Source: Actinobacteria bacterium IMCC19121
Lineage (GTDB): Bacteria; Actinomycetota; Actinomycetes; Nanopelagicales; Nanopelagicaceae
Direction: 5' to 3'
DNA length: 64,000 nucleotides
Assembly: GCA_002284895.1 (NCBI GenBank)
Contig: CP015605.1
Coordinates: 806,001 to 870,000 of the forward strand
The position numbers and the translations under genes are program-made. Positions within the stretch are counted from its first letter, which is position 1, and the number at the start of each line of letters is the position of its first letter. Below the pieces are notes generated by a model. The model had not been told where the DNA came from and ran no database searches. It saw only the letters and a program-made list of their open reading frames with translations. This document shows, piece after piece, positions 1 through 64,000 of the stretch.

Positions 1-1
1 C

Positions 2-88
2 CTAGAAGGCGGAATGACAGCAGAAGAAGCAGCTAAGAAGTGGATTGCTGCTAACACTGCCACTGTTAATTCATGGCTAGGTAAGTAA
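2..88 (+). CDS. C-terminal end of a probable ABC-transporter substrate-binding protein (partial)
   Basis: Only the last 28 codons are inside the window, read in frame 2 and ending at TAA 86-88. The tail has the pattern EEAAKKWIAAN...VNSWLGK, which resembles the C-terminus of OpuAC/ProX-type glycine betaine, choline or proline binding proteins, where a W-x(n)-W pair sits in the last helix. The next gene is a choline-dehydrogenase-like oxidase, which fits a quaternary-amine uptake and oxidation locus. The assignment rests on a short tail plus context. A strong terminator follows, so this gene closes its transcription unit. Confidence 0.5.
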   Translation, partial: LEGGMTAEEAAKKWIAANTATVNSWLGK

Positions 89-103
89 AAACAGTCTAAG
101 AAG

Positions 104-147
104 CAAGGCCCTTACTTGGTGTAATTGACTAAGTAAGGGCCTTGTTT
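104..147 (+). terminator. Rho-independent terminator after the binding-protein gene
   Basis: A perfect 14-bp inverted repeat (104-117 with 131-144, CAAGGCCCTTACTT and its complement) with a 13-nt loop is followed by TTTT. It separates the upstream gene from the GMC oxidase. Confidence 0.9.
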
Positions 148-166
148 TATTAGTAGACTTCCGGCC

Positions 167-1813
167 ATGAGCGCGCAATATGACTACATCATCGTTGGTG
201 GTGGATCAGCGGGCTGCGCATTAGCTAATCGTTTAAGTGAGAATCCCGACCACAAAGTTCTCGTCCTTGAAGCTGGACGGCGTGATTGGATCTGGGATGT
301 TTTCATTCATATGCCAGCAGCCCTAGCTTTTCCAATTGGCAGCAAGTACTACGACTGGATGTATGAATCAGAGCCAGAACCACATATGAATAATCGCCGT
401 ATTTATCATGCACGTGGCAAAGTATTAGGTGGATCTTCATCCATCAATGGTCAGATCTGGCAGCGCGGAAATGCAATGGATTATGAGCGTTGGTCTAAAG
501 ATCAAGGAATGGCTAATTGGGATTATGCGCACTGCTTGCCATATTTTAAAAAGATGGAGAACTGTTTAGCAGATCCTAAATCTCCTTTTCGCGGAGATAG
601 TGGCCCACTTAAATTAGAGCGCGGACCAAGTAAGGGACCACTCTTTGCCGCATTCTTTAAAGCAACTGAGCAAGCTGGTTACCCACGCACCGATGACGTT
701 AATGGCTATCGCCAAGAGGGTTTTGCTGCCTTTGATAGAAACGTTTATCGCGGTCGCAGATTAAGTGCATCCCGCGCATATCTATATCCGGTGATGAAGC
801 GCAAGAACTTAACTGTTAAAACTCGCGCGCATGTGACTAAGGTTTTATTTGAGGGCACAACTGCTACCGGTGTTGAAGTAGTTATCCGTGGCAAGAAGCA
901 TGTCTTTACCTCACGTGAAGTTGTTTTATCTGGTGGATCTATTAATACTCCGCAGATCTTGCAGCTATCAGGTGTTGGCAAGAAGGAAGATCTAGAAAAA
1001 CTTGGCATTAAAGTTGTTAAGGACTTGCCTGGTGTGGGTGCAAATCTGCAGGATCACCTTGAGGTCTATGTTCAATACAAGTGCAAGCAACCTGTCACAC
1101 AACAACCCATTACTCAGTTCTGGCGCCGTCCATTTATCGGCGCTGCATGGTTGTTCTTTAGAAAAGGACCAGGTGCTACCAACCAATTTGAAGCCGGCGG
1201 CTTTACACGCAGTAATGAAGATGTCGCCTATCCCAACTTAATGTTTCACTTCCTGCCACTTGCTATTCGCTATGACGGCACGGGCGATACTCGTGGTCAT
1301 GGCTATCAAGTCCACGTGGGGCCTATGTATTCAGATGCCCGCGGCTGGCTAAAGATTAAGAGCACCAACCCATTTGAAAAGCCTGCCATTCAATTTAACT
1401 ATCTTTCCACCGATCAAGATCGCCGTGAATGGATTGAGGCAGTTAAAACTGCGCGAAACATTTTGACTCAGCCAGCCATGAATGATTTCAATGCTGGTGA
1501 ATCATCACCTGGAGCATCTGTTTCAACTGATGAAGAGATTTTAGAGTGGGTAAGAAAAGATGCAGAGACCGCCCTGCACCCTTCTTGCACAGCCAAGATG
1601 GGCACCGATGCAATGTCTGTCGTTGATCCAAAGACTATGAAAGTCCATGGTGTCGAAGGACTTCGCGTCTGTGATGCATCTGTTTTCCCATATGTGACTA
1701 ATGGAAATATCTATGCACCAGTAATGATGGTTGCTGAGAAGGCAGCTGATTTAATTTTAGGTAAAACTCCACTGCCTGCTGAAAATATCGAGTTCTATCG
1801 CCATGCCAAGTGA
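167..1813 (+). CDS. betA: GMC-family oxidoreductase, choline dehydrogenase-like
   Basis: This is a 548-residue FAD flavoenzyme of the glucose-methanol-choline family. The dinucleotide-binding motif GGGSAG is at residues 11-16 and the GMC signature [14 protein letters not shown] at about 83-96. The C-terminal active-site pair is His471 (in HPSCTAKMG) and Asn514 (in VTNGN). The length and the HPxxTxKMG motif match BetA, which oxidises choline to betaine aldehyde and on to betaine. Other GMC alcohol oxidases share these features, so the substrate is inferred partly from the adjacent binding-protein tail. The ATG at 167 is preceded by TAGACT at 154-159 and no Shine-Dalgarno, so the mRNA is probably leaderless. 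The end overlaps fdhD by 11 bp. Confidence 0.85.
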
Positions 1814-2630
1814 TGAGCTCGCGCCATCATCTGTTGCGCGAGTAAAAGTTCAAAAGACTGACAGCGATGTCACGTCTTCAGATTCAGTAGTTGTTGAAGA
1901 GCCGCTCGAGATTCGAATTAAGAGGGGTGCAAGTCAAGATCAACTAGGTATCACCATGCGCACGCCAGGAGCTGACTTAGAACTAGCTGCAGGGTTTTTG
2001 TGGGGAGAAGGATTTCTCAAATCTGCTGATGAGTTAATTTCAGTAAAGGTGTGTGCAGATAAATCACTCTCCCTGCGACAGCGTGCCAATGTTGTTATTG
2101 CAGAAGTGGCAGAAAATGCCGAAGAAGCTGTTCGCATTCTTGAGCGACGCTTCACCATTACATCAGCGTGTGGTGTGTGCGGATCTACAAACATCAGTGA
2201 TCTACATAAGCGCGGCGTGAAGAAGGTAGAAAAGGCTAAACACAGTATTCAAGAGTTGGCACAGATGACAGAGCTCCTAGATGGTCGCCAGAAGATCTTT
2301 GAAAAAACAGGCGGACTACATGCTGCAGCTTTAGTTAATCCCCAAGGTGTTGCAGTATGGGTGAGAGAAGATGTTGGACGACATAACGCAGTCGATAAAG
2401 TAATTGGGGCAGCGCTGATGGATAAGAAGCTGCCGTTAGTTGATTGGACTTTAGTTGTCTCTGGCCGTGTTGGTTATGAATTAGTGCAAAAGGCGGTCTG
2501 TGCAGGAATTTCGGCATTAGTAGGGGTCAGTGCACCAACTTCTTTGGCCGTTGAATTAGCTGCAGAATTTAACTTGACCCTTCTTGCTTTCGCCCGCGGT
2601 GGTCAGGCTAAGCAATATCTGCCAAGTTAA
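1803..2630 (+). CDS. fdhD: Sulfurtransferase FdhD (formate dehydrogenase accessory protein)
   Basis: This 275-residue protein is FdhD-like. In known members it passes sulfur from a cysteine desulfurase to the molybdenum (bis-MGD) cofactor of formate dehydrogenase-type enzymes. The redox/transfer motif CGVCG is at residues 123-127, and the family block [13 protein letters not shown] follows near residue 190. The first 30 residues are poorly conserved in composition. It starts inside the end of the GMC oxidase gene, which implies translational coupling. No molybdenum formate dehydrogenase lies in this window, so its client is elsewhere or it serves another molybdoenzyme. Confidence 0.93.
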
Positions 2631-2653
2631 TTAAGCCCACGTATACTCACCCA

Positions 2654-4543
2654 ATGTCGTTTCAGCATCCGCTAGATCCACTTAGCCATAGTGAGCAAGA
2701 GTTAATAGTTGCTCACTCTAGAAAAGCTTGGAACCTTCAAGACCATCACCTTTTTGCAATGTTGCAACTACATGAGCCAACTAAGGCAGAGTTAGCATCT
2801 GGCTCAAAACTTGATCGCACGGCCCGCGTAACAATCTGGGATCGTAAAAGGGCAGTTGTAAGTGAAGGTCTAATCACTACCGAAGGTAAGGCAAAAGAGT
2901 TCAAAGAGATTCCTGGAGCTAAATCTCCAGTGAGTGTTGTTGAATCTGCAGTTGCGCTAGATGTGGTGCGCAAAGACAAATCAGTTCAAGAGGCACTTGC
3001 TCGCCGTGGTATCAAAGACATCGCAACAGTTCACATGGAGACTTGGCCAATCGGTGCACAAATTCCAGCGCACTTAGATGATGGTCGCAGACTTATTTGG
3101 ACACCGATGTGGCATCAGCCAACACCGGATGCCAACTTTTATGCTCACCCCATTCATGGTCTGCATGCAATCGTTGATATCGATGCTGAAGAAGTAGTTG
3201 GCCTTGAAGATAATGCTGATGTGCCTATTCCACAGACACCTGGGCCATATCGGCAATCTCAAACCGGTGGCACCGTAGCGCTTAAGGAATTGATGATTCA
3301 CCAACCAGATGGTCCTTCATTTGAAGTGCAAGGCTGGAATATCAAGTGGGAGCGTTGGTCATTTCGTATTGGCTTTGATCAGCGAGAAGGTTTAGTAATC
3401 CATGATGTGAATTTTTCTGATGAGGGAAAGTCACGAAAGATTGCTCACCGCTTATCCATTGCAGAGTTAGTTATTCCCTACGGTGACCCAGCACAAGGTG
3501 CTTACCGAAAGAACGCCTTTGACACAGGAGAGTTTGGTTTAGGTAACTTCACTAACTCCTTAACTTTAGGCTGTGATTGCCTAGGCGAGATTGTGTATTT
3601 GGATGCAGCTGTTACTGAAGGTGATGGCACCGTTCGCACGATAAAGAACGCCATTTGTATGCATGAAGAAGACTTTGGAATTCTCTGGAAGCACGTAGAC
3701 GTTGATGGTCACACAGAAGTGCGCCGTGGCCGCCGCTTTGTTGCATCCTCCATTGTTACGGTCAATAACTATGAATACGGCTACTTCTGGTATTTCTACC
3801 AAGATGGATCAATTGAGTTTGAGGCAAAGTTAACTGGAATTGTTTTAACTTTGGCCGATAAGCCAGGAGCGCATCATCCATCGGCCACAGAGTTAGAACC
3901 AGGTTTGTGGGCGCCATATCACCAACATATTTTGTGTGCTCGTATGGATTTAGAGATTGATGGTGTTAACAATTCAGTTGTTGAGATTGAATCATTTGCT
4001 CACCCTGTGGGGGAGAAGAATCCTTATGGTGGTGCCTATGAAACAAGAGAGACTGTTCTTAAAAGTGAGAGCGCAGCACAACGCTTAATTGATCCAATTA
4101 AGTCTCGTTTTTGGAAAGTAATTAATCCTAATAAGAAAAATCATGTGGGACATTCAATTGGTTACAAATTAATTCCTGGTCACACCACCTATCCACTTGC
4201 CCATAAAGAGTCAGTGTTAGGTAAGCGTGCAGGCTTTATGTATAGCCACTTGTGGGTCACACCTAACGTTGAATCAGAGCGCTACCCAGCAGGAGATTAT
4301 CCATTCCAACATGAGGGCGGTGCAGGTCTTCCTGAGTGGACTAAAAATAATCGCTCTATTGAAAACACTGACGTTGTTCTCTGGCACGTATTTGGAACTA
4401 ACCACATTCCTCGCACAGAGGATTGGCCAGTCATGCCAGTTGAGCGAACGGGCTTTCACTTAAAGCCAACAGGCTTTTTTAGGAGAAGTCCTGCAATGGA
4501 TGTTGCTCCATCAGAGGCCATTGATAGCGCATGCGATTGTTAA
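2654..4543 (+). CDS. Copper amine oxidase (primary-amine oxidase)
   Basis: This 629-residue enzyme oxidatively deaminates primary amines to aldehydes, releasing ammonia and hydrogen peroxide. The topaquinone precursor is Tyr373 in NNYEYG. The catalytic base is Asp290 (FDTGEFG). The copper ligands are His423 and His425 (HQHILCARMD) and His584 (GTNHIPRTEDWPVMP). Size and motifs match the Arthrobacter-type enzymes of about 640 residues. No signal peptide is seen, so it is probably cytoplasmic. TATACT at 2642-2647 lies 6 nt before the ATG, indicating a leaderless message. The end overlaps the next gene by 13 bp. The substrate (phenethylamine, tyramine, histamine or other) cannot be read from sequence. 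Confidence 0.95.
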   Translation: MSFQHPLDPLSHSEQELIVAHSRKAWNLQDHHLFAMLQLHEPTKAELASGSKLDRTARVTIWDRKRAVVSEGLITTEGKAKEFKEIPGAKSPVSVVESAVALDVVRKDKSVQEALARRGIKDIATVHMETWPIGAQIPAHLDDGRRLIWTPMWHQPTPDANFYAHPIHGLHAIVDIDAEEVVGLEDNADVPIPQTPGPYRQSQTGGTVALKELMIHQPDGPSFEVQGWNIKWERWSFRIGFDQREGLVIHDVNFSDEGKSRKIAHRLSIAELVIPYGDPAQGAYRKNAFDTGEFGLGNFTNSLTLGCDCLGEIVYLDAAVTEGDGTVRTIKNAICMHEEDFGILWKHVDVDGHTEVRRGRRFVASSIVTVNNYEYGYFWYFYQDGSIEFEAKLTGIVLTLADKPGAHHPSATELEPGLWAPYHQHILCARMDLEIDGVNNSVVEIESFAHPVGEKNPYGGAYETRETVLKSESAAQRLIDPIKSRFWKVINPNKKNHVGHSIGYKLIPGHTTYPLAHKESVLGKRAGFMYSHLWVTPNVESERYPAGDYPFQHEGGAGLPEWTKNNRSIENTDVVLWHVFGTNHIPRTEDWPVMPVERTGFHLKPTGFFRRSPAMDVAPSEAIDSACDC

Positions 4544-5190
4544 CGCTTCGCGCTTACCTGAAAGCGGCTCACTTCGGGCCAACCATGCTTATTACAGTTA
4601 TTTCCTTTCTTCTTGGCGTACAACTGTGGTGGGAAGGCCCGGCATATGTCATTGCTTTCACTGTCTTTCTTGGTCAGCTCATTATTGGCTGGAGCAATGA
4701 TCTCTATGACTATGGGGATGATGTAAAACATAATCGAACTAATAAGCCTTTAGTTGCCGGCACAATCACACCAGAAAAGCTGCGCAGAACAACATTTATC
4801 TTTATTCCTATTGCAGTAATCGCAAATCTGATTGGCCCACTGGGATTAAAGGGTGGCAGTGTGTATTTGTTAGGCGTGGGCTGTGGAATTGCCTACAACT
4901 TCCACTTTAAGTTCTCACCACTTTCACCATTGCCTTATGCCGTCGCATGTGCTGCTTTACCGGCATCGGTTTACTTTGCCGTTGATCGCACGCCACCCCT
5001 TTGGGTTTTAGCTGGTGGATCTTTGTTGGGTGTGGGATTTCATTTCCTGAATGTGCTCAAGGATATAAAAGAGGATAAAGAGAGCAATATCGGCGGCTTG
5101 CCTCAAAGAATTGGTGTTTTTGCCTGCGGTGTGATTGCAACCTTATTAATTGGTAGTGCAATTTTAATTTGTGTAATTAACAATTCCTAA
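4531..5190 (+). CDS. UbiA-family prenyltransferase, short form
   Basis: This is a 219-residue polytopic membrane protein. It has the first Asp-rich motif NDLYDYGDD at residues 56-64 and a second, DIKEDKESN, at 177-185, the usual Mg-prenyl-diphosphate sites of the UbiA superfamily. Most UbiA enzymes have about 290 residues, so roughly two membrane helices are missing compared with a full member. It overlaps the copper amine oxidase gene and ends inside the convergent gene at 5164. The prenyl acceptor is unknown; quinone, heme or lipid headgroup transfer are all possible. Confidence 0.8.
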   Translation: MRLLTLRAYLKAAHFGPTMLITVISFLLGVQLWWEGPAYVIAFTVFLGQLIIGWSNDLYDYGDDVKHNRTNKPLVAGTITPEKLRRTTFIFIPIAVIANLIGPLGLKGGSVYLLGVGCGIAYNFHFKFSPLSPLPYAVACAALPASVYFAVDRTPPLWVLAGGSLLGVGFHFLNVLKDIKEDKESNIGGLPQRIGVFACGVIATLLIGSAILICVINNS

Positions 5191-6390
5191 ACACATCTCA
5201 TCCCGGGTACCTTCACCCCAGACAATGTAATTAGGAGATAAGTTTTTATAGAGTGGTAACTGTGAGCGCAGCCCAACATCAAATGTGCACCGCACGGTGA
5301 TGCTATCTCCAGCATTTGCAGTTATAGGCTTAGCAAGCCAATCAGTGCTTTGATTATCAAAATTCCATAATGGTCGAGAAGAGATTTCAGTTCTAGCACC
5401 GGTGGATCCATTGGTGTAGACGATTGTGATGCTCTTACCCAGTTGATGCATGTGCGCAGTTGCGCCATAGATTGTTATAGGGGAGTTGATGCGCTGTGTG
5501 CACTCTGAGATTGGACTTGGCATTGGATTAAGGCTCTGTCCACAAATGAACAATAAACCTGTCTCTTGAAGGGCAGCTTTATCACTTGTTCGCTTTGCAA
5601 GATCTGCTAATGCATTTGCACGAATGCACAAAGGCCCACTTTCATTGGGTCCACAAGCAACTTCAATAGGCGCAGCAACTAGCATTGTTTTTAAGTCCGC
5701 AACTGCAGAGTTGGCATAAGTGAGGGCAACGCTCATCGAAGCTCGGTTTTCTTTATCAGTATGGCCAGGCATGACCATGAAGTGCGATTGCAGAATGAAT
5801 TGATCGCCTTGGGCAAACTTCATCCCCGTACCTTCTGGATAGGTTTTAAAGTTTCCTCCAGGTGCCCAAAAAGAAATCCAGCTAGATGGTGATGCCGGCG
5901 TAAAGGCAGTTGCGCCAGGTATTCCAGTATCTCCAAAACATGACCAACCAGGGAGTGCGCTCTGCTCGTCCAAGCTCTTTGTTGCTTGCACATTAGCAGC
6001 CGATACCCGATACAAAATGCCGTGATGAGAAACCATCAAATTATCCGGAGTAATTGTTACCGATTTTACGAATGTCTCTTTTACAAACTTTGGATCTAGT
6101 AAGAAGCATCGATATTCATCGCTTCCACCACTAGGTGGAATTGGAACATACGCTGGAGTGACAAGAGATAGATCTTGGCCAGCAACTTGTACTACCTCAC
6201 CTTTTGACCAAATTAATTTTTTGCCGCTTTTAATACATGTGTATTTTAAAGTTTTAACAACAGAAGTAGAGCCAATTTTCGAACATGCAGCCCCTGCTTT
6301 CACGGTACTAGTGGCTGCAAATGCTTGGAGTCCAAAAATTACAATAACACCCACCAAGAAAGTGGTGATAAATAAACGAAGGCGTTGCAT
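5164..6390 (-). CDS. Secreted PHM/DBH-like copper type II ascorbate-dependent monooxygenase
   Basis: This is a predicted secreted protein of about 408 residues. It has an N-terminal signal peptide (FITTFLVGVIVIFGL) and a short Cys domain (AACSKIGS...[14 protein letters not shown]), followed by a two-domain copper monooxygenase fold. Numbering from the upstream ATG at 6396, the ligand set of peptidylglycine/dopamine monooxygenases is complete: HH at 124-125, His205 (LQSHFMV), HxH at 315-317 (AHMHQLGK) and Met401 (RDEMC). Such enzymes hydroxylate a carbon using two copper ions, ascorbate and oxygen. TACTCT at 6397-6402 lies 6 nt before the second ATG (6390), which favours that start. The substrate is unknown. 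It converges with the UbiA-like gene and overlaps it by 27 bp. Confidence 0.82.
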   Translation of the reverse strand: MQRLRLFITTFLVGVIVIFGLQAFAATSTVKAGAACSKIGSTSVVKTLKYTCIKSGKKLIWSKGEVVQVAGQDLSLVTPAYVPIPPSGGSDEYRCFLLDPKFVKETFVKSVTITPDNLMVSHHGILYRVSAANVQATKSLDEQSALPGWSCFGDTGIPGATAFTPASPSSWISFWAPGGNFKTYPEGTGMKFAQGDQFILQSHFMVMPGHTDKENRASMSVALTYANSAVADLKTMLVAAPIEVACGPNESGPLCIRANALADLAKRTSDKAALQETGLLFICGQSLNPMPSPISECTQRINSPITIYGATAHMHQLGKSITIVYTNGSTGARTEISSRPLWNFDNQSTDWLAKPITANAGDSITVRCTFDVGLRSQLPLYKNLSPNYIVWGEGTRDEMCLGIVNYTN

Positions 6391-6431
6391 GGTCATAGAG
6401 TAATAGAACTCATCACCTTATGCCCACCATA

Positions 6432-7289
6432 TTATTGATTCACAGTAATCTCTAATTGATAGACCTTTGTTGGATTATCTGAATTAACGAGCTTCACAGT
6501 AGTTGCACCAGCTGATAGAGCTCTAAAAGCAGGATTGGTGATAAAGCCCCCCTGGTCTCCACCTGGGACAAATTCAACTATTCCTGGGGTTATTACCTCA
6601 GCGCTCCATTTGGCTGGATCAGTAACAGTTAACACAATTGAATTGCCCACCCGCACAGAAACATCTGTTGTTGTTAAGGGATCAATCATCACTGGTGGAA
6701 GAACTCTTGCCACAGGTTTGCCACTTGCTTTGACTGTCTTTAAACCTTTTGCAACAGCGACCAGTTGGGCATAGGTAATTCCACCAAAACCTTGGACTTG
6801 AATCTCAGTTGCGCTATATGGCTTGATCGCTTGAGTTGTATAGAGTAGATATCCACCCACACGTGCAATATCTTCAGTTCCACATCTTTTAAATGCAGCT
6901 GCTGAAATTTGAGTGGGATCACAGTAGGCATAGACCTTAGCTTTGATTCCATTGACTAAAACGCTCTTAAGATATTTAGATAATCCAGGATCTGAGCATT
7001 TAACGCCAGCCATAGTTTGCATGATTTGCAGGTAGCGCATAGTTCCGCCGTATTGAACAAAGATCCATTCTTCTTCACCTGGTTGGCAGGTCAACAGTGA
7101 GAACTTAGTTGCTTTTAATCCCAGAGTATTACTTGGCTTATAAACAGAGTAGGTAAGTCCAGTTTGAGAATCTGAGAACTTATCTCCAGAGCCCATGGCA
7201 GAGGCTGGTGCCATAACTAGTAGGGCAAGGATTATGGAGATAGTTTTCTTCACAGGAGATAACTTAGCGCCCATCACTGTCATATTCAT
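6432..7289 (-). CDS. Secreted protein of unknown function
   Basis: No family is recognised. A hydrophobic signal segment (VKKTISIILALLVMAPASAMG) starts shortly after Met codons at 7289, 7283 and 7274. The longer reading frame up to 7418 adds residues with no signal character and overlaps the opposite gene, so the start near 7289 (about 285 residues) is preferred. The mature part has several Cys residues (LLTCQPG, VKCSDPG, YAYCDPT, FKRCGTED). Its C-terminal part is beta-rich (VRVGNSIVLTVTD...GATTVKLV), like Ig-like or chagasin-like inhibitor folds. That resemblance is a visual impression only. It follows the PHM-like gene's promoter region on the same strand. Confidence 0.6.
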   Translation of the reverse strand: MNMTVMGAKLSPVKKTISIILALLVMAPASAMGSGDKFSDSQTGLTYSVYKPSNTLGLKATKFSLLTCQPGEEEWIFVQYGGTMRYLQIMQTMAGVKCSDPGLSKYLKSVLVNGIKAKVYAYCDPTQISAAAFKRCGTEDIARVGGYLLYTTQAIKPYSATEIQVQGFGGITYAQLVAVAKGLKTVKASGKPVARVLPPVMIDPLTTTDVSVRVGNSIVLTVTDPAKWSAEVITPGIVEFVPGGDQGGFITNPAFRALSAGATTVKLVNSDNPTKVYQLEITVNQ

Positions 7290-7352
7290 TTTAAGTGTGG
7301 GGGATTTATTGTGGATAACCCGGCCGTTTACGCTCACCCTTACACTTTTCCC

Positions 7353-7640
7353 ATGGAACTGCGCTTTACCAATGAGCTCATTGAGTGGCGCGGTCCTGCA
7401 CCTTTCTATTTCATTCAAACTCCACCAGATATCACTGCAGAGATAAAAGCAATTGCAGCAGCTAAAACCTATGGCTGGGGAGTACTACATACATATGTCA
7501 CCATCAATACAACCCAATGGAAAACCGCACTCATACCTAAAGATGGTGCCTATTTAGTTCCTATTAAGAACGCTATTCGTTTGCCCGAAAAGTTAGAGCT
7601 AGGGCAGAGAGTTGATGTGAGACTCTCCTTTGATCTCTAA
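7353..7640 (+). CDS. DUF1905 domain protein
   Basis: A 95-residue protein with the small beta-barrel pattern of DUF1905: ELIEWRGPAPFYFIQTPPD at the start, TALIPKDGAYLVPIKNAIR in the middle, and LGQRVDVRLSF at the end. The family function is unknown; it is often fused to or near YdeI-type proteins. The start at 7353 is chosen because TACACT at 7341-7346 ends 6 nt before it (leaderless). The frame is open from 7311, but that start would add 14 residues without family similarity. Confidence 0.78.
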   Translation: MELRFTNELIEWRGPAPFYFIQTPPDITAEIKAIAAAKTYGWGVLHTYVTINTTQWKTALIPKDGAYLVPIKNAIRLPEKLELGQRVDVRLSFDL

Positions 7641-7859
7641 TAACTACTCTGCGTAAGACGAAACTCTGCTTTAATTCCTTTGTCTTGCTTTGCAAGAAAA
7701 TGGTTAAGTGATCGAGCTGGTAACTCGGAACGACAAAGTCATTTTGCCTTGGAGTGTTCGATGGTGGTGGCCTTGAGAAATCAGGGCCATTACTGTTTTC
7801 CACAGATAGTTCTTATTAATAAATGATAATTTCATATTTCCCACATCATCCGCACGCGG
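7641..7859 (+). other. Structured intergenic stretch upstream of the tRNA-like gene
   Basis: No coding sequence is supported here. The DNA can form a closed structure: outer stem CTTTGTC 7678-7684 with GACAAAG 7732-7738, enclosing hairpins CTTGC-TTT-GCAAG (7684-7696) and CGAG-CTGGTAA-CTCG (7713-7727). A second long hairpin follows at 7764-7793. The rest is A/T-rich and could hold the promoter of the tRNA-like gene (GATAAT around 7830). Confidence 0.45.
7764..7798 (+). terminator. Long hairpin with GAAA tetraloop and T-run
   Basis: A 13-bp stem (7764-7776 with 7781-7793, with G-U pairs) closes a GAAA tetraloop at 7777-7780 and is followed by TGTTTTC. It fits an intrinsic terminator for the DUF1905 gene or for a small RNA in the gap. 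Confidence 0.6.
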
Positions 7860-7932
7860 GTGTTCGTGGTGTAAGGGCAGCATAAGTAGTTTTACCAACT
7901 GCTGGGTGCGGGTTCGATTCCCGTCGAACATT
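7860..7932 (+). tRNA. tRNA-like gene, non-canonical anticodon loop (nominal anticodon UAC)
   Basis: A cloverleaf can be drawn. The acceptor stem is GTGTTCG 7860-7866 with CGAACAT 7925-7931. The D-stem is GTGT/GCAT with loop AAGGGCA. The anticodon stem is GTAGT 7886-7890 with ACTGC 7898-7902 around the 7-nt loop TTTACCA. The variable region is 5 nt. The T-arm is GCGGG-TTCGATT-CCCGT, position 73 is T, and CCA is not encoded. Oddities are two bases between the D- and anticodon stems, a pyrimidine at position 37, and G-U pairs in the acceptor and D stems. A strong terminator follows, which argues for expression. It could be a diverged functional tRNA or a decaying copy. Confidence 0.6.
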
Positions 7933-7941
7933 CCGTCTATC

Positions 7942-7975
7942 AGTGGCCTCACGGTCTAGGCGTGGGGCTACTTTT
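7942..7975 (+). terminator. Rho-independent terminator of the tRNA-like gene
   Basis: A 12-bp stem, AGTGGCCTCACG (7942-7953) with CGTGGGGCTACT (7961-7972), has a 7-nt loop and is followed by TTTT. It lies 9 bases after the tRNA-like 3' end. Confidence 0.85.
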
Positions 7976-8004
7976 ATGTCACTACTCTGCGTTACATTTC
8001 TTGC

Positions 8005-9039
8005 ATGAGCCTTCGCTTTCGCCGATCATTAAAGATCATTCCTGGAGTTCGGTTGAACTTTAATAAGGATTCGATTGGTGTATCCCTGGGTGTGAGGGGT
8101 GCTCACTACACAATGAATTCAAAAGGTCGTCGCACGATCTCTGCTGGGATTCCTGGCACTGGAATCTCTAGTGTTGAAGTTCTCAGTAGTGGAAGGCGCA
8201 CAACTAGATCAAGTGCACAAGAGATGATGAGTCAAGAAGTTTCAGGACCACCGGCACCGGGCCTCTTTGCACGAAAAGTGGAGAGGGATCTCAATGCCTT
8301 TCTTCTAGATATCTATAACTCAGATAGTAAGGACACTCCGGTAGAAGTAGTTGAAAAAGCTGCGGCCTTAAAGGCAAAACACCCTTCGCTTGCCTCTGCC
8401 GCAGATTTGATTACTTTTCTCCATGGTGTCACTGATGATAAAACTAAAATAGATGCCCTTGCACTAGGTAAGCACCTATGGAGTAATCGAGCTTCAGTCT
8501 TTAATGAGCCATTAGTATCCAAATATTTCAAAGGTATTACACCTTCTGCTCAAATCACACGAGGAATCTCCACCAATGAGATCTATAACGCGCAAACCCT
8601 CGGTTTTATATATACCGAAGTGCTTCAAAGTGAGGCGAAATATGATCAGGCTCTAGCAGTTCTAGATGAAATGATTCCTGATCAGTTGGTAGCTATATCT
8701 ATTGCAGATATTGAACTCATCACTAAAAAATATGATGAGGCTATTGAGACCACAGAAGATATTGATAATGAAGATGATGCCACGGCCATGTTGCTTATCT
8801 TGCGTGGCATCGCTTTTCGGGAAAAATCTCTCAATGATGCCGCCGTTGAGTGCTTTAAGCGCTCTCTTGCGCGCAAAAATCGAAGTGAGGCCCTGTTACA
8901 CCGTGCTCTCTTTGAGCGTGCAGAGACCTATGCACGCATGGGTAAGAAAGCCATGGCAGTAAAAGATCTAGAAAAGATTTTGGTAGATGAGCCGCAATAT
9001 CCCGAAGTAGAAGAAAAACTAGCCTCAATCAAAAAGTAG
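8005..9039 (+). CDS. DUF4236 protein with C-terminal TPR-like repeats
   Basis: A 344-residue protein. The first 55 residues match the DUF4236 pattern (LRFRRSLKIIPGVRLNFNKD, then SLGVRGAHYTMNSKGRRT and GIPGTGIS). The rest is helical, with tetratricopeptide-like repeats near the C-terminus (AMLLILRGIAFREKSLNDAA, HRALFERAETYARMGKKAMA). No signal peptide is seen. The function of DUF4236 is unknown; the repeats suggest a scaffold or protein-binding role. TACATT at 7993-7998 ends 6 nt before the ATG, so it is probably leaderless. It ends 2 bp from the convergent gene. Confidence 0.82.
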   Translation: MSLRFRRSLKIIPGVRLNFNKDSIGVSLGVRGAHYTMNSKGRRTISAGIPGTGISSVEVLSSGRRTTRSSAQEMMSQEVSGPPAPGLFARKVERDLNAFLLDIYNSDSKDTPVEVVEKAAALKAKHPSLASAADLITFLHGVTDDKTKIDALALGKHLWSNRASVFNEPLVSKYFKGITPSAQITRGISTNEIYNAQTLGFIYTEVLQSEAKYDQALAVLDEMIPDQLVAISIADIELITKKYDEAIETTEDIDNEDDATAMLLILRGIAFREKSLNDAAVECFKRSLARKNRSEALLHRALFERAETYARMGKKAMAVKDLEKILVDEPQYPEVEEKLASIKK

Positions 9040-9041
9040 AG

Positions 9042-9596
9042 CTATTTACACTCCGCTAACCGTGCCCTAACCATCGCCAGAATCAACTTAGTATCAACAT
9101 CCCAATCGTTTGGCACACCAATCGTTTTCTTCTTCACAACAAGATCTGCCATCTTGGGTGCAAAGGCTGCAATGACATCAGCGCTCCATGGGGAGATGAG
9201 GATGTGCTTGCTAGAAGCACTTGCTCCAAAGACGTAATGGCCATCAATTTTGATCATTGGCTGATTCCAGGCAATGACTAGCTCTGCTTGTGGGTATTTA
9301 GTTGTGATTGCTTTAAAGATTGCGCGCATTGTTTTAGCTTGATCTTTACCTACTGATTGATAGAACTGTGTAGGAGTATTAAACCTTCTGGCAGAAAGTG
9401 ATCCTCTGGAATACATCACTAGGGCATTTGCATGAGCTTGGCTAAAGCCATGGTTTTCACGAAGGAATGCAATCTGCTCTGGGTATTTAGCACCTTCTAG
9501 ATCCTTCATTACAGAGAACCAATAAGACATCTTGTGTCCATACTTTTTCTCTATAGAAGGAAAGTGCGCCTCGCGAGAGGGATCTTTGGCGGCCAT
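9042..9596 (-). CDS. DUF4287 plus DUF1801 (YdhG/YdeI-like) protein
   Basis: A 184-residue two-domain protein. The N-terminal part (SYWFSVMKDLEGAKYPEQIA, LRENHGFSQAHANALVMYSRG) is DUF4287-like. The C-terminal part (VIAWNQPMIKIDGHYVFGAS, ILISPWSADVIAAFAPK) is a DUF1801/YdhG domain with the iron-chaperone-like fold. No catalytic role is known. TATTAT at 9603-9608 (read on the minus strand) sits 6 nt upstream of the ATG, indicating a leaderless message. Confidence 0.85.
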   Translation of the reverse strand: MAAKDPSREAHFPSIEKKYGHKMSYWFSVMKDLEGAKYPEQIAFLRENHGFSQAHANALVMYSRGSLSARRFNTPTQFYQSVGKDQAKTMRAIFKAITTKYPQAELVIAWNQPMIKIDGHYVFGASASSKHILISPWSADVIAAFAPKMADLVVKKKTIGVPNDWDVDTKLILAMVRARLAECK

Positions 9597-9665
9597 AGGT
9601 AAATAATAACGAAGTTTTAACTCTGAACTGGCACTATGTCCTCCTGAGAAGGAGAAGAGAATCCA

Positions 9666-9911
9666 ATGTCATTTGTTATGTATTCAACGAGCTGGTGTGG
9701 CTACTGCAAGCGCCTTAAATCTCAACTTGCAGAGGTTGGTGTGAGCTTTGAAGAAATTAACATTGAAGAAGTTCCAGGAACGGCAGAGATTGTTGAGAAG
9801 GTCAATGGCGGAAATCGCACAGTGCCCACTCTTGTTTTTAGTGACGGAGAAGCAATGACTAACCCATCTGCCAAGCAAGTAGTGGAGAAGTTGGCCTCTC
9901 TAGGGCTTTAG
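9666..9911 (+). CDS. mrx1: Mycoredoxin (glutaredoxin-fold, CGYC)
   Basis: An 81-residue thioredoxin-fold protein with active site Cys11-Gly-Tyr-Cys14 (TSWCGYCKRL) and the mycoredoxin block VNGGNRTVPT. Mycoredoxins reduce mycothiol mixed disulfides in Actinobacteria, taking electrons from mycothiol and its reductase. A clear ribosome site (GAAGGAGAAG) precedes the ATG, unlike many neighbours. The last 12 bp overlap the convergent dehydrogenase gene. Confidence 0.92.
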   Translation: MSFVMYSTSWCGYCKRLKSQLAEVGVSFEEINIEEVPGTAEIVEKVNGGNRTVPTLVFSDGEAMTNPSAKQVVEKLASLGL

Positions 9912-10880
9912 AACAATACGGATGGGGTTACCAACTTTGTTGGCTAACTTATCCAAAGCATCTGCTGCCCTTTCAAGGGGCAAAACTTCACTGATGGAGT
10001 CAGAGAGATCCAAACGCCCAGAGGCTGCTAATTCAATTAATTCTGTAACGTGATGGGCCTCTGAGCCATAGTGACCCATGATCTGTGTGCGCATGTAGGT
10101 AAAGGCCATATCGTTTGGAATCACAATAGGTTCATTAGCAATACCAACTATTACTAAGCGCCCTTGTTCACCCAACATAGATAGAGCTTGTTTTCTAACT
10201 GGGGAGACTCCGGCAAAATCAAAGGCAGCATTTAATCCACGGTGCTTTTTTAACTCACCATCATCTGGAGCAAAGGCATAGTCGGCGCCCCGCGCTAACG
10301 CATTTGCCCGTGCATCTTCACGTGGATCAATTGCAACAACAGATGCGCCAATGATTTTAAGTAGTTGCACAGCATGTATTCCAAGGCCCCCCACACCAAA
10401 GACTGCGACCTTCTCACCTGCCACAACATGTCCCGTAGATGTAATAGCTGCCCACGGTGTTGAAACAGCATCAGGAATGATTGCAGCTTGTTCAAAGGCC
10501 AATGCATCAGGAATCTTTGCAACAAGCTCTGACTTTGTAACAACGTATTCGGCCCAGCCGCCGTCATAATCAAAGCCCATTGTTGTTATCTGTTGATTTG
10601 AATTGCGCTCACCAGCAATGACAACGACACGATCGCCAACAGAAGATGTTGTGACACCTGCGCCGACTTGATCAATAGTTCCTGCAACTTCATGACCGAG
10701 GGTGACGTGATCACCCTCTAAGTAGCCGGGAGATAAAATGCCTTCTAGAAAGTGCACATCAGATAAACACACACCAGCAGCGCCTACTTTAATTCTCACT
10801 TGCCCCGCACCAGCCTCTGGTGTTGCCACATCCACAACCTCAAAGGCGCGCGTAGAAACGCTTATTCTTCCTGCTCTCAT
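9900..10880 (-). CDS. Zinc-type medium-chain alcohol dehydrogenase
   Basis: A 326-residue MDR-family dehydrogenase/reductase. Catalytic zinc residues are visible in GVCLSDVHFLEG (Cys, Asp) and LGHEVAGT (His, Glu). The nucleotide-binding loop is VFGVGGLGIHAVQLLK. The four-Cys structural zinc loop of classical ADHs is absent (the sequence there is VIAGERNSNQQITTMGF), which is common in a subset of the family. Its ATG overlaps the stop of the upstream phosphotransferase gene by 4 bp, so it is the third gene of a coupled operon with an acyl-CoA dehydrogenase. The alcohol or acyl-linked substrate is unknown. Confidence 0.88.
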   Translation of the reverse strand: MRAGRISVSTRAFEVVDVATPEAGAGQVRIKVGAAGVCLSDVHFLEGILSPGYLEGDHVTLGHEVAGTIDQVGAGVTTSSVGDRVVVIAGERNSNQQITTMGFDYDGGWAEYVVTKSELVAKIPDALAFEQAAIIPDAVSTPWAAITSTGHVVAGEKVAVFGVGGLGIHAVQLLKIIGASVVAIDPREDARANALARGADYAFAPDDGELKKHRGLNAAFDFAGVSPVRKQALSMLGEQGRLVIVGIANEPIVIPNDMAFTYMRTQIMGHYGSEAHHVTELIELAASGRLDLSDSISEVLPLERAADALDKLANKVGNPIRIVLKP

Positions 10881-11902
10881 CTGAGTTTGCCTTCTGCTCG
10901 GTTAATCAATGTATTGACTGCATCTCCAAAACCAGCGAAAGCTGGATTAGTTGTTTGTCCCACCTTATAGCGGGCCCAAATCTGTTGAATGATGACAGCT
11001 AATCTAAATAAGCCAAAGACTTCATAGAAAGTAAAGTCTGCACACGTGCGACCACTTAACTCTAGATAGCGCTGCACAAACTCATTGCGCGTCGGCATTC
11101 CTTCCAAATGACTAGGTTGGCGACGAAGGGATGCAAAAGCAGGCTCATCATCTCTATCCACCCAATAAGCAAGCGAAGATCCTAAATCCATCAAAGGATC
11201 TCCCACTGTTGCAAGCTCCCAATCCAATACGCCAACGATGCGTGCTTTCTCTAAATCAAATACAACGTTATCTATGCGCCAATCACCATGGATGACACAG
11301 GAATCAACATCGTCTGGTTTATTAGCATCAAGCCAGGCCATTACCTTTTCACCATTGGGCACATCATCAGTTAATGCGTTGCGATATCGCTTTGACCAAC
11401 CCTCCACTTGCCGGCCCACATACCCACTACCTTTGTTGAGCTCACTTAAAACAGAGGCATCAACACCGTGTAGTTGAACGAGTCCATTGATTAAAGAATC
11501 AGCCATGATGGCAACATCGTTAGGCGTGATATCTTTTTCGATATCTCTCCTAAAGATATCTCCCACAACCCGCTCCATGACATAGAAATCGCAGCCCATG
11601 ATGGAGTGGTCTTCGCAGAGCGCAAACATCTTGGGTACTAAGTCATAGCTTCCCTTTAAGCGAGATTGAATTAAGAACTCACGCTTCATATCGTGAGCAG
11701 AGACTGCCTTTGTTCCAACGGGTGGCCTGCGCAGCACTAACTCTTGTCCTGGATATTGCAAAAGGTAGGTCAGATTGGATGCACCGCTTCTAAACTGCAT
11801 AACCTGCGGAGCATCTTTATGGGTAATAAAAGGTTGTAACCATGCATGCATGGCATCAACATCAAAGCGATCCTCTTCGCGGACCGCGCTTAAATCTTTC
11901 AT
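10877..11902 (-). CDS. Phosphotransferase family protein (APH fold, ACAD10/11 N-domain type)
   Basis: A 341-residue kinase-fold protein of the aminoglycoside phosphotransferase superfamily. The catalytic loop is VIHGDWRIDNVVF and the metal-binding motif is GVLDWELATVGDPLMDLG. Such proteins pair with acyl-CoA dehydrogenases, and in animals they are fused to them (ACAD10/11). There they phosphorylate 4-hydroxy fatty acyl-CoAs so that the hydroxyl can be eliminated. The same pairing here (4-bp overlap with the upstream acyl-CoA dehydrogenase) supports a role in hydroxy-acid or odd lipid catabolism rather than drug resistance. The role is inference from context. Confidence 0.88.
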   Translation of the reverse strand: MKDLSAVREEDRFDVDAMHAWLQPFITHKDAPQVMQFRSGASNLTYLLQYPGQELVLRRPPVGTKAVSAHDMKREFLIQSRLKGSYDLVPKMFALCEDHSIMGCDFYVMERVVGDIFRRDIEKDITPNDVAIMADSLINGLVQLHGVDASVLSELNKGSGYVGRQVEGWSKRYRNALTDDVPNGEKVMAWLDANKPDDVDSCVIHGDWRIDNVVFDLEKARIVGVLDWELATVGDPLMDLGSSLAYWVDRDDEPAFASLRRQPSHLEGMPTRNEFVQRYLELSGRTCADFTFYEVFGLFRLAVIIQQIWARYKVGQTTNPAFAGFGDAVNTLINRAEGKLR

Positions 11903-13119
11903 GACAAATAAGGCTTGATTTCTAAACGCGCAATATCTCGGATGTGCACTTCATCTGGCCCATCGACTATGCGCAGTGTTCTCATGCCTGCATAGAGCGA
12001 TGCCAGGGGAGTGTCCTGACTAACTCCTGCTCCGCCATAGCTTTGTATTGCATGATCAATAATGCGCTCTGCCATTTGTGGCACAGCCACCTTGATTGCA
12101 GCAATCTCTTTGCGAGCACCTTTTGCTCCAACAGTGTCAATCATCCAAGCAGCTTTGAGTACTAACAAACGTGCTTGTTCAATATCAATGCGTGCTTGGG
12201 CAATCCACTCTTGGATTACTCCTTGCTTGACCAGCTCTTTACCAAAAGCCTCACGCGAGATGGTGCGCTTAATCATCAGAGACAAAGCACGCTCTGCCAT
12301 ACCAATAGCTCTCATGCAGTGGTGAATACGACCAGGACCTAGGCGGGCTTGGGCTAGTGCAAAGCCGGCACCTTGTTCTCCCAGCAAGTTTGTCTTTGGT
12401 ACTCGCACATTAGTAAAAGAAACTTCAGCATGGCCGTGTTGATCGCTATATCCAAAGACAGTTAAGTTGCGCTCAACTTTTACTCCAGGAGTATTCATTG
12501 GCACCAACACCATAGATTGCTGATGGTGATCATCTGCTTCTGGATTAGTTTTGCCCATCACAATAAGGATCTGACAACGCTCATCCATCGCACCTGTTGT
12601 CCACCACTTTGTGCCATTGATGACGAAATCATTACCGTCAGTAGTAATTGAAGTTCTAATGTTTCTAGCATCACTTGATGCCACATCAGGCTCAGTCATT
12701 GCAAAGGCAGAGCGCATCCGGCCATCAAGGAGTGGTTCTAACCAGGCCTTCTTTTGTTCTTCCGTGCCAAACATATCTAGCAGTTCCATATTGCCTGTGT
12801 CAGGCGCCGCACAATTTATTGCCTCTGGTGCTAACTCAGGAGACCATCCAGTTATCTCTGCCAGCGTTGCATACTCAGTAACAGATAAACCATGTTCTGG
12901 GTTGTGACTATGTGGCAAAAAAAGATTCCATAAACCAAGTGCTCGAGCTTTTTTCTTCAGCTCTTCCACAACGGGGGGAAGGCCATGTGGTTTGCCGGCA
13001 GCGATAAGCGCGTGACGTTGTTGTTCATAGATTGCCTCTGATGGAAAAACATCAGAGTCCATGAAAGCTTGCAGTTTGGCTGCGTATTGGCTTGTCTTAG
13101 CACTTAAGGAGAAGTCCAT
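11899..13119 (-). CDS. Acyl-CoA dehydrogenase (ACAD10/11-like)
   Basis: A 406-residue FAD-dependent acyl-CoA dehydrogenase. It has the FAD/substrate block FAMTEPDVASSDARN, the helix GPGRIHHCMRAIGMAERAL and the C-terminal QSYGGAGVSQDTPLA. It is the first gene of a three-gene operon (dehydrogenase, phosphotransferase, alcohol dehydrogenase) with 4-bp ATGA overlaps. TAAGGT at 13126-13131 on the minus strand ends 6 nt before the ATG, so the operon is probably read from a leaderless message. With the phosphotransferase it may form the 4-hydroxyacyl-CoA route known for ACAD10/11. Confidence 0.92.
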   Translation of the reverse strand: MDFSLSAKTSQYAAKLQAFMDSDVFPSEAIYEQQRHALIAAGKPHGLPPVVEELKKKARALGLWNLFLPHSHNPEHGLSVTEYATLAEITGWSPELAPEAINCAAPDTGNMELLDMFGTEEQKKAWLEPLLDGRMRSAFAMTEPDVASSDARNIRTSITTDGNDFVINGTKWWTTGAMDERCQILIVMGKTNPEADDHHQQSMVLVPMNTPGVKVERNLTVFGYSDQHGHAEVSFTNVRVPKTNLLGEQGAGFALAQARLGPGRIHHCMRAIGMAERALSLMIKRTISREAFGKELVKQGVIQEWIAQARIDIEQARLLVLKAAWMIDTVGAKGARKEIAAIKVAVPQMAERIIDHAIQSYGGAGVSQDTPLASLYAGMRTLRIVDGPDEVHIRDIARLEIKPYLS

Positions 13120-13162
13120 GCCTTAACCTTACGCATAGTTACCCAATTTGAGGAGAAGAAGA

Positions 13163-13924
13163 ATGAGCATTCTGGAGCGCTTTCGTTTAGATTCAAAAGT
13201 GGCAGTGGTCACCGGCGCATCCTCAGGTCTTGGCGTTGCATTTGCTAAAGCCTTAGCCGAGGCAGGGGCAGATGTAGTTCTGGGTGCTCGTCGCACAGAT
13301 CGACTCGATGAAACAGGTGCTCTAGTAACAGCTGCTGGGCGCAAATACGCAGCCCTCACAACAGATGTGACAAAGGTTCAAGATTGCGATGCTCTGATTG
13401 CTCTAGCCATAGAAAAGTTTGGCCGCGTTGATATTTTGGTTAATAACGCAGGTGTTGGTACAGCAGTTCCTGCAACTCATGAAACACCAGAGCAATTTAA
13501 ATCAGTTATTGATGTCAATCTCTTTGGTGCTTATTGGATGTCTCAAGCTTTTGCTAGAGCAAACAAAGGCGGCGGCGCCATTGTTAACATCTCAAGCATC
13601 CTTGGAATAAAGCCACAAGGACTTCCACAAGCAGCCTATGCCTCCTCCAAGGCAGGTCTAATTGGTTTAACTAGAGATTTAGCTGCGCAGTGGACGGGAC
13701 GTAAAAACATAAGAGTAAACGCGCTCGCACCAGGATTTTTTCCTTCAGAGATGAGTGATGAACTACCAAAAGATATGGTCGAGATGGTCAAGATGTTCAC
13801 ACCAGCAGGGCGCCTAGGAGATCCAGAAGAGTTAGCGGCAACCCTTATCTGGTTAGTCAGTGATGCTTCTAGTTATGTAACAGGAATTACCGTGCCAGTT
13901 GATGGTGGATTGGTGATGCCGTAA
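13163..13924 (+). CDS. Short-chain dehydrogenase/reductase
   Basis: A 253-residue Rossmann-fold SDR. Motifs are the NAD(P) loop TGASSGLGVAFAKAL, NNAG (VNNAGVGTA), a catalytic Ser in VNISSILG, and YASSK (YxxxK). The C-terminal block SYVTGITVPVDGGLVMP is typical of FabG-like 3-oxoacyl reductases. The start at 13163 follows a clear GAGGAGAAG site; the in-frame TTG at 13148 is rejected for that reason. It is transcribed away from the acyl-CoA dehydrogenase operon, so a shared role in lipid degradation is plausible but unproven. Confidence 0.9.
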   Translation: MSILERFRLDSKVAVVTGASSGLGVAFAKALAEAGADVVLGARRTDRLDETGALVTAAGRKYAALTTDVTKVQDCDALIALAIEKFGRVDILVNNAGVGTAVPATHETPEQFKSVIDVNLFGAYWMSQAFARANKGGGAIVNISSILGIKPQGLPQAAYASSKAGLIGLTRDLAAQWTGRKNIRVNALAPGFFPSEMSDELPKDMVEMVKMFTPAGRLGDPEELAATLIWLVSDASSYVTGITVPVDGGLVMP

Positions 13925-14296
13925 TTACTTGCGCAGGATGTTGATGAAGTAACCAAGCCCAAAGCCAAAACCAACAGCTGCATAAAGGTAGCTAAACCAG
14001 GTGATCTGTCCTGGAATCAAAAGAGTTAACACCCCGAGTCCAGTTGCGCTCACACACATCACCTTTGCAACGTTGCTCACGCCGCTATCACTGCTGTTTT
14101 TAGAGTTGTTCCACATGTTCCCAGCAAGTGCCACAAGGGTTATCGCAATCATGCGCATCGACCAGACCATGGGTTCGTTCTTTTCTAGGCCCAGAAGATC
14201 TAGAAAAAGAGAAGGTGCAATAAGTAAAAAAAGCGCAGATGCGCCAAAGACCATAGAGCCGGCCTTTAGAGTGGTTCTGATTCCTTGATAGTTCAT
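13925..14296 (-). CDS. Small membrane protein, unknown
   Basis: A 123-residue protein with about four hydrophobic segments (SMVFGASALFLLIAPSLFLD, MIAITLVALAG, CVSATGLGVLTLLIPG, YLYAAVGFGFGLGYFINILR). No family is recognised. TAATCT ends 7 nt upstream of the ATG at 14296, giving a leaderless start. The longer frame to 14359 would run into the next gene and is not preferred. It abuts the end of the SDR gene. Confidence 0.65.
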   Translation of the reverse strand: MNYQGIRTTLKAGSMVFGASALFLLIAPSLFLDLLGLEKNEPMVWSMRMIAITLVALAGNMWNNSKNSSDSGVSNVAKVMCVSATGLGVLTLLIPGQITWFSYLYAAVGFGFGLGYFINILRK

Positions 14297-14321
14297 AGTT
14301 AAAAGATTACAACCCGAACTA

Positions 14322-14516
14322 TTACTTTCTGCGGTTTGCCAGCTTAACAATTGCGGCAATTACAAAAATAGCCATTCCCACTGGCACGGTGACCATCAGC
14401 AACCATAAATACCCACCGCTGCCTGAACTCTCATCAAACATGGATGTGCCATTGAGAAGAGATGTAATAAAGGCAAGGGCAATGGGTAAGAAGGCAATGA
14501 TCAAACCTATGCGCAT
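14322..14516 (-). CDS. Small two-helix membrane protein, unknown
   Basis: A 64-residue protein with two membrane segments (GLIIAFLPIALAFITSLL and LWLLMVTVPVGMAIFVIAAI) and a basic tail KLANRRK. No family is recognised. TAGATT lies 7 nt before the ATG at 14516, which supports this start over the longer frame to 14606. Confidence 0.55.
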   Translation of the reverse strand: MRIGLIIAFLPIALAFITSLLNGTSMFDESSGSGGYLWLLMVTVPVGMAIFVIAAIVKLANRRK

Positions 14517-14629
14517 GCCTATAAATCTAGCGCTAAGTATTGGGCGAGTCACTTGAGAAGGGTGCAAGTCTGCTGAACAATTTCTTGTTGAGGTAATTCC
14601 ATCCAACTCAGAATGGGAAGTTTTCTTAA

Positions 14630-14998
14630 ATGAAACTCAACATGCGCACCTTCGTGCTCGGCTTCACGGGCATCATCAACACAGTCTTAGCTTTTGCTGG
14701 CATGGTCATTCCAGCCAAGGCATTTGGTGAAGACAATTTAAGCGTAGTGATCTTGTCTAACTTGCGTGCTTTCACAGCAGCAGAGTTAGCTCTTACTCTC
14801 TTCTCACTCTATTCACTCTCACACAAGCAGTACCAGGACATGGCTCTAACCTTCATCCTGCTCACTGTTATTGGTTGGACAGTCGGACAAAGCCTGAGCA
14901 TCGTCATGGATGGCTCACCAGGTTCATTCACAATCGCAACAATCATCATTCAAGCCATCTTTATTCCACTGACCTGGATGGCGTTAAAGAAAAAGTAA
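14630..14998 (+). CDS. Four-helix membrane protein, unknown
   Basis: A 122-residue protein with about four hydrophobic helices (FVLGFTGIINTVLAFAGMVI, AAELALTLFSLYSL, MALTFILLTVIGWTVGQSLS, IATIIIQAIFIPLTWMAL) and a KKK end. No family is recognised with confidence. A hairpin terminator follows at 15013. Confidence 0.6.
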   Translation: MKLNMRTFVLGFTGIINTVLAFAGMVIPAKAFGEDNLSVVILSNLRAFTAAELALTLFSLYSLSHKQYQDMALTFILLTVIGWTVGQSLSIVMDGSPGSFTIATIIIQAIFIPLTWMALKKK

Positions 14999-15012
14999 TA
15001 AGAACAAAAGGG

Positions 15013-15045
15013 GAAGAGCTGGGGTTAATAGCCCCAGCTCTTCTC
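15013..15045 (+). terminator. Hairpin terminator
   Basis: A 12-bp stem, GAAGAGCTGGGG (15013-15024) with CCCCAGCTCTTC (15032-15043), has a 7-nt loop. The T-run is weak (TCTCATTT). It lies just after the membrane-protein gene. Confidence 0.7.
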
Positions 15046-15138
15046 TCATTTGGGCGTGTTGCCAAAGATATGCAGAAGCCCTGGAGGAGCATTGACTCTA
15101 GAAATTTCTTTAAAACTTCAACGGAGAGGTTAGAAAAA

Positions 15139-15492
15139 ATGGATCAAAACCCGGGCATAGGAAGACTTCATGTAGTTGAACTTGGTTTTAACACCACTCG
15201 CATGCTCTTTACATTTGGAAATCTTGCAGCCATCGCCATTGATGCATTGGCTGATTTAAGCGATGGCTCAAAGCTAGCTTTGTCAGTTGCAGTTGTAATT
15301 CTCAATATCTCATGCGTGCTCTCTTTTGACGCTGAACTTAAGATTTATGCAGCATTGAGTAAAGATGCAGGTGATGAAAACACTGCTTATGCCAAAAATG
15401 GTAGAGAAACTCCATGGGGCGTATTCAGAGTCTTTTGCCTAGTGATCTGTATAGCTGCTGCTGTAACGCAGTGGATGGCTATCAACGGATAG
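15139..15492 (+). CDS. Small membrane protein, unknown
   Basis: A 117-residue protein with hydrophobic segments MLFTFGNLAAIAIDAL, LALSVAVVILNISCVLSF and VFRVFCLVICIAAAVTQWM. The ATG at 15139 has a good ribosome site (GGAGAGG). The frame is open further upstream, but that part crosses the terminator at 15013 and the previous gene, so it is excluded. No family is recognised. Confidence 0.6.
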   Translation: MDQNPGIGRLHVVELGFNTTRMLFTFGNLAAIAIDALADLSDGSKLALSVAVVILNISCVLSFDAELKIYAALSKDAGDENTAYAKNGRETPWGVFRVFCLVICIAAAVTQWMAING

Positions 15493-15542
15493 GTTAATAA
15501 CCACCCACTGAGTAAAAGCTCGTGCTTTGGTTCAACTACCTT

Positions 15543-15866
15543 CTAGATGTTTGACTGATGGATTAAGCCACCGCCGCGGAACTTAAGCATTGGTGTCTTA
15601 GTCCAGATATCCATCGCGTCATCAAAGCTCTTTGAATTGGCGTGGAATCTATCTGTTGATTTTCCACATGCTTCTGCGCTATCAAATTCAACTGCATAGA
15701 TCCATGCACCTGAATACTCGCCATATCCACCTTCCCAGATGTTTACAGCACTTGCTCCTGCTTCTGCAAGAAATAGCTTCTTCCATTCTGCAAGTCTTCC
15801 CATTTGCTGACGTCTAGTTATTCCTTCAACGCCTTCAACGATCCATACTTCAGTTGTTTTTGCCAT
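15543..15866 (-). CDS. Small soluble protein, possibly of the dimeric alpha/beta-barrel type
   Basis: A 107-residue protein. Its strand-helix pattern (EVWIVEGVEGITRRQQMGRL, VNIWEGGYGEYSGAWIYAVE) resembles NIPSNAP/ABM-like ferredoxin-fold proteins, but no family is firmly recognised. A consensus ribosome site (AGGAGG) precedes the ATG, so it is probably well translated. Confidence 0.55.
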   Translation of the reverse strand: MAKTTEVWIVEGVEGITRRQQMGRLAEWKKLFLAEAGASAVNIWEGGYGEYSGAWIYAVEFDSAEACGKSTDRFHANSKSFDDAMDIWTKTPMLKFRGGGLIHQSNI

Positions 15867-15928
15867 GTAGTTCTCTCCTCCTATGGGCCGAACATCGGCT
15901 TTTGGAAACTACGCCTATATGGAGTGCA

Positions 15929-16741
15929 TTACAACGGATAGGCAAGACCAATATCAGGCTCAACTAACTTCCACTTGAGCGCAACACGCTTAACCCACTT
16001 AGGCGCACTTCCTCTATCTATGGCCAACAACATTGCAGCTAAGCCCACAAAGATTGCAAAATTAAATAGGGGAGAAGTTAAGCCTTCCCACAGCGATGGT
16101 TCCCACTCATTATCTTTTGGATTGGGTGGAACGTATTTATCAAAGACAATGCTCCAGTCAATGAGAGCATGGAAGATGACTCCCACCCAAATACTTCGTG
16201 TGAGAATCATTAGGGCGCATATAAAGATGCCAAAGCCAAAAGTATCCATCACATGCCAATAGGCAAGCCATGGATCCCAATCACTGGCCCAATAGCGGTT
16301 TAAGTGCATCAGACCAAAGCCTAAGGAAGAGAAGAAAATAGCTCTCTTCCTACCAAATCTATAGAGTGAACCAAAGACAAAGGCGCGTGAGAATATCTCT
16401 TCGCTATAGCCAATAGAGAGTAAAAAGATTATGCCCATCACAGTTTCTTGCGTGCTCATGCGCACGTTATCTGAACTAGATATCTCTCCCACAATAAAGA
16501 TAGAAGCAATAAAGAGTGCAATGAGAGATTTAAAGCTAAATCGAGGTAATCTGAAATAAGCCAAGGACTGCAAACCTAAAAAGTATGTGGCTAGATAAAA
16601 CAAAAGCCCTGCCACAACATTGCCAAAGGTGGAGTTGGCATAAGGGATATCTTCAAACCAGCTCGTGGGTTGGAGCCTTCCTGCCACAAGGGTTAAGACA
16701 GATAGGGCAATCAGGGTGATGCCCAGCCGTAGGTTTCTCAT
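15929..16741 (-). CDS. CPBP-family intramembrane metalloprotease, DNA-damage promoter
   Basis: A 270-residue polytopic membrane protein. Motifs of the CAAX-protease/bacteriocin-processing family are present: EExxxR (GYSEEIFSRAF, Glu114-Glu115 and Arg119 from the chosen start), FxxxH (FGLMH, His146) and HxxxD (HALID, His191). Members cleave within the membrane or protect against bacteriocins. The start at 16741 is set by a PafBC-type promoter whose TACTGT box ends 7 nt upstream, giving a leaderless message. The same palindrome drives the divergent gene at 16802, so both are predicted to be induced by DNA damage. Confidence 0.85.
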   Translation of the reverse strand: MRNLRLGITLIALSVLTLVAGRLQPTSWFEDIPYANSTFGNVVAGLLFYLATYFLGLQSLAYFRLPRFSFKSLIALFIASIFIVGEISSSDNVRMSTQETVMGIIFLLSIGYSEEIFSRAFVFGSLYRFGRKRAIFFSSLGFGLMHLNRYWASDWDPWLAYWHVMDTFGFGIFICALMILTRSIWVGVIFHALIDWSIVFDKYVPPNPKDNEWEPSLWEGLTSPLFNFAIFVGLAAMLLAIDRGSAPKWVKRVALKWKLVEPDIGLAYPL

Positions 16742-16748
16742 AGGGATC

Positions 16749-16771
16749 ACAGTAGGCAGCCCCACTGACAA
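16749..16771 (-). promoter_or_regulatory. PafBC-type (RecA-NDp) promoter of the CPBP gene
   Basis: On the minus strand the sequence reads TTGTCAGTG, 8 bases, then TACTGT. This fits the mycobacterial RecA-independent DNA-damage promoter tTGTCRgtg-N8-TAnnnT, known to be activated by PafBC. It shares the palindrome CTGACAATTTGTCAG (16765-16779) with the plus-strand promoter. Confidence 0.8.
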
Positions 16772-16772
16772 T

Positions 16773-16795
16773 TTGTCAGAGGCGCCTTCTAACCT
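16773..16795 (+). promoter_or_regulatory. PafBC-type promoter of the 16802 gene
   Basis: The plus strand reads TTGTCAGAG, 8 bases, then TAACCT (16790-16795). It is followed 6 nt later by the ATG at 16802, giving a leaderless start. Confidence 0.75.
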
Positions 16796-16801
16796 AGAGC
16801 C

Positions 16802-17194
16802 ATGTTAGAAACCCTCTTTTTTGCCACCCTGATCTTCCTCTTCCTTAACCGCTCAAAGAAGAAGCGCCGTCCGCGCTCGCTAGATGGTGAACTCAAAGAG
16901 TTACTAGCAACTGATCAAGAGAACAAAGGCATAGCGTTAGATATAAAGAACTATCTCCTATGGATCATTGAGTGCAATAACAATGATGAAGAAAAGTTCA
17001 ATGATCTTCAATTAACAAAAGCCCAAGAGATCATTGATAGAGCAGGCCCAGCCGCCTTCTACTGGATGAGTGATATCGCAGCACAGCTAGCTCTGCTCTC
17101 AGCCGCCCAGATCAATGGCATACCAACGAATGTGAACGTGGAGCTAGGGGCCAGTGCAACGGCGGGGGATGTGGTGAGGGTGGTTGTTAAGTGA
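16802..17194 (+). CDS. Membrane-anchored protein of unknown function, DNA-damage promoter
   Basis: A 130-residue protein with one N-terminal membrane segment (TLFFATLIFLFLNRS), then a strongly basic stretch (KKKRRPR) that should face the cytoplasm, then a soluble helical domain. The domain carries IDRAGPAAFYWMSDIAAQLA and ends in a short beta-like tail. No family is recognised. It is divergent from the CPBP protease and both use the same palindromic PafBC box, so the two products may act together at the membrane after DNA damage. Confidence 0.6.
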   Translation: MLETLFFATLIFLFLNRSKKKRRPRSLDGELKELLATDQENKGIALDIKNYLLWIIECNNNDEEKFNDLQLTKAQEIIDRAGPAAFYWMSDIAAQLALLSAAQINGIPTNVNVELGASATAGDVVRVVVK

Positions 17195-17267
17195 TTAAGG
17201 GGTTACATTCTTGATTGTAGGCGCGTACATTTAAGGCCAGTGCATAAGTAGATTTCAGGTAAAAATC

Positions 17268-17924
17268 ATGAATGAGATGAAGTCGACAAGCAGCAGGTTC
17301 TATTGCTCTTGCAAAATGCAGATAGGCACTTGCAAAAATCTAGATCATCCAAAGAAAATGGAATGGATAGTCGGACCATTCAAAGAGGGATGGGCTTTGG
17401 GTAAATATGGAGCTGGTGTATTGAAATATGGGAAATTGGTGCAGGACTATAAATATAACGCTGAACATGTGAGCTCTAAAGATGCAAGTAAACTGAGAAG
17501 TGATGTAATGAAGGAAGTTATGCGTTCTGTAAACTACTTTATAGATGGTTACTTCCCTCCAAGAATGCGAGAATTTGACTCCGTTCTACCACTACCAAGT
17601 TCTCGTCAACAGGAACACACATTACAAAATGAAATTGCATCAAATTTGGCAGGTAAAGGTCTACTTAATCTGCAAACAACACTCAAGGTCGGCGAGGGTA
17701 CACACATAGCATCCAAGAATCTTGATGGCTTCACGGCACGGACTGAGAATAGAAGGAAGGACTATTTGATTGGTGATGCTTCTCTTTTGGCTCAGTCCAA
17801 AGGTATTCTTTTTATTGATGACGTCTATGACACCGGGGCGACCATGCGCGTGTGTGCTGAACTAATCAACGCAATACGGCCAGAATTGCCTAAGTATTTT
17901 CTTACAGTTGCGTACATAAAATAG
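17268..17924 (+). CDS. Phosphoribosyltransferase-like protein with N-terminal Cys/His cluster
   Basis: A 218-residue protein. The PRPP-binding loop of type I phosphoribosyltransferases is clear at residues 180-192 (ILFIDDVYDTGAT). The N-terminus has Cys13, Cys15, Cys22 and His27 (YCSCKMQIGTCKNLDH), which could bind zinc. The layout recalls ComF (zinc finger plus PRTase), but the N-terminal motif differs and length is similar to ComF by chance or descent. It is 23 bp from a SLOG-fold gene, so the two form a pair. The stretch is more A/T-rich than the neighbours by eye, suggesting an acquired cassette. The nucleotide it acts on or senses is unknown. Confidence 0.72.
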   Translation: MNEMKSTSSRFYCSCKMQIGTCKNLDHPKKMEWIVGPFKEGWALGKYGAGVLKYGKLVQDYKYNAEHVSSKDASKLRSDVMKEVMRSVNYFIDGYFPPRMREFDSVLPLPSSRQQEHTLQNEIASNLAGKGLLNLQTTLKVGEGTHIASKNLDGFTARTENRRKDYLIGDASLLAQSKGILFIDDVYDTGATMRVCAELINAIRPELPKYFLTVAYIK

Positions 17925-17947
17925 GTTTATTGGTAAATTCTGCAATT

Positions 17948-18508
17948 ATGAAGATCGTCCTAGGAGGTTCTCGACACCTCGAATACATTCCGAACGAAGT
18001 TGCCGAGAAATTAGATGGTTGGATAGCTAATGATGTTCAATTTCTGGTTGGTGATGCCCCTGGATCCGATCGTGCTTTTCAGTCTTTCTTACAGAAGCGA
18101 AAATACCCAAATGTTCTTGTTCTAAGTAGCGCAGGCATGATCCGTAATAATTTGGGTAATTGGCCAACAGAACTAGTCGAGTCAGGCTTAAAAAGTAAGA
18201 GTCACTCAGTTCATGCATTTAAAGACAGAAAAATGACAGCGGTATCAGATGTTGGATTGATGATTTGGGATTGCGAGAGTGCAGGAACGTTATCAAATGT
18301 GATCGACTTATTGAAACAGGGTAAGGAATGTGCTTTATGGATTGCTCCGGATTCCGAGCTTTGTAATTTTGATAACTATGATTCATTGAATAGGTGGCTT
18401 GTTAAGTACCCAGATGTTAAATTGGAAGCCGAAAGTCGTTTGGCAAAATTTGCTAAGCGTGAAGCAAAGAAGCAAATAGATAACAACCAAGAGACTTTGT
18501 TCAATTAG
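17948..18508 (+). CDS. SLOG-superfamily (DUF2493/YspA-like) nucleotide-binding protein
   Basis: A 186-residue Rossmann-like protein. The hallmark of the SLOG/DprA/LOG superfamily is visible: GGSR at residues 6-9 in the first loop, GDAPGSD at 35-41, and DKx-type block DRKMTAVSDVGLMIWD followed by SAGT. The tail is basic and helical (AKFAKREAKKQ). SLOG domains sense or process nucleotides and nucleic acids; DprA is the best-known member. The ATG at 17948 puts the first strand at the N-terminus and is preferred to TTG 17930. It is paired with the upstream PRTase. A two-gene nucleotide-signal or defence function is a hypothesis. Confidence 0.75.
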   Translation: MKIVLGGSRHLEYIPNEVAEKLDGWIANDVQFLVGDAPGSDRAFQSFLQKRKYPNVLVLSSAGMIRNNLGNWPTELVESGLKSKSHSVHAFKDRKMTAVSDVGLMIWDCESAGTLSNVIDLLKQGKECALWIAPDSELCNFDNYDSLNRWLVKYPDVKLEAESRLAKFAKREAKKQIDNNQETLFN

Positions 18509-18619
18509 TTATTGCCCAAAATACTCAATGTATTTCCCATCCCAGTCGTAGCTGTCGAAGAAATCCTGCACACCTTCGCTAATGCGCTCCATTAGTGCTT
18601 GTCTTTCTTCCTCTGTCAT
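18509..18619 (-). CDS. 36-residue acidic ORF coupled to the zinc-ribbon gene
   Basis: A short ORF whose ATG (18617-18619) overlaps the TGA of the upstream zinc-ribbon gene as ATGA. The product is acidic and aromatic (MTEEERQALMERISEGV, then FFDSYDWDGKYIEYFG). It has no recognised family. The overlap and the absence of a gap before the convergent SLOG gene support it as a real coding sequence. Confidence 0.5.
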   Translation of the reverse strand: MTEEERQALMERISEGVQDFFDSYDWDGKYIEYFGQ

Positions 18620-18831
18620 AGATCTTCCATTGAATCTCTGTGCCCACGCCAACCACACTCTCTACATGCAATATCTGGCTGCATAGGTTCAACTAAACAA
18701 CCACCCACTGCATACTTCTTAAAGTCGAAATCAGAACCAGGCATGCCATAAAGGATGCGTTGTAGTACTGCCTTTTGCAGGCACTGAGGACATATGAGCG
18801 TGCGAAGTGCGGGGCGGCGTTTGGTTGTCAT
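18616..18831 (-). CDS. Zinc-ribbon protein, DNA-damage promoter
   Basis: A 71-residue protein with two Cys pairs, CPQC (residues 14-17) and CREC (near 56-59), with YGMPGSDF and GGCLVEP between them. This is the pattern of a small family of predicted zinc ribbons of unknown function. A PafBC-type promoter (TTGTCAGTC-N8-TATCTT) ends 6 nt before the ATG, giving a leaderless message. It is translationally coupled to the 36-residue ORF downstream. Confidence 0.65.
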   Translation of the reverse strand: MTTKRRPALRTLICPQCLQKAVLQRILYGMPGSDFDFKKYAVGGCLVEPMQPDIACRECGWRGHRDSMEDL

Positions 18832-18837
18832 GGTGTG

Positions 18838-18860
18838 AAGATATGGGTGGGGACTGACAA
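18838..18860 (-). promoter_or_regulatory. PafBC-type promoter of the zinc-ribbon gene
   Basis: On the minus strand: TTGTCAGTC, 8 bases, TATCTT, then 6 nt to the ATG at 18831. It is back-to-back with the plus-strand box at 18873. Confidence 0.72.
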
Positions 18861-18872
18861 ATGAGGCTAGAT

Positions 18873-18895
18873 TTGTCAGCGCTCGGCAATACTCT
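18873..18895 (+). promoter_or_regulatory. PafBC-type promoter of the 18914 gene
   Basis: TTGTCAGCG, 8 bases, TACTCT (18890-18895). Transcription should begin near 18902, leaving a short leader with AGGAGG before the ATG. Confidence 0.72.
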
Positions 18896-18913
18896 GGTAT
18901 CAGGAGGTAGGAG

Positions 18914-19216
18914 ATGGCACAGGTCCCAATTATTGGCTCTGAAGGTAAGCCAATTCTTTATGCCTACCTTGAGGGAGCAGATCTTAAATTTGAGTTTGAG
19001 TACTACGGTACTGGCGAGAACGGAATGGATTACGAATTCATTCACACCGTTGCACCTGAAAATCAGATGTTGATTGCAAAAAAGTTTGGGCTTGATCCTA
19101 TGGCGGAAGTTCTAGATACAGTCCAGCAGATATCCAAGGCTGGCCACGGAGAAGAGTTAAAGCAAGCTCTCACTGACAAGGCAATTCCTAATCATCTCTG
19201 GACTTGGTTGAGTTGA
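18914..19216 (+). CDS. 100-residue protein of unknown function, DNA-damage promoter
   Basis: An acidic soluble protein (ADLKFEFEYYGTGENGMDYE in the first half, then helical SKAGHGEELKQALTDKAIP). No family is recognised. It has a consensus ribosome site (AGGAGGTAGGAG) and a PafBC-type promoter 18 bp upstream of the start. Divergent from the zinc-ribbon gene, it belongs to the same predicted damage-response set. Two further boxes of the same type follow its stop codon. Confidence 0.6.
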   Translation: MAQVPIIGSEGKPILYAYLEGADLKFEFEYYGTGENGMDYEFIHTVAPENQMLIAKKFGLDPMAEVLDTVQQISKAGHGEELKQALTDKAIPNHLWTWLS

Positions 19217-19223
19217 ATTAAAT

Positions 19224-19246
19224 TTGTCAGTGGGCTTTGGTAAAAT
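19224..19246 (+). promoter_or_regulatory. PafBC-type promoter, first of a tandem pair
   Basis: TTGTCAGTG, 8 bases, TAAAAT (19241-19246). This is a full consensus match just after the 18914 gene, reading toward the VWA leader. Confidence 0.75.
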
Positions 19247-19304
19247 AGGGTTATAAAGAAAACAGGAAGTGAAGTTAAGAACGAGATTCGATCTAAACTT
19301 TAAT

Positions 19305-19327
19305 TTGTCAGAGTGGTGTGGTATAAT
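19305..19327 (+). promoter_or_regulatory. PafBC-type promoter, second of a tandem pair
   Basis: TTGTCAGAG, 8 bases, TATAAT (19322-19327), exactly 81 bp downstream of the first box. Transcription should start near 19334, before the leader ORF. Confidence 0.78.
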
Positions 19328-19357
19328 TGCTTCATCACAGAAACTACGGGGGTAAAA

Positions 19358-19408
19358 ATGTTAAACACACGCATCTCCCCGCTCGCAACACGCTCAATCA
19401 ACATCTAG
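19358..19408 (+). CDS. Possible 16-residue leader peptide
   Basis: An ATG just after a G-rich site (CGGGGG) opens a 16-codon frame (MLNTRISPLATRSINI) ending at TAG 19406. It lies in the 5' leader of the VWA gene, before the hairpin array. It may be a regulatory upstream ORF, but chance occurrence cannot be excluded. Confidence 0.35.
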   Translation: MLNTRISPLATRSINI

Positions 19409-19420
19409 CCCGCTACACGC

Positions 19421-19572
19421 AAGGCCGCCAAACCAGGCCTTAAAGCTCGAAGGACCCCACCGCCCTCGTTAGGAATCCTAACCACGGCGCACCTACATGC
19501 CTCTGTACGAGAATCGTACGTTTTTGGCTCTCACCGTTCGGTTAACCGAACACCTGTCGGGCTAACCCGACA
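19421..19572 (+). repeat. Array of five hairpins in the VWA leader
   Basis: Consecutive inverted repeats are: AAGGCC/GGCCTT (19421-19441), GTTAGGAATCCTAAC (19468-19482), GTACGAGAATCGTAC (19505-19519, followed by TTTTT), GTTCGGTTAACCGAAC (19536-19551) and TGTCGGGCTAACCCGACA (19555-19572). The stretch is C-rich and has no supported long ORF. The third hairpin with its T-run looks like an attenuator terminator. The last hairpin ends 39 bp before the VWA start codon. Confidence 0.75.
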
Positions 19573-19610
19573 ACTCTTTTACTTTTCAACCCTTAAATAA
19601 GGAGATTCAA

Positions 19611-19856
19611 ATGAATGTTAAAGCCCTACTGGATGTAGACATGGTTGCACTTGAGGCAACTGACAAAGTCACACTGATGCTCGATCTCACTGCCCCTGCA
19701 AACCCAAAGCATGTAAGCCGTCCTGGCCAGGCAGTTCAAGTTGTTCTTGATCGCTCAGGTTCTATGGATGGTGCACCACTTGAAGCAGCTAAAGGCTCAT
19801 TACTAAAGCTCATTGATCTTTCCTGTGGGATATCTCTGCATTGCCTTTGCACCTAA
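19611..19856 (+). pseudogene. 5' fragment of a VWA-domain protein gene, fused at 19818
   Basis: The first 69 codons encode the start of a von Willebrand factor A domain protein: a lead-in strand (KVTLMLDLTAP) and the MIDAS motif DRSGS at residues 47-51. After LLKLID the frame runs into foreign sequence and stops 12 codons later (TAA 19854-19856). From 19819 the DNA matches the interior of an MFS transporter gene in another frame. Intact relatives have several hundred residues. A good ribosome site (AAGGAG) and the complex leader suggest the gene was once functional. Deletion or an assembly join are both possible. Confidence 0.75.
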
Positions 19857-20766
19857 TGCCTATTACTTATTTATAGGCGCAGTCTTTTTTGTCTTGGGGT
19901 ATGCCTTTATTGATAACCCAATAACAATGATTACGCAAGAACTAGAGAGAACGGCAGATCGTAAGTTTCTCTCTGGCTTTCACGCCTTCTGGTGCATGGG
20001 CACCTTAGTTGCCGCCTTCTTTGGCTCTTTCTTAATTGGGCATGTTCCATATCCAATCCACTTAAGTGGATTAGCTCTACTTAGCTTTAGTGTTCTAGTT
20101 ATTGCTGGGCAAAGGCTTGAGGCTAAAGAGGTGGACGGGGAGAAGAAAGAAAAGATTGATTTTCCCTGGTTTGGCAAAAACACAGGAATTATCTGGGCCA
20201 TTGGCTTTGCGATGCTCTGTGCTAATAGCGCTGAGTTTGGTGCAACTGATTGGTCGGCCCTGTTTTTGCGAGATGTTCTAGGTATTACAGGACAGTTCTA
20301 TGTGGGCGCATTTATGGCATTTGAGATAGGGATGATTACTTCTAGGTTATTAGGAGATAAATACATTCACACCTATGGTCCAGAGAAAGTAATAAAGGTT
20401 TGTGGATTTGTTGGATCTGTAATGTGGTTGGCAACGATGGTGCTGGGCGTGGAGATGAGTCATGGCAATAAGGTGCTGGCTTATTTTGTTATCTTGCTCG
20501 GCTACCTTGTTGCAGGTTTAGGTGTGGGACCTATGTATCCATCACTGATCACCATTGTGGGGCGCTTGAGTGGAGTAGAGACATCGGTGGCCTTTGCTAG
20601 ATGTCTTCTCATCGCACTGCTGGGCTTTGCCGTGGTGCCAGGCCTAATCGGACATATCTCTGATCTTTCATCTCTTAACATCGCAATGCTTTTGCCAATT
20701 TCTTTGTTGGCAGTTGGTGGTTATATGTCACGGGTTGCACGCAGTTCACGAGTAAAGGCGGAGTAA
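19819..20766 (+). CDS. MFS transporter, 5'-truncated
   Basis: About 315 codons of a major facilitator family protein, with roughly nine or ten membrane helices (for example YYLFIGAVFFVLGYAFIDNP, VAAFFGSFLIGHVPYP, IGMITSRLLGDKYIH, VAGLGVGPMYPSLITIVG). The N-terminal helix region of about 85-90 residues is missing, because the frame merges with the VWA fragment upstream. The first in-frame start lies inside that fragment and is not a natural start. The gene is either broken or the contig is misjoined here. DoxX follows with zero spacing, so these were originally one operon. The substrate is unknown. Confidence 0.75.
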   Translation, partial: FPVGYLCIAFAPNAYYLFIGAVFFVLGYAFIDNPITMITQELERTADRKFLSGFHAFWCMGTLVAAFFGSFLIGHVPYPIHLSGLALLSFSVLVIAGQRLEAKEVDGEKKEKIDFPWFGKNTGIIWAIGFAMLCANSAEFGATDWSALFLRDVLGITGQFYVGAFMAFEIGMITSRLLGDKYIHTYGPEKVIKVCGFVGSVMWLATMVLGVEMSHGNKVLAYFVILLGYLVAGLGVGPMYPSLITIVGRLSGVETSVAFARCLLIALLGFAVVPGLIGHISDLSSLNIAMLLPISLLAVGGYMSRVARSSRVKAE

Positions 20767-21195
20767 ATGAAATTGGCACAGCGCATCCCACAAGCAGTAC
20801 TAGGTGTGGCTCTTGCCTATGCAGGTATTACGCACTTAACAACCAAGCGAGAAGAGTTTCAGGCACAAGTGCCAACGATCTTGAAATCAATAGCAGATTT
20901 TGTTGTTCTGGCCTCTGGGGTGGTTGAGATTGTTTTAGGTTTATCACTGATCTTTTTGTGGCAATATCGCGTGCAAGTGGGCTGGGTAGTAGCAGCTTTC
21001 TTTGTGGCAGTCTTTCCAGGCAATATCTCTCAATATCTCAACCACGTTGATGCTTTTGGTTTAGATAGCGATAGAGCACGCTTTATTAGATTGTTCTTTC
21101 AACCATTACTTGTTATCTGGGCGTTGTGGTCAACGGGGGCGTGGAAAGAGCGCTCCAAGGTATTTAAAGGTGCAGGAGATGGTGGGCTCAGGTAG
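20767..21195 (+). CDS. DoxX-like membrane protein
   Basis: A 142-residue protein with four membrane helices ([74 protein letters not shown]). The first two carry the DoxX pattern of a helix followed by GVVEIVLG. DoxX relatives support membrane redox or thiol stress functions. The ATG begins directly after the MFS stop codon. It overlaps the start of the cytochrome b5 gene. Confidence 0.75.
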
Positions 21196-22144
21196 CGTTT
21201 TCTCTGTGAGAAAGCTTCTTGTAGCGCTTTTAGTTTTTGTTCTTTTCGGCAGCGGTGCTGCCCAGGCACATCAACCAGTTGAACTTTTAAAAACCGACAC
21301 AACTGCTGCCAAGGGACCACTATTAGTTGATGGCACAGTCTCCTTTGCTATCAGAGCATCTTTTACAAAAGCGGGAGAGAAAAAAGGTTTTCGCGCCCAA
21401 CTACAAGAGGGCGATGCACTTAATTTTCAGTACTTGATCATGGATAAGAAGCCAGAGAACGCTCTTAAGATGACTCAGCTTCCTACACTTGTTGTTACAG
21501 GTCCTGGTGGCTTTAAGACAACAATGAAGCTCAATGAGCGCACAAAGTTCTTAGAGACTTTCTCTCAAACAATGTATTTATATTTAGGTCGCCATAGCTC
21601 AGTTGCTAAGAGTGGTGTTTATAGTTTTCTTCTTACTTCGCGTGGTAAGGCAAGTATTACTTTAGGTGTGGGAGATAAAGAAATTCCTGGTGAAGTACTA
21701 CGTGGTGCTGCGCCAACACCAACCCCAACTCCCACACCAACCCCAACTCCCACACCAACCCCAACTCCCACACCAACACCAACACCAACGCCCACACCAA
21801 CTCCCACACCAACTCCCACACCAACTCCCACACCAACTCCCACACCAACCCCAACTCCCACACCAACACCAACACCAACGCCCACACCAACTCCAACTCC
21901 AACAATTGCCGGATACACAATGGCTCAAGTTAAAGCCAACAACAGCGCAAAGAGCTGTTGGGCTGTTGTTGATGATTATGTCTATGACTTAACTACGTGG
22001 ATTAACTCTCACCCTGGTGGTCCTGGCGTGATTGTTTCTTTGTGTGGCACAGATGCAACCACTTCATTTAAATCACAGCATCAAAACCAAGCTAAGCCTG
22101 CTGTGCGATTAGATTCTTATAAGTTAGGTCCGCTTAAGAAGTAG
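21179..22144 (+). CDS. Secreted protein with Pro-Thr stalk and C-terminal cytochrome b5-like domain
   Basis: A protein of about 321 residues. It has a signal peptide ([19 protein letters not shown]), an unknown beta-rich N-domain of about 150 residues, an uninterrupted (PT)n stalk of about 60 residues, and a C-terminal cytochrome b5 fold. The heme motif HPGG (His near residue 278) and the second axial His (FKSQH, near 301) are both present, so heme binding is likely. Start choice is uncertain: ATG 21179 overlaps doxX, while GTG 21207 begins right at the signal peptide. Exported b5 domains suggest an extracellular or surface electron carrier or heme sensor. The function is inference. Confidence 0.8.
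21711..21903 (+). repeat. Pro-Thr coding tandem repeat
   Basis: About 190 bp made of variants of CCAACNCC/CCCACA hexamers, with higher-order repetition of 24-66 bp blocks. It encodes the (PT)n stalk. Such tracts can change length by slippage and give artefactual antisense frames. Confidence 0.95.
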
Positions 22145-23617
22145 TTAAATCAAACCCTTTTGCAGACCCTCTAAGACTTCTTGTGCTCTTTCCTTTAACT
22201 CAGGAAGATCACTCAATCTCTTGAGACCAAATACTTGTTGACTCATGCGGTGGTTTTTAGCAAAAGCCTCTTTGTGGCGATCAAGAAAATCCCAATACAA
22301 AGTTGTAAAAGGACAAGCGGTATCACCAACGCGCAGCTTGGGGTTGTATGCACATCCTTTGCAGTAGTTAGACATGCGTGAGATGTAGGCACCGCCGGCC
22401 GCATATGGCTTAGTCATCATCTGCCCACCATCTGCGTGAACACCCATACCAATAACGTTGGGAACCATGACCCATTCAGATGCATCGATAAATACTTCGC
22501 GCATCCAATCAAGAAATTCTTGTGGGTTGGTGCCAGTAATGAGAGCTAGATTTGAGAGCAGCATTAAGCGGGGGATGTGGTGGACCCAGGCGCGTTCGTT
22601 AATGTCGCTAACAGTTTGCTTCATGCAGTTCATCTGGGTTTTGCTGGGATCACTGAATAGAGGCAAGAGCGGGCCTGTGGCCGCTAGTTGATTATTGTTT
22701 CGATAATCAGGGCCCAGAAACCAATACATGCCGTTGACGTATTCACGCCAACCAATGACTTGTCTGATAAATCCTTCTGCAGATTCAATAGGAATAGATC
22801 CTGTTTTAAAGGCTTTCATGGCAGCGTGGATAACCTCTGTTGGGTGGAGTAGTCCATTATTTAAATACGGAGAGAGCAGTGAGTGATGCAGCGCCCAGTT
22901 ATCAACTGTCATGGCATCTTCTAGAGGGCCAAAGTCGGCAAAGTGGTTATCGATAAAGTTATTTAACTGCGCCAGTGCGCCTTTGCGGGTGGTGGCCCAG
23001 GTGGTTGTGGGGGTGTGGCCCAATTCTTTGGCTACTTGCTTATCAATCTCATCCCTTGTGTGTTCTAAATATTTGGGGCCTTCATACTTTTTAGGTGGTG
23101 GCAATCTATTTTCTTTATCAAAATTCCACGCTCCACCTACAGGATCTTTGCCCTCCATCAAGATGTTGAGGCGTGTGCGCTGCTTTCTATAGAAGTTCTC
23201 CATCAGATAGCTCTTTTGTTCTGATGCCCATTGATTAAACAGGGGACGTGGGGTTAAAAAGAAGTCGTTGTCAATGAATGTGACTCCGTGTGTTTTTAGA
23301 TCATTAAATGCTCTAAAAGAGGAAGGTTCTGCGCAGGTGATGGGAAGCTTTTTATACTTCTTATTTATTTCATCCAACCCATCAATAGTTGTTGGGGCTT
23401 TAAAGTATTCAACGGTGAAGCCTTCATCTTCTAGGGATTGTGCAAAGTGGCGGGCTGAGGAGATGAGAAAGAACAGGCGCTCCTTGTGCCAGGCTCGCCC
23501 TGTGGTCATACGCGCACTTTCAACAAAGGCGATGACATCGTGCGCAGGGTCGGCATCTTTGAGTGCGCCGTAGTTGCGGTGCAGGTGATCAAAGGGGATA
23601 TAGATGATTCGATTCAT
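22145..23617 (-). CDS. phrB: FeS-type cryptochrome/photolyase (PhrB-like, FeS-BCP)
   Basis: A 490-residue protein of the photolyase-related FeS-BCP class. The N-terminal antenna-type domain begins [17 protein letters not shown]. The FAD domain contains [17 protein letters not shown], and the C-terminal cysteine set (NYCKGCAYN and GDTACPFT, plus upstream Cys) can hold a 4Fe-4S cluster. Characterised members repair (6-4) photoproducts using light. The start at 23617 has an AGGAAC site. Its ATG overlaps the stop of the DUF2256 gene, the usual partner of this family. With TspO nearby it forms a light-related group. Confidence 0.93.
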
Positions 23618-23757
23618 TTGTTGTTCCTGCAACGATCACTGCAGTACTTAACCTCATCCCAGTTCTTAGCCCACTTCTTGCGCCATTCAAAAGGTAGGTG
23701 ACAGCGCAGGCAGGTTTTTGGCTCAAAGCCATTTTTAACTTTAGCGGCGCGGGACAT
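23614..23757 (-). CDS. DUF2256 protein (photolyase-associated zinc-finger-like)
   Basis: A 47-residue protein with paired Cys motifs: [16 protein letters not shown], then [12 protein letters not shown]. This is the DUF2256 pattern, known for its genomic association with cryptochromes and photolyases. The ATGA overlap with the photolyase start codon indicates coupling. Its role is unknown; a zinc-binding accessory protein is likely. Confidence 0.85.
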
Positions 23758-23799
23758 GGAGTTAATCGTAGGTGATTAAGTTTTTCTAACCCTGTAAGG

Positions 23800-24261
23800 C
23801 TAGTTAAGGCGGCTGTAGGTGTAACTCAGATTTGCCGCTATCGCTACCCAGATTTGGTAGGGAAGTAGTGCAACGCCTAAAGCGATAGATGTCCTAAAGG
23901 CAATTACTGTCATAGGAATCGTCAATACAACCGTTCCCACAAGTGCCATGACAGCAAAGCTTAAGTTGTGAGGGCGATAGAACTGATATGCCCATGTGAG
24001 AGCACATGCAACTGAGAGTGCGAAGAAAGTTAAGTAGATCAACGTTGTTGCAGTTGTAGCACGCTGGGCAATTGTTACGGCGGCAACACCTAAGACTATG
24101 AAGTTATAAGGCCAGATAATGCCAAAGATGGCAGGTGGTGGTTGCCAGGATGGTGCGTTCAATGTTCGATACCAGTTATCTCCTGTGTTTACCCACAGAC
24201 CCGAGCCAATGACATAGATAAAGACAATGGCGATACCGATCACGGCAAACAGGTTCTTCAT
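23800..24261 (-). CDS. tspO: TspO/MBR family protein
   Basis: A 153-residue membrane protein with five helices and family motifs: WYRTLNAPSWQPPPAIFGIIW in the first loop and LPYQIWVAIAANLSYTY at the end. TspO proteins bind tetrapyrroles and act in light, oxygen or stress responses. TACGAT ends 6 nt upstream of the ATG, so the message is probably leaderless. The neighbouring photolyase supports a light-stress link. Confidence 0.9.
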   Translation of the reverse strand: MKNLFAVIGIAIVFIYVIGSGLWVNTGDNWYRTLNAPSWQPPPAIFGIIWPYNFIVLGVAAVTIAQRATTATTLIYLTFFALSVACALTWAYQFYRPHNLSFAVMALVGTVVLTIPMTVIAFRTSIALGVALLPYQIWVAIAANLSYTYSRLN

Positions 24262-24443
24262 GGCTTAATCGTATGGGCAAGATTGTCAGAGTTCACTTTA
24301 ATTTAGGCCTTTATTTGCCGAAAGAATTACTGCCCTTAACCTTTATAGATAAATCTTGCTCTTGCATCTTCTTCATGGGTGTTTCATTCGAGGGATGAAG
24401 CGTTGTTGGAGTCAATTTAATTGCTCCAACAGCGCATCCTCAA
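24262..24443. other. Non-coding gap
   Basis: No gene longer than about 17 codons is supported. An inverted repeat TGTTGGAG/CTCCAACA (24404-24431) with a 12-nt loop lies near the end of the minus-strand small genes and may be a weak terminator. A TTGTCAGAG match at 24286 lacks the right spacing to a TAnnnT box. Confidence 0.5.
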
Positions 24444-24527
24444 TTAACGTGGGGCTAAGGCCACAAAGATTAAGAAAATAATGATGGTGATGATAAAGAC
24501 TGCAGCAGATTTGAGTTTTTCTCTCAT
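24444..24527 (-). CDS. 27-residue single-helix membrane peptide
   Basis: A short ORF whose ATG overlaps the TGA of the upstream zinc-ribbon gene (ATGA). The product is a basic N-terminus (MREKLKSA) followed by one very hydrophobic helix (AVFIITIIIFLIFVALA) and PR. Composition and coupling support a real membrane microprotein. No family is recognised. Confidence 0.5.
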   Translation of the reverse strand: MREKLKSAAVFIITIIIFLIFVALAPR

Positions 24528-24694
24528 GATGCTTTATTAATCAGTAGTGGTGTTTCTAGCTCTTCATACTTAGAGATCCATGAATAGCCGCACTCGCCGC
24601 AGGTAGTCATGGGACCAAAATCTTCATTGATAACAATTTCCAACTCGACGGAACGACAGACGTAACAAGTTGGAAAATCTAGTAATTCAGACAT
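24524..24694 (-). CDS. 56-residue zinc-ribbon protein
   Basis: A small protein with two CxxC knuckles: TCYVC (Cys10, Cys13) and TCGECGYSW (Cys32, Cys35), and an acidic middle (VELEIVINEDFG). It is a typical rubredoxin-like zinc ribbon of unknown role. A ribosome site (AAGGGAAG) precedes the ATG. It is translationally coupled to the membrane microprotein gene downstream. Confidence 0.6.
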   Translation of the reverse strand: MSELLDFPTCYVCRSVELEIVINEDFGPMTTCGECGYSWISKYEELETPLLINKAS

Positions 24695-24811
24695 GTGCAA
24701 CTTCCCTTCTATCGATAGGCATTGGTGTGGGGAAGTAGCTATATCGTCAAGGATGTTGGTTATGGGAAAGGGGTAAGTAGTTGAACCCCAGGTGAACTTT
24801 TTAGGAACACA

Positions 24812-24839
24812 AAAGCCCCCTAGTTACCTAGGAGGCCTT
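24812..24839 (-). terminator. Terminator downstream of the 24857 gene
   Basis: On the minus strand, AAGGCCTCCTAG pairs with CTAGGGGGCTT across a GTAA loop (one bulge). It is followed by TTGTGTT. It lies after the stop of the minus-strand ORF at 24857. Confidence 0.7.
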
Positions 24840-24856
24840 GTGTGCCTTAAGGGGTC

Positions 24857-25042
24857 TTAAGCTGATTTGGCCGCTTTGTCTTTAACGCTCTCGCGTTGGA
24901 GTTGTTCATCAAAGCGCTCTATAGAGCGGCGAGAGCGAGAGAAGGTGGCACGCTCCTCTAACTCTAGTTGACCGTAGTGGTCGTTGTTGAGATGGCGATC
25001 AAGGCTGGCGTTGAGCAGAAACAATGAATGTGACAGATCCAT
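24857..25042 (-). CDS. 61-residue helical protein, unknown
   Basis: A charged, Arg/Glu-rich helical protein (LELEERATFSRSRRSIERF, DEQLQRESVKDKAAK). No family is recognised. A good terminator follows its stop, which supports expression. There is no clear ribosome site, and the start is less certain. Confidence 0.45.
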   Translation of the reverse strand: MDLSHSLFLLNASLDRHLNNDHYGQLELEERATFSRSRRSIERFDEQLQRESVKDKAAKSA

Positions 25043-25176
25043 GGATGGATAGTGAGCTATGAAGGTGACTGGGTTGGATGATGCAGGTTAATTGCAAGTG
25101 AGGGTTAGGTGAAAAGTTGTGGGTGTGGAAGGTGCTTCAAAGAGAAAAACCATCGCCCCTAGATTAGATTTTGTCC

Positions 25177-25347
25177 ATGCTTGGTGGAATCAACAACGGC
25201 CTTTATATACAGGCCTTAAGTGGCTTTTTTGTCATGGCCATCTTTGCTCTGATTTTAAAGTGGGTCTTTCCAACTAAGAAAGATCCTGTGGCAAAGGCTG
25301 CGCGCAAAGCGCTCAAAGCTTCCCTTAGAGAGTTAAAGCGTAAATAA
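25177..25347 (+). CDS. 56-residue single-pass membrane protein
   Basis: A short ORF with one membrane helix (FFVMAIFALILKWVF) and a strongly basic tail (KKDPVAKAARKALKASLREL). Its TAA abuts the ATG of the SDR gene (TAAATG), so the two are read together. No family is recognised. Confidence 0.6.
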   Translation: MLGGINNGLYIQALSGFFVMAIFALILKWVFPTKKDPVAKAARKALKASLRELKRK

Positions 25348-26064
25348 ATGGGGCTAGTAATTGTTACTGGGGGATCACGGGGCCTTGGTTTTGAATGTGC
25401 AAAAGAGCTTGCAGCCATTGGTCATCAAATTGTTTTAGTTGCAAAAGATAAAGCGCGCTTAGAAGAATCAGCCAAACATTTAGGTGCTGCCTATCGAGCT
25501 GTTGATTTAGAAGATCTAGATGCAGCAAAGAGAGCATTTGAAGAGATTCTAGAATCCTTTGGCACACCAGAGATTGTGATTCTGGCCCATGGTGTGATGA
25601 GTGCAAAGATGTCTAAGACGCTAAAGACAGATAACGCTGAGTGGCGACGAGTGATGGCGATTAATTTAGATTCTGTTTTTAGCGCACTTAATATTTTGGC
25701 TGCTCCTATGGCAGAGGCACGTGCTGGACGAGTAGTTATCTTCTCTGCATGTTTAGGACGTATGTCAGGACCTGGAAATGCTGGGGGATTAGCACCGTAC
25801 CGAGTGAGCAAAGCTGGAGTAAATGCATTAGTTAGAAACTTGGCACATGAGACTGGTCTTGGTGCACGTGGGTTTTTAGTAGATGCAGTGTGTCCAAATC
25901 ATTCCCGCACAGATATGGGTGGCCCAGATGCACCGCTATCTGCGCAAGAAGGTGCTCGCACTGCAATCTGGCTAGCAACAAGGGCCTTTGATGTTAACGG
26001 GGTGAGTGATCAAGAAAAGCTAACGGGAGTGCTGTGGGAAGAGATGAAAGTGGTGCCTTGGTAA
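25348..26064 (+). CDS. Short-chain dehydrogenase/reductase
   Basis: A 238-residue SDR. The NAD(P) loop is TGGSRGLGFECAKEL, the NNAG position reads LAHGV, the Ser site is IFSACLGRMSG, and the catalytic pair is YRVSK. It resembles 3-oxoacyl reductase-like enzymes but has a divergent C-terminus (VNGVSDQEKLTGVLWEE). The ATG follows the small membrane-protein stop directly, and its own stop overlaps the next ATG (TAATG), so three genes are coupled. The substrate is unknown. Confidence 0.85.
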   Translation: MGLVIVTGGSRGLGFECAKELAAIGHQIVLVAKDKARLEESAKHLGAAYRAVDLEDLDAAKRAFEEILESFGTPEIVILAHGVMSAKMSKTLKTDNAEWRRVMAINLDSVFSALNILAAPMAEARAGRVVIFSACLGRMSGPGNAGGLAPYRVSKAGVNALVRNLAHETGLGARGFLVDAVCPNHSRTDMGGPDAPLSAQEGARTAIWLATRAFDVNGVSDQEKLTGVLWEEMKVVPW

Positions 26065-26630
26065 TGCCAATCAAAAGAGCAATTACAACCATATTTATAG
26101 CCATTGTGGCCTTGTCTCTATCTGGCTGTGCAGGCACTGAAACTAAAGGTTCTATGCATGATCACTCAACTCAAGCAGCAGGTGATTTAAGCAGTGATGA
26201 CGTTATGTTTTTGCAGATGATGATTCCACATCACCAACAAGCTATTGATATCTCAGATCTGGCTCTAACAAAGAGTGAAGATGCAGAACTTCTAGCACTT
26301 GCTAAAAATATCCGTGATGAGCAGGGCGCTGAGATTGTGAAGATGAAAGCCTGGTTAGAAGAGGCAAACGCTTCATCACATGGCGACTCACACTCTATGA
26401 GTGGAATGCTCAGCGATTCAGAGTTAGCAGCACTAGATAAGGCAAGCGGAAAGAGCTTTGATGTGCTGTGGTTAAAGGCTATGACTGGCCACCACACTGG
26501 CGCCATTGATATGGCAACGATGATTGAAAATGCCAAGAGCGCTGAAATCAAAAGCTTTGGTCAAGGCATTGTTGCCTCACAGAGTGCGCAGAATAAGGCG
26601 ATGGCAGCGATGATTAAAAGGATTGGATAA
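26064..26630 (+). CDS. DUF305 lipoprotein
   Basis: A 188-residue predicted lipoprotein with lipobox LSGC after a short hydrophobic leader. The mature part is a DUF305 domain with duplicated ferritin-like motifs: MMIPHHQQAIDIS and MTGHHTGAIDMA. These His/Met-rich pairs are thought to bind metal, and relatives occur near copper-handling genes. The start at 26064 is chosen because the earlier frame start lies inside the SDR gene and would push the lipobox too far in. It is coupled to the SDR by a TAATG overlap. Confidence 0.88.
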   Translation: MPIKRAITTIFIAIVALSLSGCAGTETKGSMHDHSTQAAGDLSSDDVMFLQMMIPHHQQAIDISDLALTKSEDAELLALAKNIRDEQGAEIVKMKAWLEEANASSHGDSHSMSGMLSDSELAALDKASGKSFDVLWLKAMTGHHTGAIDMATMIENAKSAEIKSFGQGIVASQSAQNKAMAAMIKRIG

Positions 26631-26676
26631 GGGCTAGGGCATTGTCGGGGATGCAGAATCTGCATAGCCTTGCACT

Positions 26677-27336
26677 ATGAACGATGACGCACTTGGCCTG
26701 GATGAGGCATATTCTGTTAAGACGCCTGAAGATAACAAGCGCTTATATGCAAAGTGGGCCGCTACCTATGACTCATCTTTTGTAGATGCCAAGCAGTATC
26801 GCTATCCCAAGGCCATCAGTGAAGTCTTTGATCAAGTAGTAACAGATTCAGTTTCTCGGGTTTTAGATATCGGCACGGGCACGGGCTTGACCGGCATGTA
26901 TTTATCTAGGCTTCGCCCAGACGTTGTTTTAGATGGCATGGACATCTCACCTGAGATGTTGGGACAAGCAAAATTAAAGGCCCGCACTGATAACAGTGCT
27001 GTGTATAGGAAATTGTATGAGCGAGATTTAACTCGGGCTGTGCCAAATGAGAATGCACCCTATGAAGCCCTCATTAGTTCTGGAACTTTTACCCATGGCC
27101 ACTTAGGGCCAGAGTGCTTGCGCAACTTATTGCCGTTACTTGCAAATAACGGCTGGTTAGTGGTGGGAGTAAATAACGAACACTTTGAGGCCAAAGGCTT
27201 TGCTGGTGAGTTAGATGCACTTGTTGCACTGGGTGCAATAAAGGCGCCTGAGATACTGCGAATTGATGTGTATGAGCAGGGCAGTGTGCACTACGGGGAT
27301 CAAGCAAGGGTCATTGTTACTCGCGCAATAAATTAA
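26677..27336 (+). CDS. Class I SAM-dependent methyltransferase
   Basis: A 219-residue methyltransferase with SAM motif I VLDIGTGTGLTG, motif II-like DGMDISPEML and a later block LISSGTFTHGHLG. The N-terminus (YAKWAATYDSSF) resembles the WBSCR27/METTL27 group. The acceptor is unknown. TAGCCT lies 6 nt before the ATG with TTGTCG 17 nt further upstream, a good leaderless promoter. The last 4 bp overlap the convergent DUF6986 gene. Confidence 0.85.
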   Translation: MNDDALGLDEAYSVKTPEDNKRLYAKWAATYDSSFVDAKQYRYPKAISEVFDQVVTDSVSRVLDIGTGTGLTGMYLSRLRPDVVLDGMDISPEMLGQAKLKARTDNSAVYRKLYERDLTRAVPNENAPYEALISSGTFTHGHLGPECLRNLLPLLANNGWLVVGVNNEHFEAKGFAGELDALVALGAIKAPEILRIDVYEQGSVHYGDQARVIVTRAIN

Positions 27337-28574
27337 ATATTGCCTTTATTGACCACGATTGTTCGCAATCCTTGTTCATCAAGTCCGGTGAGTTTTTCAA
27401 CTTCATGGGATTCAATAGCGCCGCAATCTAGACCACGTAAAAAGTAACGAGCAAGAGTGAGAGCTGTTGCAGGTTCATCCATCGTTCCTGATTGAGCGCT
27501 ATTTAAGTAATTCTTCAGACGCAGTGATGCAGCGTTGAGGCCATCTCGATAGAAGATCCATGTTGCAGCGATACGTGTAGGTAATTGTGAACCATGAAGA
27601 TCCCAGCCTTGATAGATACCTCGCTCTAGCGATCGGCGCACTAAGCGATAGTGATTATGCATGGCGGCATGGACTTCTGGCTGTGTGCCTATCGGAAGGA
27701 TATTTGTCGAACCATCTGATATACGCACTGTTGTGCCAGCTATTGCCACTTGCAGAATAGATTTTGCAAAATCTGCCGCTGGATGATCCAAAGTTTGATA
27801 GGCCGAAGAGATGCCGGCTGCCGCTGAGTAGTCATACGTGCCGTAGTGAAAGGCGCTCAGACGTCCTTGAGCTCGGTCGATGTATTGGGCAGCCGTTGCC
27901 CGTCCTTGTTGATCCAAAATTGCTTGCGTGGTTTCAATCTGAATCTCAAAACGAATTGTTCCAGGTGATAGCCCATGATCTTTTTCAATCTTTTCACAGG
28001 CAGCAACCATGACATCTACTTGCTCAGGGAAAGTAACTTTAGGAAGAGTGACTATAAAATTTCCCGGATACCCACCCTGCTCTATTAATCCAGTAACAAA
28101 TCTATCCAGAGTTTTTAATGCGCGTGTGCGCGTCACTTCCTCCATTGCCTTCATGCGAATACCAATAAATGGAACTCTTAAACTGCCATAGACTTTTAGT
28201 ACACCCTCGAGATGTTTTTCTTCTTGCTCATCACCTCTTCGGCCATAGCCATCTTCGAAATCAATGCGCAGATCTTCAATTGGTTCTCGTGCTAGCTTGG
28301 CTTTTACTCGATCAAAGATTTCAGCGATTGAGCTTTCTTGGCAACCAACTGCTTGAGCAAATGAGGCAGGTGTAGGAGTGTGCTCATCAATGGTAATTAG
28401 AGCAGTTGCGCCCCAATCTGCAGGAGTTGTTGCACTTAACTTATCTGCTGGCACATAGCAGGTATGGATGGGCTGTCTGCCGCCAAAGTCACCGCGATAT
28501 TTAGTGGTGAGGAGATGATCGGCCCCAGCCACAAGCTTTGATGCTTGATCAAAGAAGTTCTTATCTAAACTCAT
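27333..28574 (-). CDS. DUF6986 protein, aldolase/citrate-lyase-like, in the ureide operon
   Basis: A 413-residue protein of the actinobacterial DUF6986 group with features of the HpcH/HpaI-CitE TIM-barrel superfamily. Acidic and Arg-containing blocks DLRIDFEDGYG and IRFEIQIETTQAILD would form the metal/phosphoenolpyruvate-like site. It is the last gene of the ureide operon and overlaps allantoicase by 4 bp. No ureidoglycolate lyase is seen in the operon, so it may act on ureidoglycolate or glyoxylate. That role is inference. No characterised member is known to me. Confidence 0.8.
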   Translation of the reverse strand: MSLDKNFFDQASKLVAGADHLLTTKYRGDFGGRQPIHTCYVPADKLSATTPADWGATALITIDEHTPTPASFAQAVGCQESSIAEIFDRVKAKLAREPIEDLRIDFEDGYGRRGDEQEEKHLEGVLKVYGSLRVPFIGIRMKAMEEVTRTRALKTLDRFVTGLIEQGGYPGNFIVTLPKVTFPEQVDVMVAACEKIEKDHGLSPGTIRFEIQIETTQAILDQQGRATAAQYIDRAQGRLSAFHYGTYDYSAAAGISSAYQTLDHPAADFAKSILQVAIAGTTVRISDGSTNILPIGTQPEVHAAMHNHYRLVRRSLERGIYQGWDLHGSQLPTRIAATWIFYRDGLNAASLRLKNYLNSAQSGTMDEPATALTLARYFLRGLDCGAIESHEVEKLTGLDEQGLRTIVVNKGNI

Positions 28575-29548
28575 CTGCTACTTGCCCCTTGTCCCCACAC
28601 CCGGAAGCGGCCCATGCCACCATCTGGAAAAACATCAACGCGCACAGCTTCAACAATCTGATTACATGGCGTGATGTATTTGTGCGGTGTATCAGCTTGA
28701 ACTACCTGTCGTGCCAATAATTCAATTGCACCTGGGGCCTTAAGAAGCTCGGAAGCAGAACCGGCAGTCACCATTACTTCTGCTGGGGCATTTCCTTTGT
28801 AGTGCGTGGTATCTATTTCAAGAGCGTTAATGGTTCCACGTTCAGATAACTTAACGACAAAGTAATCATTTCCCTTGCCTCGACGTCTTTTGTTTTCCCA
28901 ACCATCACCTTGGTTTTTAGGTCGGCCAGATTGCAAAGTGTTTCGTGCCGAGGAGTAGAAATCATCACTAGAGCCAATGAGCTGCGCGCCATTATCAAGG
29001 GCTGCAAGATTTATTGGACCTGCAGCAGCTAACCATGCAGGATCAACTACTGGCTCTCCATGAACTCTCAAGCGGGCAATTCCGCCATCTGGGTACATTG
29101 TTAAGCGCACATGTGTCCAGCGGTGGTTATTGACAACGTCAAAGAGATTTTCACCATCTCCAGCTAATGCAGATTTTTCGAGAATAGTTGTCCACGATGC
29201 TGCAAGAAGTTCGGCAACTGTTGGTATGTGATCAAACTCGGCAGCCTCTACTGAAGCATGGGGAGGGAAGTTTCCTGTGAAGTTGCCTGTATCGATATTT
29301 ACGCCTTTGACAATACCGGCCTGCCCAAGGCGCACGATGGCAAAGTCGTTGCCTGGTTCGTTTCTGCGTCTACGAGTCTCCCACCCGTCATAGATTTGAC
29401 CTTTATGTCCAAAAGTATGAGAAGAGAACTGTGCTCTGCCTGGGTTGAGAAGATTTTCTTTTTCAGCAAAAAACTCATCATTGGCATAGACAACACCGGC
29501 TCCGCTTTCCCGATCGGCTAGATCTATGAGTTTTTGGAAATCGCTCAA
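28571..29548 (-). CDS. alc: Allantoicase
   Basis: A 325-residue protein made of two repeats of the allantoicase domain. Each carries the block GWETRRRR/GWENKRRRGKG followed by NDFAIVRLG/NDYFVVKLS, and a later RLRVHGEP/RFRVWGQG end. Allantoicase hydrolyses allantoate to ureidoglycolate and urea. It overlaps allantoinase upstream and DUF6986 downstream by 4 bp each, so the pathway steps are translated together. Confidence 0.94.
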   Translation of the reverse strand: MSDFQKLIDLADRESGAGVVYANDEFFAEKENLLNPGRAQFSSHTFGHKGQIYDGWETRRRRNEPGNDFAIVRLGQAGIVKGVNIDTGNFTGNFPPHASVEAAEFDHIPTVAELLAASWTTILEKSALAGDGENLFDVVNNHRWTHVRLTMYPDGGIARLRVHGEPVVDPAWLAAAGPINLAALDNGAQLIGSSDDFYSSARNTLQSGRPKNQGDGWENKRRRGKGNDYFVVKLSERGTINALEIDTTHYKGNAPAEVMVTAGSASELLKAPGAIELLARQVVQADTPHKYITPCNQIVEAVRVDVFPDGGMGRFRVWGQGASSR

Positions 29549-30888
29549 TTTTCTCCCCGAACTAAGAATTTTCCTTGTGGGGAATTTATCATGTGACCAT
29601 CTTTATAAATGAGTTCACCGCCTAGCCAGGTTTGTTTGACTCTACCTTTCAAGATCTTGCCTTGATAAGGGGTCACTTGATTTTTATGAAAGAGCGCTGC
29701 AGGTTCTACTCTAAATTCATCATCGACATCAAACTCTGCACAATCTGCATCCATTCCAACGGCAATAGCGCCTTTGTGTGCAAGGCCAGCGAGTTGAGCG
29801 GGTTTTTGGGCCATCCACTGCGTGAGCTGCCACAGAGAGATTCCACGGGCCAGAGCTTGTGTCCAGATGATTGAAATCCCTAGCTGCAGTGAAGAGATGC
29901 CACCCCATGCCTGCTGGAAATCCCCGATATCAAATATCTTTAAATCCTCAGTGCACGGTGAATGGTCAGAGACTATTTGATCGATGATTCCAGATTCTAA
30001 ACCTTGCCAGAGTTCATTTTGATTGCGCTTTTCTCGAATTGGGGGACAACATTTGTATTGAGTTGCACCATCTGCAATCTCCTCTGCAGTCAGCGATAGA
30101 TAGTGAGGGCATGTCTCTGCGCTTATTTTCACGCCATCGGCTTTTGCTGATCTAATTAATGAGAGTGAGTCACCACTAGAAAGATGCAATACATGGACTC
30201 GTGCAGTGCTGCGTCGAGCTTCTTCAATCAGCTGTGCGATGGCAACGTTTTCAGCCCCTTTTGGCCTTGATGCCAAGAACTCGGCATAGGAACGTGAGGA
30301 TGGTTTACTTGAGCGCTCTATTGCTACTGAGTCTTCAGCATGAACAACCATAAGCGCATTGTTTTTTGCTAATACTTCAAGGGCATTGGAGAGATCATCG
30401 AGTGAGGATGCTGGAAACTCATCAACACCAGAATGCAAAAGGAAGCATTTAAAACCAAAAACACCTTCTTTAAGAAGCGGTTCAAGCTCTGCAACATTTC
30501 CTGGAATAGAGCCGCCCCAGAAACCCACATCCACAAAACATTGTCCTGCGGCAGCTGCCCTTTTTACATGAAGAGCTTCAACGTTGACAGTGGGCGGGAT
30601 GCTATTGAGAGGCATATCTATCACTGTTGTGATTCCACCAGCTGCTGCAGCCTTTGTAGCTGATTCAAAACCCTCCCACTGTGTTCGACCTGGTTCATTG
30701 ATATGAACATGTGAATCTACTAATCCAGGAATGAGTGAGCCTTTAATGGTGATATCTTCATCGGCACTTAAGGAATCACTCAAGCCTGCGATTTTTACAA
30801 TCTTTCCATCTTTAATGCAGACCGCTGCCGGTCTATCGCCAATGTCGGTGATGACATGCTGGGCACGAATCACCAGATCGAATTTCAT
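29545..30888 (-). CDS. allB: Allantoinase
   Basis: A 447-residue cyclic amidohydrolase. The metal motif HVH is at His60 and His62, the carboxylated bridging lysine is Lys147 (FGFKCFL), later His residues are in VVHAEDS and VLHLSSGD, and the catalytic Asp is in SDHSPC. The SDHSPC and GGITTVIDMP blocks fit allantoinase better than dihydropyrimidinase. It opens allantoin to allantoate. It starts with a 4-bp overlap with malate synthase, placing it third in the operon. Confidence 0.93.
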   Translation of the reverse strand: MKFDLVIRAQHVITDIGDRPAAVCIKDGKIVKIAGLSDSLSADEDITIKGSLIPGLVDSHVHINEPGRTQWEGFESATKAAAAGGITTVIDMPLNSIPPTVNVEALHVKRAAAAGQCFVDVGFWGGSIPGNVAELEPLLKEGVFGFKCFLLHSGVDEFPASSLDDLSNALEVLAKNNALMVVHAEDSVAIERSSKPSSRSYAEFLASRPKGAENVAIAQLIEEARRSTARVHVLHLSSGDSLSLIRSAKADGVKISAETCPHYLSLTAEEIADGATQYKCCPPIREKRNQNELWQGLESGIIDQIVSDHSPCTEDLKIFDIGDFQQAWGGISSLQLGISIIWTQALARGISLWQLTQWMAQKPAQLAGLAHKGAIAVGMDADCAEFDVDDEFRVEPAALFHKNQVTPYQGKILKGRVKQTWLGGELIYKDGHMINSPQGKFLVRGEN

Positions 30889-32471
30889 GAGTCAATCATC
30901 TCAAGGGCAGGCAATGTAAGGAAGTCTGCATACTCATCAGCCAGGCTCACTCGCTCGAAAAGCTCACGTGCTTGGGCGATTTTTGCGCTATCCCACCCGC
31001 TGGCAATCAAGCGCTCAGATTCTTGAGCCACAATCTCACGAACTAGTTCGATAGTGGCTCGTTGAGAAGTATCGGCATAGACAACTTTGTTTTTAACTTG
31101 TTGCCAAATTTGAGAACGAGAAATCTCAACCGTTGCAGCATCTTCCATCAAATTATGAATTGCAACTGCTCCATTGCCTGCTAGCCAAGCAGCTAAATAT
31201 TGAAGAGAGACATCGATATTTAATCGCAGACCTTCTTGGGTTATTTCACCCGGAGTTTGAGATACTGCAAGCAGATCACTTGCCTTAACACAGATTTCTG
31301 GGCGCTGTTTGTGAAGTTGATTGGGCTTATCTCCAAGCACCCCATCGAAAACCTCTTTACACACCACTACTAAATCTGGATGGGCAACCCATGACCCATC
31401 AAATCCATCTCCAGCCTCGCGCACTTTATCTGCACGCACCTTTTCAAAAGCGACTTTATTGATGTTTTCATCTTTGCGACTGGGGACAAATGCAGCCATG
31501 CCCCCAATTGCAAAAGCACCACGTTTGTGGCACGTCTGAACAAGCAGATCCGTATAAGCACGCATCATGGGAGCAGTCATTGCAACTTGACCACGATCTG
31601 GAAGGAGAAATTCAGTACCACGATCTCTAAAGACTTTAATCATGGAGAATAAGTAATCCCAGCGCCCTGCATTAAGCCCACTCATGTGATCTTTTAACTC
31701 ATACAAAATCTCTTCCATCTCAAATGCTGCTGGAATAGTTTCAATTAATACTGTTGCGCGAATGGTGCCCTGGGCAATACCGAGAACCCGCTGCGCTTCT
31801 ACAAAGATCTCATTCCACAGACGCGCCTCTAAATGATTCTCATTCTTGGCTAAATAGAAATAAGGCCCAGTGCCTTGTGCGATGAGTTCTTTAGCGTTAT
31901 GAAAAAGATGCATGCCTGCATCAAAAATAGCGCCGACCACAGGTTTTCCATCGATAGTCACATGGCGCTCAAGCAGATGCCAACCTCGTGGGCGCACTAT
32001 TAACGTCGCAAGTGGACCCTCCTTCAATTTATATGACTTTCCTTCAGGGGAAGTGAAAGTTAAGTTACGGCGAGCAACACCTTGGAGAGTGAGTTGGCCT
32101 TCAACGACATTGGACCAGTGTGGAGTGTTGGAGTCCTCTAAATCTGCAAGCCACACCTTGGCACCGGAGTTGAGTGCATTAATTGCCATTTTAGGATCGG
32201 TAGGACCGGTGATCTCCACTCTGCGATCTAAGAGATCGGCAGGTGCCTGTGCTACTTTCCACTGACCATCTCTGATCGCCTTTGTGCTGGGTAAGAAATC
32301 TAACGTCCCTCCATTGGCAATTATCTCTCTCTGGGTTTTTCGTGCCACTAATCGCTCATCGCGCCGGGCATGAAAAAGCTGATCTAGGTGAACAACAAAA
32401 TCTATAGCCTCCTTAGTAAGAACTTTTTCATTCCCGGCAATAGAAGACGGCGCAACTCGAATTGTGGGCAT
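30885..32471 (-). CDS. aceB: Malate synthase A
   Basis: A 528-residue malate synthase that condenses glyoxylate with acetyl-CoA to malate. Recognisable blocks are WLADLEDSNTPHWSN, the catalytic-region RATVLIETIPAAFEMEEIL, and GRWDYLFSMIK. The start at 32471 has an AAGGAGAGA site; the longer frame upstream would overlap the malic enzyme gene and lacks similarity. Located between malic enzyme and allantoinase, it uses glyoxylate from allantoin breakdown. Confidence 0.95.
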   Translation of the reverse strand: MPTIRVAPSSIAGNEKVLTKEAIDFVVHLDQLFHARRDERLVARKTQREIIANGGTLDFLPSTKAIRDGQWKVAQAPADLLDRRVEITGPTDPKMAINALNSGAKVWLADLEDSNTPHWSNVVEGQLTLQGVARRNLTFTSPEGKSYKLKEGPLATLIVRPRGWHLLERHVTIDGKPVVGAIFDAGMHLFHNAKELIAQGTGPYFYLAKNENHLEARLWNEIFVEAQRVLGIAQGTIRATVLIETIPAAFEMEEILYELKDHMSGLNAGRWDYLFSMIKVFRDRGTEFLLPDRGQVAMTAPMMRAYTDLLVQTCHKRGAFAIGGMAAFVPSRKDENINKVAFEKVRADKVREAGDGFDGSWVAHPDLVVVCKEVFDGVLGDKPNQLHKQRPEICVKASDLLAVSQTPGEITQEGLRLNIDVSLQYLAAWLAGNGAVAIHNLMEDAATVEISRSQIWQQVKNKVVYADTSQRATIELVREIVAQESERLIASGWDSAKIAQARELFERVSLADEYADFLTLPALEMIDS

Positions 32472-32481
32472 ATCTCTCTCC

Positions 32482-33873
32482 TTATTTTCTCTTTGTAGCA
32501 ATCGCAAAAACAGCATCAGAAACCGCTGGGGAAACGGCTGGGTCAAAGACGCTAGGGATAATAAAACTCTCATTGAGTTGTTGAGAAGAAACGCACTGTG
32601 CGATAGCTCGGGCGGCAGCTGCAAGCATTTCGTCAGTAATTTTTGAAACACCGGCATCGAGTAACCCTCTAAAAAGACCTGGGAACGCTAGAACATTGTT
32701 GATTTGATTGGGATAGTCACTTCTACCCGTAGCAACGATGCGAGCATGCTTGTGGGCCAGAGCAGGATCGATCTCTGGATCTGGATTAGACATAGCAAAG
32801 ACAATTGAATCCTTAGCCATCGATGCTACGTCAGCTTCTGTAATGACGTTAGGTGCACTCACACCAATGAATACATCAGCACCTTTCATGGCTTGCGAGA
32901 TTGAGTGAACCTTGTTGTCATGATTTGTGTTCGCAATTAACCATGCACGCATGGGGTTTTGAGCTGGAGAGTCCTTATGCACAATTCCCTTGGAATCAAA
33001 AACTGTTGCATGTGTGAGGCCAGAAAGAAAGAGGAGTTTGAGAATGGCTGTTCCAGCAGCCCCAGCGCCAATGAGTACTACACGTATTTGGGCTATATCT
33101 TTGTCCACGATGCGTAATGCATTCAATAGCGCAGCTAAGACAACAATTGCAGTTCCATGTTGATCATCATGAAAGACTGGAATATCAAGTGTTGCTTTTA
33201 ATCGTTCTTCAATTTCAAAACAACGAGGTGCCGAAATATCCTCAAGGTTGATTCCACCAAAGCCAGGTGCAATCAGTTGCACAGTGCGAATGATTTCTTC
33301 AGTGTCCTGAGTGTCTAAGCAGATAGGCCATGCATCCACATTGGCAAAACGTTTAAAGAGAACGGCTTTACCTTCCATAACTGGCATAGCTGCTTCAGGG
33401 CCCAAATTTCCAAGTCCCAAAATTGCAGATCCATCTGAGACAACTGCCACGGTGTTGCGCTTTATTGTCAAACGACGTGCATCAGATTTATCTGCGGCGA
33501 TAGCAAGACAGATACGCGCTACTCCAGGGGTATAAGCACGGGAGAGATCGTCACGATTTTTTAGTGGTACTCGAGATGCAACTTCAAGTTTGCCTCCCAA
33601 GTGCATAAGAAATGTTCTATCGCTGACTTTCTTCACAAGAAAGTCAGAGGATGCAGCGCTTATCGCGGCAGAAATCTCATCTGCATGATTGGCATCTCGC
33701 GTGTCGCAGGTAATGTCAACAACGACGCGATCATGGTGAGACTCAACAACATCTAGAGCAGTCAACGTTGCTCCAGCTCTGACCATGGCCGCTGGTATCA
33801 ATGATGTGGGGGATGAGTGAGTAGCAGCTTCTACTCGAATCGTAATTCCATACCCAGGACTTGTTGTGCTCAC
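32482..33873 (-). CDS. NAD-dependent malic enzyme with N-terminal ACT-like domain
   Basis: A 463-residue enzyme. The first 85 residues look like an ACT regulatory domain (GITIRVEAATHSS, VDITCDTRDANHAD). The rest is a malic enzyme: TPGVARICLAIA, SDGSAILGLGNLG, the metal site VFHDDQHGTAIV and the NAD loop VLIGAGAAGTAIL. It decarboxylates malate to pyruvate. The GTG start at 33873 follows a GGGGAG site. It is the first gene of the ureide operon, divergent from the IclR regulator across two palindromic sites. Confidence 0.94.
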   Translation of the reverse strand: MSTTSPGYGITIRVEAATHSSPTSLIPAAMVRAGATLTALDVVESHHDRVVVDITCDTRDANHADEISAAISAASSDFLVKKVSDRTFLMHLGGKLEVASRVPLKNRDDLSRAYTPGVARICLAIAADKSDARRLTIKRNTVAVVSDGSAILGLGNLGPEAAMPVMEGKAVLFKRFANVDAWPICLDTQDTEEIIRTVQLIAPGFGGINLEDISAPRCFEIEERLKATLDIPVFHDDQHGTAIVVLAALLNALRIVDKDIAQIRVVLIGAGAAGTAILKLLFLSGLTHATVFDSKGIVHKDSPAQNPMRAWLIANTNHDNKVHSISQAMKGADVFIGVSAPNVITEADVASMAKDSIVFAMSNPDPEIDPALAHKHARIVATGRSDYPNQINNVLAFPGLFRGLLDAGVSKITDEMLAAAARAIAQCVSSQQLNESFIIPSVFDPAVSPAVSDAVFAIATKRK

Positions 33874-33893
33874 AAAATCTCCCCTTTTTTCAT

Positions 33894-33910
33894 ATTTCAC
33901 TGTACGAAAT
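33894..33910. promoter_or_regulatory. Probable IclR operator, site 1
   Basis: ATTTC-N7-GAAAT imperfect palindrome in the divergent gap between the malic enzyme and IclR genes. Confidence 0.55.
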
Positions 33911-33915
33911 ATCAT

Positions 33916-33930
33916 TTTCATACTATGAAA
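33916..33930. promoter_or_regulatory. Probable IclR operator, site 2
   Basis: TTTCATA-C-TATGAAA is a perfect 15-bp palindrome, centred about 21 bp (two helix turns) from site 1. It is a likely target for the adjacent IclR protein. Confidence 0.65.
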
Positions 33931-33967
33931 TTTATGATAACCTCAATTGACAGGAAAGGCCACATCC

Positions 33968-34720
33968 ATGCCCACCAAAGTTTCCAGCGTTCAGTCAGTG
34001 GATCGCGCATTTTCAATATTGGAAGCGATGGCACGCAATGGCGGCGAGATTGGATTGACTGAGTTAGCTACCGAATTAGATTTACCCGTTCCAACCGTTC
34101 ATCGTGCGATGCAAACCCTTGTTCATTTGGGTTATGCAAAAAGAAATGGAACCCGCAAATACACCTTAGGCGCATCACTGCTTTATTTAGGTGAAGCAGC
34201 ATCACGCGGAATGGCTTCATGGGCAAAGCCATCACTATTGAGTTTGGCAAATGCTTGTAGTGAGACTGTTAACTTAGCAACACTTGAGGGTGATCGGATT
34301 GTTTACATTGCGCAATCTCCTTCGAAGCACAATATGCGAATGTTTACTGAAGCGGGCAGACGCGTTCTTCCCCATGCCTGCGGAGTGGGCAAAGCCATCC
34401 TGGCTGGCATTTCTGAGGCTAAAGCAAAAGAGATAATTTCACACACCGGAATGCCTCAATACACAGAGACAACTCACATTACGTGGAAGTCTTTGCAAAA
34501 AGATTTACGTGATATTCAACTGCGGGGATATGCAATTGATGAGGGCGAACAAGAAGTTGGTGTTAGGTGTATTTCGGCGGCACTGGTGGGTGTTGCATCC
34601 CCAACAGCAATTTCAATAAGCGGACCAGCTACCCGAGTCACTAATGCATTTATCGCCAAGTACTCTCCACTCTTACTTGAATGCGCAGCTGAATTAGCTC
34701 AAGAATTCTCGGTCAGTTAA
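33968..34720 (+). CDS. IclR-family regulator of the ureide operon
   Basis: A 250-residue IclR protein. The N-terminal winged helix covers about residues 10-70 (SVDRAFSILEAMARNGGEIG, TELATELDLPVPTVHRAMQT). The C-terminal ligand domain includes GRRVLPHACGVGKAILAG and DEGEQEVGVRCISAALVG. Relatives such as AllR bind glyoxylate or allantoin derivatives. It is divergent from the malic enzyme gene, followed by the NCS1 permease, and probably controls both. ATG 33968 with GGAAAGG is preferred to the upstream TTG. Confidence 0.9.
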   Translation: MPTKVSSVQSVDRAFSILEAMARNGGEIGLTELATELDLPVPTVHRAMQTLVHLGYAKRNGTRKYTLGASLLYLGEAASRGMASWAKPSLLSLANACSETVNLATLEGDRIVYIAQSPSKHNMRMFTEAGRRVLPHACGVGKAILAGISEAKAKEIISHTGMPQYTETTHITWKSLQKDLRDIQLRGYAIDEGEQEVGVRCISAALVGVASPTAISISGPATRVTNAFIAKYSPLLLECAAELAQEFSVS

Positions 34721-34970
34721 GTTCGATTGAGAGTGATAAGAATGCCCGCGTAAGTTTCGCAAGGCGAAATTATGAGCCAGATTCAAGGGTTTTGTTACCG
34801 ATCAGTAAGTTAATTTCTTCCAGAATATCTCCATAATGTGCTTGTACTGACCTCGGCGCAGGTTTACCGTTTGACCTAGAAGAAAACCCTGGGAGGGTCA
34901 CTTCGCGAAGAGTTCAATGACGAACGTGTGTTTCGTTCTGTTCTCTACGCCAAATTGAGATGGGAGAAAC
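34721..34970 (+). promoter_or_regulatory. Structured leader before the NCS1 permease gene
   Basis: A 250-bp non-coding gap with several helices: TTTCGC-AAG-GCGAAA (about 34757-34771), GTCA...TGAC around CTTCGCGAAG (about 34898-34921), and GAACG...CGTTC (about 34923-34939). A good ribosome site (GGGAGA) precedes the ATG. It does not match a riboswitch class known to me. Confidence 0.4.
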
Positions 34971-36416
34971 ATGGCATATCAAGTGTCGCCACGGCTTCAT
35001 AATGAAGATCTGGCACCTGCAAAAGAACGCAACTGGGGTCCATTTAGCATTTTCAATGTATGGACTTCTGATGTTCACAGCCTGTATGGATATTTCCTCG
35101 CAGCTAGTCTTTTCTTAGTTGCAGGGGGTGGACTCAAATTCTTATTTGCAATTGCTGTTGGATCTATTGTTGTTTATTACCTAATGACATTGGTTGGAAA
35201 TGCTGGCGTTAAAACCGGTGTTCCTTATCCTGTTCTTGCCCGAGCATCTTTTGGTGTCTTTGGTGCAAATATCCCCGCCCTTGTTCGTGCTGTTGTTGCA
35301 ACATTTTGGTATGGCGCACAGACGAGTGCTGCCGCTGGTGCAATAGTTTCCTTCCTTGTTCGCTATGACGGAATGAAATCATTTAATGACAGCGGAACAT
35401 GGTTAGATCACACACCACTTCAAGTAGTGTGCTATCTAGGCGTATGGGCTGCCCAACTCTTAATTATTAGCAAGGGTATGGAAACAGTTCGACGCTTCAT
35501 GGATTTTGCTGGTCCTGCAGTATGGGCAATGATGTTGCTTTTAGCTATTGGTCTATCCATTAAAGCTGGCACCATTTCATTGAATGTCACTATGGAGCCA
35601 CAAGCTTTGGCCGATCTTGCCAAGGGACAGACAGGCTTTTCTGTCACACCAGGTAGCTTTGCTGCGATGATGGCAGTTGCCGCTACGTGGGTTACATATT
35701 TTGCCGCTCTGTATTTGAACTTCTGCGATTTCTCCCGCTTTAGTCCAAGCAAAGAATCACTCAGAAAGGGAAATCTTTGGGGGCTTCCAGTCAACTTGAT
35801 TCTCTTCTCAATAGTGGCAGCTCTAACAACTGCTTCTGCATACAAGGTCTATGGCGAAGTTCTACTTGAGCCAGGTGCAATTGCAGCTAAGTTTGACTCT
35901 GTCTTCTTAGCACTCCTTGCCATGTTGACCTTTGCGGTTGCAACTCTTGGAATTAACGTCGTAGCAAACTTTGTTTCACCTGCCTACGACTTTGCCAATG
36001 TTGCCCCAAATAAAATTGACTTCAAGAAGGGTGGCTACATTGCTGCAGGTATCGCACTTGTGCTCTATCCACTTCATCCTTGGGACAATGCACCATCATT
36101 TGTTAACGCCATCGGCTCAACCATGGGACCACTATTTGGAATCATCATGGTGGATTACTACATGCTTCGTAAGGCGCAGGTAGATGTCGATGCACTTTAT
36201 ACAGAAGATAAGAGCGGACCATACTTCTTCCAGTCCGGATTTAACTTGATGGCCATTGCTGCCGCTCTTGTTGGATCAGTCTTCTCAAGTTTCCTCCCAA
36301 TCTGGGGACCAGCCTCATATGACAAGTTTGCTCCATATGGATGGTTCTTAGGTGTTCTGGTAGCTGGCATTATCTACTGGGCGCTCAATGGCGGAAAGAC
36401 TCCTCACAAAAAGTAA
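34971..36416 (+). CDS. NCS1-family nucleobase/allantoin:cation symporter
   Basis: A 481-residue, twelve-helix transporter of the NCS1 (Mhp1/PucI) family. Characteristic blocks include NEDLAPAKERNWGPFSIFNVW at the N-terminus, ARASFGVFGANIPALVRA, and FWYGAQTSAAAG in helix 3. Gene context (IclR regulator and allantoinase operon) indicates allantoin or a related purine/hydantoin as substrate, imported with Na+ or H+. The substrate is inferred from context. Confidence 0.9.
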   Translation: MAYQVSPRLHNEDLAPAKERNWGPFSIFNVWTSDVHSLYGYFLAASLFLVAGGGLKFLFAIAVGSIVVYYLMTLVGNAGVKTGVPYPVLARASFGVFGANIPALVRAVVATFWYGAQTSAAAGAIVSFLVRYDGMKSFNDSGTWLDHTPLQVVCYLGVWAAQLLIISKGMETVRRFMDFAGPAVWAMMLLLAIGLSIKAGTISLNVTMEPQALADLAKGQTGFSVTPGSFAAMMAVAATWVTYFAALYLNFCDFSRFSPSKESLRKGNLWGLPVNLILFSIVAALTTASAYKVYGEVLLEPGAIAAKFDSVFLALLAMLTFAVATLGINVVANFVSPAYDFANVAPNKIDFKKGGYIAAGIALVLYPLHPWDNAPSFVNAIGSTMGPLFGIIMVDYYMLRKAQVDVDALYTEDKSGPYFFQSGFNLMAIAAALVGSVFSSFLPIWGPASYDKFAPYGWFLGVLVAGIIYWALNGGKTPHKK

Positions 36417-36424
36417 GTAGAGAT

Positions 36425-36473
36425 AAAAAGAGACTGACTCGGGTCCGCCAAGATCCCGAGTCAGTCTCTTTTT
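36425..36473. terminator. Strong bidirectional terminator between permease and lexA
   Basis: A perfect 19-bp inverted repeat (36425-36443 with 36455-36473) with A-run and T-run flanks and an 11-nt loop. It can terminate both convergent genes. Confidence 0.95.
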
Positions 36474-36481
36474 TAATTGAA

Positions 36482-37108
36482 TTAATTGATAGAGCGAAGC
36501 ACAGCTGTTACAACTCCCAGGATTTCGCAGTTATCGCCATTAATAGGCTCAAAAGCATCATTTGCTGGCAGTAGCCAGATGTGGCCATCTTTTTTAGAGA
36601 AGGTCTTTACGGTGGCTTCACCATCAATCATCGCTGCAACGATTTCACCTTTGTTGCAATCTTTTTGTGAACGGATCACTACATAGTCACCATCACAGAT
36701 AGCTGCATCAATCATTGATTCGCCCACTACTTTGAGCATAAATAACTCACCTTTTCCAACAAAGGACTCAGGCAAAGGAAATACTTCTTCTACTTCTTGC
36801 TCAGCTGTTATTGGTCCACCTGCTGCAATGCGACCAACGAGGGGAATCATCCGCGTCTTATCGACAGGTGCCCCGTTTACCTCAGGAGTTAGCTCTAACG
36901 CTCGGCCCTTGCTCTCATCGCGGCGGATGAAGCCTTTTTGCTCCAAGATCTCCAGCTGATACTTCACCGATGCTGTTGAGGTCAGGCCAACGGCCGCCCC
37001 GATCTCTCGCATAGTGGGGGCATAGCCATGCTCGGCCATGGCCGTTTCGATGACATTGAGGATTTCAGCCTGGCGGGTGGTTAAGCCCTGGGGGGTTTGT
37101 GTGCTCAT
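36482..37108 (-). CDS. lexA: LexA repressor
   Basis: A 208-residue SOS repressor. It has an N-terminal winged helix (TMREIGAAVGLTSTASVKYQ), the self-cleavage site Ala96-Gly97 (GRIAAGGP), catalytic Ser131 (GESMID) and Lys168 (ATVKTF). On RecA activation it cuts itself and releases SOS genes. ATG 37108 is the proper start by family length; the longer frame to 37369 is an artefact that crosses the promoter. A SOS box lies 32 bp upstream (37140-37155), so it is autoregulated. It is divergent from the LysM gene as in mycobacteria. Confidence 0.97.
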   Translation of the reverse strand: MSTQTPQGLTTRQAEILNVIETAMAEHGYAPTMREIGAAVGLTSTASVKYQLEILEQKGFIRRDESKGRALELTPEVNGAPVDKTRMIPLVGRIAAGGPITAEQEVEEVFPLPESFVGKGELFMLKVVGESMIDAAICDGDYVVIRSQKDCNKGEIVAAMIDGEATVKTFSKKDGHIWLLPANDAFEPINGDNCEILGVVTAVLRSIN

Positions 37109-37139
37109 GGATACAGGGTGACATAGATTTACGAAATAT

Positions 37140-37155
37140 TCAAACATATGTTCGA
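37140..37155. promoter_or_regulatory. LexA (SOS) box of lexA
   Basis: TCAAACATATGTTCGA matches the actinobacterial SOS box TCGAAC-N4-GTTCGA with one mismatch, in front of lexA. Confidence 0.85.
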
Positions 37156-37169
37156 ATTTAACTTGCCAT

Positions 37170-37192
37170 TTGTCAGTGGTGGGGTGTTTAAT
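37170..37192 (+). promoter_or_regulatory. PafBC-like promoter of the LysM gene (imperfect)
   Basis: TTGTCAGTG, 8 bases, then TTTAAT. The -35-like half is perfect; the -10 differs from TAnnnT at one position. It sits just upstream of the second SOS box. Confidence 0.55.
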
Positions 37193-37200
37193 TGTCCTAT

Positions 37201-37216
37201 TCGAACAGTTGTTCGA
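37201..37216. promoter_or_regulatory. LexA (SOS) box of the LysM gene
   Basis: TCGAACAGTTGTTCGA is an exact match to TCGAAC-N4-GTTCGA, placed at the predicted transcription start of the LysM gene. Confidence 0.92.
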
Positions 37217-37250
37217 ATACCTTCCCCAAGGTAGTTCGCAGGAGAAAACT

Positions 37251-37622
37251 ATGAGCACAGTGTCACTAGCTAGCAAAACAAGTGTTTTACAAGGCTTTTC
37301 TAGCCCTTTCACACAATCGATCAATCCGTCCGGCGCATCACTGACTCGTCGTGGTCGACTAGCTCGCACTTTGTTCGTAGCTTCCTTGAGCGTGGTCCTA
37401 GTGGCAGGTTTTGCTGCCCAATCAGGTGCCGGTGATCAAGTAGTAGCCCCAACCTCTTATGTGACCGTTGTGGTGCCAGGGGGAGAAACCCTCTGGTCTG
37501 TCGCCTCTGCATACTCGCGCGGGGATGTGCAGGCGATGGTTGAGGCGATCCGTGAGGCTAATAATTTGAAGGGCTATGACGTTCAAGCAGGGCAAAAGCT
37601 GCGTATTCCTTTTGAGGGCTAG
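37251..37622 (+). CDS. SOS-induced membrane LysM protein (Rv2719c/ChiZ-like cell-division suppressor)
   Basis: A 123-residue protein with a short cytoplasmic N-terminus, one membrane helix (TLFVASLSVVLVAGFAA) and a C-terminal LysM domain (VVVPGGETLWSVASAYSRGD, NNLKGYDVQAGQKLRIPF) outside. The position divergent from lexA and the architecture match mycobacterial Rv2719c, a damage-induced inhibitor of septation. A ribosome site (AGGAGA) sets the ATG at 37251. It has both a perfect SOS box and a near-consensus PafBC promoter. Confidence 0.85.
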   Translation: MSTVSLASKTSVLQGFSSPFTQSINPSGASLTRRGRLARTLFVASLSVVLVAGFAAQSGAGDQVVAPTSYVTVVVPGGETLWSVASAYSRGDVQAMVEAIREANNLKGYDVQAGQKLRIPFEG

Positions 37623-37691
37623 CCCCGACACGCCCTAGCAATCCCTTTTGCCTACTCGACAGGCAAACTCTCGAGAAATGCTTTATAGTTC

Positions 37692-37707
37692 CCACTATAT
37701 GTAGGGG
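37692..37707. promoter_or_regulatory. NrdR box 1
   Basis: CCACTATATGTAGGGG fits the NrdR box acaCwAtATaTwGtgt in its core. Its start is 31 bp from box 2, the usual three-turn spacing. Confidence 0.75.
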
Positions 37708-37722
37708 TCGAAGGCAGTAAAA

Positions 37723-37738
37723 CTTCCATAAGTAGTGT
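37723..37738. promoter_or_regulatory. NrdR box 2
   Basis: CTTCCATAAGTAGTGT is a weaker NrdR box, with a good right half (TAGTGT). With box 1 it likely gives repression of nrdR-nrdJ by NrdR. Confidence 0.65.
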
Positions 37739-37816
37739 TTATAGGGTAGTTTTTCTCCTCCGCTCAATACATCTAAAAGTTGGAATTTCTAGTATTTCGA
37801 AGGGAGACACGCCGAG

Positions 37817-38368
37817 ATGATTTGCCCGTTCTGCCGATACGAAGATTCTCGTGTTGTTGACTCTCGTCCGATCGAAGATGGCACACAGATTCGCCGTCGC
37901 CGGGAATGCCCACAGTGCAGCCAGAGATTTTCTACTCAAGAAGTCGCTTTGCTCAACATCATCAAGCGAAGCGGTGCCACTGAGCCATTTAGCCGTGAGA
38001 AGGTCCTTGTGGGCGTTCGCAAGGCCTGCCAGGGGCGTCCAGTAAATGAAGATGATCTAGTTTTGCTTGCTCAGCGCGTGGAGGAAACACTACGTTCTAC
38101 TGGTCAAGCAGAGATTGAAGCTCAAGAAGTTGGAATGGCCATCCTTGCGCCACTCCGAGAACTCGATGAGGTCGCTTACTTACGTTATGCCTCTGTGTAC
38201 CGTAACTTTGCCTCCCTTGAAGATTTCGAAGGCGAGATCGCACTACTGCGAGCTATACCTTCAAGCCATTCTCCGGCGCAATCGAATAAAAGTAATTCCC
38301 CAATTACTGAGAAAAGCACTACAACAGCACCACAAAGTAATAAAACATTAATGAATCAGAACAACTAA
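37817..38368 (+). CDS. nrdR: Transcriptional repressor NrdR
   Basis: A 183-residue regulator of ribonucleotide reductase genes. The N-terminal zinc ribbon (CPFC...[21 protein letters not shown]) is followed by the ATP-cone ([20 protein letters not shown]). Most NrdRs have about 150 residues; here the last 35 are a Ser/Thr/Asn-rich low-complexity tail of unknown role. It is upstream of nrdJ and behind a pair of NrdR boxes, so it is autoregulated. An A-rich ribosome region precedes ATG 37817. Confidence 0.95.
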
Positions 38369-38388
38369 AAGAATACGGGGAACCACAT

Positions 38389-41220
38389 ATGTCAGAGACG
38401 GTCATCAACCGACCAGCGAAAATCAAGGCCCACAACACTGTAAAAGGTAAGGGTCTGACTATCGAGCGTATCTACACTAACGAAGGCGTACACCCATACG
38501 ATGAAGTTAAATGGGAACGTCGTGATGTAGTACAGCAGAACTGGAAAACCGGTGAGACTGTTTTTGAACAACGCGGTGTTGAGTATCCAGACACTTGGTC
38601 AGTAAACGCATCAACGATCGTTACAACTAAGTACTTCCGCGGCGCAGTAGGTGCTGAAAATCGCGAGTGGTCACTCAAGCAAGTGATCGATCGCGTAGTT
38701 CTTACCTACACAAAGGCTGGAAAAGAGCACGGCTACTTTGCAACAGATAAAGATGCCGAAATCTTTGAACATGAATTGACATACATGTTGATGCATCAGG
38801 TTTTCTCATTTAACTCACCAGTGTGGTTTAACGTGGGAACAAATGAGCCACAGCAAGTAAGTGCATGCTTCATCCTCTCAGTCGATGACACTATGGAGAG
38901 CATCCTTAACTGGTATCGCGAAGAAGGAATGATCTTCAAGGGCGGCTCTGGAGCAGGTCTTAACCTCTCTCGTATTCGCTCATCAAAAGAGCTTCTAAAA
39001 TCAGGCGGAACAGCCTCTGGTCCAGTCTCATTTATGCGCGGCGCAGATGCCTCTGCTGGAACAATCAAATCTGGTGGTGCTACACGCCGCGCAGCAAAGA
39101 TGGTTGTTTTAGATGTTTCTCACCCAGATATCGAAGAGTTCATCGAAACTAAGGTCAAGGAAGAAGACAAGATTCGCGCACTTCGCGATGCTGGCTTTGA
39201 TATGGACCTTGGCGGAAAAGACATTATTTCTGTTCAGTACCAGAACGCTAATAACTCAGTTCGTGTTTCAGATGAGTTCATGCGCGCAGTTGAAAAGGGC
39301 GAGTCATTTGGTTTGACTGCTCGTGCAACTGGTGAAGTAATCGACACAGTTGATGCTCGCACACTCTTTACCAAGATGGCGCAAGCTGCTTGGGCATGTG
39401 CTGATCCAGGAATTCAATATGACGACACCATCAATGATTGGCATACAAACCCAGAGACTGGCCGTATCAATGCATCTAACCCATGCTCTGAATACATGTC
39501 ACTGGATAACTCATCTTGTAACTTGGCATCTTTAAACTTGATGAAGTTCCTAAAGTCCGATGGATCATTTGATGCAAAAACTTTTGGAAAAGCAGCAGAG
39601 ATGATCATTACAGCAATGGATATCTCAATCTGCTTCGCTGATTTCCCAACTGAGGCAATCGGTGACACAACGAAGGCATATCGCCAACTAGGTATTGGTT
39701 ATGCAAACCTTGGCGCACTTCTTATGGCTTCAGGTCTTGCCTATGACTCAGAGGGTGGTCGCGCACTAGCTGGTGCCATCACATCATTGATGTCAGGTAT
39801 TACTTACAAGCGCTCAGCAGAACTTGCTGGAATCGTTGGACCATATGCAGGCTTTGCACAAAATGCTAAGCCACACGCTCGCGTGATGCGCAAGCACGCT
39901 GCAGCATCTTCTGCTGCAAAATCTGAGACAACTCTTGATCGCGATGTGTGGAGTGAGGCTAATAAGGCTTGGGATGCATGTCTTTCAACTGGAGATAAGA
40001 ATGGATGGCGCAACGCGCAGATCTCAGTTCTAGCTCCAACAGGAACAATTGGTTTGATGATGGATTGCGATACAACTGGTATTGAGCCTGACTTCTCATT
40101 GGTTAAGTTTAAAAAGCTCGTTGGTGGCGGTTCCATGCAGATCGTTAACCAGACAGTGCCACAGGCCCTTGTAAAGCTTGGTTACACACAAGAGACAGTA
40201 GAAGCAATCGTTGAGTTCATTGCAGCTAATGGTCACGTCATTGATGCTCCAGGGCTAAAGCCAGAGCACTATGAAGTATTTGATTGCGCACTAGGTCAGC
40301 GATCAATTGCTCCAATGGGCCACGTTCGCATGATGGCTGCTTGCCAGCCATTTCTTTCAGGTGCTATCTCAAAGACAGTGAACCTGCCTGAAGATGCAAC
40401 TGTTGAAGAAGTTGAAGATGTTTACTTCCAAGCATGGAAGATGGGCGTTAAGGCACTCGCCGTTTATCGCGATAACTGCAAGGTGGGTCAACCTCTCTCT
40501 GATGGAAAAGCTAAGAAGAAGGAAGCAGTTGTTGAAGAGGCAGCGGCTCCAGTTCGAAAGCGTCTTCCAAAGGCACGTCCTGCAACAACAACATCATTTG
40601 CTGTTGGCGGGGCCGAGGGTTACATGACCGCTGGTGCATATGCCGATGGCGCACTGGGTGAAGTCTTCTTAAAGCTAGGTAAGCAGGGATCAACACTTGC
40701 TGGTGTGATGGATGCCTTCTCAATTGCAGTATCAATTGGTCTGCAATACGGAGTGCCTCTAGAGACTTTCGTAGAGAAGTTTACGAACTTGCGCTTTGAG
40801 CCAGCAGGTATGACAGATGATGCTGATATTCGCATGGCACAGTCCATGATGGATTACATCTTCCGTCGCTTAGCACTTGACTACCTACCATTTGAACAAC
40901 GCTCATCCATGGGTCTCTACACTGCAGCAGAGCGTGCAGCAGCTTTAGATAACGGCGGCGAGTATGCAGAGATCGCAAAGGAAACCGATACCCCAAAAGC
41001 AGTTGCGGCTGTGGCGGCTCCTGCGGTTGCAAGTAAGCCAGTTGTTGTAAAGATTGAAGCTGCGCCCCTTGCAGCAACAATCGGATCTTCATCTGATCTA
41101 CTTGAGTCAATGGGAATTAAATCTGATGCACCACTATGTATGACATGTGGCGTGAAGATGCGTATGTCAGGTGCTTGCTTTGTATGCGAAGGATGCGGAA
41201 ACACATCTGGTTGCTCATAA
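38389..41220 (+). CDS. nrdJ: Vitamin B12-dependent ribonucleotide reductase, class II
   Basis: A 943-residue class II reductase that makes deoxyribonucleotides using adenosylcobalamin. Blocks include FNSPVWFNVGTN, FKGGSGAGLNLSRIRSS, the active-site region NPCSEYMSLDNSSCNLASLN, and LAPTGTIGLMMDCDTTG. The C-terminus ends in a four-Cys zinc-ribbon with redox Cys (CMTCGVKMRMSGACFVC, then CGNTSGCS). It lies 20 bp after nrdR. Dependence on cobalamin implies uptake or synthesis of B12. A strong terminator follows. Confidence 0.97.
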   Translation: MSETVINRPAKIKAHNTVKGKGLTIERIYTNEGVHPYDEVKWERRDVVQQNWKTGETVFEQRGVEYPDTWSVNASTIVTTKYFRGAVGAENREWSLKQVIDRVVLTYTKAGKEHGYFATDKDAEIFEHELTYMLMHQVFSFNSPVWFNVGTNEPQQVSACFILSVDDTMESILNWYREEGMIFKGGSGAGLNLSRIRSSKELLKSGGTASGPVSFMRGADASAGTIKSGGATRRAAKMVVLDVSHPDIEEFIETKVKEEDKIRALRDAGFDMDLGGKDIISVQYQNANNSVRVSDEFMRAVEKGESFGLTARATGEVIDTVDARTLFTKMAQAAWACADPGIQYDDTINDWHTNPETGRINASNPCSEYMSLDNSSCNLASLNLMKFLKSDGSFDAKTFGKAAEMIITAMDISICFADFPTEAIGDTTKAYRQLGIGYANLGALLMASGLAYDSEGGRALAGAITSLMSGITYKRSAELAGIVGPYAGFAQNAKPHARVMRKHAAASSAAKSETTLDRDVWSEANKAWDACLSTGDKNGWRNAQISVLAPTGTIGLMMDCDTTGIEPDFSLVKFKKLVGGGSMQIVNQTVPQALVKLGYTQETVEAIVEFIAANGHVIDAPGLKPEHYEVFDCALGQRSIAPMGHVRMMAACQPFLSGAISKTVNLPEDATVEEVEDVYFQAWKMGVKALAVYRDNCKVGQPLSDGKAKKKEAVVEEAAAPVRKRLPKARPATTTSFAVGGAEGYMTAGAYADGALGEVFLKLGKQGSTLAGVMDAFSIAVSIGLQYGVPLETFVEKFTNLRFEPAGMTDDADIRMAQSMMDYIFRRLALDYLPFEQRSSMGLYTAAERAAALDNGGEYAEIAKETDTPKAVAAVAAPAVASKPVVVKIEAAPLAATIGSSSDLLESMGIKSDAPLCMTCGVKMRMSGACFVCEGCGNTSGCS

Positions 41221-41252
41221 GCAGTAGTTCATAAGTTTTAACCAACCCCGTT

Positions 41253-41289
41253 AAAAACCCCGTCAATCACTGCGATTGGCGGGGTTTTT
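41253..41289 (+). terminator. Rho-independent terminator of nrdJ
   Basis: AAAAACCCCG pairs with CGGGGTTTTT, with an inner AATC/GATT pairing. It lies 33 bp after nrdJ and before the FMN riboswitch. Confidence 0.9.
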
Positions 41290-41333
41290 CACGTGTATGC
41301 CAGGGTCTGATTAAGGGCTAGAATAAGCACGTT

Positions 41334-41453
41334 GTTTCCGGGGTCGATGTAATTTCGAACCGGCGGTTATAGTCCGCGACCCGATGCCAGCCAGGTATCG
41401 GTTGACTCAGTGAAATTCTGGGACCGACGGTTAAAGTCCGGATGAGAGGAAAC
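41334..41453 (+). promoter_or_regulatory. FMN riboswitch (RFN element)
   Basis: The conserved parts are all present: closing stem GTTTCC/GGAAAC, GGGGTCGATGTAATTTCGA, ACCGGCGGTTATAGTCCGC, the GTGAAATTCTGG region, ACCGACGGTTAAAGTCCGG and ATGAGAGGAAAC. FMN binding reduces expression of the following riboflavin operon. Confidence 0.97.
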
Positions 41454-41506
41454 CAACAAAGGGTAGGTATTTGCCTACCTTCTTTGTGCATTTCTTTTTT
41501 GCACGC

Positions 41507-41544
41507 ACCCCGGTTACTCGTATCTCGAGTCGGGGGTTTTTTTT
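41507..41544 (+). terminator. Riboswitch-controlled terminator abutting ribD
   Basis: ACCCCG/CGGGGGT and ACTCG/CGAGT pair into one long hairpin followed by eight T, and the next base is the A of the ribD ATG. This is the expression platform of the FMN riboswitch. A second hairpin, GGTAGG/CCTACC (41462-41479), lies upstream and may be the antiterminator competitor. Confidence 0.85.
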
Positions 41545-42558
41545 ATGGAGCACATAGTTGCAATGCAACGTGCCATTGCCTTGGGCGAAAAAGGCCTCGG
41601 TAAAACAGCACCGAATCCAATTGTTGGCGCAGTAATTATTGATGCAGCAGGTAATGTTGTCGGTGAAGGTTTTCATGATCGTGTGAACTCCCCAGATCAT
41701 GCAGAAGTTGTTGCTATAAAGGCTGCTGGAGATAAAGCAAAAGGTGCAACGATTGTTGTTTCTCTAGAGCCTTGCAACCACACGGGCAGCACAGGAGCCT
41801 GTGTTCGGGCAATTATCGATGCAGGCATTACAACTGTTGTCTTTGCAGTTGCAGACCCCAACCCAGTTGCTGCAGGTGGAGCAGATGCTCTGCGAGCAGC
41901 AGGTGTCACTGTGATTGAAGGCCTCCTTAAAGATGAAGCTGCGTTTTCTAACCGTGCTTGGTTGATGAAGATTAAAAAGAACCGTCCATTTTTCACATGG
42001 AAAGTTGCAGCCACTCTCGATGGCAAAGTCGCAGCTGCTGATGGAACGTCCAAGTGGATTACAAATGAAGTCTCTAGGGCTGATGTGCAGATACTTCGCC
42101 GCCAAGCAGATGCAATCCTTGTTGGTACCAATACTGTTATTGCCGATAACCCACATTTGATTCCACGGGGCGAGTTTGCAGGCTATGCAGGCAACCCGAT
42201 TCGCGTAGTGTGCGGGGAGCAAGAGCTTCCAAAGGATGCTGCTGTTTTTGATTCAGCTGCCCAGAGCGTTGTTGTGAAGTCAAAGGATTTAGATGTCTTG
42301 GTGGGAAAACTGAATGAATTAGGCGTTAATCACGTCTTTGTCGAAGCTGGGCCAACCCTGGCATCTGCCATGGTGGATCACTGCTTGATGGATGAACTAG
42401 TGATTTATCAGGCCCCAACGTTTTTGGGCACAGGCAAGCACTTCTTTGCCTTTGATTACCCAACCACGATTACTGATCAAATGCGGATGGACCACATCAG
42501 CACTGTGGTTCTAGATGGCGATGTTAAATCCACCTATCGCATTAGGAACGGTGAGTGA
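41545..42558 (+). CDS. ribD: Riboflavin biosynthesis protein RibD (deaminase/reductase)
   Basis: A 337-residue bifunctional enzyme. The N-terminal deaminase has zinc motifs HAE and EPCNHTGSTGAC. The C-terminal reductase begins near FFTWKVAATLDGKVAAADG. It converts the GTP-cyclohydrolase product to the ribityl form. The ATG follows directly on the T-run of the terminator, so it lacks a normal ribosome site. The stop overlaps ribE (TGATG). Confidence 0.95.
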   Translation: MEHIVAMQRAIALGEKGLGKTAPNPIVGAVIIDAAGNVVGEGFHDRVNSPDHAEVVAIKAAGDKAKGATIVVSLEPCNHTGSTGACVRAIIDAGITTVVFAVADPNPVAAGGADALRAAGVTVIEGLLKDEAAFSNRAWLMKIKKNRPFFTWKVAATLDGKVAAADGTSKWITNEVSRADVQILRRQADAILVGTNTVIADNPHLIPRGEFAGYAGNPIRVVCGEQELPKDAAVFDSAAQSVVVKSKDLDVLVGKLNELGVNHVFVEAGPTLASAMVDHCLMDELVIYQAPTFLGTGKHFFAFDYPTTITDQMRMDHISTVVLDGDVKSTYRIRNGE

Positions 42559-43160
42559 TGTTTACAGGACTCATTGCTGAACTTGGTTCAGTTACCGCAA
42601 TTGAAAAGAGCGAGAGCTCTGCTGTTTTCACAATTAATGCACCCAAGTTAATTAGTCAGATTTCAGTGGGGGATTCTGTTGCAGTCAATGGCGTGTGCTT
42701 AACTGCCACAGCCATCTCTGGCAACGTTTTTAGTGCAGATGTCATGGTTCAAACTCTTTCACTCACATCACTCTCACAACTCTCAGTTTCTAGCCCGGTT
42801 AACCTAGAACTCGCTGCGCAGTTAAATGCGCGCATGGGTGGGCATATGGTGCAGGGACATGTGGATGGTGTGGCAAAGGTAGTTGGGTTAACACCTGGAG
42901 ATAAATGGGCGCAGTTCGATATTACTGTGCCGGCGCATCTTGCTAAATACATTGTTAACCAGGGATCTATCTGCCTAGATGGTGTTTCACTGACGGTGGG
43001 AGGCATTGATGATTCAAACAATATTGTCACCGTGTGGTTAATCCCAGAGACTTTAGCGGCCACCAACCTTTCAGGGAAAAAAGCTGGAGATTTAGTCAAC
43101 GTGGAAGTTGATGTTCTTGCAAAGTACGTGGAGCGATTATTAGCTAAGGGGGATAAGTGA
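42558..43160 (+). CDS. ribE: Riboflavin synthase alpha chain
   Basis: A 200-residue protein with two lumazine-binding repeats, each starting with the pattern MFTGLIAELGSV / HMVQGHVDGVAKV and including SVAVNGVCLTA / GSICLDGVSLTV. It dismutates two lumazines into riboflavin. Starts and stops overlap ribD and ribBA as TGATG, so the operon is translationally coupled. Confidence 0.95.
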   Translation: MFTGLIAELGSVTAIEKSESSAVFTINAPKLISQISVGDSVAVNGVCLTATAISGNVFSADVMVQTLSLTSLSQLSVSSPVNLELAAQLNARMGGHMVQGHVDGVAKVVGLTPGDKWAQFDITVPAHLAKYIVNQGSICLDGVSLTVGGIDDSNNIVTVWLIPETLAATNLSGKKAGDLVNVEVDVLAKYVERLLAKGDK

Positions 43161-44353
43161 TGAGTAATCTGCAAACTGCCCTTGATGCTTTTAAAAGAGG
43201 CGATCTGATTATTGTTACAGATCATGCCGATCGTGAAAATGAAGGCGATTTAATGATATTGGCCGAGAAAGCAACGGCTGAAAAGGTGGCCTTTATGGTG
43301 CGCCACACAACTGGAATTTTATGTGTTGCACTCACACAAGAGCGTGCACGCAAACTGCGTCTGCCGTTGATGGTTGAAGAAAACCAAGATTCAAAAAAGA
43401 CGGCATTTACTGTAAGCGTTGATTACAAAGTGGGTCTAACAACTGGCGTCAGTGCCACAGAGCGAGCTAACACTGCCCGTGCCTTGGCTGATACCAGTGT
43501 CCAGTACTCAGAATTCATCCGTCCTGGACATGTCTTCCCACTCATTGCCGATAAGGGCGGCCTAGCTGCGCGTGGTGGTCACACAGAGGCAGGAGTGGCG
43601 CTAACGCAATTAGTCGGAGCACAACCTCTAGCTCTTCTTTCTGAAATCGTGAATGAAGATGGATCCATGGCACGTGGGCAATCCCTTTTAGATTTTGCAG
43701 CTAAGCATTCAATCCCAATGATTTCTATTGAAGAGCTAGTTGCTATGGCACCAGTAATTACTGAAGTGAAATCTGAGTTTGAGTTCTTATGGGCTGATCT
43801 GCCGCTGCGCGGTGGAATGTGGAAAATTGCAACCTATCCGGGCTTGCGACAAAGAGAACATGCTGTGCTCTCCTTTGGCACAGCTGCCACCACACCTTTA
43901 GTTCGTATTCACTCTGAGTGCTTCACTGGCGATGTTGTTCATTCCCAGCGCTGTGATTGCGGTGAACAGTTAGAGCAATCTATTTCATTGATTCAACAAC
44001 ATGGCTATGGCTTCATTGTTTATCTGCGCGATCATGAGGGTCGTGGCATTGGGTTGACTGAAAAGATCATGGCCTATCAACTACAAGATAAAGGCATGGA
44101 CACCATTGAGGCCAACTTGCATTTAGGCCATGAAATCGATGCCCGTGATTGGTCTGATGCAATTGCAATTATTGAATCCCTTGGTCTTTCACATCTGCAA
44201 CTGCTCACTAATAACCCTAGAAAGGTAGATGCTCTTAAAGAGGCTGGGATTGCAGTGATTCAAAATCCATTAGTGATTGCTAGCAATGAATTTAATGAGA
44301 AGTATTTAGCAACAAAACAAGAAAAGCTGGGCCACACTAGAGGAGGCAAATAA
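43160..44353 (+). CDS. ribBA: Bifunctional DHBP synthase / GTP cyclohydrolase II
   Basis: A 397-residue fusion. The N-terminal RibB half has DHADRENEGDLMILAE and RPGHVFPLIA..GGLAARGGHTEA. The C-terminal RibA half has the zinc cluster (HSQRCDCGEQL) and YLRDHEGRGIGLTEK. Together they supply both precursors of riboflavin. It runs straight into ribH with no gap and a GAGGAGG site. Confidence 0.96.
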   Translation: MSNLQTALDAFKRGDLIIVTDHADRENEGDLMILAEKATAEKVAFMVRHTTGILCVALTQERARKLRLPLMVEENQDSKKTAFTVSVDYKVGLTTGVSATERANTARALADTSVQYSEFIRPGHVFPLIADKGGLAARGGHTEAGVALTQLVGAQPLALLSEIVNEDGSMARGQSLLDFAAKHSIPMISIEELVAMAPVITEVKSEFEFLWADLPLRGGMWKIATYPGLRQREHAVLSFGTAATTPLVRIHSECFTGDVVHSQRCDCGEQLEQSISLIQQHGYGFIVYLRDHEGRGIGLTEKIMAYQLQDKGMDTIEANLHLGHEIDARDWSDAIAIIESLGLSHLQLLTNNPRKVDALKEAGIAVIQNPLVIASNEFNEKYLATKQEKLGHTRGGK

Positions 44354-44821
44354 ATGGCAGGACATGCACCAACTATCGGTATTAAGCCACTTCCAGGGGC
44401 CAAGGTTGCCATCATCTCTTCCTCATGGCATCTAGATATTTGTAATGACTTAATTGCAGGTGCCAAGCGCGCATTAACGCAGGCTCAGGTTGGCACAGTT
44501 GAAGTCCAGTTTGTACCTGGCTCTTTTGAGATTCCACTTGCTGCCCAATACGCTTTTGAAGCTGGCTTTAATGCTGTTGTGGCGCTGGGCCTTGTTTTAA
44601 AGGGTGAAACACCACATTTTGATTATGTCTGCCAAGGTGTCACACAAGGTGTCATTGATGTTTCACTCAAACACTCAAAGCCCATTGGTTATGGCGTCTT
44701 GATGTGTAATGATCTAGATCAAGCAATTGATAGATGTGGTCGTGCCACAAGTAAAGAAGATAAAGGCTATGACAGCGCAGTTGCTGCGCTAGAGCTTTTG
44801 CATCTGCAAAAGAAGCGTTAG
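44354..44821 (+). CDS. ribH: Lumazine synthase
   Basis: A 155-residue subunit of 6,7-dimethyl-8-ribityllumazine synthase, which forms a large capsid-like assembly. Motifs: VPGSFEIPLAAQYAF, LGLVLKGETPHFDYVCQG and GYGVLMCNDLDQAIDR. It is the last gene of the riboflavin operon. Confidence 0.96.
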   Translation: MAGHAPTIGIKPLPGAKVAIISSSWHLDICNDLIAGAKRALTQAQVGTVEVQFVPGSFEIPLAAQYAFEAGFNAVVALGLVLKGETPHFDYVCQGVTQGVIDVSLKHSKPIGYGVLMCNDLDQAIDRCGRATSKEDKGYDSAVAALELLHLQKKR

Positions 44822-44876
44822 GCGTTTCGTTCACCTCATTAAAAAGGCTATATATCCGAGCCACTAAGGTTGGCCC

Positions 44877-46868
44877 ATGAGCGATATGTCTAACAAAGTG
44901 CGAGAAGCACTAGACGTCGCCGTTGAAGCAATTGGTGGTGCACCACGTGAAGGCCAGATTGAAATGGCTGAAGCCGTTGCTAACGCCTTAACGGATCGTC
45001 ACCACTTAATGGTGCAAGCTGGAACAGGTACAGGAAAATCACTTGCTTATTTAATCCCTGGCATTGTGCACGGTCGAAAAGTATTAGTTGCAACTGCCAC
45101 CTTGGCGCTGCAGCGCCAGTTAGTAGATAGAGATCTACCTGCAGTTGTGCCGGCCCTTGAAAAGCTGCTGGGACGTGAAGTGAGCTATGCAATCTATAAA
45201 GGTGTCGGTAACTACATCTGTTTGCAAAAGATGAATAGTGAAGATGTTGATCCTGATGGTGAGTTAGTCATGGATGTTTCATCGTTGGAAAAAGATGCAA
45301 AACGTTTAATTGCTTGGGCTAAAACGCCTGGTGTTTCAGGGGATAGAGATGATGCACCTGAAGTAGATAGGCGAGTATGGGCAGCTAATAGTGTTTCCGG
45401 TCGTGAGTGCGTGGGAGCAGATGTATGTGCTTTTGGTTCACAGTGCTTTGCGGCAAATGCAAAAGGTAAAGCCCAAACTGCAGATGTGGTTGTCACAAAC
45501 CACACTCTGCTTGCAATTGAGATTATGGATCTGCATCCCATTTTGCCTGAGCGAGATTGCATTATTTTGGATGAAGCCCATGAGTTTATGGACAGAGCAA
45601 CACAGGCTGTTACAGATGAACTGACTTCAGGTCGAGTACTGCGAGCTGCAGCAATGGCCCGCAAGTTCATGCCGGGCAAGCTGGCAGATGCTTTTCATAA
45701 AGCAGCTAATGATTTTCATGAGTCCATGGTTGATTACGGGGAATCGGTGCGCAGTGAACTGGGTTCACAGGGGCGCCTGGAGGAGATTCCGCAATCACTG
45801 GAATCACCGATTCGAAAGGTGAGAGAGGCTGCGCAAGCAATCGTGCAATCACTTACTGCCGATGATGAGATTATCGATACCGATGCAATGGCTGAGCGGG
45901 CACGTGTTAAAGGTGCGGTCAATGAAGTCTCAACAACTGCTGCCACGCTATTAAAACTCGGTGATGGTTTAGTGCTCTGGTATGAACCAACGTTTTCTAC
46001 CTTGCACTTAGCACCACTCTCTGTCTCTGATGTTTTGCGCGAGAACATGCTCAAGCAAACTCCCGTTATTGCAACCTCTGCCACATTAACCGTTGGTAAC
46101 TCCTTTAACTCATTAGCTAAAAGCATTGGTTTTATTGTGGGAGAGGATTTAAATACCGAGCTCTCTGAAGGTGAATTAGATCCAGGCAATGTGCAGATGT
46201 TGGATGTGGGATCCCCATTTGATTTTGCTAATCAAGGCGTTCTCTATATGCCAAAGCACTTGCCAGAACCAGGCAGAGATGGCCCCAGCATTGAAGTGCT
46301 CACAGAGTTGGGTGAGCTCATTGATGCTGCCGGTGGGCGCACGTTGGCCTTGTTTTCTTCATGGCGCGGGGTTGAAGCAGCAGATGCGCACTTGCGCAAA
46401 GTGTTAGCTGAGCTTCCTATCAAGATCATCACGCAAAAGCGCGGTGATGCGGTTGGTCCACTGGTTGCTCGCTTTGCAAAGGATGAAACATCAGTACTAC
46501 TGGGCACGATGTCGCTCTGGCAAGGAGTGGATGTGCCAGGAAATAGTTGCATTCTTGTTGCTATCGATCGCATTCCTTTCCCTAGACCAGATGAGCCGGT
46601 GATGTCGGCTCGTGCATCACAAGCAGATGCTGCTGGTGGAAGTGGTTTTATGCAGGTGTCACTGCCACGTGCTGCGCTGTTGTTAGCCCAGGGCACCGGG
46701 CGTTTGATTCGATCTGTTGATGATCGGGGAGTAGTTGCTATTTTAGATTCGCGCATTGTTACTAAGCGATATGGCAGTGTGTTACTTAATTCAATGCCAC
46801 CGCTGTGGCGCACATCAGATAAGGCTGTGGTGCAGGATTCTCTAAAGCGCCTGAACGAGTCCCTTTAA
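44877..46868 (+). CDS. dinG: DinG-family ATP-dependent DNA helicase
   Basis: A 663-residue superfamily 2 helicase of the XPD/DinG type. Walker A is AGTGTGKSLAYL, the DEAH box is LDEAHEF, and the iron-sulfur Cys set is in ECVGADVCAFGSQC plus an upstream Cys (NYICLQ). Motif VI is GTGRLIRS. It unwinds DNA and DNA-RNA hybrids 5' to 3' during repair. TAAGGT ends 6 nt before the ATG, indicating a leaderless message. No SOS box is seen here. It overlaps the convergent NUDIX gene. Confidence 0.92.
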   Translation: MSDMSNKVREALDVAVEAIGGAPREGQIEMAEAVANALTDRHHLMVQAGTGTGKSLAYLIPGIVHGRKVLVATATLALQRQLVDRDLPAVVPALEKLLGREVSYAIYKGVGNYICLQKMNSEDVDPDGELVMDVSSLEKDAKRLIAWAKTPGVSGDRDDAPEVDRRVWAANSVSGRECVGADVCAFGSQCFAANAKGKAQTADVVVTNHTLLAIEIMDLHPILPERDCIILDEAHEFMDRATQAVTDELTSGRVLRAAAMARKFMPGKLADAFHKAANDFHESMVDYGESVRSELGSQGRLEEIPQSLESPIRKVREAAQAIVQSLTADDEIIDTDAMAERARVKGAVNEVSTTAATLLKLGDGLVLWYEPTFSTLHLAPLSVSDVLRENMLKQTPVIATSATLTVGNSFNSLAKSIGFIVGEDLNTELSEGELDPGNVQMLDVGSPFDFANQGVLYMPKHLPEPGRDGPSIEVLTELGELIDAAGGRTLALFSSWRGVEAADAHLRKVLAELPIKIITQKRGDAVGPLVARFAKDETSVLLGTMSLWQGVDVPGNSCILVAIDRIPFPRPDEPVMSARASQADAAGGSGFMQVSLPRAALLLAQGTGRLIRSVDDRGVVAILDSRIVTKRYGSVLLNSMPPLWRTSDKAVVQDSLKRLNESL

Positions 46869-47297
46869 CAAGGGCCAAGATTTTTCAAAACTAGGGTGAA
46901 GAGTTAATTCATCCACTGCATCTATTTCAACCCAGCGCACTTCATGGGATTCATCATTGAGCTCATGGGCTACTAACTCATCTGTTGCATAGGCAATGAC
47001 AGTGTCATAGCGCCAGCTGCCGTGATCATCGCTAAAAGTTTGAATAGGAGTTAGGTGCACAGGATCAATTCCTGTTTCCTCTTTCGCTTCCCTAATTGCT
47101 GCCTCTAAAACGCTTTCATGACTATCGCGTGCTCCTCCTGGGATTCCCCACGTGTCACCGTTGTGAACCCATGGGGCGCGATGTTGCAAAAGGATTTGCG
47201 TGCCGCGAACTAAAAGGATTCCAGCAGCGCCATTAAGACCCCAGTGTTTATTGCCACAGGCGCATTGGATCCAACCATCACCATCGCGCGCGCTCAT
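46842..47297 (-). CDS. NUDIX hydrolase
   Basis: A 151-residue protein with the NUDIX box GGARDSHESVLEAAIREAKE-ETGI (Gly, Glu and REUxEE positions intact). The N-terminus (CACGNKHWGLNGAAGILLVR) has two Cys and a His as in actinobacterial NUDIX proteins with a short zinc-like lead. It hydrolyses a nucleoside-diphosphate-linked substrate that cannot be specified from sequence. A near -10 (CACTCT) sits 6 nt upstream. Confidence 0.9.
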   Translation of the reverse strand: MSARDGDGWIQCACGNKHWGLNGAAGILLVRGTQILLQHRAPWVHNGDTWGIPGGARDSHESVLEAAIREAKEETGIDPVHLTPIQTFSDDHGSWRYDTVIAYATDELVAHELNDESHEVRWVEIDAVDELTLHPSFEKSWPLLKGLVQAL

Positions 47298-47378
47298 GAA
47301 CCAAGAGTGTCACAACTATCCACAGTTAGCGCAGTGAGCACAGGGATTAGTCCTTTGGCCCATTTATCGTGCCTGCAC

Positions 47379-48074
47379 ATGAAGCGCTTATTAATTCTCG
47401 TCCTTTTTATCTCTTTATCCACCCCGGCTAGCGCAGTAGCTGATTGCACAACCAACGCCTGCGTTGATGTTTTCACGCAAGATAACCAGATCATCATTAC
47501 GGCTAAAAAGGGAGATGGTGGAGCAGTAGTTAAAAAGCGCACAGTGGTTGTGCCCACGCCAAAGCCAACGCTGTGGTTTCCGCCAAAACCTAAAGCTGTT
47601 CCGGCGGTTAAGCGCACATACAAACCGCGAGTTCGAGTGAAAAAAGTGGTAACTACCAGCGTTAATTTAAGTGATCGCTTAATCAAAATGGTTCCAACGG
47701 CCACCATTTCCTATCAACCAGAGTTTGAACCGCTGGTGCATGTGCCAGTTATTTTCTGGTGTGATCTTCCGACTCTCTTTCAATCTCGAGTCGACATCAT
47801 TGGTGAAGTTATCGATGTCGCACTTCGCCCGGGCTTTGCCTGGCAGTGGGGGGATGGGGAAGTTTTCCAGACCACTGAACCAGGAGCTCCATATCCCAAT
47901 CAAAAAGTTACACATACCTATAAACGCCCTGGCACCTATTACGTGAGCTTGATTGCCACATGGAATGGCAACTTCAAACATAACGGGGCAACCAGAGCCA
48001 TCACAGGAACTATCAAAATCCCATCTTTTGCAGTTATCACCGTGGTATCTGCTAACTCAACTTTTACGAAATGA
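47379..48074 (+). CDS. Secreted PKD-domain protein
   Basis: A 231-residue predicted exported protein with a signal peptide (RLLILVLFISLSTPASAVA). Next is a Lys/Pro-rich linker (PTPKPTLWFPPKPKAVPAVK). A C-terminal PKD fold follows, with WQWGDGEVF and HTYKRPGTYYVSLIATW. PKD domains usually serve surface binding. The start at 47379 fits the signal peptide; the longer frame to 47244 overlaps the divergent NUDIX gene. The gene is followed 7 bp later by DUF4192. Confidence 0.8.
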   Translation: MKRLLILVLFISLSTPASAVADCTTNACVDVFTQDNQIIITAKKGDGGAVVKKRTVVVPTPKPTLWFPPKPKAVPAVKRTYKPRVRVKKVVTTSVNLSDRLIKMVPTATISYQPEFEPLVHVPVIFWCDLPTLFQSRVDIIGEVIDVALRPGFAWQWGDGEVFQTTEPGAPYPNQKVTHTYKRPGTYYVSLIATWNGNFKHNGATRAITGTIKIPSFAVITVVSANSTFTK

Positions 48075-48081
48075 GCAGATA

Positions 48082-48627
48082 ATGACAACTGATTATGAAG
48101 AGCTAGAAATCGCATCCCTTCCACTTGCAAGTGATAAAGACTTTGTTGCACTCGTTACTAGTTTTAGTGTTGATCCAGATAGCCCAGACCTTTCCTTTAT
48201 GCAACGTGATGGGGCAACGGCGGTCATTGACTTAGCCACTGAGTTTGAAAAGTATGGTGTTGCAAGTAATCCTGATTTGATTGCACGGGTTATTGGGCGC
48301 TTAAGTGATATCCAAGTGCGAGACTTTGCACTTGGCACCCACAATGGTGAAAGCTTTGAAACTTATTGGCGCATGTGGCATTACTTGCTGCAAATTGCAC
48401 CTGTGGGCTTTGTTGCACCCGTTGCCACATTGTTTGCAACCCTTGCCTATGAGCGCTCTGATACTCCACTTGCTTATCGCTCCCTGGATCGCGCTAGTGC
48501 TGATGCTCCGGGTTATTCGCTGACTATTTTGCTGCGCAGAGTCTTTGGTTCAGGCTGGCCCGCTAGCGCTTTTGCTGCCATGCGCATCGAGCTTCACCCC
48601 AAGGTCACCGCGGGGATTTTCGAATAA
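48082..48627 (+). CDS. DUF4192 domain protein
   Basis: A 181-residue protein that resembles DUF4192, an actinobacterial family of unknown function. Blocks include LIARVIGRLSDIQVRDFALG, VGFVAPVATLFATLAYERSD and APGYSLTILLRRVFGSGW. Family members are often about 300-400 residues, so this may be a short form. It lies 7 bp after the PKD gene. Confidence 0.75.
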   Translation: MTTDYEELEIASLPLASDKDFVALVTSFSVDPDSPDLSFMQRDGATAVIDLATEFEKYGVASNPDLIARVIGRLSDIQVRDFALGTHNGESFETYWRMWHYLLQIAPVGFVAPVATLFATLAYERSDTPLAYRSLDRASADAPGYSLTILLRRVFGSGWPASAFAAMRIELHPKVTAGIFE

Positions 48628-48654
48628 ACCCAGACATCTGTTAATCTTCCCCCA

Positions 48655-48770
48655 GGTCACGAGTTCTAGTGTTTAGCCCCGGCTTACTAGACGGCAACCC
48701 TCCACCACGGTGGGGTGCTCCGGGTGAAGACCAGATCGACTAGCACAACGCAGTCGATAAGCGTGGAACA
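48655..48770 (+). promoter_or_regulatory. SAM-IV (SAM-I/IV type) riboswitch
   Basis: Conserved segments of the actinobacterial SAM-IV element are present: GGTCACGAGTTCTAG, AGCCCCGGCTTACTAG, CGGCAACCCTCC, CGGTGGGGTGCTCCGGGTGA and AGACCAG, followed by a pseudoknot region. It precedes metY-metX and should reduce expression when S-adenosylmethionine is abundant. Confidence 0.93.
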
Positions 48771-48843
48771 CCTAATTCCACTAGTTATGCCAGCGTCGGC
48801 ATTTCTGGATTATGTGTTCCCATAACTGGGAGGAATCACTTAC

Positions 48844-50166
48844 ATGTCAACCTTTTCATTTGAAGAAGCAGCTTTTGAAACGCGTCAAATTCACGCCGGA
48901 CAAGTTGCAGATCCAACAACTGGGGCCCGTGCACTTCCTCTGTATCAAACCACTGCATATCAATTCCGCGATACAAAACATGCAGCAGATCTTTTTGGTT
49001 TGGCAGAGTTAGGCAATATCTATACCCGCATCATGAACCCAACACAAGATGTAGTTGAAAAGCGCATTGCATCACTTGAGGGTGGTGTTGCTGCCCTGCT
49101 TCTTGCTTCAGGTTCTGCTGCTACAACTTTTGCAGTCTTAGCTGTTGCAACTGCAGGAGATCACATCGTTTCATCTAAATATCTCTATGGTGGCACATAT
49201 AACTTGTTCCACTACACCTTGCCATCTTTTGGTGTGGAGGTTACTTTCGTTGATAACCCCAATGATCCAGCAGAGTGGGCCAAGGCAGTTCGCCCTAATA
49301 CCAAAGCGTTCTTTGGTGAAACGATTTCAAATCCAAATAACGATATTTTAGATATCGCTGCAGTTGCAAAGGTTGCTCATGAAAATCATGTGCCACTAAT
49401 AGTAGATAACACTGTGGCAACACCTTATGTTATTAAGCCAATTGAATTTGGCGCAGATGTAGTTGTTCACTCGGCAACTAAGTTCCTTGCTGGTCACGGA
49501 AATGCAGTAGTGGGTGCGATTGTTGATTCAGGTAATTTTGATTATGCGCGCTATCCTGAAAAGTTCACAAGCTTTAACACCCCAGATCCTTCCTATCACG
49601 GCCTTGTCTATGCCCAAGCTCTGGGAGTGGGATCTGCCTTTGGAGCAAATCTTGCCTATATCTTCAAGATTCGCCTGACATTGCTGCGCGACATCGGAGC
49701 TGCTGTGAGCCCATTTAATGCATGGCTTTTGGCTCAAGGTCTTGAGACGTTGACTCTTCGCATGAAACAACATTTAGAAAATGCCAAGGCAGTTGCTACA
49801 TGGCTTGAAAACCACCCACAGGTTGAGAAGGTAAATTACTCATCCCTGCCAAGTAATTCATACAACAAACTTGCCACAAAGTATGCACCGAAAGGTTCAG
49901 GCTCAGTGCTCTCCTTTGAAATCAAGGGTGGGATAGAGGCAGGAAAGAAGTTTGTTGAGGGCTTGAGCTTGCACTCACACGTTGCAAACATTGGCGATGT
50001 GAGATCACTAGTTATTCATCCAGCATCGACAACCCATTCACAACTATCGGCAGAAGAACTTCTCAATGCTGGCGTCAAGCCCGGCTTAATTCGCTTATCT
50101 GTTGGCCTTGAAGATATCGAAGATATCAAGGCAGATCTTTCAGATGGTTTTGCTGCAGCTCAATAG
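48844..50166 (+). CDS. metY: O-acetylhomoserine sulfhydrylase
   Basis: A 440-residue PLP enzyme that makes homocysteine from O-acetylhomoserine and sulfide. The PLP lysine is Lys213 (HSATKFLAGHG). Other blocks are FETRQIHAGQ at the start, LASGSAATTFAV, and GDVRSLVIHPASTTH near the C-terminus. A GGGAGGAAT ribosome region precedes the ATG. It is under SAM-IV control and is followed by metX with no gap. Confidence 0.95.
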   Translation: MSTFSFEEAAFETRQIHAGQVADPTTGARALPLYQTTAYQFRDTKHAADLFGLAELGNIYTRIMNPTQDVVEKRIASLEGGVAALLLASGSAATTFAVLAVATAGDHIVSSKYLYGGTYNLFHYTLPSFGVEVTFVDNPNDPAEWAKAVRPNTKAFFGETISNPNNDILDIAAVAKVAHENHVPLIVDNTVATPYVIKPIEFGADVVVHSATKFLAGHGNAVVGAIVDSGNFDYARYPEKFTSFNTPDPSYHGLVYAQALGVGSAFGANLAYIFKIRLTLLRDIGAAVSPFNAWLLAQGLETLTLRMKQHLENAKAVATWLENHPQVEKVNYSSLPSNSYNKLATKYAPKGSGSVLSFEIKGGIEAGKKFVEGLSLHSHVANIGDVRSLVIHPASTTHSQLSAEELLNAGVKPGLIRLSVGLEDIEDIKADLSDGFAAAQ

Positions 50167-51255
50167 ATGTCACAAATAAACACTTCGGTAACCGGGGCAT
50201 GGCTTGAACACCATGCACCCGGTGATCGGTGTTTTTTAAAAGTTGGAAATATTTCCCTAGAAAGCGGAGAAGTTTTAGAAGATGTCACCATCGCCTACCA
50301 AAGTTGGGGCGAGTTAAATTCAAATAAAGATAATGCGATTTTAGTTAACCACGCATTAACTGGTTGGTCAGATGTGACTGGGTGGTGGCCTTCCATGGTG
50401 GGGTCGGGATTGCCTTTTGATACAGATAAGTATTTTGTTGTGTGTCCTAATGTTATTGGTGGATGTCAGGGATCAACTGGTCCATCATCTATTGCACCAG
50501 ATGGCAAGCGATATGGATCTCGCTTTCCATCACTGACTATCCGTGACATGGTTGCAGCAGAAATTGCCTTCACAGATCTTCTGGGTATCAAGAAATACCA
50601 GCTAGCTGTTGGGCCATCCATTGGCGGAATGCGTTCGCTGGAATGGGCTGTGCAATACCCAGATCGCGTGGGGGCTATCTGCACCATCGGTTCATCGGCA
50701 GTTGCTACCGGAGATCAAATTGGCACAGCTTCCATTCAAATCAGAGCGATAAAAAATGATCCATATTTCAATAGCGGTGACTACTACGAGCAAGAGCGTG
50801 GTCCCATTGATGGAATGGGCATTGCCAGACGTATTGCTCACCTGACGTATCGCACAGAGGCAGAGATGGATGTTCGCTTTGGAAGAGAGCTCCAAGGCGA
50901 TGACACAGGGCGCTATGCCGTGGAGTCATATTTAGACCATCAGGCAGATAAGTTGGCCCAACGCTTTGATGCCAACACCTACATCACACTGACTGAGGCT
51001 ATGAATAGCCATGACATTGGACGAGATAGGGGTGGCGTCGTGGCCGCTCTGGAATCGATCACTATTCCGGTGGTGGCTGTCTCTATTGATACCGATCGCC
51101 TCTTTCCTGTGCGATTGCAGGCTGAGATCGCCGACTTTGCACCTCTGGCAGCCCCATTGGTCACGATTTCCTCTCCATTTGGCCACGATGGCTTCCTGGT
51201 GGAGGTTGAATCTGTTGGAGATGTAATTAGAGCGGCCCTGGATTTAGCTAAATAA
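50167..51255 (+). CDS. metX: Homoserine O-acetyltransferase
   Basis: A 362-residue alpha/beta hydrolase. The nucleophile is Ser151 (GPSIGGMRSLEWA), with the late Asp (SIDTDRLFP) and His (FGHDGFLVE) of the triad. It acetylates homoserine to give the substrate of MetY. The ATG begins directly after the metY stop, so the two genes form one SAM-regulated unit. Confidence 0.95.
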   Translation: MSQINTSVTGAWLEHHAPGDRCFLKVGNISLESGEVLEDVTIAYQSWGELNSNKDNAILVNHALTGWSDVTGWWPSMVGSGLPFDTDKYFVVCPNVIGGCQGSTGPSSIAPDGKRYGSRFPSLTIRDMVAAEIAFTDLLGIKKYQLAVGPSIGGMRSLEWAVQYPDRVGAICTIGSSAVATGDQIGTASIQIRAIKNDPYFNSGDYYEQERGPIDGMGIARRIAHLTYRTEAEMDVRFGRELQGDDTGRYAVESYLDHQADKLAQRFDANTYITLTEAMNSHDIGRDRGGVVAALESITIPVVAVSIDTDRLFPVRLQAEIADFAPLAAPLVTISSPFGHDGFLVEVESVGDVIRAALDLAK

Positions 51256-51299
51256 GGGTCGAATTATCGCTTTTGGATGTGCATTTACCCCTGTGGACA

Positions 51300-51306
51300 A
51301 ATTATA
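51300..51306 (+). promoter_or_regulatory. Likely -10 region of rpoD
   Basis: ATTATAAT (51300-51308) contains a TATAAT hexamer about 50 bp before the GTG start of rpoD. The -35 is not clear. Confidence 0.4.
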
Positions 51307-51355
51307 ATATAGCCATCGCATCAGCGCGCTCGCTGATAAAAACCAAAGGACAATT

Positions 51356-53047
51356 GTGGCTGTATTTAGTGCGCTCAAAAACAAGGTGTTAAAGAAAGCT
51401 GTTACAAAAAAAGCTGCACCTGTGAAGAAAACCGCTGCAAAAAAAGCAGCCCCTGCTAAAAAGAGCGCGCCAGTTAAGAAAGTTGCAGCAAAAAAAGCAG
51501 CCCCTGCAAAGAAAGCAGCGGCCAAGAAGGCGGCGCCAGTTAAAAAGGCAGCGCCTTCCAAAAAGAGCGCACCTGTAAAGATTGCACTAAAGAAAGATTT
51601 AACGGCAAAAGATGTTCAAGCAATTGTTGATGCTAAAAATGCAGTACTGCGCCAGCATGAAGTTCTAGCAGAGCTAGAAAAGCGCGGTGTTACGTCAATT
51701 AACCGCATTCCTAAAAAGGCTGATAAAGATTTAGTAGATGAAGCCCGTGCGCTTGCAACTGAAGTTCCAGTCATTGTTGAAAAACTACGCAAAGCTGGCC
51801 TTGGAGCACCATCACGTATTTTGAAAAAGAGTGAATACGCTCTTATTGAACCAAAGGTGGCACCAGTTGCTACGCCAAAGATTGATGCTAAAACCGGCAA
51901 AGCTGCAGTTGTAAAGATCGATGGGGAAGAAGTCGAACTTGAAGAAGTAGAGCTTGAAGATGTTGAAACTTTGATCAAAGAAGTTGTTGAAATCATTGAT
52001 AGTGAAGAAGAAGATAAGGGGAACCAACCACGCGTAGTTAACTTGGCTGAAGAAGCATCTGGAAATGAAGAAGATGCCTTCACATTAAAGGCCTCTGAAG
52101 AAGATGACGCCCCTGCCCAGACAGTTATGACCGCTGGTGCAACGGCTGATCCAGTAAAGGATTACCTGAAGCAAATTGGCCGCGTGGCACTACTTAATGC
52201 AGAGCTTGAAGTAGAGCTTGCTACACGCGTTGAAGCAGGTCTTTTTGCTGAAGCAAAGCTTAAAGATGAGAAGAAGATTGAAAAGAAGTTAAAGCGCGAA
52301 CTTGAATGGCTTGTTGAAGATGGAAAGCGCGCAAAGAATCACTTGTTAGAGGCAAACCTTCGTCTGGTTGTCTCTCTTGCAAAGCGCTACACCGGCCGCG
52401 GAATGCTTTTCCTTGACCTTATTCAAGAAGGTAACTTAGGTTTGATTCGAGCCGTTGAAAAGTTCGACTACACAAAGGGCTATAAGTTCTCAACATATGC
52501 CACATGGTGGATTCGCCAGGCAATTACCCGTGCGATGGCTGATCAGGCCCGCACAATCCGTATTCCAGTTCACATGGTTGAAGTTATTAATAAGTTGGCA
52601 CGTGTTCAGCGCCAGATGCTTCAAGATTTAGGTCGCGAACCGACCCCAGAAGAGTTAGCTAAAGAGCTTGATATGACACCTGAAAAGGTTGTCGAAGTTC
52701 AAAAGTATGGCCGTGAACCAATTTCACTTCACACACCACTGGGTGAAGAAGGCGATAGCGAGTTCGGTGATTTGATTGAAGACTCTGAAGCTGTTGTTCC
52801 AGCTGATGCGGTTTCATTCACATTGCTGCAAGAGCAGTTGCACTCAGTTCTAGATACTTTGTCAGAGCGTGAAGCTGGTGTGGTTGCGATGCGCTTTGGT
52901 TTAACTGATGGTCAACCAAAGACGTTGGATGAAATTGGAAAGGTCTATGGCGTTACACGTGAGCGTATTCGCCAGATTGAATCCAAGACAATGTCCAAGC
53001 TTCGTCACCCTTCACGCAGCCAGGTTTTGCGCGACTACCTCGACTAA
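51356..53047 (+). CDS. rpoD: Primary RNA polymerase sigma factor (HrdB/SigA type)
   Basis: A 563-residue sigma-70. The first 85 residues are a histone H1-like Lys/Ala/Pro repeat ([16 protein letters not shown]), followed by an acidic linker ([16 protein letters not shown]). Conserved regions follow: 1.2 ([19 protein letters not shown]), 2 ([31 protein letters not shown]), 3 and 4 (LREREAG-like [27 protein letters not shown]). Such N-terminal extensions are typical of actinobacterial principal sigma factors. The GTG start has an AAAGGA site. The next gene begins 3 bp after the stop. Confidence 0.97.
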
Positions 53048-53050
53048 ATC

Positions 53051-53965
53051 ATGGATAAGCCATCGATTTTTGTTAATCCCAAAAGCGGATCTATCAAGAT
53101 CAGCGGTGAAGTTGATGTGGTTGATGTCGATGGCAAGGTCATCGAAAGCCTTACTAATCCAAAGCTCTGTGGTTGTGGGCTCTCTAAAGATAAGCCGTGG
53201 TGCGACTCATCGCATGGGGAGTATGTGAAGATCGTTGCCCAGCAACTTCGAAATGCCCGTGAATTAGTAAAGCCTTCTAATCTTTTTGGTGCCACACCTG
53301 TTCGTGCACGAGAGATTCGCGAGAATGAACTTAAGTACCGACTTGAGCATGAAGAAGTGCTTGTTGGCGTCAAGCTCGGGGGAGCGCTGGATTCAACAAA
53401 GAAAGATAATCCGACATACATCAATATTTTTGGGTATTTAACCGATGCCATGCAGTGCATTGATTCTTTACACACCGCATCATTGATTTATCCACGGGCA
53501 GAAGCCGAAGTTGTCTTTAAGCTAAGCAAAGAGATAAATGGTGAGATTGACCCATCAGAAGTTCTCGATTACGTGAGCCATGTTGCCGCAGGCATGGAAA
53601 TCCTTGATTATCGCTTTGGGGATGTTGAGGCATATGCCGAAGATTGCATTGCAGATAACGCTGGTGCTGCAGCTTTTGCATATGGGGCGTGGGTGCCTGC
53701 GCATCAAGAGAATTTAGATGCGCTAGTGGCCGAAGTCTTTGTTAATGGAGCGTTGGCTGAATCAGCACCGATAACTGCAATTCAAGGTAATCCTTGGATG
53801 GCAGTAGTTGAACTTTCTAAAGTATTAGCGGCAACGGGTGTGAAGTTGGCAGCTGGATCAATTATTTTTAGTGGATCTGCAACAACAGGAGTTCCTATGA
53901 TTGCAGGCAACAGCTATAGCGTTGAGATTAAAGGATTAGGAAAGGTGGAGATAAAAGCTAGTTAG
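53051..53965 (+). CDS. CDGSH iron-sulfur domain fused to a 2-keto-4-pentenoate hydratase-like domain
   Basis: A 304-residue fusion. Residues 38-56 carry a CDGSH-type 2Fe-2S site with Cys40, Cys42, Cys51 and His55 (CGCGLSKDKPWCDSSH; the usual Gly is Ser). From about residue 66 the protein is an MhpD/FAH-type hydratase: RELVKPSNLFG, VGVKLGGALDS, YPRAEAEVVFKLSKEI, MEILDYRFGDVE and GNPWMAVVELSKVLAATG. Hydratases of this type act on 2-oxo-pent-4-enoates in aromatic ring breakdown. The fusion and the 3-bp spacing after rpoD are unusual. An alternative is a redox-regulated decarboxylase. Confidence 0.85.
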   Translation: MDKPSIFVNPKSGSIKISGEVDVVDVDGKVIESLTNPKLCGCGLSKDKPWCDSSHGEYVKIVAQQLRNARELVKPSNLFGATPVRAREIRENELKYRLEHEEVLVGVKLGGALDSTKKDNPTYINIFGYLTDAMQCIDSLHTASLIYPRAEAEVVFKLSKEINGEIDPSEVLDYVSHVAAGMEILDYRFGDVEAYAEDCIADNAGAAAFAYGAWVPAHQENLDALVAEVFVNGALAESAPITAIQGNPWMAVVELSKVLAATGVKLAAGSIIFSGSATTGVPMIAGNSYSVEIKGLGKVEIKAS

Positions 53966-54173
53966 CTGGAGTCTCGACGAGCTTTTGGCTCTCATCGACA
54001 ATCTTTGCAGCAACGGTCTTTAGCTTTTCGGCATATTCCTTGCCATGGTGAGCACAGAACAATAGTTCTCCGCCGTTGAGAAGCACAGCGCGAACATAGG
54101 CCTGGGCTCCGCAGCGATCGCAACGGTCAAGGGCGTTAAGAGGTACTGATTCGAGCATCAATTGTTCTGACAT
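53958..54173 (-). CDS. DUF7455 small Cys-motif protein
   Basis: A 71-residue protein with CDRCGAQAYVRA and LLFCAHHGKEY, a probable zinc site. This is the DUF7455 pattern, conserved in Actinobacteria beside the principal sigma factor and a gyrB-like gene, as here. The function is unknown. It overlaps the end of the CDGSH-hydratase gene by 8 bp. Confidence 0.82.
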   Translation of the reverse strand: MSEQLMLESVPLNALDRCDRCGAQAYVRAVLLNGGELLFCAHHGKEYAEKLKTVAAKIVDESQKLVETPAN

Positions 54174-54372
54174 ATCTCTCTCCGTTCGTGCGTTGTGTCT
54201 TACTTCCTATGGAACATCAAACCATGTCTGGATATTCCCCGCTCGTTATAATTAATTTATTTTCGTTAAATTGTTGTTAATTTGTGCTCGAATTATCGAT
54301 ATTTCCAGTATCTGAGACGTCTTCGGCGCGCTTGCAACTCATTTGCACCTACGGGCGATAACCTTTCGCCCC

Positions 54373-56451
54373 GTGGCCGAAAAAGATATTGCGACAAATG
54401 TGCAGGATAGCTATACCGCAAAAGATCTAGCGGTTTTAGAGGGCCTCGATGCCGTTCGCAAGCGCCCAGGTATGTATATCGGCTCCACAGACTCACGTGG
54501 ACTCATGCACTGCTTGTGGGAAATTATTGATAACTCAGTAGATGAGTCATTGGCCGGACATTGTAAGAAAATTGAAATTAATCTTGAATCAGATGGTTCT
54601 GTTGAAGTCCATGATGATGGTCGCGGAATTCCTGTTGATAAAGAACCTAAGACTGGTTTAACTGGTGTTGAAGTTGTTCTTACTAAGTTGCACGCAGGTG
54701 GAAAATTCGGTGGCGGTTCTTACGCTGCCTCCGGTGGTCTGCACGGTGTTGGTGCATCCGTAGTTAACGCACTTGCATCTCGCCTTGATGCTGAAGTTGA
54801 TCGCGATGGCAAGATTTATTGGATGTCATTTCAACGCGGTGTTGCAGGAATCTTTGATGGTGATGGACCAAAGGCACCATTTGAACCAAGATCAGGATTG
54901 CGCGTTATTGGCAAAATCTCTAGCAAAGTTACTGGCACACGCATTAAGTGGTGGAGTGATCGTCAGATTTTCCTTAAAGAGGCAGAGCTTGATCTAGAAG
55001 ATATCTATGCACGTGCTCGCCAGACTTCATACTTAGTTCCAGGCTTAACGTTGATTGTTAATGACAATCGCACAAAGACTAAGACAACAGAGACTTTCTT
55101 CCACAAGAGCGGAATCACTGAATACTGTAATTTCTTACAACCTGATGAAGCCGTGGGCGATGTTATCCGTATCTATGGCACAGGCCATTACCAAGAGACT
55201 GTCCCTGTCCTAGATGATAAAGGCCATATGGTTTCAACTGAAGTTGAGCGCGATATGGAAGTTGATATCGCCATGAAGTGGGGTAATGGCTTTGAAACCA
55301 CCCAGCGCTCATTCGTTAACATCATTGCAACGCCTAAGGGCGGAACCCACGTGCTGGGCTTTGAGCGCGCTCTTGTAAAGGTCGTTAACGAAGCTCTTCG
55401 CTCGACTAAAACTCTTGCCAATAAAGAGATCGATGTCATTAAAGATGACGTCATTGAGGGTTTAACTGCTGTCGTGACTGTTCGTATGTCTGAACCACAG
55501 TTTGAAGGTCAGACAAAGGAAGTTCTAGGAACAGCTGCTGCCACGCGAATCGTTTCAGCAGTTGTAGCAGATAAGATGAAAGAGTATTTCAATACTTCAA
55601 AGCGCATAGATAAAGCTAATGGGCGCTTAGTTCTTGAAAAGATCGCAGCAGCTTCTCGCACACGTATCAGCGCTCGTGCTCATAAAGATTTGCAACGCCG
55701 CAAGAACGCTTTGGAATCATCATCGCTTCCAACAAAGCTTTCAGATTGTCGCTCTGAGGATGTAACACGCACAGAGCTATTTATTGTGGAAGGTGACTCA
55801 GCTCTTGGCACAACCAAGGCAGCACGTAACTCTGAGTTCCAAGCGATTTTGCCAATTCGTGGAAAAATTCTTAACGTTCAGAAAGCATCACTCTCGCAGA
55901 TGCTTGAAGATAAAGAGTGTGGATCAATTATTCAGGTCATTGGCGCGGGCTCTGGAAAGTCTTTTGAACTAGATGAAGCCCGCTATGGCCGCGTTATCTT
56001 GATGTCAGATGCTGACGTTGATGGTGCGCACATTCGTTGCTTGCTATTAACGCTGATGTATCGATACATGCGCCCTCTTATTGATTCTGGCCGTGTATTT
56101 GCAGCTATCCCACCTCTACACCGCATTGAAGTAATGGGCGGGGGAGGAAAGAAGGGTGAATACATCTACACCTATAGCGATGATGAGATGAAGAAAATTA
56201 CTGCAGATTTAAAGAAGAGCGGAAAGCGTTGGAAAGAGCCTATTCAGCGCTATAAAGGTCTGGGCGAAATGGATGCAGATCAGCTGCGCGAAACAACCAT
56301 GGATCCAGATGCCCGCACCCTTCGTCGCATCACAGTCTCAGATGCCACAGCAGCCGAGGCGATGTTTGAACTATTGATGGGTAGTGATGTTGCCCCACGC
56401 AAGGAATTCATTGCTAACGCTGAGATTGATCGCGAGCATATCGACGCTTAG
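54373..56451 (+). CDS. parE: Type IIA DNA topoisomerase subunit B (ParE-like)
   Basis: A 692-residue ATPase subunit. It has the GHKL ATP site (EIIDNSVDESLAGH, DDGRGIPVD, GGLHGVGASVVNAL) and the TOPRIM domain (ELFIVEGDSALGTTKAAR, SDADVDGAHIRCLLLT, QRYKGLGEMDADQL). Its place next to rpoD matches the second actinobacterial GyrB-type gene, usually called topoisomerase IV subunit B. GTG 54373, with TAACCT 8 nt upstream, is preferred to TTG 54343. Its likely partner is the subunit A gene at 61837. Confidence 0.92.
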   Translation: MAEKDIATNVQDSYTAKDLAVLEGLDAVRKRPGMYIGSTDSRGLMHCLWEIIDNSVDESLAGHCKKIEINLESDGSVEVHDDGRGIPVDKEPKTGLTGVEVVLTKLHAGGKFGGGSYAASGGLHGVGASVVNALASRLDAEVDRDGKIYWMSFQRGVAGIFDGDGPKAPFEPRSGLRVIGKISSKVTGTRIKWWSDRQIFLKEAELDLEDIYARARQTSYLVPGLTLIVNDNRTKTKTTETFFHKSGITEYCNFLQPDEAVGDVIRIYGTGHYQETVPVLDDKGHMVSTEVERDMEVDIAMKWGNGFETTQRSFVNIIATPKGGTHVLGFERALVKVVNEALRSTKTLANKEIDVIKDDVIEGLTAVVTVRMSEPQFEGQTKEVLGTAAATRIVSAVVADKMKEYFNTSKRIDKANGRLVLEKIAAASRTRISARAHKDLQRRKNALESSSLPTKLSDCRSEDVTRTELFIVEGDSALGTTKAARNSEFQAILPIRGKILNVQKASLSQMLEDKECGSIIQVIGAGSGKSFELDEARYGRVILMSDADVDGAHIRCLLLTLMYRYMRPLIDSGRVFAAIPPLHRIEVMGGGGKKGEYIYTYSDDEMKKITADLKKSGKRWKEPIQRYKGLGEMDADQLRETTMDPDARTLRRITVSDATAAEAMFELLMGSDVAPRKEFIANAEIDREHIDA

Positions 56452-56511
56452 ATAGTAGGGAAATACAACTGCCTCCCTTGTTTTTCTAGCCTTTGACTCT
56501 ATTCTCATCAA

Positions 56512-58449
56512 GTGCGCAAAAGATTATCAATCCTTCTCACTGCTCTGATTGTGGGAGTTTTGGTAGCTCCAGCAAGTACTGCGGCCGCACCTGTTACTGG
56601 AAAAGCTTGTAGCAAGCTAGGTCAAACTCAACTTTATAAATTTAAGAACTACACATGCATTAAATCTGGAAAAAAACTTGTGTGGAGTAAACCAGTAGCG
56701 ATTTCACCAGTAGCCCCAACTCCAACACCGACTCCAACACCAACTCCAACACCGACTCCAACACCGACTCCAACACCGACTCCAACACCGACTCCAACAC
56801 CGACTCCAACACCGACTCCAACACCGACTCCAACACCTGCACCAGTTGGCGGTATTACTGTTCCTGCGCCAAAGGCTTATCCAAAAATTGTTGGCACCTT
56901 GAATTCTGCCATTTCGGAGCCAACTTCAAGTTTCGAGCTACCAATTGCCCTGCAAGCTGCACCTGTTGGTACGAATGTGAAGCTGTGGATATACAACCCT
57001 TCAAATAAGAGTGTCAAAGCTGGATCCCCTGGAGTCTTTTTGGGATTACCAAGTGGTGATTGGAAATTTTATGCAGCGAATTCCGATGGAAGTTTTTATG
57101 CAAATTTAGCTCCAGGAAGTTATGGGATTGATGTTGTTGAACCAAATGCAACACAATATCTGCGAAAAAGATATGCCGCGATTGTCAGTGCTTCTGGGAG
57201 CTTTTTAATTACAGGGCTAAGTGCAAATAGCAGTGGTTTCTACACAGTCACGGTAGATCTAGCTCCGGTATTAAACCCAATGATTGAGGAGTTAAAGGCC
57301 AAACTTACGGCTCTTACAAGTTTTCCAGTTTCGAGTTTTAATCAAACTTCAGCATGTCAGTTACTTGATCAAGTAACTCCAAACAGATCGTTGGCAGTTT
57401 CACTCACTGCGGGCTTCCCAAAAGTTCCAATTCGTTTAGCCTCCTATGGACATATCAAAGCCCTGATTGTTCCAGTCGATTTCACTGATATTTCAGGCAA
57501 AGACGACCCACTAACTTATTTTGGACATATCGCCGATGGGGTGAGTACGTTTTATTTGAGACAATCTTACGGACAAGTTGCTTTCGATTTTGATGTAGTT
57601 ACAAATTGGATTCATGCACCATTTACATCAACAAAGTATGGAACGGGCGGTACCGTAGGAAACGGGGACCCAGGTGGATATTTAAATGCTTTAATAGCTT
57701 TAACTGATGGTCCTATTGATTACAGTTCATATGATGCGGTGTATTACCTAGTTCCTAAAGAGATGCCAATGGCAAATATTGGGTGGGGACCGGCTATCGC
57801 CTCTCCAATCTGGATTAGCAATGGCGTGATTTCAAGTGGCGCTATCGGTGGTGCAGATATGTATTACACAGAAAATAATGGAATCACCGGTGGCACCTGG
57901 AAATGGATGGCACATGAAACAGGTCATGCTTTTGGCCTTTACGATGAAGATTTAAACCATGCTTCTCAATCACTTGGCTACTGGGGAATCATGGCTATGA
58001 GTTGGTCCAATCATGCAATTGAGTTAGGAGCCTGGGATCGATATCTTCAGGGATGGCTTCCTCAATCACAAGTTAATTGCCAGCAACTGTCATCAATAAC
58101 TTCAGAGGGCGCAACTTCCAAAATTTCACCAATTGTGCGCCAAGATAAAGAAGTCAAGACCATTATGATTCCAGTAACTTCCTCGAAAATTTTGGTAATT
58201 GAATCACGTAAAAGTGAAAGTTTGGACATTATTCCAGCTAGCCATGAAGGTGTACTCGTCTATACCGTTGACATGACTAAAGGCCAATTAGGCGGTGGTT
58301 ATGAAATTCAAAAACGAATTGGCTCCACAGATCCAAACTTTGAAGACGCGGCTTTGCATGCAGGAGATTCAATTATTGTTAGCGGAGTTAAGATTACAGT
58401 GATCTCGCTGGATGCATCTGGTGACACAGTAAAGATAAGTAAGCCCTAG
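56512..58449 (+). CDS. Secreted zinc metalloprotease-like protein with Pro-Thr stalk
   Basis: A 645-residue exported protein. It has a signal peptide ([19 protein letters not shown]), a short Cys surface domain ([10 protein letters not shown]...[14 protein letters not shown], residues 32-60), and a (PT)n stalk at about 69-110. A beta domain and a metzincin/M6-like catalytic domain follow. The zinc motif is [11 protein letters not shown] (His468, Glu469, His472, Asp478) and a Met-turn-like WGIMAMSW follows near 490-497. The fold is close to immune-inhibitor-A-type proteases. TATTCT ends 6 nt before the GTG start, so it is leaderless. It is convergent with the next secreted protein. Confidence 0.85.
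56716..56838 (+). repeat. Pro-Thr coding tandem repeat
   Basis: About 120 bp of the 12-bp unit CCAACACCGACT (encoding PTPT), highly uniform. It forms the stalk of the metalloprotease and is likely to vary in length. Confidence 0.95.
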
Positions 58450-58454
58450 CGGGG

Positions 58455-60170
58455 CTATTTCTTCTTGTATCCTGCAGGGCAAACGGGGTTAACAGAAGTT
58501 ACTTTCTTGATGCTCTTTCCCTTGATGCAGGTGATTGACTTCTTAACCGGAGCTGGTATTACCTTTGCAATTGCAATTGCAGTTGGTGTTGGCGTTGGTG
58601 TTGGCGTCATAACAGGTGCAACCTGTGAGAATTTAACTCGAATCGTTGGTGATGAGAAAGTGAAATTATCTGCTTGCAACTTAATGAAGCCATTCTTTTC
58701 GCTGACCAAAGTTGTAGCAACCTGAGTTGAATTATCTGCAGAAATTACATCTACTGTGGCCTGAATAGGAGCATTTGAAAAACCATAGTAGCAACGAGCA
58801 GTCGTAGATTTCACAATGTATGTATAACGGCCTCTGAACAAAGATCCATCCACATTTGTGTGAATTCCAGCTACGCGATAGTTCAAGGATCCATCGATAT
58901 ATGCCGGTGGCCCCTTGTCGTAAATCGGTGCATTAGTTACAACTAGACCCTGCAAGGCGCTTTTGTCTGCCGAGCATGTGTTATTTCCGATGTAAGTAGA
59001 AGCTCCAAAATTCCAAAAAATAGAGTTAGTTTCTCGCATGATATTTACACCGTTATTATTTGCTTTTGGCGTGTATGCCTTGAGGTGTTTTTCGAATGCA
59101 GTAAATAGTTTGAATTTATCAAAATTAACAGAGAGTAGTTTCGTTGTATTAGCAGCTAAGAATCCAGCATACGTAACTGAGTGTCCATTGCCGTAAGGCG
59201 TATTATTATCTTGATAGTCAAGAGACCCATTTCCAGGATATGAACCATTTGTATAGAAATCGCGAAGGTAACTCTCGAGTATAGGATCGTTTGCAATTTC
59301 GCTCTTTGGGACAGAGGCTTGAAGCTCAGGAACAAGAGTCACATCGCCTTCAATGCGGATTCTATTATTTGCAGTATCTAAAGGCTCCACAGCAAAGTCA
59401 GCATTTTGCATGCGACCAAAAATCCAGCCGGTCAGATTCTTATCAAGTCGCAGTGAGAGCGCAATTCTCTCATCACCTTTGAAATTAGTAGAGTTCACAC
59501 AGACATTTGAAGCAAGTGTGAACTCTCTGCATGTTCCACTTGCCAGAGTGATTGGATAAACCGAACCTTTGAAATCTGATAAAACTATAGAACAGGCACC
59601 AGATTGGCGAGTTGCAGGACAACTAGCTATGTAGCGTAGCAATACGTGAACCCCATACATCTTTGGATTTCCGCTTGCATCCAGCTCAGAACTTTTCCAT
59701 ACTGAAAGGCCACCACCACCAGGAACCTGTGTCTGTGTTCCAGTTGTACCCCCGTTGAAAAGATAAGGGGCAATCTTTTGCGAAGTGCTTTCTTGATAAA
59801 AGATCAAAGGCTTCAAAGCTTTATCGCTTCCACTTGCCTCAACTCCTGCAACACATGATCTATCTTCATCGGTTAAACAAGGAGGCAAAATCAAATCCGC
59901 AAAGAGATTGTCATAATTAGTGCAAGTTGGATCTTTCCATCCCTTGCACCATAACTGTTTCCATTTACTCTGTTCCGAAAATCCTAAGTGATCTTGCCCG
60001 TACACAGAGGATTGACTCCACAGGCCAAAATCATCTGCTGGGAAATCTGTTAAGACTTCTGCTCCGGCAGCATGAGCACTTTGAGATGTTGAAACGATCC
60101 CAAATAAAGATGTAGAAAAAGTAGCAACTAAGATCGTTACAGCTAGTGCAAATCTTGGGCCGCGGTTCAT
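58455..60170 (-). CDS. Large secreted protein of unknown function
   Basis: A 571-residue exported protein. It has a signal peptide (FALAVTILVATFSTSLFG), a large Cys-containing mature part with no recognised family (for example SQSSVYGQDHLGFSEQSKW, MRETNSIFWNFGASTYIG), a short PT run, and a C-terminal motif (SITCIKGKSIKKVTSVNP, then VCPAGYKKK). That end motif looks like a small surface-associated domain. TAATCT ends 6 nt before the ATG, indicating a leaderless message. The stop is 5 bp from the convergent metalloprotease. Confidence 0.75.
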   Translation of the reverse strand: MNRGPRFALAVTILVATFSTSLFGIVSTSQSAHAAGAEVLTDFPADDFGLWSQSSVYGQDHLGFSEQSKWKQLWCKGWKDPTCTNYDNLFADLILPPCLTDEDRSCVAGVEASGSDKALKPLIFYQESTSQKIAPYLFNGGTTGTQTQVPGGGGLSVWKSSELDASGNPKMYGVHVLLRYIASCPATRQSGACSIVLSDFKGSVYPITLASGTCREFTLASNVCVNSTNFKGDERIALSLRLDKNLTGWIFGRMQNADFAVEPLDTANNRIRIEGDVTLVPELQASVPKSEIANDPILESYLRDFYTNGSYPGNGSLDYQDNNTPYGNGHSVTYAGFLAANTTKLLSVNFDKFKLFTAFEKHLKAYTPKANNNGVNIMRETNSIFWNFGASTYIGNNTCSADKSALQGLVVTNAPIYDKGPPAYIDGSLNYRVAGIHTNVDGSLFRGRYTYIVKSTTARCYYGFSNAPIQATVDVISADNSTQVATTLVSEKNGFIKLQADNFTFSSPTIRVKFSQVAPVMTPTPTPTPTAIAIAKVIPAPVKKSITCIKGKSIKKVTSVNPVCPAGYKKK

Positions 60171-60215
60171 ATCGCGAGATTACTAGGGCTAAGACCTAAT
60201 GTGAAGTTTCTAGAG

Positions 60216-61814
60216 CTAATCGATAGAAACTAAGTCGAAGTACTCGTCTTTCCATAGATCCTCATCGCCATCTGGCAACAAGATAACTCGCTCAGGCTTA
60301 AGTGATTGCACAGCACCTTCATCGTGAGAAACCATGATGACTGAGCCTTGATACTCAGCAAGTGCTCCAAGGATTTCGGCGCGAGATGCTGGATCTAAGT
60401 TATTTGTTGGCTCATCTAGGAGCAATACATTTGCTGCAGAGACAACTAGAACGGCCAAAGCTAGGCGTGTTCGCTCACCACCAGATAAGACTTTGACAGG
60501 TTTGTGAACATCATCGCCGATGAAAAGGAATGAACCTAAAGTGTTACGGGCTTCTGGTTCACGCAGATCTGGCGTTGCAGACATCATGTTCTCTAAGACT
60601 GTGCGCTCAAAGTCCAGGGATTCATGTTCCTGGGCGTAGTAACCAATCTTTAGACCATGGCCTTGTTCAACTTTTCCAGTATCAGATTCAAGTTCACCGG
60701 CCAGAATTCTAAGAAGAGTTGTCTTTCCAGCACCGTTAAGTCCAAGGATTACAACACGAGAGCCCTTATCAATCACACAGGAAACATCGGTAAAGATTTC
60801 AAGTGAGCCATAAGACTTTGATAGCTCTTCACCAGAAAGGGGAGTCTTGCCACATGGGGCAGGAGTTGGAAAGCGCAGACGTGCAACTTTGTCATTGACG
60901 CGAACATCTTCTAGACCGCTGCGAAGTTTTTCAGCTCTACGTAACATGCCTTGGGCAGCAGTTGCCTTCGATGCCTTTGCACGCATCTTCTCACCCTGCT
61001 TCTGCAAAATCTCTGCACGCTTTTCAGCATTGGCACGCTCTTTCTTACGGCGGTGCTCATCTTGTTCGCGCTGGAGAAGGTATGCCTTCCAACCCAAGTT
61101 ATAGACATCGATAACGTTGCGGTTGGCATCAAGATAGAAAACTTTATTAACAACGGTTTCAATCAAGTTCACATCGTGGGAGATGATGACAAGGCCGCCA
61201 GAGTATTTAGCTAAAAACTCACGCAGCCACATAATGGAGTCAGCATCTAAGTGGTTAGTTGGCTCATCTAGTAGCAAAGTTTCAGCGCCACTAAAGAGAA
61301 TGCGAGCTAATTCAATACGACGGCGTTGACCACCAGAGAGTGTGGAGAGCTCGTGACCAAAGACAGCCTCTGTCACACCTAAAGATGTTGCAATCGCTTC
61401 TGCTTCAGCAGTTGCTGCATATCCACCGGCAGCACTGAACTCATGTTCAACGCGGGTGTAGCGATCCATTGCTTTCTCTAACGCTTCACCTTGGGCAGTC
61501 GCCATCTCTTCTTCCACAGCGCGCATGCGATGTGAAATCTGATCTAAATCACGGGCAGAGAGAATGCGCTCGATTACTGTGCCAGGTTCATCGCCAGTGC
61601 GCGGATCTTGTGGCAGATAACCGATTTTTCCTGTGCGATTTACCGCGCCCCCTGCAGGCATAGTTTCACCTGCTAATACTTTTGCAAGAGTGGATTTACC
61701 GGCACCGTTTCTACCCACAAAACCAATGCGGTCACCGCTATTGATACGCACAGTTACGCCTTTAACCAGCAGGCGAGCACCTGCTCGAAGTTCTAGCGCT
61801 TGGGTTGAAATCAC
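60216..61814 (-). CDS. ABC-F family ATPase
   Basis: A 532-residue cytoplasmic protein with two ABC ATPase domains and no membrane part. Walker A motifs are GRNGAGKST and GLNGAGKTT, signatures LSGGQRRRIELA and LSGGERTRLALA, and Walker B motifs LLLDEPTNHLD and LLLDEPTNNLD. A charged linker (QDEHRRKKERANAEKRAEIL) joins them. ABC-F proteins act on the ribosome in translation quality or antibiotic protection; the subtype is not clear. The GTG start at 61814 has TAAACT 5 nt upstream. It lies 22 bp after the topoisomerase A gene. Confidence 0.93.
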   Translation of the reverse strand: MISTQALELRAGARLLVKGVTVRINSGDRIGFVGRNGAGKSTLAKVLAGETMPAGGAVNRTGKIGYLPQDPRTGDEPGTVIERILSARDLDQISHRMRAVEEEMATAQGEALEKAMDRYTRVEHEFSAAGGYAATAEAEAIATSLGVTEAVFGHELSTLSGGQRRRIELARILFSGAETLLLDEPTNHLDADSIMWLREFLAKYSGGLVIISHDVNLIETVVNKVFYLDANRNVIDVYNLGWKAYLLQREQDEHRRKKERANAEKRAEILQKQGEKMRAKASKATAAQGMLRRAEKLRSGLEDVRVNDKVARLRFPTPAPCGKTPLSGEELSKSYGSLEIFTDVSCVIDKGSRVVILGLNGAGKTTLLRILAGELESDTGKVEQGHGLKIGYYAQEHESLDFERTVLENMMSATPDLREPEARNTLGSFLFIGDDVHKPVKVLSGGERTRLALAVLVVSAANVLLLDEPTNNLDPASRAEILGALAEYQGSVIMVSHDEGAVQSLKPERVILLPDGDEDLWKDEYFDLVSID

Positions 61815-61836
61815 GCCGTAGTTTAACGCTTAGAGC

Positions 61837-63369
61837 TTAGGCAGCGCCAATTCTAGTTTTTCTGGCGGTCGCAAATGACTTACCAACTGCGGTTAATTCA
61901 TCTGAAACCTGTGCTTTGATCGCATCTTCACTTTTTAGCAGTTTAGTCAGTTCTGCAATCGTTGCTTTTAACTCTTTTTGCTCTGTTTCAAGTTCTAGTT
62001 TGCTCATCTTTGTTAAACGACGAAGTGGCATATCCAAGATATAGGTAGTTTGTTCATCATTTAACTTAAAGTCCTTCATTAACTTCTCTTTAGCAGCTGC
62101 TGCATCATCGCTGCCACGGATAATCTTGATGACCTTATCGATATCGATAATCGCCTTCAATAGACCATCTACAAGAGTTAAGCGACCTTCAGCCTTTGCT
62201 TTGCGAAACTCAGAGCGACGACGAACAACTTCAATGCGATGTTCAATGAAGACTTTAAGCAGCTCTTTTAATCCAAGCGTCTGAGGTTTTCCCTTCACCA
62301 ATGCCACAGCATTGATGGAGAAGGCATCTTCCATTGGAGTTAAGGCATAGAGCTGTTCTAAGACGGCTTCTGGTTCAAAGCCATTCTTGATCTCAATAAC
62401 TACGTTGGTGCCAGTCTGGCCATCAGTTAAATCGATGATGTCGCTAATTCCTTGGATCTTCTTAGCTTTAACAAGGGCTGCAATGCGCTCAACGACTTTT
62501 TCAGGTCCAATGGTGAAGGGAAGTTCTTTAATAACAATTCCCATTTTGCGTGTGGAAACCTTTTCGATCTCAACACTTGCACGGACTTTAAAGGAGCCCT
62601 TACCGGTTGCATATGCCTCGCGCACACCATCAAGGCCAACAAGTTCTCCGCCCGTTGGAAAATCTGGACCTGGAACGAATTTCATCAACTGCTTAACTGT
62701 GGCAGATGGGTTTTCAATCAAAAACTTAGTTGCAGCGATAACTTCACCTAGATTATGTGGAGCCATGTTGGTGGCCATACCCACAGCAATTCCAGAACCG
62801 CCGTTAACAAGCAAGTTGGGATATGCAGCAGGTAGAACGAGAGGTTCAGCTAATTGGCCGTCATAGTTAGGACCAAAGTCAACGGTGTTCTCATCAGCCT
62901 CTGCAACCATTGCCATTGCAGCAGATGCAAGGCGGGCTTCGGTATAGCGCATCGCTGCAGGACCGGCATCGAGTGAACCAAAGTTTCCGTGACCATCAAT
63001 GAGTGGAAGTCGCATTGAGAAAGATTGCGCCATGCGAACAAGTGCGTCATAAATTGCGCCATCTCCGTGAGGGTGCAACTTACCCATTACTTCACCAACA
63101 ACACGTGCACTCTTAACATGTCCGCGCTCTGGGCGAAGTCCCATATCTGCCATCTGATGCAAGATACGACGGTGAACTGGCTTTAAACCATCACGTGCAT
63201 CAGGAAGTGCGCGTGAATAAATTACTGAGTATGCATACTCAAGAAAAGATTCTGAAACTTCTTTTGAAACTTCGATATCAACGATCTTGCCTGGGTATTC
63301 ACCAGGTTTTGGACCGACGGGTTTTTTCCCTTTTGCCGCAGTTTTCGCGGGAGTCTTCGCAGTTGCCAT
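61837..63369 (-). CDS. parC: Type IIA DNA topoisomerase subunit A without C-terminal domain (ParC-like)
   Basis: A 510-residue subunit A. After a basic N-terminal lead (TAKTPAKTAAKGKKP) come the winged-helix and tower domains, with the quinolone-site region HVKSARVVGEVMGKLHPHGD and the catalytic Tyr142 (AAMRYTEARL). The protein ends in the coiled-coil region (KMSKLELETEQKELKATIAE) plus about 35 residues. Usual subunits have about 800 residues with a DNA-wrapping beta-pinwheel, which is absent here and not found in other frames, because the next gene starts 22 bp later. It probably pairs with parE at 54373 and should decatenate or relax DNA but not supercoil it. Confidence 0.9.
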   Translation of the reverse strand: MATAKTPAKTAAKGKKPVGPKPGEYPGKIVDIEVSKEVSESFLEYAYSVIYSRALPDARDGLKPVHRRILHQMADMGLRPERGHVKSARVVGEVMGKLHPHGDGAIYDALVRMAQSFSMRLPLIDGHGNFGSLDAGPAAMRYTEARLASAAMAMVAEADENTVDFGPNYDGQLAEPLVLPAAYPNLLVNGGSGIAVGMATNMAPHNLGEVIAATKFLIENPSATVKQLMKFVPGPDFPTGGELVGLDGVREAYATGKGSFKVRASVEIEKVSTRKMGIVIKELPFTIGPEKVVERIAALVKAKKIQGISDIIDLTDGQTGTNVVIEIKNGFEPEAVLEQLYALTPMEDAFSINAVALVKGKPQTLGLKELLKVFIEHRIEVVRRRSEFRKAKAEGRLTLVDGLLKAIIDIDKVIKIIRGSDDAAAAKEKLMKDFKLNDEQTTYILDMPLRRLTKMSKLELETEQKELKATIAELTKLLKSEDAIKAQVSDELTAVGKSFATARKTRIGAA

Positions 63370-63394
63370 TGGAGCATTGTGCCAAGAGAGTTGC

Positions 63395-64000
63395 TTAATC
63401 TAGGGGAGGGCGCGCCCCAACAGTTGCTACACACTTTGCCGCAAGTGCAGTTCCGGCTGAAAGGGATGCCTGTAAATCATTTGTTTCTAGCCACTTTGGA
63501 ATAAATCCAGCAGCAAATGAATCTCCAGCACCTGTTGTGTCGACCACATTTGTAGTGACGGCTGACACCTTTGCAACGATCTCGCCATGAACGGCCATTG
63601 CGCCGCGAGAACCTAATTTGATGACAACAAGTGGTGTGTAAGCAGTCAGATTCTTTTCTGCCGTTTCAACATCTTTGGCATCACCTAGATAGAGAGCTTC
63701 TTCAGAGTTAAGAAGAATTCCATCCATGAGTTTGACCCAGGATAAAACTTCATCGCGGGAAACAATCTTCATCGCTCCAGTTGTAGTTGGATCAAAATAG
63801 ATTGGCTTTCCAGCTGCCTTTATCTTTGCAATCATAGAAAGAACTGCGTCGCGGCTGCGAAAATCTAGTAGCGCATAACCACTCAAATACACGCCATCCA
63901 CATCATCTAGCGGTGGCAAATCGCTTACTTCAAGATCTGCGTTAGCCCCGTTATCTGGAAACATTGTGCGCTCACCATTGGCATCGACCAAGATAACCAC
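63395..64000 (-). CDS. PfkB-family sugar kinase (partial)
   Basis: The C-terminal 201 codons are in the window; the start lies beyond 64000. The signature VDTTGAGDSFAAGF with the catalytic Asp marks the PfkB/ribokinase family, and YLSGYALLDFRSRDAV and PIYFDPTTTGAMKIV are typical core blocks. The sugar substrate (ribose, fructose, adenosine or other) cannot be told. It is the upstream neighbour of the topoisomerase A gene, 25 bp away on the same strand. Confidence 0.88.
   Translation of the reverse strand: MVILVDANGERTMFPDNGANADLEVSDLPPLDDVDGVYLSGYALLDFRSRDAVLSMIAKIKAAGKPIYFDPTTTGAMKIVSRDEVLSWVKLMDGILLNSEEALYLGDAKDVETAEKNLTAYTPLVVIKLGSRGAMAVHGEIVAKVSAVTTNVVDTTGAGDSFAAGFIPKWLETNDLQASLSAGTALAAKCVATVGARPPLD

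Follow-up and report, generated by a model that had tools for sequence, protein, structure and literature searches.

Six predicted PafBC promoters among accessory genes of a hypervariable region downstream of lexA

Results

Genes and sites at the locus

The window, that is, the whole stretch of DNA analyzed here, covers 64 kb (806001–870000) of a single-contig genome (1,506,415 bases; G+C ∼46%); positions below are those of the window. The size and base composition of the genome, and relatives bearing the names Candidatus Planktophila and uncultured freshwater actinobacteria, suggest an acI-type actinobacterium (Nanopelagicales). Six sites match the pattern TTGTCAG-N10-TAnnnT exactly and with an identical 10-nt gap, just as a preliminary description of this DNA had reported. 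They are lettered A to F in order of position.

Sites A (16749–16771, − strand) and B (16773–16795, + strand) stand head to head. Site A faces a gene for a CPBP/Rce1-like intramembrane protease of 270 aa (15929–16741, −; Pfam PF02517, E = 1.6e-15), the ATG of which (16741–16739) lies 7 nt after the −10. Site B is followed by the gene for a 130-aa protein (16802–17194, +; ATG at 16802) that on alignment consists of an N-terminal hydrophobic helix and a helical domain. The structure model of this protein is helical and of modest confidence (pLDDT 75), and no family was found for it in Pfam or NCBIfam.

Within the cluster are two genes that lack PafBC sites of their own and that the preliminary description had passed over. 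One encodes a phosphoribosyltransferase-like protein (PRTase; 17268–17924, +) resembling PsyrT and ShosT (PADLOC, 7.5e-9 and 4.6e-6, respectively; weak Pribosyltran match), and is the one PsyrT/ShosT-like gene of the window. The other encodes a 192-aa SLOG/DprA-like protein (17930–18508, +), named from gene order and from a motif identified by eye, and without a match in Pfam, NCBIfam or PADLOC; it is probably the partner of the PRTase.

Sites C (18838–18860, −) and D (18873–18895, +) also point away from each other. Site C is directed at a 71-aa zinc-ribbon protein (18616–18831, −; ATG at 18831), recognized in alignment by the motifs CPxC...YGMP...GGC...CxxCGW. Site D precedes the gene for a 100-aa protein (18914–19216, +; ATG at 18914), with a leader of 18 nt, containing a Shine-Dalgarno sequence, in between. 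The structure model of the 100-aa protein is confident (pLDDT 90): no fold match was found among PDB or viral structures, no trustworthy sequence relative in the PDB, and no family in Pfam or NCBIfam. Phage relatives of both the 100-aa protein and the zinc ribbon were sought and none was found.

Sites E (19224–19246, +) and F (19305–19327, +) are arranged in tandem upstream of the leader of a VWA gene, with F its predicted promoter. The leader contains a uORF of 16 codons (MLNTRISPLATRSINI; 19358–19408, +), for which relatives have a short ORF in the corresponding position, and a conserved element, TAGCCCGCTAC-N4-AAGGCCGCCAAACCAGGCCTTA (19406–19442, +), which begins at the uORF stop codon and may form a small hairpin. 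The element is restricted to VWA leaders (eight genomes); Rfam gave no match in 16000–20000. Judged from the aligned sequences, the single compensatory change (A-T to G-C, in one genome) does not suffice to call the element a structured RNA. The VWA gene is now a stump of 81 codons (19611–19856, +), in which homology ends near codon 70 and which is joined out of frame to part of a transporter; relatives are ∼445 aa long, and the Pfam VWA match was obtained on a homologue from another genome. The preliminary description had listed it simply as a VWA gene.

Exact sites are rare and clustered

Both strands were scanned for exact matches and for matches with mismatches, and the reversed pattern served as a control. 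The entire 1.5-Mb genome contains eight exact matches, six of them inside this one 2.6-kb stretch, and no match to the reversed pattern. The two sites beyond the cluster lie upstream of recA and upstream of a DUF6504/mutasome-type gene, a family that presumably neighbors the imu/dnaE2 mutasome genes. Against the six exact matches in the window, a first-order Markov model gave a mean of 0.13 (maximum of 1 in 60 replicates), and a union bound for six of the eight genomic sites falling within 2.6 kb is ∼2e-12. By each of these measures the motif density of the cluster is not that of the background.

One-mismatch matches, in contrast, are at background level genome-wide (70 versus 69 for the reversed control) and isolated instances thus carry little meaning. 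The chance that coincidental matches explain the sites, as this background level might suggest, is negligible given the excess of exact sites in the window, the empty genome-wide control and the conservation of the site at homologous genes (see below). The site at 37170–37192 (+) had been presented as the sole near match outside the cluster; this proved incorrect, since one-mismatch sites are also present at 15280, 26971, 52859 and 53846.

Sites are conserved at homologous genes

CPBP homologues, identified by a protein search without motif selection, occur in 7 of 61 genomes of the genus, and in every one of the seven the site stands at the start codon; three read ATGTC.., and of these one has two mismatches. 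Loci of the 130-aa homologues, also found without motif selection, carry a site with up to two mismatches in 29 of 30 cases and with up to one in 26 of 30; the reversed control gave none within one mismatch. For VWA homologues, again identified independently of the motif, a site with no more than one mismatch is present at 11 of the 14 loci for which upstream sequence was available; one VWA homologue has no direct site.

Zinc ribbons are found under the same promoter in seven other genomes. Two homologues of the 100-aa gene have an exact site positioned exactly 18 nt upstream, as in the window (three direct cases, the window included), a third sits behind a short PafBC-led gene and so has its site by operon, and three more have no direct site. 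In one of the seven genomes with a PafBC-led zinc ribbon, a single gene behind the promoter specifies both a zinc ribbon, which shares 46% identity with that of the window, and, after it, a 100-aa-like domain (E = 7e-7), whereas in the window the two genes are separate and divergent, with one site each. This fusion indicates that the zinc ribbon and the 100-aa protein act together.

Could local copying of a single promoter segment have produced the cluster? The packing of six sites into 2.6 kb is what such a process might leave behind, but we consider it very improbable: the six sites differ in their spacers and −10s, the genes are unrelated, and every gene family, where it stands alone in other genomes, still has a site of its own.

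Motif shape and leaderless geometry

The start codon lies 6–7 nt past the last T of TAnnnT at sites A to C, a distance from which leaderless transcripts are predicted. The preliminary description did not mention this geometry, which several of the promoters show. Across 201 genomes of the family the corresponding pattern (the motif followed by N5–8-ATG) returned 149 matches (counted by hand, and including some in which the ATG belongs to an SOS box, TCGAACAnATG, at recA and DUF6504 loci rather than to a gene) against four for the reversed pattern. With the SOS-box cases removed, the start codon falls exactly 6 nt after the −10 in 90 of 131 distinct sites. Positions 8 and 9, on which no selection had been made, are T in 74% and G in 61% of the 131 sites, extending the core to TTGTCAGTG; the loci were in part retrieved by means of the motif, and the tally describes its shape, not its frequency.

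The regulator and the identity of the promoters

The genome encodes two adjacent WYL proteins that match the solved PafBC chains: PafB at 5e-43 and PafC at 4e-23. The HTH segment of PafC is well conserved, with LWMCGLPGY identical to the mycobacterial chain. No other WYL protein of the genome is of regulator size; the third WYL match is a larger protein. At recA, the SOS box TCGAACAGATGTTCG lies directly 3′ of the −10 of the PafBC-type site.

In mycobacteria, the PafB–PafC heterodimer is activated by single-stranded DNA, a product of damage or of replication stress, and then allows housekeeping RNA polymerase to start at TTGTCAGtg-N8-TAnnnT without RecA or LexA. The mycobacterial promoters were reportedly described by Gamulin in 2004 and Muller in 2018; a review is available (PMC8223512). 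The M. tuberculosis PafBC motif, TGTC(G/A)G-N10-TA-N3-T (PMC8151990), has the same spacing as the sites reported here.

It is conceivable that the sites are real but read by a different regulator, either another WYL protein or a dimeric repressor acting on the palindrome formed by sites A and B (CTGACAA-T-TTGTCAG), a perfect 7-nt inverted repeat with arms 1 nt apart. We regard this as distinctly unlikely. Single, unpaired sites are the rule; divergent pairs are spaced variably (by 1 nt or 12 nt in the window and by other distances at three further loci); the element always has a −10 at a fixed distance and is directed at a gene; the same site is found at recA; and PafB and PafC have no competitor of regulator size among the WYL proteins.

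The assignment of the six sites to the RecA-NDp class, put forward in the preliminary description, is well supported: their rarity, the pafB–pafC pair, the recA and DUF6504 sites, conservation at homologous genes and the extended core all argue for PafBC promoters. We infer that PafBC activates them in this organism, and induction of the island by DNA damage is a prediction that follows from established PafBC biology.

A hotspot beside lexA

The cluster belongs to a hypervariable region on the downstream side of lexA (36482–37369, −; PF01726 at 36899–37090, E = 6e-24). Gene content in this region differs strongly among genomes, and the order lexA–LysM–nrdR–nrdJ is conserved. The neighborhood also holds a photolyase-related protein and TspO. 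The one-mismatch site at 37170 lies between lexA and a divergent LysM (YneA-like) gene, with an SOS box at 37201–37215; it is credible because the lexA/LysM intergenic region of four other genomes contains a similar site together with an SOS box.

Among single-contig genomes of the genus, the exact sites that remain once those at recA and DUF6504 are set aside mostly lie 5–31 kb downstream of lexA. In the nine genomes with complete lists of exact sites, 16 of 20 accessory sites lie no more than 32 kb downstream of lexA, as against a mean of 0.45 of 20 (maximum of 5) in 20,000 trials of random placement; the 32-kb limit was set after the data had been seen and the genomes are related, and the comparison does not lend itself to an exact probability. 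Removal of the genome containing the window leaves 10 of 14 accessory sites near lexA, and each of the nine genomes has at least one. This genus-wide hotspot had been missed in the preliminary description.

Genes behind the promoter across the family

Targets across the family include recA, recR, DUF3263, CarD, YraN, exonuclease and trypsin-like genes (YraN, recR, CarD and DUF3263 were named by eye from sequence). By sequence the promoter also stands at defence genes. In a Druantia system, DruF (2e-120) and a divergent C5 methyltransferase each have a site of their own; a DpdE/DrmD-like helicase (DpdE, 8e-138) and type IIG restriction-modification genes (1e-158 and 2e-165) lie behind the promoter, as do a Mrr-type restriction enzyme, a HEPN protein and a SocA/Panacea protein. 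Given that it is found at recR, carD, DUF3263 and yraN, as judged from these assignments, the promoter is not defence-specific. In the window, PADLOC gave no match for any of the four intact proteins under these promoters.

These observations leave two ways of reading the island. One holds that the promoters are real but that the genes constitute a general UV- or damage-protection set unrelated to phage, hypervariable regions merely collecting both kinds of gene. This has a substantial, if less than even, chance of being correct: the core targets of PafBC belong to repair, the photolyase-related protein and TspO lie nearby, and the intact proteins driven by the promoters gave no PADLOC match. 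It accounts less readily for the promoter standing directly on defence genes elsewhere, including both divergent Druantia genes, which goes beyond mere proximity. The second reading is that the island genes have a role in defence, which we consider plausible; the family-wide targets suggest that exchangeable defence genes, too, may be under the control of the damage alarm. The island genes may help the cell to survive damage or phage infection.

Discussion

Together the above analyses make it highly probable that the six sites are genuine PafBC promoters driving accessory genes, and that the hypervariable region downstream of lexA has been filled repeatedly with genes of this kind. In the model that we propose, the promoters would drive a CPBP protease, a 130-aa membrane protein, a zinc ribbon, its 100-aa partner and a now-broken VWA gene, mostly as leaderless mRNAs. 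PafB–PafC, activated by single-stranded DNA, would start transcription here without RecA or LexA, as in mycobacteria, and the genus would repeatedly fill the lexA-side region with PafBC-driven genes, many of them for restriction-modification or other phage defence.

It is possible, if rather doubtful, that PafBC – a housekeeping factor activated by single-stranded DNA – serves as a common infection and damage alarm for exchangeable defence genes; that incoming genes with a minimal leaderless PafBC promoter are retained beside lexA; and that the zinc-ribbon/100-aa pair is an undescribed two-part module for defence or damage tolerance. PafBC is known mainly as an activator of repair genes in mycobacteria. 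If its promoter is routinely placed on exchangeable defence genes, then damage sensing and immunity would share one trans-acting switch in a group that ranks among the most abundant freshwater bacteria. In the literature searched, represented mainly by titles and the openings of abstracts, no link between PafBC promoters and phage-defence genes was found. It has been stated that no WYL factor is described as regulating phage defence in Actinobacteria (PMC10693628); were our proposal true, that statement would become directly testable, and cultured Ca. Planktophila strains and their phages exist (PMC10202952). The motif, combined with the leaderless geometry, also makes a simple search tool for uncharacterized accessory genes under damage control.

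The sites share with mycobacterial RecA-NDp promoters the TGTC(A/G)G core, the 10-nt gap, TAnnnT, a recA site accompanied by an SOS box and the pafB–pafC pair. They differ in that six are packed into one accessory cluster, most driving leaderless genes, and in that many targets in this family are accessory or defence genes as opposed to core repair genes. The PRTase gene recalls PsyrTA and ShosTA in matching the PsyrT and ShosT models and in being directly followed by a SLOG-like gene; it comes without its own PafBC promoter, and its partner was identified by inspection. BrxR and CapW are WYL regulators of phage defence (PMC9122589, PMC9122601, PMC9122588) and thus also link a WYL-domain protein to defence genes, but each of them is encoded alongside the system under its control, whereas PafBC is a chromosomal housekeeping activator that works in trans. 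The nearest precedent is the Rv1955 (HigB) toxin-antitoxin operon of M. tuberculosis, an accessory operon under a RecA-NDp promoter with higher expression in the presence of mitomycin C (PMC2897130): there, however, a single operon is involved, as against the clustered and syntenically fixed set described here.

The VWA leader and the variable region

VWA leaders, both in the window and in the loci fetched from relatives (L202–L209), have in common a uORF of 16–23 codons, at the stop codon of which begins a conserved element, TAGCCCGCTAC...AGGCCGCCAANCCAGGCC (19406–19442 in the window). The element contains a small hairpin, and its matches are found only upstream of VWA genes. This may be an attenuator. 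The VWA gene of the window is cut short near codon 70 and passes into an MFS-like transporter fragment: the junction (19825–19860) marks either a deletion or an assembly fault.

Elsewhere in the variable region, 21110–22144 encodes a long Thr-Pro repeat followed by a cytochrome b5 domain; the homologue in the related genome G051 has a PafBC-like leaderless site (at 955352). A photolyase-related protein (DPRP) and TspO are encoded in this variable region as well (22145–24261), and both G051 and G067 have them.

PafBC promoters at other loci

Leaderless PafBC promoters recurrently precede a small Cys-rich protein, MIIDCxxCxMRxIACxDCVV (loci L062, L094–L096, L112 and L130–L144), for which a search with the L130 copy returned no Pfam family. 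One locus, L195, comprises an acI-like gene and promoter in a record titled Bifidobacterium breve MAG; the label is probably wrong.

At recA and the DUF6504 gene (L007, L008 and relatives) an SOS box, TCGAAC-N4-GTTCG, lies immediately 3′ of the PafBC −10, a sequence arrangement in which LexA would cover the PafBC start site.

Follow-up and report, generated by a model that had tools for sequence, protein, structure and literature searches.

The VWA gene in the 64-kb window (the whole stretch of DNA analysed here) is preceded by a probable regulatory leader that contains an upstream open reading frame (uORF), a known kind of element in a variant arrangement. Its most conserved part, absent from the preliminary description of this DNA, is a 12-nt spacer and a stem-loop tied to the stop codon of the uORF. 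A cis-regulatory role of the leader is well supported. We observed promoters, a conserved uORF, a fixed stop-to-stem geometry, conservation at the RNA level, linkage to the VWA gene and a bias of C over G. The features are collected in Table 1.

Table 1. Positions of the promoters, leader elements and adjoining genes in the window
Feature	Position	Strand	Remarks
Promoter P1, PafBC-type, TTGTCAGTG-N8-TAAAAT	19224..19246	+	common to window and G113
Promoter P2, PafBC-type, TTGTCAGAG-N8-TATAAT	19305..19327	+	equivalents in G113, G103, G068, G487, G374, G629, G630
SD helix, CGGGGG (19347-19352) with UCCCCG (19376-19381) inside uORF	19347..19381	+	
uORF MLNTRISPLATRSINI-stop, 16 codons	19358..19408	+	ATG 19358, TAG 19406-19408; conserved in relatives
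Conserved 12-nt spacer CCCGCTACACGC, uORF stop to stem-loop	19409..19420	+	alignment; exactly 12 nt in all measured leaders
Post-stop stem-loop AAGGCC-GCCAAACCA-GGCCTT, element core	19421..19441	+	9/296 family genomes
Hairpin 2, outer stem CGCC/GGCG, inner GTTAGG-AAT-CCTAAC	19461..19489	+	inner arms 19468-19482
Hairpin 3, outer GCC/GGC stem enclosing GTACGA-GAA-TCGTAC and TTTTT	19498..19529	+	arms 19505-19519, then GTTTTT
Hairpin 4, GTTCGG-TTAA-CCGAAC	19536..19551	+	fold kept with other arms in G024, G103
Hairpin 5, TGTCGGG-CTAA-CCCGACA	19555..19572	+	
VWA gene fragment, 69 native codons followed by 12 foreign ones and a stop	19611..19856	+	intact homologue (444 aa) in G024
MFS transporter without its 5' end, joined to VWA fragment	19813..20766	+	about 117 N-terminal residues missing

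Two PafBC-type promoters starting 81 bp apart read into the leader, as described before. The transcript probably starts about 7 nt 3' of P2, which gives a leader of about 277 nt in which C exceeds G, close to the C-rich 275 nt of the earlier account. The pattern TTGTCAG-N10-TANNNT, whose letters we take to be those of the PafBC promoter motif, has six occurrences in the window where dinucleotide shuffles predict 0.1, and its frequency is thus beyond chance. The source genome also encodes an adjacent pair of WYL proteins of about 320 aa each, the size of PafB and PafC. A promoter of this type precedes the element in 8 of 9 genomes; the promoter in G024 is degenerate, with no recognisable PafBC motif. 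The window thereby resembles the PafBC regulon (RecA-NDp promoters; PMC6789036, PMC11804915) in its promoter motif and its PafB/PafC-like pair, but PafBC accounts for initiation only. The literature searched contained nothing relevant on PafBC combined with a leader or uORF, and no long regulatory leaders on PafBC-driven genes. All six sites of the window fall within 16.75-19.33 kb; judged from its sequence, this region (16749-19327), with two divergent promoter pairs (16771/16773 and 18860/18873), small orphan genes, a putative CPBP/Rce1-type protease and a ComF/PsyrT-like phosphoribosyltransferase (17268-17924), may be a damage-inducible island.

The core of the element has the order SD, ATG, uORF of 16, 19 or 23 codons, stop, spacer and stem-loop. 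The 16-codon ORF noticed earlier is present in the window, with the equivalents MLYTGISPHLQSQITR, MLQTRISPRSTSLITG, MLTKRLLTTPPSVTPLIAG, MRSRIIHPALAAPIPS and MITVRVVKASTRLQFIRATHTPS in other leaders. Its start and stop are conserved among the relatives, an SD is present, and the stop is TAG except in G103, where TAA still serves as a stop. In the four closest leaders, changes at codons 4, 6, 8 and 14 are all synonymous, and the other codons vary freely. Irrespective of uORF length, the gap between stop and stem was 12 nt in all eight leaders measured. The spacer follows a CCCGCTACNCGC-like consensus and the stem-loop the consensus ARGGCC-GCCAANCCA-GGCCYT; the sequence of loop and spacer is more conserved than pairing requires. 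The stem contains one compensatory pair, a single one because it hardly varies at all, and its conservation is mostly at the sequence level. Roughly 12 nt also separate a stop codon in the A site from the ribosome's leading edge, which suggests that a terminating ribosome would abut the foot of the post-stop stem. The SD helix showed two-sided changes at two pairs among five leaders of the window's genus (GGGGG/UCCCC to GGAGG/CCUCC in G068); its register was not kept in the other genera.

Some of the uORFs end in LITG or LIAG, with Leu at -3 and Ile at -2 relative to the last residue, and Leu and Ile at such positions are cited for macrolide stalling on MsrDL (PMC12121999). This ending is not common to all leaders, others having SINI, PIPS or HTPS.

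A DNA search found a single relative, G024, at 78%. A covariance model comprising SD, uORF and stem-loop found the element in two further genera, and a pattern search over 296 family genomes located it in nine, which represent three genera (the window's genome, G024, G103, G113, G068, G374, G487, G629 and G630). Wherever the contig continues (8/8 genomes), the next gene after the element is this VWA gene. Linkage in the opposite direction is looser. With the intact VWA protein as query, homologues were found in 13 of 135 genomes of the window's genus; five, including the window, have the leader and eight do not. Hairpins missing ahead of intact VWA homologues had been named beforehand as refuting the preliminary description, and this is half the case. 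More distant VWA homologues in other families (37-47% identity) did not carry the element; two of them have a PafBC-like site about 50 bp upstream. Outside the family, no copy turned up among 394 genomes sampled from the class and 396 from the phylum, and nothing relevant appeared in IMG/VR contigs (exact pattern) or in phage and plasmid records (blastn). Within the source genome there were no further copies beyond two-mismatch matches at control level, and no exact antisense partner to the loop besides the site itself (eight matches at two mismatches, against four for a reversed-pattern control). The leader matched nothing in Rfam, at the gathering threshold or at E<=10, and no paper on such an element was found, which agrees with the earlier statement that no described element has this set of features; the RNA leader is apparently undescribed so far.

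The VWA gene has other neighbours upstream in some of these genomes. In G115 (L020) and G023 (L010) it follows another conserved 16-codon uORF (MTVIRRLLAREIGPAF and MSLIHHLLAREIGPAF), apparently leaderless behind a PafBC-type promoter and with hairpin arms that differ between the two genomes; here VWA has a second type of uORF leader, unrelated to the first. In G103 and G487 an ECF-sigma-like gene of 174-175 aa (L043:2428-2955, L040:4001-4525) lies directly 5' of the VWA leader, and G023 and G115 have a similar sigma-like C-terminal sequence upstream of VWA.

Downstream of the core, the window leader carries an array of hairpins. The five inverted repeats reported at 19421, 19468, 19505, 19536 and 19555 are present, and the leader (19335-19610) folds at -72 kcal/mol (z -3.4), a value that none of 200 shuffles reached. 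The array proper, hairpins 2-5, is confined to a few leaders from the window's genus. Leaders of the window, G113, G024 and G103 fold far better than their shuffles (z -3.2 to -6.9), that of G068 shows a weak excess (z -2.1), and those of G487, G629 and G630, which belong to other genera, show none (z about 0). Aligned over the window, G113 and G024, 93% of the array's cells pair and 4 of 34 pairs have two-sided changes, good evidence though not formal proof with three sequences; a shift of the partners by 1-3 columns lowered pairing to 26-40%. In hairpin 3, one pair is variously C-G, G-C and U-A across these three leaders, and the arms of hairpin 4 are GTTCGG/CCGAAC in the window and GCTCA/TGAGC in G024. 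These compensatory changes and the replacement of whole arms indicate that the array is an RNA structure and not a set of protein sites. We therefore rejected palindromic protein sites, the alternative offered in the preliminary description, as arm sequences are replaced by different complementary sequence while the pairing stays. Compensatory changes in homologous leaders, the absence of which had been named as refuting, are present in the SD helix, the post-stop stem and the array. Of the proposal of a new cis-regulatory RNA, the structured cis-acting RNA stands, given these changes, the conserved uORF and the lack of an Rfam match, whereas the step that it regulates is deduced.

The account we favour, at slightly less than an even chance, is that a VWA stress operon induced by PafBC carries a uORF-coupled cis-acting leader, in which termination on the uORF, set against the stem-loop, determines the fate of the transcript, perhaps via Rho. 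Damage-activated PafBC would start the transcript, and a ribosome would load on the uORF at an SD partly sequestered by pairing within the uORF. Having reached the uORF stop, its leading edge would stand at the foot of the stem-loop, 12 nt downstream. Prompt release or lingering at the stop would then decide whether the C-rich, G-poor leader becomes exposed. If exposed, transcription would be aborted in a Rho-type manner; otherwise the VWA operon would be made. The variable hairpin array may act as a spacer, shaping or protecting the mRNA. Translation of the uORF, termination as the regulated step and Rho as effector are deductions.

The base composition fits this proposal. C minus G lies between +0.12 and +0.27 in leaders with the element, against -0.09 to +0.13 in leaders without it and about 0 for the window overall; 1.3% of the window's 200-nt stretches on that strand reach the value of the window leader. 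Such a C-rich, G-poor leader suits Rho loading when uncovered, although C-richness alone is no proof of Rho. Several observations count against the favoured account: other genera lack the array, the leader is missing from eight VWA homologues of the genus, G024 has no recognisable PafBC motif, the leader has no alternative switch structure, and only one pair of the core stem covaries. A switch acting by masking of the VWA ribosome-binding site found no support, as predicted folds with a ribosome blocking either the start or the stop of the uORF left access to this site unchanged.

The strict linkage to VWA, with the element transferred along with the gene, and the sequence conservation of loop and spacer would also be expected if the invariant GCCAANCCA loop were a protein-binding, possibly autoregulatory, RNA site, recognised by a product of the operon (VWA protein or phosphatase) or by another regulator, with the uORF merely fixing its context. 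We consider this unlikely, since it leaves the fixed 12-nt distance to the stop unexplained and VWA homologues without the element exist. The length of the leader and the retention of hairpins while their sequence drifts could instead point to mRNA stability or processing, hairpins and stem-loop protecting the damage-induced mRNA or setting an RNase cut next to an incidental uORF. An incidental ORF is not expected to keep its start, stop position and frame, however, and the array is missing in other genera, which makes this explanation a rather poor candidate.

The preliminary description had likened the layout to an attenuator, with a leader peptide, a terminator and further hairpins. In its classical form, the position of the ribosome on the uORF would select between an intrinsic terminator (hairpin 3 with its TTTTT) and an antiterminator. 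In the window, hairpin 3 with TTTTT does score as terminator-like, as earlier proposed, and so does hairpin 5 with its T-rich tail. This resemblance is not conserved in the relatives: a scan of G024 and G103 gave no terminator-like match, hairpin 3 is down to four pairs in G024, and a terminator is absent in G487, G629 and G630. The TTTTT moreover sits within a partly conserved outer GCC...GGC stem maintained through compensation. Thermodynamic models of eight leaders and the ribosome-occlusion folds contained no mutually exclusive structures; as modelled, the hairpins are local and independent, with no competing antiterminator. The element thus fails two defining features of attenuators, a conserved terminator and competing structures, and we judge this mechanism very unlikely. 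Amino-acid leader-peptide attenuators of Actinobacteria (PMC1262725) likewise have a short leader ORF followed by hairpins, but the element described here lacks their regulatory codon run as well as the two features just named. Recoding to a longer product by readthrough or frameshifting, which a stem-loop 12 nt past the UAG might drive given a spacing similar to that of recoding stimulators and a post-stop frame open for about 60 codons in the window, is hardly credible and was rejected: in G487 another TAG follows in frame five codons later, the open length varies, post-stop changes fall at all codon positions, and the frame from uORF to VWA differs among leaders, so that there is no common fusion.

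Returning to the uORF-coupled leader, the nearest described systems share parts of its design. For toiL, the uORF of the topAI-yjhQP operon in E. coli, ribosome stalling has been proposed to be coupled to expression with Rho termination as the effector, and toiL sits in a hairpin with the downstream ribosome-binding site (PMC12121999). Here, too, a long leader with a short conserved uORF precedes a stress operon, but we found no pairing of the uORF with the VWA ribosome-binding site, and the sequences are unrelated. We know of no PafBC control or fixed stop-adjacent stem-loop for toiL. By analogy, the element would work most like toiL-type uORF-coupled leaders, yet we do not assign it as a member because masking of the ribosome-binding site was tested and not found. 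The ilvB-II uORF leader of Corynebacterium, first a candidate structured RNA, is likewise a conserved actinobacterial leader with a uORF (PMC10272879). It belongs to an amino-acid operon, whereas no run of codons for a single amino acid is evident in the uORFs described here.

More tentatively, and with considerable doubt, we suggest a new leader class: the invariant stem-loop, about one ribosome-edge distance (12 nt) past the uORF stop, might sense how translation terminates on an mRNA induced by DNA damage, and a mobile stress cassette would then fire only if such damage and a particular state of translation occurred together. The fixed stop-to-stem distance makes the sensing of a terminating ribosome a directly testable hypothesis. 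The combination of damage promoter and uORF/stem-loop would give the DNA damage response of actinobacteria a second gate, at the level of translation, in freshwater bacteria with small genomes, for which long leaders are costly.

The gene served by the leader is part of a mobile and mosaic cassette. In G024 and G487 the VWA operon also holds a dual-specificity phosphatase and a histone-deacetylase-like gene; a PADLOC scan of the operon proteins gave no match. Between G629 and G630, and between G130 and G064, upstream sequence is unrelated all the way to the promoter, and the leader or gene is nearly identical. In the former pair (L050, L051), which represents two species, about 450 nt from the promoter through the leader to around the first 30 VWA codons are 97-100% identical, and VWA bodies are only about 70% identical. 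Because identity falls early in VWA (about 98% before and about 70% after a point roughly 60-120 nt into the gene), the block of promoter, leader and gene start was apparently exchanged as a unit. The window contains VWA sequence behind the leader, as had been described, but of a 444-aa gene it has just the first 69 codons: a 5' part of VWA, as exchanged in G629/G630, is joined to a transporter gene, and the full-length relative of that transporter in G018 is longer by about 117 N-terminal residues. The VWA gene of the window is therefore a pseudogene and the element there a relic. The deletion or rearrangement that joined the VWA codons to the interior of the MFS gene (19611-20766) lies in a complete genome. 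Elsewhere in the window, Rfam recognises two riboswitches, FMN at 41330-41457 and SAM-IV at 48655-48769.
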